This document shows positions 1 through 11,612 of a stretch of 11,612 nucleotides of DNA, piece after piece (the stretch's first letter is position 1; every line of letters begins with the position of its first letter). The stretch is from Granulicella sp. (lineage in GTDB: Bacteria; Acidobacteriota; Terriglobia; Terriglobales; Acidobacteriaceae): positions 9,116 through 20,727 of the forward strand of contig PKWK01000322.1 of the NCBI GenBank assembly GCA_003133205.1, in the 5' to 3' direction. The notes below the pieces were generated by a model, which worked only from the letters and a program-made list of their open reading frames with translations, searched no databases and had not been told where the DNA came from. Position numbers and translations under genes: made by a program.

Positions 1-23
1 TTCCAAATGCGATTGCCCTGGGG

Positions 24-329
24 CTACGGTTCCTCGTCCAAAGGATGGCGTGCCGGCTGCATGCTCTGATGAAGGATGCGCGAGACGAGAATGCCCTTGG
101 CGTGCTGCCGGTAGAAGACCACGTGCTTTCCCTGCTCAATTCGCCGCAGACCGGGACGAATATCGTCGCAAGCCCGGCCCAGTGAAGGGTTCTTCGCGAG
201 TTGCTGGCAGCAATCTTCGATCTCGGTCAAATACAGGTCGGCTTGTACTGGGCCCCACGTGCGCAGTGTGAATTGGCCGATGCTGAAGTAGTCCTCTTCA
301 GCACGGCGAGAGTAAAGAACTTCCGCCAA
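24..329 (-). CDS. parE: ParE-family toxin of a type II toxin-antitoxin system
   Basis: A 101-residue RelE/ParE-superfamily protein. Known ParE toxins act in the cytoplasm, usually on DNA gyrase, and are neutralised by the antitoxin made from the same operon; the target here is inferred from the family. The sequence shows the typical N-terminus (AEVLYSRRAEEDYFSIGQFT, residues 2-21), a TWG motif near residue 25, the core LAKNPSLGR around 44-52, and the C-terminal strand pair KHVVFYRQ and ILVSRILHQSM (about residues 68-90) that ends most ParE proteins. Length is normal. The start codon is TTG (329-327), three bases after the antitoxin stop; no in-frame ATG fits better and the family N-terminus begins here. 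The ribosome binding site is weak (GGCGG), so translation is probably coupled to parD. The gene looks intact. Confidence 0.92.
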   Translation of the reverse strand: MAEVLYSRRAEEDYFSIGQFTLRTWGPVQADLYLTEIEDCCQQLAKNPSLGRACDDIRPGLRRIEQGKHVVFYRQHAKGILVSRILHQSMQPARHPLDEEP

Positions 330-332
330 GGT

Positions 333-590
333 CTACCGCCGTCTTGCAGGAAGGTTCAGAGACTTTCGGACGCGGGCGACGACGTTGCCTTTGGCGATGC
401 CGCTCGCATCTCCTTCGTCTATCGCTCGTTGAAGCAGGGAAAGCTTGGCCTCGTACTCCCGCTCTTCGCGCTCCAGGGTTCGCAGGGCGGCGCGGACGAC
501 CTCGCTGGCATTGTCGTAGCGGCCGTTCTCGATTTTGGCGGTCACAAAGCGGTCGAGTTCATCCGTCAGATTGACATTGCGAGTGGGCAT
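333..590 (-). CDS. parD: ParD-family antitoxin (ribbon-helix-helix)
   Basis: An 85-residue antitoxin of the ParD/CC2985 type. It should bind ParE through its C-terminal half and repress its own operon through its N-terminal ribbon-helix-helix domain. The N-terminal strand TRNVNLTDELDRFV (residues 3-16) is the DNA-binding ribbon. GRYDNASEVVRAALRTLE (about 22-39) is the signature helix pair. The charged tail with AIDEGDASGIAKG (about 53-65) is the toxin-binding segment. An upstream in-frame ATG at 653 would add 21 residues that do not match the family. The ATG at 590 is preferred because GGAGG (605-601) lies 10 bases before it. It is followed by parE with a three-base gap, forming a compact antitoxin-toxin operon. 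Confidence 0.93.
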   Translation of the reverse strand: MPTRNVNLTDELDRFVTAKIENGRYDNASEVVRAALRTLEREEREYEAKLSLLQRAIDEGDASGIAKGNVVARVRKSLNLPARRR

Positions 591-646
591 GGGAGCACTG
601 CCTCCGTCTCCGGGGAAATCAATACATCCTCTCAAGGATAACCCGA

Positions 647-684
647 TTGGCAAAGATTGCCAACAGATTCTGCGAGATTGGCAA
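647..684. promoter_or_regulatory. Candidate ParD operator: perfect TTGGCAA/TTGCCAA palindrome plus a third half-site
   Basis: TTGGCAA (647-653) and TTGCCAA (657-663) form a perfect 7-base inverted repeat with a three-base spacer, and a third TTGGCAA lies at 678-684. The group sits 57-94 bases upstream of the parD start. On the minus strand, TTGCCA within it resembles a -35 box. ParD proteins usually bind short palindromes over their own promoter, so autoregulation is the natural reading. No good -10 box at standard spacing was found, so the promoter itself is not fixed. Confidence 0.5.
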
Positions 685-725
685 GACCGATCTGTTGGCG
701 ATAAACAGGCAGACGGCCGGCGAAG

Positions 726-1493
726 CTACTTCGTGATTTTGATCTTGCCGTCGATCTCGATCTCAAAGACGTGGCCACCGGCTCCGATGTACTCCGGCAT
801 GCGGGGTTGCCGCGACAGAACGAGAAACACGTCCGTGTCTTCGGGAACATCGCTGAGCACGTGCGAGTGATATCCGGCGGCGGGCGTCGCGGATTTCGGT
901 ATGTCGGCTGGAGTCGATTCGAGAACGGTTTTATGCATCTGCCGCTTGGTGATGAGGGTTGAGCCATCCGGGGAGATGAGATAGCGGACATCGCCGCCAT
1001 AGGGATACACGCCGTCCTTCACCTGTGCGGGGTAGAGATAGACGAAGAGGCCTTCCGGGCCGGCCGGAAGCACCGCGACGTTGTAGGGGCGGTTCGCTCC
1101 CACGAAATCTTTCAGAGCGAGGCTTATGGCCCTATCGGCTGCGAGATTGAAGTCTGTGTCCTGCCGCTCCGGCTCCAGCTTGCTGACGTTGAAGTACGGG
1201 CCGCCATCGGGTTGCGTAGCTTCGTACACCACCAGGAATTTATCGTTCTCTGGATTGAGCCGGCCAAAATCCACGATCCAGCCGGTGGCTGTCTGATGGG
1301 CAATATAGCGTGTGACCTTGCCGCCGGGCGGGTGAGTGGCCTGCACCGCGTCGGTGGCATGCGCGGCGGCCTGGTCATAGCCTGCGAGCAGGATTCCGCG
1401 CGCCGTGGTGGCGGCCAAATCCTTGTCAGACGGCTTGGGTGAGGACTGGCTGAGCGCGGGCAGCGCGAGCCATGCAGCTACGGCGATAACCAC
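726..1493 (-). CDS. Exported protein of unknown function, with probable frameshift in the signal peptide
   Basis: A 255-residue frame from a GTG at 1493. I do not recognise a named domain. The N-terminus VIAVAAWLALPALSQSS is a hydrophobic signal-peptide core with a likely cleavage site after ALS, but it lacks the usual positive n-region. The mature part is rich in aromatic residues and glycine, with DVRYLISPDGSTLITKRQMH (about residues 167-186) and YHSHVLSDVPEDTDVFLVLS (about 209-228) as the most conserved-looking stretches; the C-terminus is hydrophilic (VFEIEIDGKIKITK). The GTG has no ribosome binding site close to it. A much better start lies at ATG 1513-1511 (AGGAA seven bases before), but it is one frame off and stops after MNRCKFAWLSP. 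Adding one base near 1494 would give MNRCKFAVVIAVAAWLALP, a textbook signal peptide (262 residues in all). It therefore either starts at GTG or carries a one-base deletion. Confidence 0.7.
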   Translation of the reverse strand: MVIAVAAWLALPALSQSSPKPSDKDLAATTARGILLAGYDQAAAHATDAVQATHPPGGKVTRYIAHQTATGWIVDFGRLNPENDKFLVVYEATQPDGGPYFNVSKLEPERQDTDFNLAADRAISLALKDFVGANRPYNVAVLPAGPEGLFVYLYPAQVKDGVYPYGGDVRYLISPDGSTLITKRQMHKTVLESTPADIPKSATPAAGYHSHVLSDVPEDTDVFLVLSRQPRMPEYIGAGGHVFEIEIDGKIKITK

Positions 1494-1509
1494 GCAAACT
1501 TGCAGCGAT

Positions 1510-1641
1510 TCATTGGTAATTTCCTGGAGAACGCGCTACGCCGGAATTGTACGCGATGCCCCAGACCAGCAGGTCTCCCTTGCGGTGTTTGAAGCCATTG
1601 CTGGCGGCGAACACTTCCGCGCCTTTCGGGAGCTTTGATAG
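1510..1641 (-). pseudogene. Orphan 43-codon coding remnant overlapping the exported-protein start (ATGA)
   Basis: An open frame with no good start reads LSKLPKGAEVFAASNGFKHR followed by KGDLLVWGIAYNSGVARSPG and NYQ, then TGA. Most third positions are G or C, as in the neighbouring genes. The TGA (1512-1510) overlaps the ATG at 1513 as ATGA, the usual arrangement of translationally coupled genes. The other frame just upstream reads NLLPNDGLTIK (about 1671-1639) and could join it after a one-base shift near 1630-1638. I read it as the 3' tail of a lost gene that once preceded the exported protein. I do not recognise the family, and a chance open frame is possible. Confidence 0.35.
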
Positions 1642-1740
1642 TCAGCCCGTCATTGGGCAGCAGATTTCATGTGACCCGGATGAGATAGATGGATTCTATA
1701 CAGAATGCGATTTGGAAGGCACCGCATTAGCCATTGCCGC

Positions 1741-2743
1741 TCAGTTATCGACGAGCACGATCTTGCCTGCCACGCCGCCGCCAGCCAGCAACTCCAGCGC
1801 CTGTCTCGCTTCCAGCAGCGGAAACGTCCGGGTGATCATGGGATCGATCTTCTTCTCCGCGACGAGGGCGAAGATCTTGGGCAGGTCTTCGCGCAGCGGC
1901 TTGGGATCCTTGCGATACAGCATGGTGATGCCGTAGAACTTGCCGATTCGTCCGCGCAGCCGCGACCCGATAAAGATGTTGGCGAACATCGCCACTTGGG
2001 CAAGCATAGTGGGTGCTGCACCCATGAATCCGAATCCGACCAGCGTTCCCCCCCTCCGCAGCGCCGATGCAGGGACCGATGCTGGCGCCGCCGATCGCAT
2101 CGAAGGCGTAGTCGACGCCGCTGGGTTCGAGGGCGCGGATGAGGCGATCGACGGGCTCTGCGCGCGACTCGATGGGAATTGCGCCAAGCGAGCGCAGCGT
2201 CGCGTGTTTCGCGGCCGAGGCAGCGCCGTACGTCTTCAACCCGGCGAGCCGCAGCAGTTGCAGCGCGGCCGTGCCCACACCGCCAGCCGCGCCGGTGACC
2301 AGCGCCGTCTGCCCGGGCTGAACCTTGGCGACGCGATGGATCATCTGCCACGCGGTCACATAATTCAAAATCACAGCCGCAGCACCGCGGTCCGAGACAG
2401 CGTCGGGGATCGGGATAAAGTGTTCGGCCTCGCGCATCAGCATCTCCGCGAAGCCTCCGTAGACGGTCAGCGCCGCCACACGCTGTCCCACTGCAAAGCC
2501 GGTCACGCCCGCGCCGATTGCGTCGACCACGCCGGCGACCTCGTATCCGGGGACGAGCGGAACTTTGGGCGCGTAGGAATATTTCCCCGCGAGGATGAAG
2601 AAGTCGGTCGAGCCCACGCCCGCGGCGCGCACCCGCACCCGCAATTGCCCCGGCCCGGGAGCCTCCATCGGCAGTTCAACCACCTGCAGGTCTTCCGGCG
2701 CTCCTGGTTTTGTCAGCATCACTGCGCGGTAGGTTGCGGCCAT
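1741..2743 (-). pseudogene. Zinc-independent medium-chain dehydrogenase/quinone oxidoreductase, frameshifted
   Basis: It encodes an NAD(P)H-dependent quinone oxidoreductase-like enzyme of the MDR superfamily (QOR/VAT-1 branch), a cytoplasmic reductase of quinones or enones. The GroES-like N-domain is clear (VPLVPGYEVAGVVDAIGAGV, about residues 61-80), without the zinc ligands of alcohol dehydrogenases. The Rossmann motif GAAGGVG is at 151-157. The first frame runs from ATG 2743 (TGAGGA six bases before it) to about residue 232, then turns into low-complexity arginine-rich nonsense. The C-terminal third (TLVGFGFMGAAP to AGKIVLVDN, stop at 1741) lies in the next frame. The switch falls in a run of seven Gs (plus strand C7, 2048-2054). 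With six Gs the protein would read GAAEGGTLVGFGF and be 333 residues, the normal family length. Either a one-base slip in nature or a homopolymer sequencing error. Confidence 0.85.
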
Positions 2744-2890
2744 GGAGGTCCTCAGAAGTATTGGATGCCTGGGCGTGGTGGTGGGGCTTTCTTAATGAGG
2801 AGCGGAATGGTGGAAGTGAGGCGGTAGAATTCACCACATTGCGTTCGAGTGCGGCGGGATTTCGTGAAGGCGAAGGAAGAGGTGGCGCGG

Positions 2891-3301
2891 ATGAGGCACC
2901 AAGTGTTTCTGGGCTGTGGGGTTCTCGCGATTTGCGTTTCGTCCGTGGCGGCACAGCTTCCATCGCCCGTGCCCGAGGTGGCTGCGCAGGCTGTGCAGGT
3001 GGATCGCTATCCGGCGCATGCTGCGATCTTTGCGAATGGCGTGAAGGGTGTGCCGGGGGTGGTGTACTGGACGCAGACTGGCTATCGGCCGCTGACGCTC
3101 GATCTGTATCTTCCGCCGAAGAGTTTGCGGCGGCCGGCGGCAGGGTTTCCGTTGGTCGTCATGATCCACGGCGGCGGATGGATGGGAACTGCTCGCATAG
3201 GCTCGCCGCATGCCCTCCGCAGCAACATATCATGCCGGCTCAAGGGCGAAACCACCGCCGCGCCTGCGTGCGATACCCCACACTGTCGTGCCTGCTCATA
3301 A
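2891..3301 (+). pseudogene. Secreted alpha/beta hydrolase (esterase), truncated after the HGGGW oxyanion motif
   Basis: This is the N-terminal piece of a secreted carboxylesterase-like alpha/beta hydrolase. The ATG at 2891 follows GGAAGAGG (2875-2882, eight bases away). A signal peptide MRHQVFLGCGVLAICVSSVA ends near AAQ. The conserved strand GYRPLTLDLYLPPKS and the oxyanion motif HGGGW (residues 93-97, bases 3167-3181) follow. Family members are near 300 residues and carry GxSxG, Asp and His further on. Here similarity stops right after GGGWMGT (about base 3190), and the last ~36 residues to the TAA at 3299-3301 resemble nothing in the family. All catalytic residues are missing, so it cannot be an active esterase. 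It is divergent from the oxidoreductase, with 147 bases between the starts. Confidence 0.8.
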
Positions 3302-3307
3302 TTAATG

Positions 3308-3335
3308 TTGCCAGAATTGCACCGCGTAATAGAAT
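3308..3335 (+). promoter_or_regulatory. Sigma-70-type promoter for the DUF3857 gene pair
   Basis: TTGCCA (3308-3313) and TAGAAT (3330-3335) are separated by 16 bases, each close to the -35 and -10 consensus. Transcription would begin near 3342, leaving a leader of about 128 bases before the TTG start at 3470. It is the best promoter seen in the window and lies in its least GC-rich intergenic stretch. Confidence 0.5.
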
Positions 3336-3371
3336 CGGGCGGTACATAGCTTCCACTTATGTAGCAAATCT

Positions 3372-3396
3372 CCTGCCCTGTCCAAATCGGCAGGGC
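3372..3396 (+). promoter_or_regulatory. Nested alternative hairpins in the leader of the DUF3857 operon
   Basis: Two mutually exclusive 6-base stems overlap. CCTGCC (3372-3377) pairs with GGCAGG (3389-3394), and GCCCTG (3375-3380) pairs with CAGGGC (3391-3396), with loops of 11 and 10 bases. They lie in the predicted 5' leader, about 75 bases before the start. No U-run follows, so this is not a simple terminator. Function unknown. Confidence 0.25.
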
Positions 3397-3469
3397 CGTG
3401 GGACGGGGCCCGATGGGCAATCCTGTACGAATTACGATGCGCCATGCTGAGGCGAACCAGGAGAGTGGC

Positions 3470-5470
3470 TTGACGGCGTGCCCCGGCGGGTACGCCACCC
3501 GGTTCGGGGGACGTATTCTGGGTGTTCTCTGCGCCGCCCTGCTGCTGTGCCTCGCCCGCCCGGCGTCGGCCAAGACCGACTCAGTCCCGGACTGGGTGCG
3601 GTCGGCTGCGGCTCAAACCACTCCCCATTACCCCGCGGAGACCAACGCCGTCGTCCTGCTCGACGACATCACCTACTCGGTCGCAACCGATGGCCAGGCC
3701 GTCGAGCATCGCCGTCACGTGGTCAAGATCCTCCGGCCGCAGGGCCGCGACAACGCCGTCATCCACATCGGCTTCGACAAGGACACCAAGATCCTCTCGA
3801 TGAACGTCTGGAGCATCGGCGCCGACGGCCACGAGTACGCGATGAAGGACAAAGATTTCTCCGATGTTGGCCTCGACGGAGACAGCGACATGTTCCAGGA
3901 CGACCGGTTCCGAGTGGCGCGCGCTCCCGGCGCCGATCCCGGCTCCGTCGTCGCCTATGAGTACGAGCAGCGAGCGCGGCCGTTCGTCACCGAGAAGACA
4001 TGGTCCTTCCAGAACGAGATCCCTCGCCTCAACCAGAGCTTCACCCTGGAACTTCCGCCCGGGTACAGCTACCGAACGGTGTGGGCGCACCACGCCACGG
4101 TCCCGGCTGCGGACCTCGAAAACCAGCGCTGGCGCTGGGAGATGAACAACACTGCGGCCGTCGATCTGGAACGGGTCCCGCTTGCGCCTTCAGCCGACTC
4201 GCTGGCTGGACGCATGACGGTGCACTACGCCGGCCCGGGACTCGCCGCCGCGGCCCAGAGCACCTGGAAGAGCATCGGGGTATGGTTCGGCGACCTGGCA
4301 AAGGACCGCCTGGTCGCCACGCCGGAGGTCACCGCGAAGGCCCAGGAGTTGACGGCCGGCAAAACCGACTTCTATGACAAGACCGAAGCCATCGGCGAAT
4401 TCGTCCAGAAGCAGGTGCGCTACTTCGCCGTCGAGGTCGGCATCGGCGGCTATCAGCCTCATGCTGCGGGCGACGTCTTCCGCCATCGCTACGGCGACTG
4501 CAAGGACAAGGCGACGCTCACCGCCGCCATGCTCTCCACCGTCGGCGTCCACGCCGCACTGATGATGGTGGACTCGGAACGCGGCGTCGTCGACCCCGAT
4601 GCGCCGTCGCTCGTCGGCAACCACATGATCGCCGCCATCGAGCTGCCAGTGGGCTACACCTCGCCGCGACTGCACAGCACCATCACAGCCGGCACCGGCC
4701 GCCGCTATCTCATCTTCGATCCCACCTCGGAGAAGACCGCCTTCGGCCAACTCGAATCCGAGTTGCAGGGCGGCTACGGCATCCTGTTGGAAGGCCCCGA
4801 TACGCAGGCGATCCAGCTTCCAGTGCTCGATCCCGCACTCAACACGATCCATCGCACCGCGAGCTTCCGCCTCGACGCCGACGGCGTTCTGAAGGGCACC
4901 GTCACCGAGAAGCGCTTCGGCGATCTCTCCGAAGTTCGTCGCGAGGTCTACGCCAAGGGCGACGCCAAGCAGCAGACCGATTTCCTCGACCACTCGCTCG
5001 GGAACGACTTCACGTCGTTCTCCGCCACCGGCGTCAAGGTGGAGAACGTCGACTCGCTCAATCAGGACTTCACGCTCTCCTACTCGCTCTCTGCCGACCG
5101 CTACGCCAAGGCGATGGGTTCCTTGCTCATGGTGCGGCCGCGCGTTCTCGGCGATCTCGACCTCGACACCGACCGCAAGCCGCGCACCATCCCCATCAAC
5201 CTTGGCGAGACCATGCAGGCCACCGACGAATACTCCATCGAGCTGCCCGACGGCTACTCCGTCGACGAGGTCCCCGATCCGGTCAAACTCGACGTCGGCT
5301 TTGCCGCGTACCAGAGCGACGTCCAGGTCAAGGGCAACACGCTGCACTACCAGCGCACCTACACCATTCGCGAGATCACGCTTCCTGCGGACCGCTACGC
5401 CGATGTGCAGAAGCTCGCCGGCACCATTGCGGCCGATGAGGCTAGCAGCGCCATATTGAAGAAGAAATAG
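3470..5470 (+). CDS. Exported DUF3857 and transglutaminase-like domain protein, triad intact
   Basis: A 666-residue protein of the DUF3857/transglutaminase-like family, common in Acidobacteriota and Bacteroidota. The substrate is unknown; exported members are presumed to act on peptides or proteins in the periplasm or at the surface. From the TTG start the signal peptide runs to about residue 34 (GRILGVLCAALLLCLARPASA). The DUF3857 domain spans roughly 50-210 and the transglutaminase core about 285-420. The triad is visible: Cys344 in YGDCKDKA, His385 in GNHMIAAI, Asp417 in YLIFDPTS. The C-terminal third is the beta-rich region usual for the family. Possible starts are GTG 3398, ATG 3413, ATG 3437 and TTG 3470. 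TTG is chosen because AGGAG (3459-3463) stands six bases before it and the signal peptide then has normal length. A 53-base gap to the next gene suggests an operon. Confidence 0.88.
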   Translation: MTACPGGYATRFGGRILGVLCAALLLCLARPASAKTDSVPDWVRSAAAQTTPHYPAETNAVVLLDDITYSVATDGQAVEHRRHVVKILRPQGRDNAVIHIGFDKDTKILSMNVWSIGADGHEYAMKDKDFSDVGLDGDSDMFQDDRFRVARAPGADPGSVVAYEYEQRARPFVTEKTWSFQNEIPRLNQSFTLELPPGYSYRTVWAHHATVPAADLENQRWRWEMNNTAAVDLERVPLAPSADSLAGRMTVHYAGPGLAAAAQSTWKSIGVWFGDLAKDRLVATPEVTAKAQELTAGKTDFYDKTEAIGEFVQKQVRYFAVEVGIGGYQPHAAGDVFRHRYGDCKDKATLTAAMLSTVGVHAALMMVDSERGVVDPDAPSLVGNHMIAAIELPVGYTSPRLHSTITAGTGRRYLIFDPTSEKTAFGQLESELQGGYGILLEGPDTQAIQLPVLDPALNTIHRTASFRLDADGVLKGTVTEKRFGDLSEVRREVYAKGDAKQQTDFLDHSLGNDFTSFSATGVKVENVDSLNQDFTLSYSLSADRYAKAMGSLLMVRPRVLGDLDLDTDRKPRTIPINLGETMQATDEYSIELPDGYSVDEVPDPVKLDVGFAAYQSDVQVKGNTLHYQRTYTIREITLPADRYADVQKLAGTIAADEASSAILKKK

Positions 5471-5523
5471 AAGGAACCCACCAGATCATTCCAACGCCGA
5501 GTACGTCCGAAGGAACGGAAGCC

Positions 5524-7554
5524 ATGAACGCCACTATTCGCTGCACCCTTGCCCGCTGCCTGCCTCTTGTCTGCCTCATCGCGCTCGCACCCATCGCGCG
5601 CGCCGACCAGTGGACCGCACCCACCCCCGAGGAGCTCAAGATGACCTCGCAGCCTGAGGTGCCCGGGGCCTCGGCCGTCTACCTCTTTAAAGAGGAGATC
5701 ACCGAAGACAAGCTGCACATGTGGAGCAAATACGTCCGCCTCAAGGTGCTCACCGAAGCCGGCAAGGAGTACGCCAACGTCGAGCTGAAGCAGTACAGCT
5801 CCTCGGAGCACGGAGGCTACACGGTCAACGGCATTGCGGGCAGGACCATCCATCCCGACGGCACCATCATCCCGTTCACCGGCAAGCCCTTCGACAAGCT
5901 GATCGAAAAGGGCCAAGGCTACAAGGAGATGGCGAAGGTCTTCACCCTGCCCGACGTCGGAGTCGGCAGCATCATCGAGTACCATTACCAGTTGCGCTAC
6001 GACGACAACTACTACATCTCGCCGGACTGGTTCGTGCAGTCCGAGCTCTACACCCGCAAGGCGCACTACCTGTGGAAGCCAACCAGCGAATCCCTGGTCA
6101 CCAGCGACGACAAGGGCGGGCAACTGACCAGCGGCATCGCCTGGACGCCCATCCTGCCCAACGGCGCCGACTTCAAGCAGACCCATCTGCCGGGCACGGC
6201 CTACCAGGGTGGGGGCCAGTTGGTGATTGAGCTGAATATCCACGACGTTCCGCCCTCGCCCACCGAGGAGTACATGCCGCCGATCGACAGTCTCACCTAT
6301 CGCGTGCTCTTCTACTACACGCCGTATCGCTCGGGCGACGACTTCTGGAAGAACGAGGGCAAGCGTTGGGCGAAGAATCAGGACAAGTTCATTGGTTCCG
6401 GCAACAAGGTCCGCGCCGCCGTCAAGGATCTGGTCGCTGACTCCGATACGCCGGAGCAGAAGCTGCGCAAGCTGTATGCCGCCGTCATGAAGCTGGACAA
6501 CACCTCCTACAACCGCGAGCGCTCCGCCGCGGAGAACAAGTCCCAGGGCCTCGGCCAAGTCAAGAGCACGGACGACATCTGGGAGCGCAAGCGAGGCACC
6601 GACGATCAGCTCGCGGCGCTCTTCGTCGCCATGGCGCGCGCCGCCGGGACGAAGGCGTATCTAATGGCCGTCACCAATCGTAGTCGCAGCATGTTTCTGC
6701 CTTCTTACTTCAGCATGTCGCAATTGGATGACGATATTGCCGTCGTCAACATCGATGGCAAGGATCAATTCTTCGACCCCGGCCAACGGTATTGTCCATA
6801 CGGCCAGCTCGCCTGGAAGCACACCCTCGTGCAGGGCCTGCGTCAGGTCGATGGAGGCAGCGCAATCGCCGGAACTCCAGGCCAGTCCTACAAGGATGAG
6901 CGCATCGATCGCATCGCCGATCTCACCATGGACGAGCACGGCGAGGCGACCGGCACCATCACCATGACCTATCGCGGTGCGCCGGCGCTGCGCTGGCGCC
7001 AGAGCTTCCTCCGTGGCGATGACACCAGCCTGAGACACGACCTGCAGACTGCAATGGAAAAGATGATGCCGGGCGGAATGGACGTCAAGGTCAACTCCAT
7101 TCAGCAGCTCGAGAACTACGAGCAACCGCTCATCGTCAAATTCGACGTCAAGGGGCAGATCGCCTCCTCCACCGGCAAGCGGTTGCTGGTGCCGGGCGAC
7201 ATCTTCGAGGTGAACGAGAAGCCCACCTTCCCGCACGAGAAGCGCACGCTCCCTGTCTACTTCGACTACTCCAGTTCAGTTCTGGATGCGGTGCGCGTCA
7301 AGTTTCCTGCCAGCCTGGGCCTGGAGTCCGCTCCGGCCGCCCAGGAGGTGCCGTACCAGAAAACTGCCATGTACTCGATCAAGTCGGAGACAACGCCAAC
7401 CTCCGTCACGGTACGTCGTGCCTTCCTGATGGGCGACATCATCTTCAGCTTGCAGGAATTCCCCGATCTCCGCGCCTTCTACACCAAGCTCGAGACCAAG
7501 GACCAGGAGCCCGTTGTCCTGAAGCTCGCAACCCAGACCGCCGGCGGTCAGTAG
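5524..7554 (+). CDS. Exported DUF3857 protein with a degenerate transglutaminase fold
   Basis: A 676-residue paralogue-like neighbour of the preceding protein. The signal peptide is MNATIRCTLARCLPLVCLIA to about residue 27 (ARA). A DUF3857 domain spans about 45-240 (for example LPDVGVGSIIEYHYQLRYDD at 142-161). The transglutaminase-like core is at about 300-425, and a beta-rich C-terminus follows. In the core, GTDDQLAALFVAMARAAG stands where the active protein has GDCKDKATLTAAMLSTVG, so the catalytic Cys is Asp360. The His position is also Asp (LDDDIAVV, Asp403). Only the third residue is kept (FFDPG, Asp418). It is therefore probably not a cysteine transglutaminase or protease, and may bind substrate or partner the first protein. 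AAGGA and GGAAG precede the ATG. Similar GTD variants occur in the family as I recall it, so this is likely an established subfamily and not recent decay. Confidence 0.85.
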   Translation: MNATIRCTLARCLPLVCLIALAPIARADQWTAPTPEELKMTSQPEVPGASAVYLFKEEITEDKLHMWSKYVRLKVLTEAGKEYANVELKQYSSSEHGGYTVNGIAGRTIHPDGTIIPFTGKPFDKLIEKGQGYKEMAKVFTLPDVGVGSIIEYHYQLRYDDNYYISPDWFVQSELYTRKAHYLWKPTSESLVTSDDKGGQLTSGIAWTPILPNGADFKQTHLPGTAYQGGGQLVIELNIHDVPPSPTEEYMPPIDSLTYRVLFYYTPYRSGDDFWKNEGKRWAKNQDKFIGSGNKVRAAVKDLVADSDTPEQKLRKLYAAVMKLDNTSYNRERSAAENKSQGLGQVKSTDDIWERKRGTDDQLAALFVAMARAAGTKAYLMAVTNRSRSMFLPSYFSMSQLDDDIAVVNIDGKDQFFDPGQRYCPYGQLAWKHTLVQGLRQVDGGSAIAGTPGQSYKDERIDRIADLTMDEHGEATGTITMTYRGAPALRWRQSFLRGDDTSLRHDLQTAMEKMMPGGMDVKVNSIQQLENYEQPLIVKFDVKGQIASSTGKRLLVPGDIFEVNEKPTFPHEKRTLPVYFDYSSSVLDAVRVKFPASLGLESAPAAQEVPYQKTAMYSIKSETTPTSVTVRRAFLMGDIIFSLQEFPDLRAFYTKLETKDQEPVVLKLATQTAGGQ

Positions 7555-7563
7555 CCGGCTGCA

Positions 7564-7569
7564 TATACT
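7564..7569 (+). promoter_or_regulatory. Candidate -10 box placing transcription start on the efp ATG (leaderless)
   Basis: TATACT (7564-7569) matches the -10 consensus at five of six positions. The standard distance from a -10 box puts the +1 base exactly on the A of the efp ATG (7576). There is no Shine-Dalgarno sequence in the 21 bases before that ATG. No good -35 box lies at 16-18 bases. This suggests a leaderless efp mRNA in addition to read-through from the upstream gene. Confidence 0.4.
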
Positions 7570-7575
7570 TGAAGC

Positions 7576-8151
7576 ATGGCTGCTCTGATTGAAGCAATAA
7601 ACGTGAAGCGCAAGAGCGTCTTCGAGTTTGAGAACACTCCCTACGCGTGTCTGGATGCAGAAGTGAACACGCCGACCGCGCGCGGCGGCCAGACGCTGGT
7701 GCGCCTGAAGATGCGCAATCTGCTGACCAGCGCGGTCTTCGAAAAGACCTTCAAGGCGCAGGACAAGTTCAAGGAGCCGGACCTGGTCTTTGTCGACGCG
7801 TCCTATCTATACAGTGACGGCGAGGGCTCGCACTTCCTCGATCAGGAGAGCTTCGAGACGCTGACGCTGACCGAGGCGATGGTGGGCAACGCGCTCGATT
7901 ATCTGGTGGAGGGCGCGCTGCTCCAGTTGCACAAGTTCAACGGCAACCCCATCGGCCTGCAACTGCCGATCTTCGTCGAGCTGCATGTGGCGGAGACGGA
8001 GCCCGGCGTGAAGGGCGACTCCTCGAGCGGCAGCGTCACCAAGGTGGCGAAGCTCGAGACCGGCCTCGAGATTCGCGTGCCCCTCTTCATCAAGCAAGGC
8101 GAAAAGGTAAAAGTCGCCACCGAAACCGGAGAGTTTGCCGGCCGCGCGTAG
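7576..8151 (+). CDS. efp: Translation elongation factor P with EfpL/YeiP-type PTARG loop
   Basis: A 191-residue EF-P. It enters the ribosome between the P and E sites and relieves stalling on consecutive prolines. Domain I (KOW-like, residues 1-66) contains LVRLKMRNLLTSAVFEKTFK. Domain II (about 70-133) contains ASYLYSDGEGSHFLDQESFE. Domain III (about 134-191) includes ELHVAETEPGVKGDSSSG and ends LFIKQGEKVKVATETGEF. The loop that touches the tRNA CCA end reads NTPTARGGQT (residues 31-40). It lacks the PGKGQ lysine of E. coli EF-P and the SGRN arginine of Pseudomonas EF-P. Instead it matches the two-residue-longer SPTARG loop of E. coli YeiP/EfpL, whose arginine works unmodified, as I recall. 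Arg36 would be that residue here. No modification genes (epmA/B/C, earP) are in the window. No Shine-Dalgarno precedes the start. It converges with the J-domain gene, six bases between stops. Confidence 0.95.
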   Translation: MAALIEAINVKRKSVFEFENTPYACLDAEVNTPTARGGQTLVRLKMRNLLTSAVFEKTFKAQDKFKEPDLVFVDASYLYSDGEGSHFLDQESFETLTLTEAMVGNALDYLVEGALLQLHKFNGNPIGLQLPIFVELHVAETEPGVKGDSSSGSVTKVAKLETGLEIRVPLFIKQGEKVKVATETGEFAGRA

Positions 8152-8157
8152 CGCGAA

Positions 8158-8751
8158 TCAGGCCGCGTCCTCGAGCGGAGAGGTGCACAGCAGGCGGTAG
8201 GCCTCGTTGAGGTCGGCCATCTGTTGCGTGGCGCGTTCGCGGACTGCCTCGGTGGCGTGCTGCAGGCGGTCGGGATGCCACTGGCTGACCATGCGCCGGT
8301 AAGCGGAGCGGATCTGCTCGCGGGTACTTGCAGCGGTGACTCCGAGGAGCTGGTGGGCGTGGGGCAGGGTCATGGCGCTGTCCCACGGTTGGGCGCCGGA
8401 CTCAGATTGCTGTGGCGTTTCGTTCCGCAGCGGCACACCCTCGGGCATCCAACCCTGCGGAATCCATCGGTGCGAGATTCGGTCGCTTGGAACCCAATCG
8501 GCCGGGGTCCAGCTTTGCGACCGGGGGTCGTGAGTCCGCGCGGCGGCGGTTTGAAGACGTTCGCGGTCGGCCTGCCGCTGGCGCCTTCGGTGTAGATTCT
8601 CCGCGGCGGCGGGGATGCCGAGGGTCCAGCTTTCTTCGAGGAAGAGCGCGTCGGGGTCGAAGTCTTCTCCGAAGAGCTGCTGCATGTTGTCGGCGAAGCG
8701 CGAGGACTGGTTCGGCGTTGCATCGCTACACGTTTGGAATTGGCCTGCCAT
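8158..8751 (-). CDS. J-domain (DnaJ-like) protein with C-terminal J domain
   Basis: A 197-residue Hsp70 co-chaperone of the minimal class III type. The J domain is at the C-terminus (about residues 130-190): HAHQLLGVTAASTREQIRSA, then YRRMVSQWHPDRLQ with the HPD triad at 159-161 that stimulates DnaK ATPase, then MADLNEAYRLL. It has no Gly/Phe region, zinc fingers or DnaJ substrate domain. Residues 1-129 are unrelated to known J-protein modules as far as I can see. They include a charged segment (RRRQRQADRER) and a tryptophan/proline repeat at 81-103 with four WxP units, and may choose the client. The ATG at 8751 has GGAGG six bases upstream. It is on the opposite strand from efp. Confidence 0.85.
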   Translation of the reverse strand: MAGQFQTCSDATPNQSSRFADNMQQLFGEDFDPDALFLEESWTLGIPAAAENLHRRRQRQADRERLQTAAARTHDPRSQSWTPADWVPSDRISHRWIPQGWMPEGVPLRNETPQQSESGAQPWDSAMTLPHAHQLLGVTAASTREQIRSAYRRMVSQWHPDRLQHATEAVRERATQQMADLNEAYRLLCTSPLEDAA

Positions 8752-8832
8752 TCTTCGCCTCCGCGCGCAGGGCCGCGGCTCCGTGGCGGTCGCCTGCCGG
8801 AGGTCGCGTTTCGCTGCTGCCGTTGTATTGGG

Positions 8833-8861
8833 ATTATCGGCAGATCGGCGCGTTGTTTTAG
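8833..8861 (-). promoter_or_regulatory. Weak candidate promoter for the J-domain gene
   Basis: On the minus strand, GATAAT (8838-8833) matches five of six -10 positions and is preceded at 17 bases by CTAAAA (8861-8856), a poor -35 box. It sits 82 bases before the ATG at 8751 and just after the end of the chimeric frame. No terminator lies between the two genes, so co-transcription is also possible. Confidence 0.25.
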
Positions 8862-8880
8862 GCGGCTATCGAATTTCCCG

Positions 8881-10167
8881 TCAGGAGAGCCACTTCAGCA
8901 GGCGGATGACTCCCATGGCGGCCGGGCGCGAGTGGGCGGAGACCTCCCCGGCGCGGGCGTCGATCTCCTTGCGGCGGGCGGCGTAGTACTGGTAGGCCTT
9001 CAGCATCATCTGCTGGTTGGTCACGGTGGGCCGCCAGCCCAGCTCGTCGCGGATGCGCGTGGTGTCGAAGACGAAGTCCTCGGCGATCATCCGGTAGTGG
9101 TAGGGCCCAAGCGGCGAGACGCCCAGCGTGTGCGCCAGCTTCATCGCCGCGATGGTCGGCCGCCGCGGCAGTTGCGCGATGCGCGCCCCGGTTCCCGCAG
9201 CATCGATGACGGCCTGGTAGACCTCGCGCAGCGTAGGCACGTTGTCCGCACCCACGTGGAACAGCCCGGACTTGCCGTAGTCCATCGCCAGCACGCATGC
9301 GGTGGCGAGGTCCTGGGCGTAGATGAACTGGTAGCGGTTGCTGCCGTCGCCGACCACCCACACCTTGCGCCCCTCGTCGATGAATTCGAACAGAATGGCG
9401 AGCAGGCCGAGCCGTCCCTCGTCGATGATGGTGGGGCAGCGGATGACGATCACCGCGAGGCTGTCCTGAAACTCCTTGAGCACCTGTTGCCGTTGGGATT
9501 GCGGCAGAGCTTCAGCTACAATCCGACCTGCTTGGGCCAGAAATTCGCTACCGGCATCGAGTTGGTAGTCGTCGCACTCGGTGTCGTTATTGCCCAGGGC
9601 TACGTACACGGGCATGCCGGGGATGGATGCACGGAGTTCGCCCATGACAAAGTTCATGGTCTTCAGCACGAAGGTTTGATAGTCGCCCGGCGTCGAACCA
9701 GGAACAAGTGTCGCAAACCGACAAAAGAAGGCGTGGGCGATCAGATCGCCGCTCACCGTCATGAACTTTGCATCGGGCTGCTTGGACCTCATGGCCTTCA
9801 GGCTGGAGTCGAGTAGAGCAAACGGGGTGTCCACACCTCGTGCATGGCAGGTCTGCTGGAGCGCGGCAAACGCCTCCTTCTGATTCGAGGATGCCGGGGC
9901 TAACAGGATTGACCGCCAACGGGTCGCCGGGGCAGCGACAAGCTCTTGGACTTTGGCAGGGTCCTGAAAAGGATCGAAGTGGATGTCGCTGATGAATAGT
10001 GCAGGAACTGTGCGGTCCTCTGCCTTCACGGGATCTGTGGAGCCAGCCTTCGAAGCCAAGGCAGGGTGAGTCGCCTGGGCCAGAACCCCAGGCATTGAAG
10101 CAACTCCAATCCAAAAGCCGGACAGTGCAAGGAATCGCAGGACCAGGGATCGGTACGAAGTACACAT
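8881..10167 (-). pseudogene. Chimeric frame: exported metallophosphoesterase N-half fused to NAD-dependent epimerase/dehydratase C-half
   Basis: One open frame of 428 residues from ATG 10167 (AAGGTG 9 bases upstream) joins two unrelated proteins. Residues 1-31 are a signal peptide (LVLRFLALSGFWIGVASMPG, then LAQA). Residues about 55-234 are a calcineurin-like, sphingomyelinase-type metallophosphoesterase with motifs SDIHFDP (59-65), GDLIAH (140-145) and GNND (192-195). The downstream His and GHxH metal ligands are absent. From about residue 237 it becomes an extended SDR: VIRCPTIIDEGRLG, GDGSNRYQFIYAQDLATA, ELGWRPT. This part lacks the N-terminal GxxGxxG NAD-binding fold and the YxxxK active site. 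The seam is near base 9455-9470, inside KEFQDSLAVIVIR. Neither half can work as its family enzyme, and an exported SDR tail makes no metabolic sense. I read it as a deletion or recombination fusion, or a chimeric contig. An in-frame start at 10296 would add 43 unlikely residues. Confidence 0.82.
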
Positions 10168-10317
10168 GATTGGAATCACCTTGTGTCTCAATACTAAGGG
10201 AGTTTCAACACCGGGTACTGGCAGCATGGCGAGAATAAAAAAGGGCCATCGATTCGGTACCCCGGCAAACGACGTCGAGTAGAACAGTCGTGGCATGCGA
10301 CAGCGACGACATGTGAA

Positions 10318-11247
10318 TCAGCGCAGCTTGCGACGGTTTTCGGTGGCTCTCTTTCGGTCTCGGATTCCAGGCGACGGTCGATCTTGCCATTGTTGGTTAA
10401 TCTCTCTGCCTACGCCGTCAAGATCGGGAAAGATAACCGACTCAGTGATTCCTGCATCAGCCAGCTCGCGCTTGATCTGCGGGACCTTGTTGCGATCAAT
10501 ATCTACATGCTTTAGCCGAGATGCTGGGTTGAGGTGGAGGGTCTGAAGCCAATCACGTTTCTTTCCCCGCACAATGAAGCGACTTCTCTGAGCCGCGATC
10601 CGTCTGGTGATGTTGTAGAACTCTAAGGCTAAGGGTGCGGAGGGGAGGGGTGTCTTCTTCCATTCATCTTCGTCGTCAAAGAGGTAGATTCTGTCCCAAT
10701 CATGTTTATCTTCGGGACTATTCTTGCAGGTTTGCCTCCACGCGTCCTTGGCCTCTCCATAGTTCTCATCTGTGTCCAAAGTTGTCTGTAGCCAGGTCGG
10801 GTCCAATATGTATAGTCGCGGATTGCCACCGTCGCCCAAGTTTCGGTATACCGCAAAATGCAGGGCTATCAGCGCACCGTCCGACCAATCAAGAAGCCTT
10901 GTAGGTACGCCGTGATGCTGCATGAGGAAATACCATTCCCAATCGTCGTCGGGGGGATTCTCGCAGAATTGAAATCCCCACTTTTTGAAAGATTCGCAGT
11001 ATGCATTCTCTTGCTTCAACAAGTGGTGTATGGAATCCTTCGACGGCTTTCCGTCAGAATAACGATACAGTTGCGGAAGGAGAGGCGCCGCATAGAGGTT
11101 GTTCTCTCCACGAAACCAGAGTTCCTCTCCTACATCCAGCGGCAGTTTGGCTGCGCTCGACCAGGCTTCACGGAGGCGGCTGACGAAGCCTAGAACTTCT
11201 GCGACTGAACCGAGGACCTTAGGATCCATTGGCTTTCGGACTTTCAA
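10318..11247 (-). CDS. FRG-domain protein
   Basis: A 309-residue cytoplasmic protein with the FRG domain (Pfam family of unknown biochemical function, named after its FRG motif). It shows LWFRGEN (residues 43-49), DWEWYFLMQHHGVPTRLLDW (about 102-121), ALIALHFAVYR (125-135), RRIAAQRSRFIV (about 215-226) and the C-terminal signature SVIFPDLDGVGREI (about 270-283), in the family order and at usual length. No signal peptide or membrane segment. The TTG at 11247 is chosen as start because AAGGAGG (11262-11256) stands eight bases before it. An ATG at 11352 would add 35 residues without family features, and an ATG at 11229 lacks a binding site. GC is much lower than in the core genes (27/60 in 10681-10740), which suggests transfer. 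Such proteins turn up in accessory and defence-rich regions; a defence role is only an inference. Confidence 0.85.
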   Translation of the reverse strand: MKVRKPMDPKVLGSVAEVLGFVSRLREAWSSAAKLPLDVGEELWFRGENNLYAAPLLPQLYRYSDGKPSKDSIHHLLKQENAYCESFKKWGFQFCENPPDDDWEWYFLMQHHGVPTRLLDWSDGALIALHFAVYRNLGDGGNPRLYILDPTWLQTTLDTDENYGEAKDAWRQTCKNSPEDKHDWDRIYLFDDEDEWKKTPLPSAPLALEFYNITRRIAAQRSRFIVRGKKRDWLQTLHLNPASRLKHVDIDRNKVPQIKRELADAGITESVIFPDLDGVGREINQQWQDRPSPGIRDRKRATENRRKLR

Positions 11248-11612
11248 TGAACTTGCCTCCTTTACTTCACGCACGCTAGGAGCGTTCGATTCATGTTCGC
11301 ATGTTCCAGAGCAATGCGTGAGCCCGAATAACGTCATCCATGATTGCAGCACTTACTAATAGTCCAGAATATGGCATATTAGTCCCTGAAAACGCCCTTA
11401 TCGCCAGAAAGGATTCTCGGTAGGCGCGAAATCGCCAAAGCGCTCGCCGACGGCGGAGACAAGACCAAAGTCATCGCGGTTCCGGTGCCTGCATCATCGG
11501 GCTATCCACCTCCAACGTCGCAATGAACGCCGCAGGCGACCGATCTAATTCGAATGTCGGGGTGCTCATCCTGCTTCCCCCAAGTTGTACGCAGGCAACG
11601 TGGTAAGGCGTC
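11248..11612. other. Gene-free right end with a short orphan reading frame
   Basis: No intact gene, RNA or repeat array was recognised. Besides the palindromes at 11355-11383, the plus strand holds an open frame from 11383 to a TGA at 11524-11526 with no start codon. It includes ILGRREIAKALADGGDKTKV followed by IAVPVPASSGYPPPTSQ. Its composition is coding-like and GC rises again here, so it may be the remnant 3' end of a lost gene; I cannot name the family. The rest, to the window end, shows nothing supportable. Confidence 0.35.
11355..11383. repeat. Nested AT-rich palindromes upstream of the FRG gene
   Basis: ACTAATA (11355-11361) and TATTAGT (11377-11383) form a perfect 7-base inverted repeat. 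It encloses most of a second one, AATATG-G-CATATT (11368-11380). The element lies about 110-135 bases before the FRG start in an otherwise gene-free stretch. It could be an operator or the edge of an inserted segment. No integrase or direct-repeat partner was found in the window. Confidence 0.4.

Follow-up and report, generated by a model that had tools for sequence, protein, structure and literature searches.

Does an open reading frame that runs from the front of a putatively exported metallophosphoesterase into the back of an extended SDR epimerase represent a gene that some organism uses, or a join between two ordinary genes? The frame lies in the window (the whole stretch of DNA analysed, 11,612 nucleotides), where it resolves into three parts:

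8881-10167, minus strand: chimeric ORF P0001, 428 aa plus stop, from the ORF list and its translation
9487-10296, minus strand: 5' part of an acid sphingomyelinase (ASM)-like metallophosphoesterase gene, from the most upstream in-frame start; protein equal to P0003 residues 1-270
9466-9486, minus strand: seam, 21 nt encoding QVLKEFQ, the peptide common to both parents, placed by the overlap of the P0003 and P0005 identities
8881-9465, minus strand: 3' portion of an extended SDR epimerase gene, stop codon included; protein equal to P0005 over its final 194 residues

The frame can be extended upstream, in frame, to 10296, giving 471 aa, and a hydrophobic stretch is visible by eye at the N-terminus of P0001. 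ASM-like metallophosphoesterases carry the N-terminal metal motifs DxH, GDxxxxH and GNxD and the C-terminal motifs GHxP and GHTH-like, while extended SDRs are marked by a Rossmann GxxGxxG NAD-binding motif and a YxxxK active site. A pattern search of P0001 found DIH at residue 61, GDLIAH at 140 and GNND at 192, all in the first half, so that the N-terminal metal motifs of the first family are present; GHIP, AHTH, GxxGxxG and YxxxK were not found anywhere in P0001 by the same search. Pfam called an SDR in the second half only, and of the SDR only the C-terminal, substrate-binding part: Epimerase matched from residue 238 (profile positions 163-230 of 240) and GDP_Man_Dehyd (PF16363) from residue 266 (profile positions 207-329 of 332), with a sub-threshold 3Beta_HSD match starting at residue 217. 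There was no Pfam metallophosphoesterase call on the first half.

Both halves are identical to parts of separate, longer proteins. The front half, including the 43-residue upstream extension, shares 277 identical residues with P0003 (550 aa), up to P0001 residue 234. This protein carries the label "sphingomyelin phosphodiesterase acid-like 3" from its JGI source. Beyond the seam, P0003 carries GHIP at 344 and AHTH at 394 (pattern search), and its residues 156-544 match solved ASM-like phosphodiesterase 3a chains (best E 8.7e-18). Intact P0003 scores 21.4 bits against PF00149 (Metallophos), just short of the cut-off of 21.5, and the metallophosphoesterase identity of the front half of P0001 is assigned because of its identity to P0003 together with the match of P0003 to the solved phosphodiesterases. 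Thus, P0003 resembles the calcineurin-like acid sphingomyelinase-like phosphodiesterases 3a/3b (PDB 5fc1, 8w6p, 5kar), whereas the window ORF departs from P0003 after residue 277 and has neither GHIP nor AHTH. Judged by these two motifs and by its alignment with the solved structures, P0003 looks whole.

The back half tells a similar story. The last 201 residues of P0001, from residue 228, are identical to the end of P0005 (357 aa), which bears the label of a nucleoside-diphosphate-sugar epimerase. P0005 has GGSGFFG at 19 and YGRSK at 148 (pattern search), both absent from P0001, spans most of the Epimerase profile PF01370 (E 4.1e-43) and matches the UDP-glucose 4-epimerase of PDB 4zrm (E 2.7e-26); it falls under the curated cut-off of every NCBIfam family among the 25 listed of 32. 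P0005 therefore resembles the extended SDR nucleotide-sugar epimerases/dehydratases and, from its profile coverage and the alignment with 4zrm, looks complete; the window ORF differs in holding its last 201 residues alone. The description given in the earlier note, of a chimera in which one open frame joins metallophosphoesterase motifs to the second half of an SDR with each half missing its catalytic part, was borne out by the ORF and its motifs, by Pfam and by the identity of 277 and 201 residues to two intact, separate proteins.

Where the two identities meet is more informative still. They overlap in the ORF by exactly seven residues, QVLKEFQ, and the parents differ immediately outside this peptide (Q versus E before it, E versus D after it), so the DNA that they share can be at most 25 nt long (9464-9488), as deduced through the genetic code; the shared peptide is presumably shared at the DNA level as well. 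The region 9440-9490 proposed earlier for the seam was correct in location and can now be narrowed to 9466-9486 for the peptide and, at most, 9464-9488 for the DNA. QVLKEFQ is the longest word common to P0003 and P0005. When all pairings of the 32 metallophosphoesterase and 87 SDR relatives among the matches listed were compared (2784 pairs), only two shared a word of seven residues, P0003/P0005 and P0041/P0005, and the word was the same; the remaining 2782 shared at most six residues, with 20 pairs sharing six. Shuffling P0003 against P0005 gave a common word of at most six residues in 300 of 300 shuffles. Since the seam sits on the longest word that the parents have in common, and this goes beyond chance, the join was guided by QVLKEFQ.

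Base composition also changes at the seam, where GC3 steps from 0.639 in the metallophosphoesterase half to 0.938 in the SDR half. Differences inside the two DUF3857 genes of the window reach at most 0.115 (57 overlapping comparisons of 200 versus 200 codons). As a control, the GC3 of SDR and metallophosphoesterase genes was compared within the same genome for eight pairs from seven genomes, with G002 counted twice: six pairs differed by no more than 0.091, while G182 differed by 0.163 and G049 by 0.316. Because two of the eight control pairs differ by more than 0.15, the composition argument is weakened; a jump of this size within one genome is possible, if unusual.

The placement of the two genes in relatives bears on whether a cell could have brought them together. 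Among 200 genomes from the family of Granulicella paludicola (G002), 11 contain both a close SDR (at least 60% identity) and a metallophosphoesterase relative (G002, G049, G066, G118, G131, G151, G160, G176, G182, G184 and G185). The metallophosphoesterase relatives in these genomes are 40-61% identical and may be paralogues, so the distance between the two genes is an indication rather than proof. Both genes lie on one contig in six genomes, at least 262 kb apart: about 262 kb in G176, 414 kb in G002, 742 kb in G182, 1.04 Mb in G049, 1.38 Mb in G185, and, in G160, 5.3 Mb, which would shrink to 0.93 Mb on a circular contig. Their strands are opposite in four of the six (G002, G049, G160 and G176), and none of the 20 neighbourhoods fetched held a metallophosphoesterase together with an SDR. 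The earlier note had left the choice between a deletion joining formerly separate genes and an assembly fault. A deletion between neighbouring genes predicts parents that are close together and in the same orientation in relatives, which is not what the six one-contig genomes display, and of the two origins it is assembly that our results favor.

A real, recent rearrangement within one strain, in which recombination between two distant genes at the short shared word (a large deletion, an inversion or a translocation) left a non-functional hybrid ORF, is nonetheless worth weighing. Recombination at a short repeat would give an identical seam, and the parents' common word, no longer than 25 nt, comes close to the 23-27 bp that PMC12074656 quotes as the minimum for RecA/RecBC recombination. 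Furthermore, the SDR and the metallophosphoesterase of G049 differ widely in GC3 despite belonging to a single genome, and in two of the six one-contig genomes (G182 and G185) the genes share a strand with the metallophosphoesterase upstream, an order that fits a deletion. Such a deletion, however, would need the loss of about 742 kb or 1.38 Mb, and in the other four genomes the strands are opposite, with 262 kb the shortest distance found. Each parent, moreover, is found whole and identical in protein sequence, and the fusion has no other copy among the 120 listed proteins or in the 200 family genomes. Taken together, these observations make a rearrangement of this kind unlikely. Highly improbable, in our estimate, is the stronger version in which a very recent recombination at the 21-25 nt word between distant loci created a true in-frame fusion, fixed in an Acidobacteriaceae strain and yielding an exported hybrid protein.

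The search for further copies was made with the whole ORF. It returned 3955 proteins at E <= 0.001, of which 120 were listed, after scoring of the 7998 candidates sharing most words. Among the 120 listed, 32 matched the first half only, 87 the second half only and one both, the last being P0002, which is the window's own protein; these 120 of 3955 thus contained the fusion only once. Although 120 were listed, a full-length relative of comparable identity would be expected among the top matches. Of the 200 family genomes, 96 gave a match of some kind, and none of the places listed in them spanned both halves. The viral contigs scanned contained no relative of the ORF, and the open-access library searched had nothing on this pair of domains in Acidobacteria or on chimeric proteins as assembly artefacts in connection with gene fusion. 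Homologues of full length and identical domain order, which would point to a real two-domain family, were thus not found besides the window itself among the listed proteins, family genomes and viral contigs. By E-value and identity, the nearest family genome of the metallophosphoesterase half is G185 (61%), while those of the SDR half are G191, G170 and G184 (71-78%); this difference may reflect metallophosphoesterase paralogues.

These results weigh on the suggestion that the ORF encodes a functional, exported two-domain enzyme that makes use of both partial domains. The seam does not interrupt the frame, and a hydrophobic stretch is seen at the N-terminus, but each half is missing catalytic motifs of its own family, no full-length relative beyond the window turned up in the listed proteins, the family genomes or the viral contigs, and the GC3 jump speaks against a shared history of the halves. 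Since the missing motifs lie, in each parent, on the far side of the seam, no function is expected of the product, and we give this suggestion almost no credence.

An assembly chimera of two ordinary genes is very probably what the ORF represents. Two genes without relation to each other, in a metagenome that includes Acidobacteriaceae, would share one short word encoding QVLKEFQ, and an assembler could cross through it, over no more than 25 nt, from the gene for the putatively exported, ASM-like metallophosphoesterase, of which the front would be kept, into that for the SDR epimerase, of which the back would be kept. Both genes read this word in one and the same frame, which is why the frame stays open across the join. 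Joins at short shared words are normally removed by paired reads or a larger k, which counts against an assembly origin. At the protein level, both parents are found intact elsewhere and the seam falls in a word common to both, as expected of such a chimera. Passages of PMC7299287 and PMC8171044 describe shared k-mers as a cause of chimeric contigs, and a JGI pipeline outlined in PMC8125072 uses a smallest k of 23, there in MEGAHIT and for metatranscriptomes, with metagenomes assembled by SPAdes. The present case is like the chimeric contigs of de Bruijn graph metagenome assembly in that two sequences, each intact elsewhere, are joined at a common word; it differs in that the contigs described in PMC8171044 involve related species sharing a stretch, whereas the two genes joined here are not related and have no more than 25 nt in common. 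We favor assembly because the joining word is so short, GC3 jumps at the seam, the parents are far apart in six relatives and the fusion did not recur among the 120 listed proteins or in the 200 family genomes. The differing nearest genomes of the two halves and, elsewhere in the window, a truncated gene and a frame-split gene point the same way. Over recombination in a cell, it is preferred because of the distance and orientation of the genes in relatives, the intact and identical parents and, again, the lack of a second copy. We infer that software, not a cell, made the join.

The ORF is probably not a real gene and is very unlikely to encode a working fusion enzyme. More generally, a shared word of 25 nt or less can give a metagenome contig an ORF that looks convincingly like an in-frame fusion. 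Matches to two separate intact parents that overlap by exactly their longest common peptide word, combined with a change of codon usage where they meet, are a warning sign, and ORFs of this type should be excluded from fusion-gene and Rosetta-stone inferences.

The remainder of the window contains the following features:

24-653, minus strand: ParD antitoxin and ParE toxin pair, both over Pfam cut-offs
1744-2743, minus strand: zinc-type alcohol dehydrogenase split over two frames, with ADH_N and ADH_zinc_N in one and the ADH_zinc_N_2 end in another
2849-3211, plus strand: truncated BD-FAE-type esterase, matched in 4 of the 200 family genomes (frames of 322-408 aa)
3398-7554, plus strand: two adjacent DUF3857/transglutaminase-like genes (Pfam), upstream of EF-P
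10318-11352, minus strand: FRG-domain protein (Pfam) beside the metallophosphoesterase half, GC3 low at 0.565, matched in 1 of 33 relatives

The FRG-domain gene is accessory-looking and was matched in none of the 20 neighbourhoods fetched. On the other flank, the EF-P/DnaJ block occupies 7576-8751; its EF-P is nearest to that of G160 (87%), a genome in which the SDR shares only 66% identity with the SDR half of the window. Among the 20 neighbourhoods, EF-P and the SDR occur together in one only (L046, from G066), where they are about 7.3 kb apart. The DnaJ-domain protein that lies between EF-P and the SDR in the window was matched in 1 of 33 relatives. With one match apiece among the 33 relatives, the FRG-domain and DnaJ-like neighbours do not assign the flanks to a genome. 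The DUF3857 genes were not found beside EF-P in the four EF-P neighbourhoods fetched. The junction between the EF-P/DnaJ block and the SDR half may also be suspect.

Signs of breakage occur elsewhere in the window, in the truncated esterase and the frame-split dehydrogenase, and could be assembly faults or decayed genes. As the domains of the zinc-type alcohol dehydrogenase fall in two frames, a frameshift or sequence error is placed at about 2020-2190. The esterase match breaks off near 3184-3211, a short way past HGGGW, and the ORF that begins at 3398 is an unrelated one of the DUF3857 type; this end is possibly a second seam, or possibly a decayed gene.
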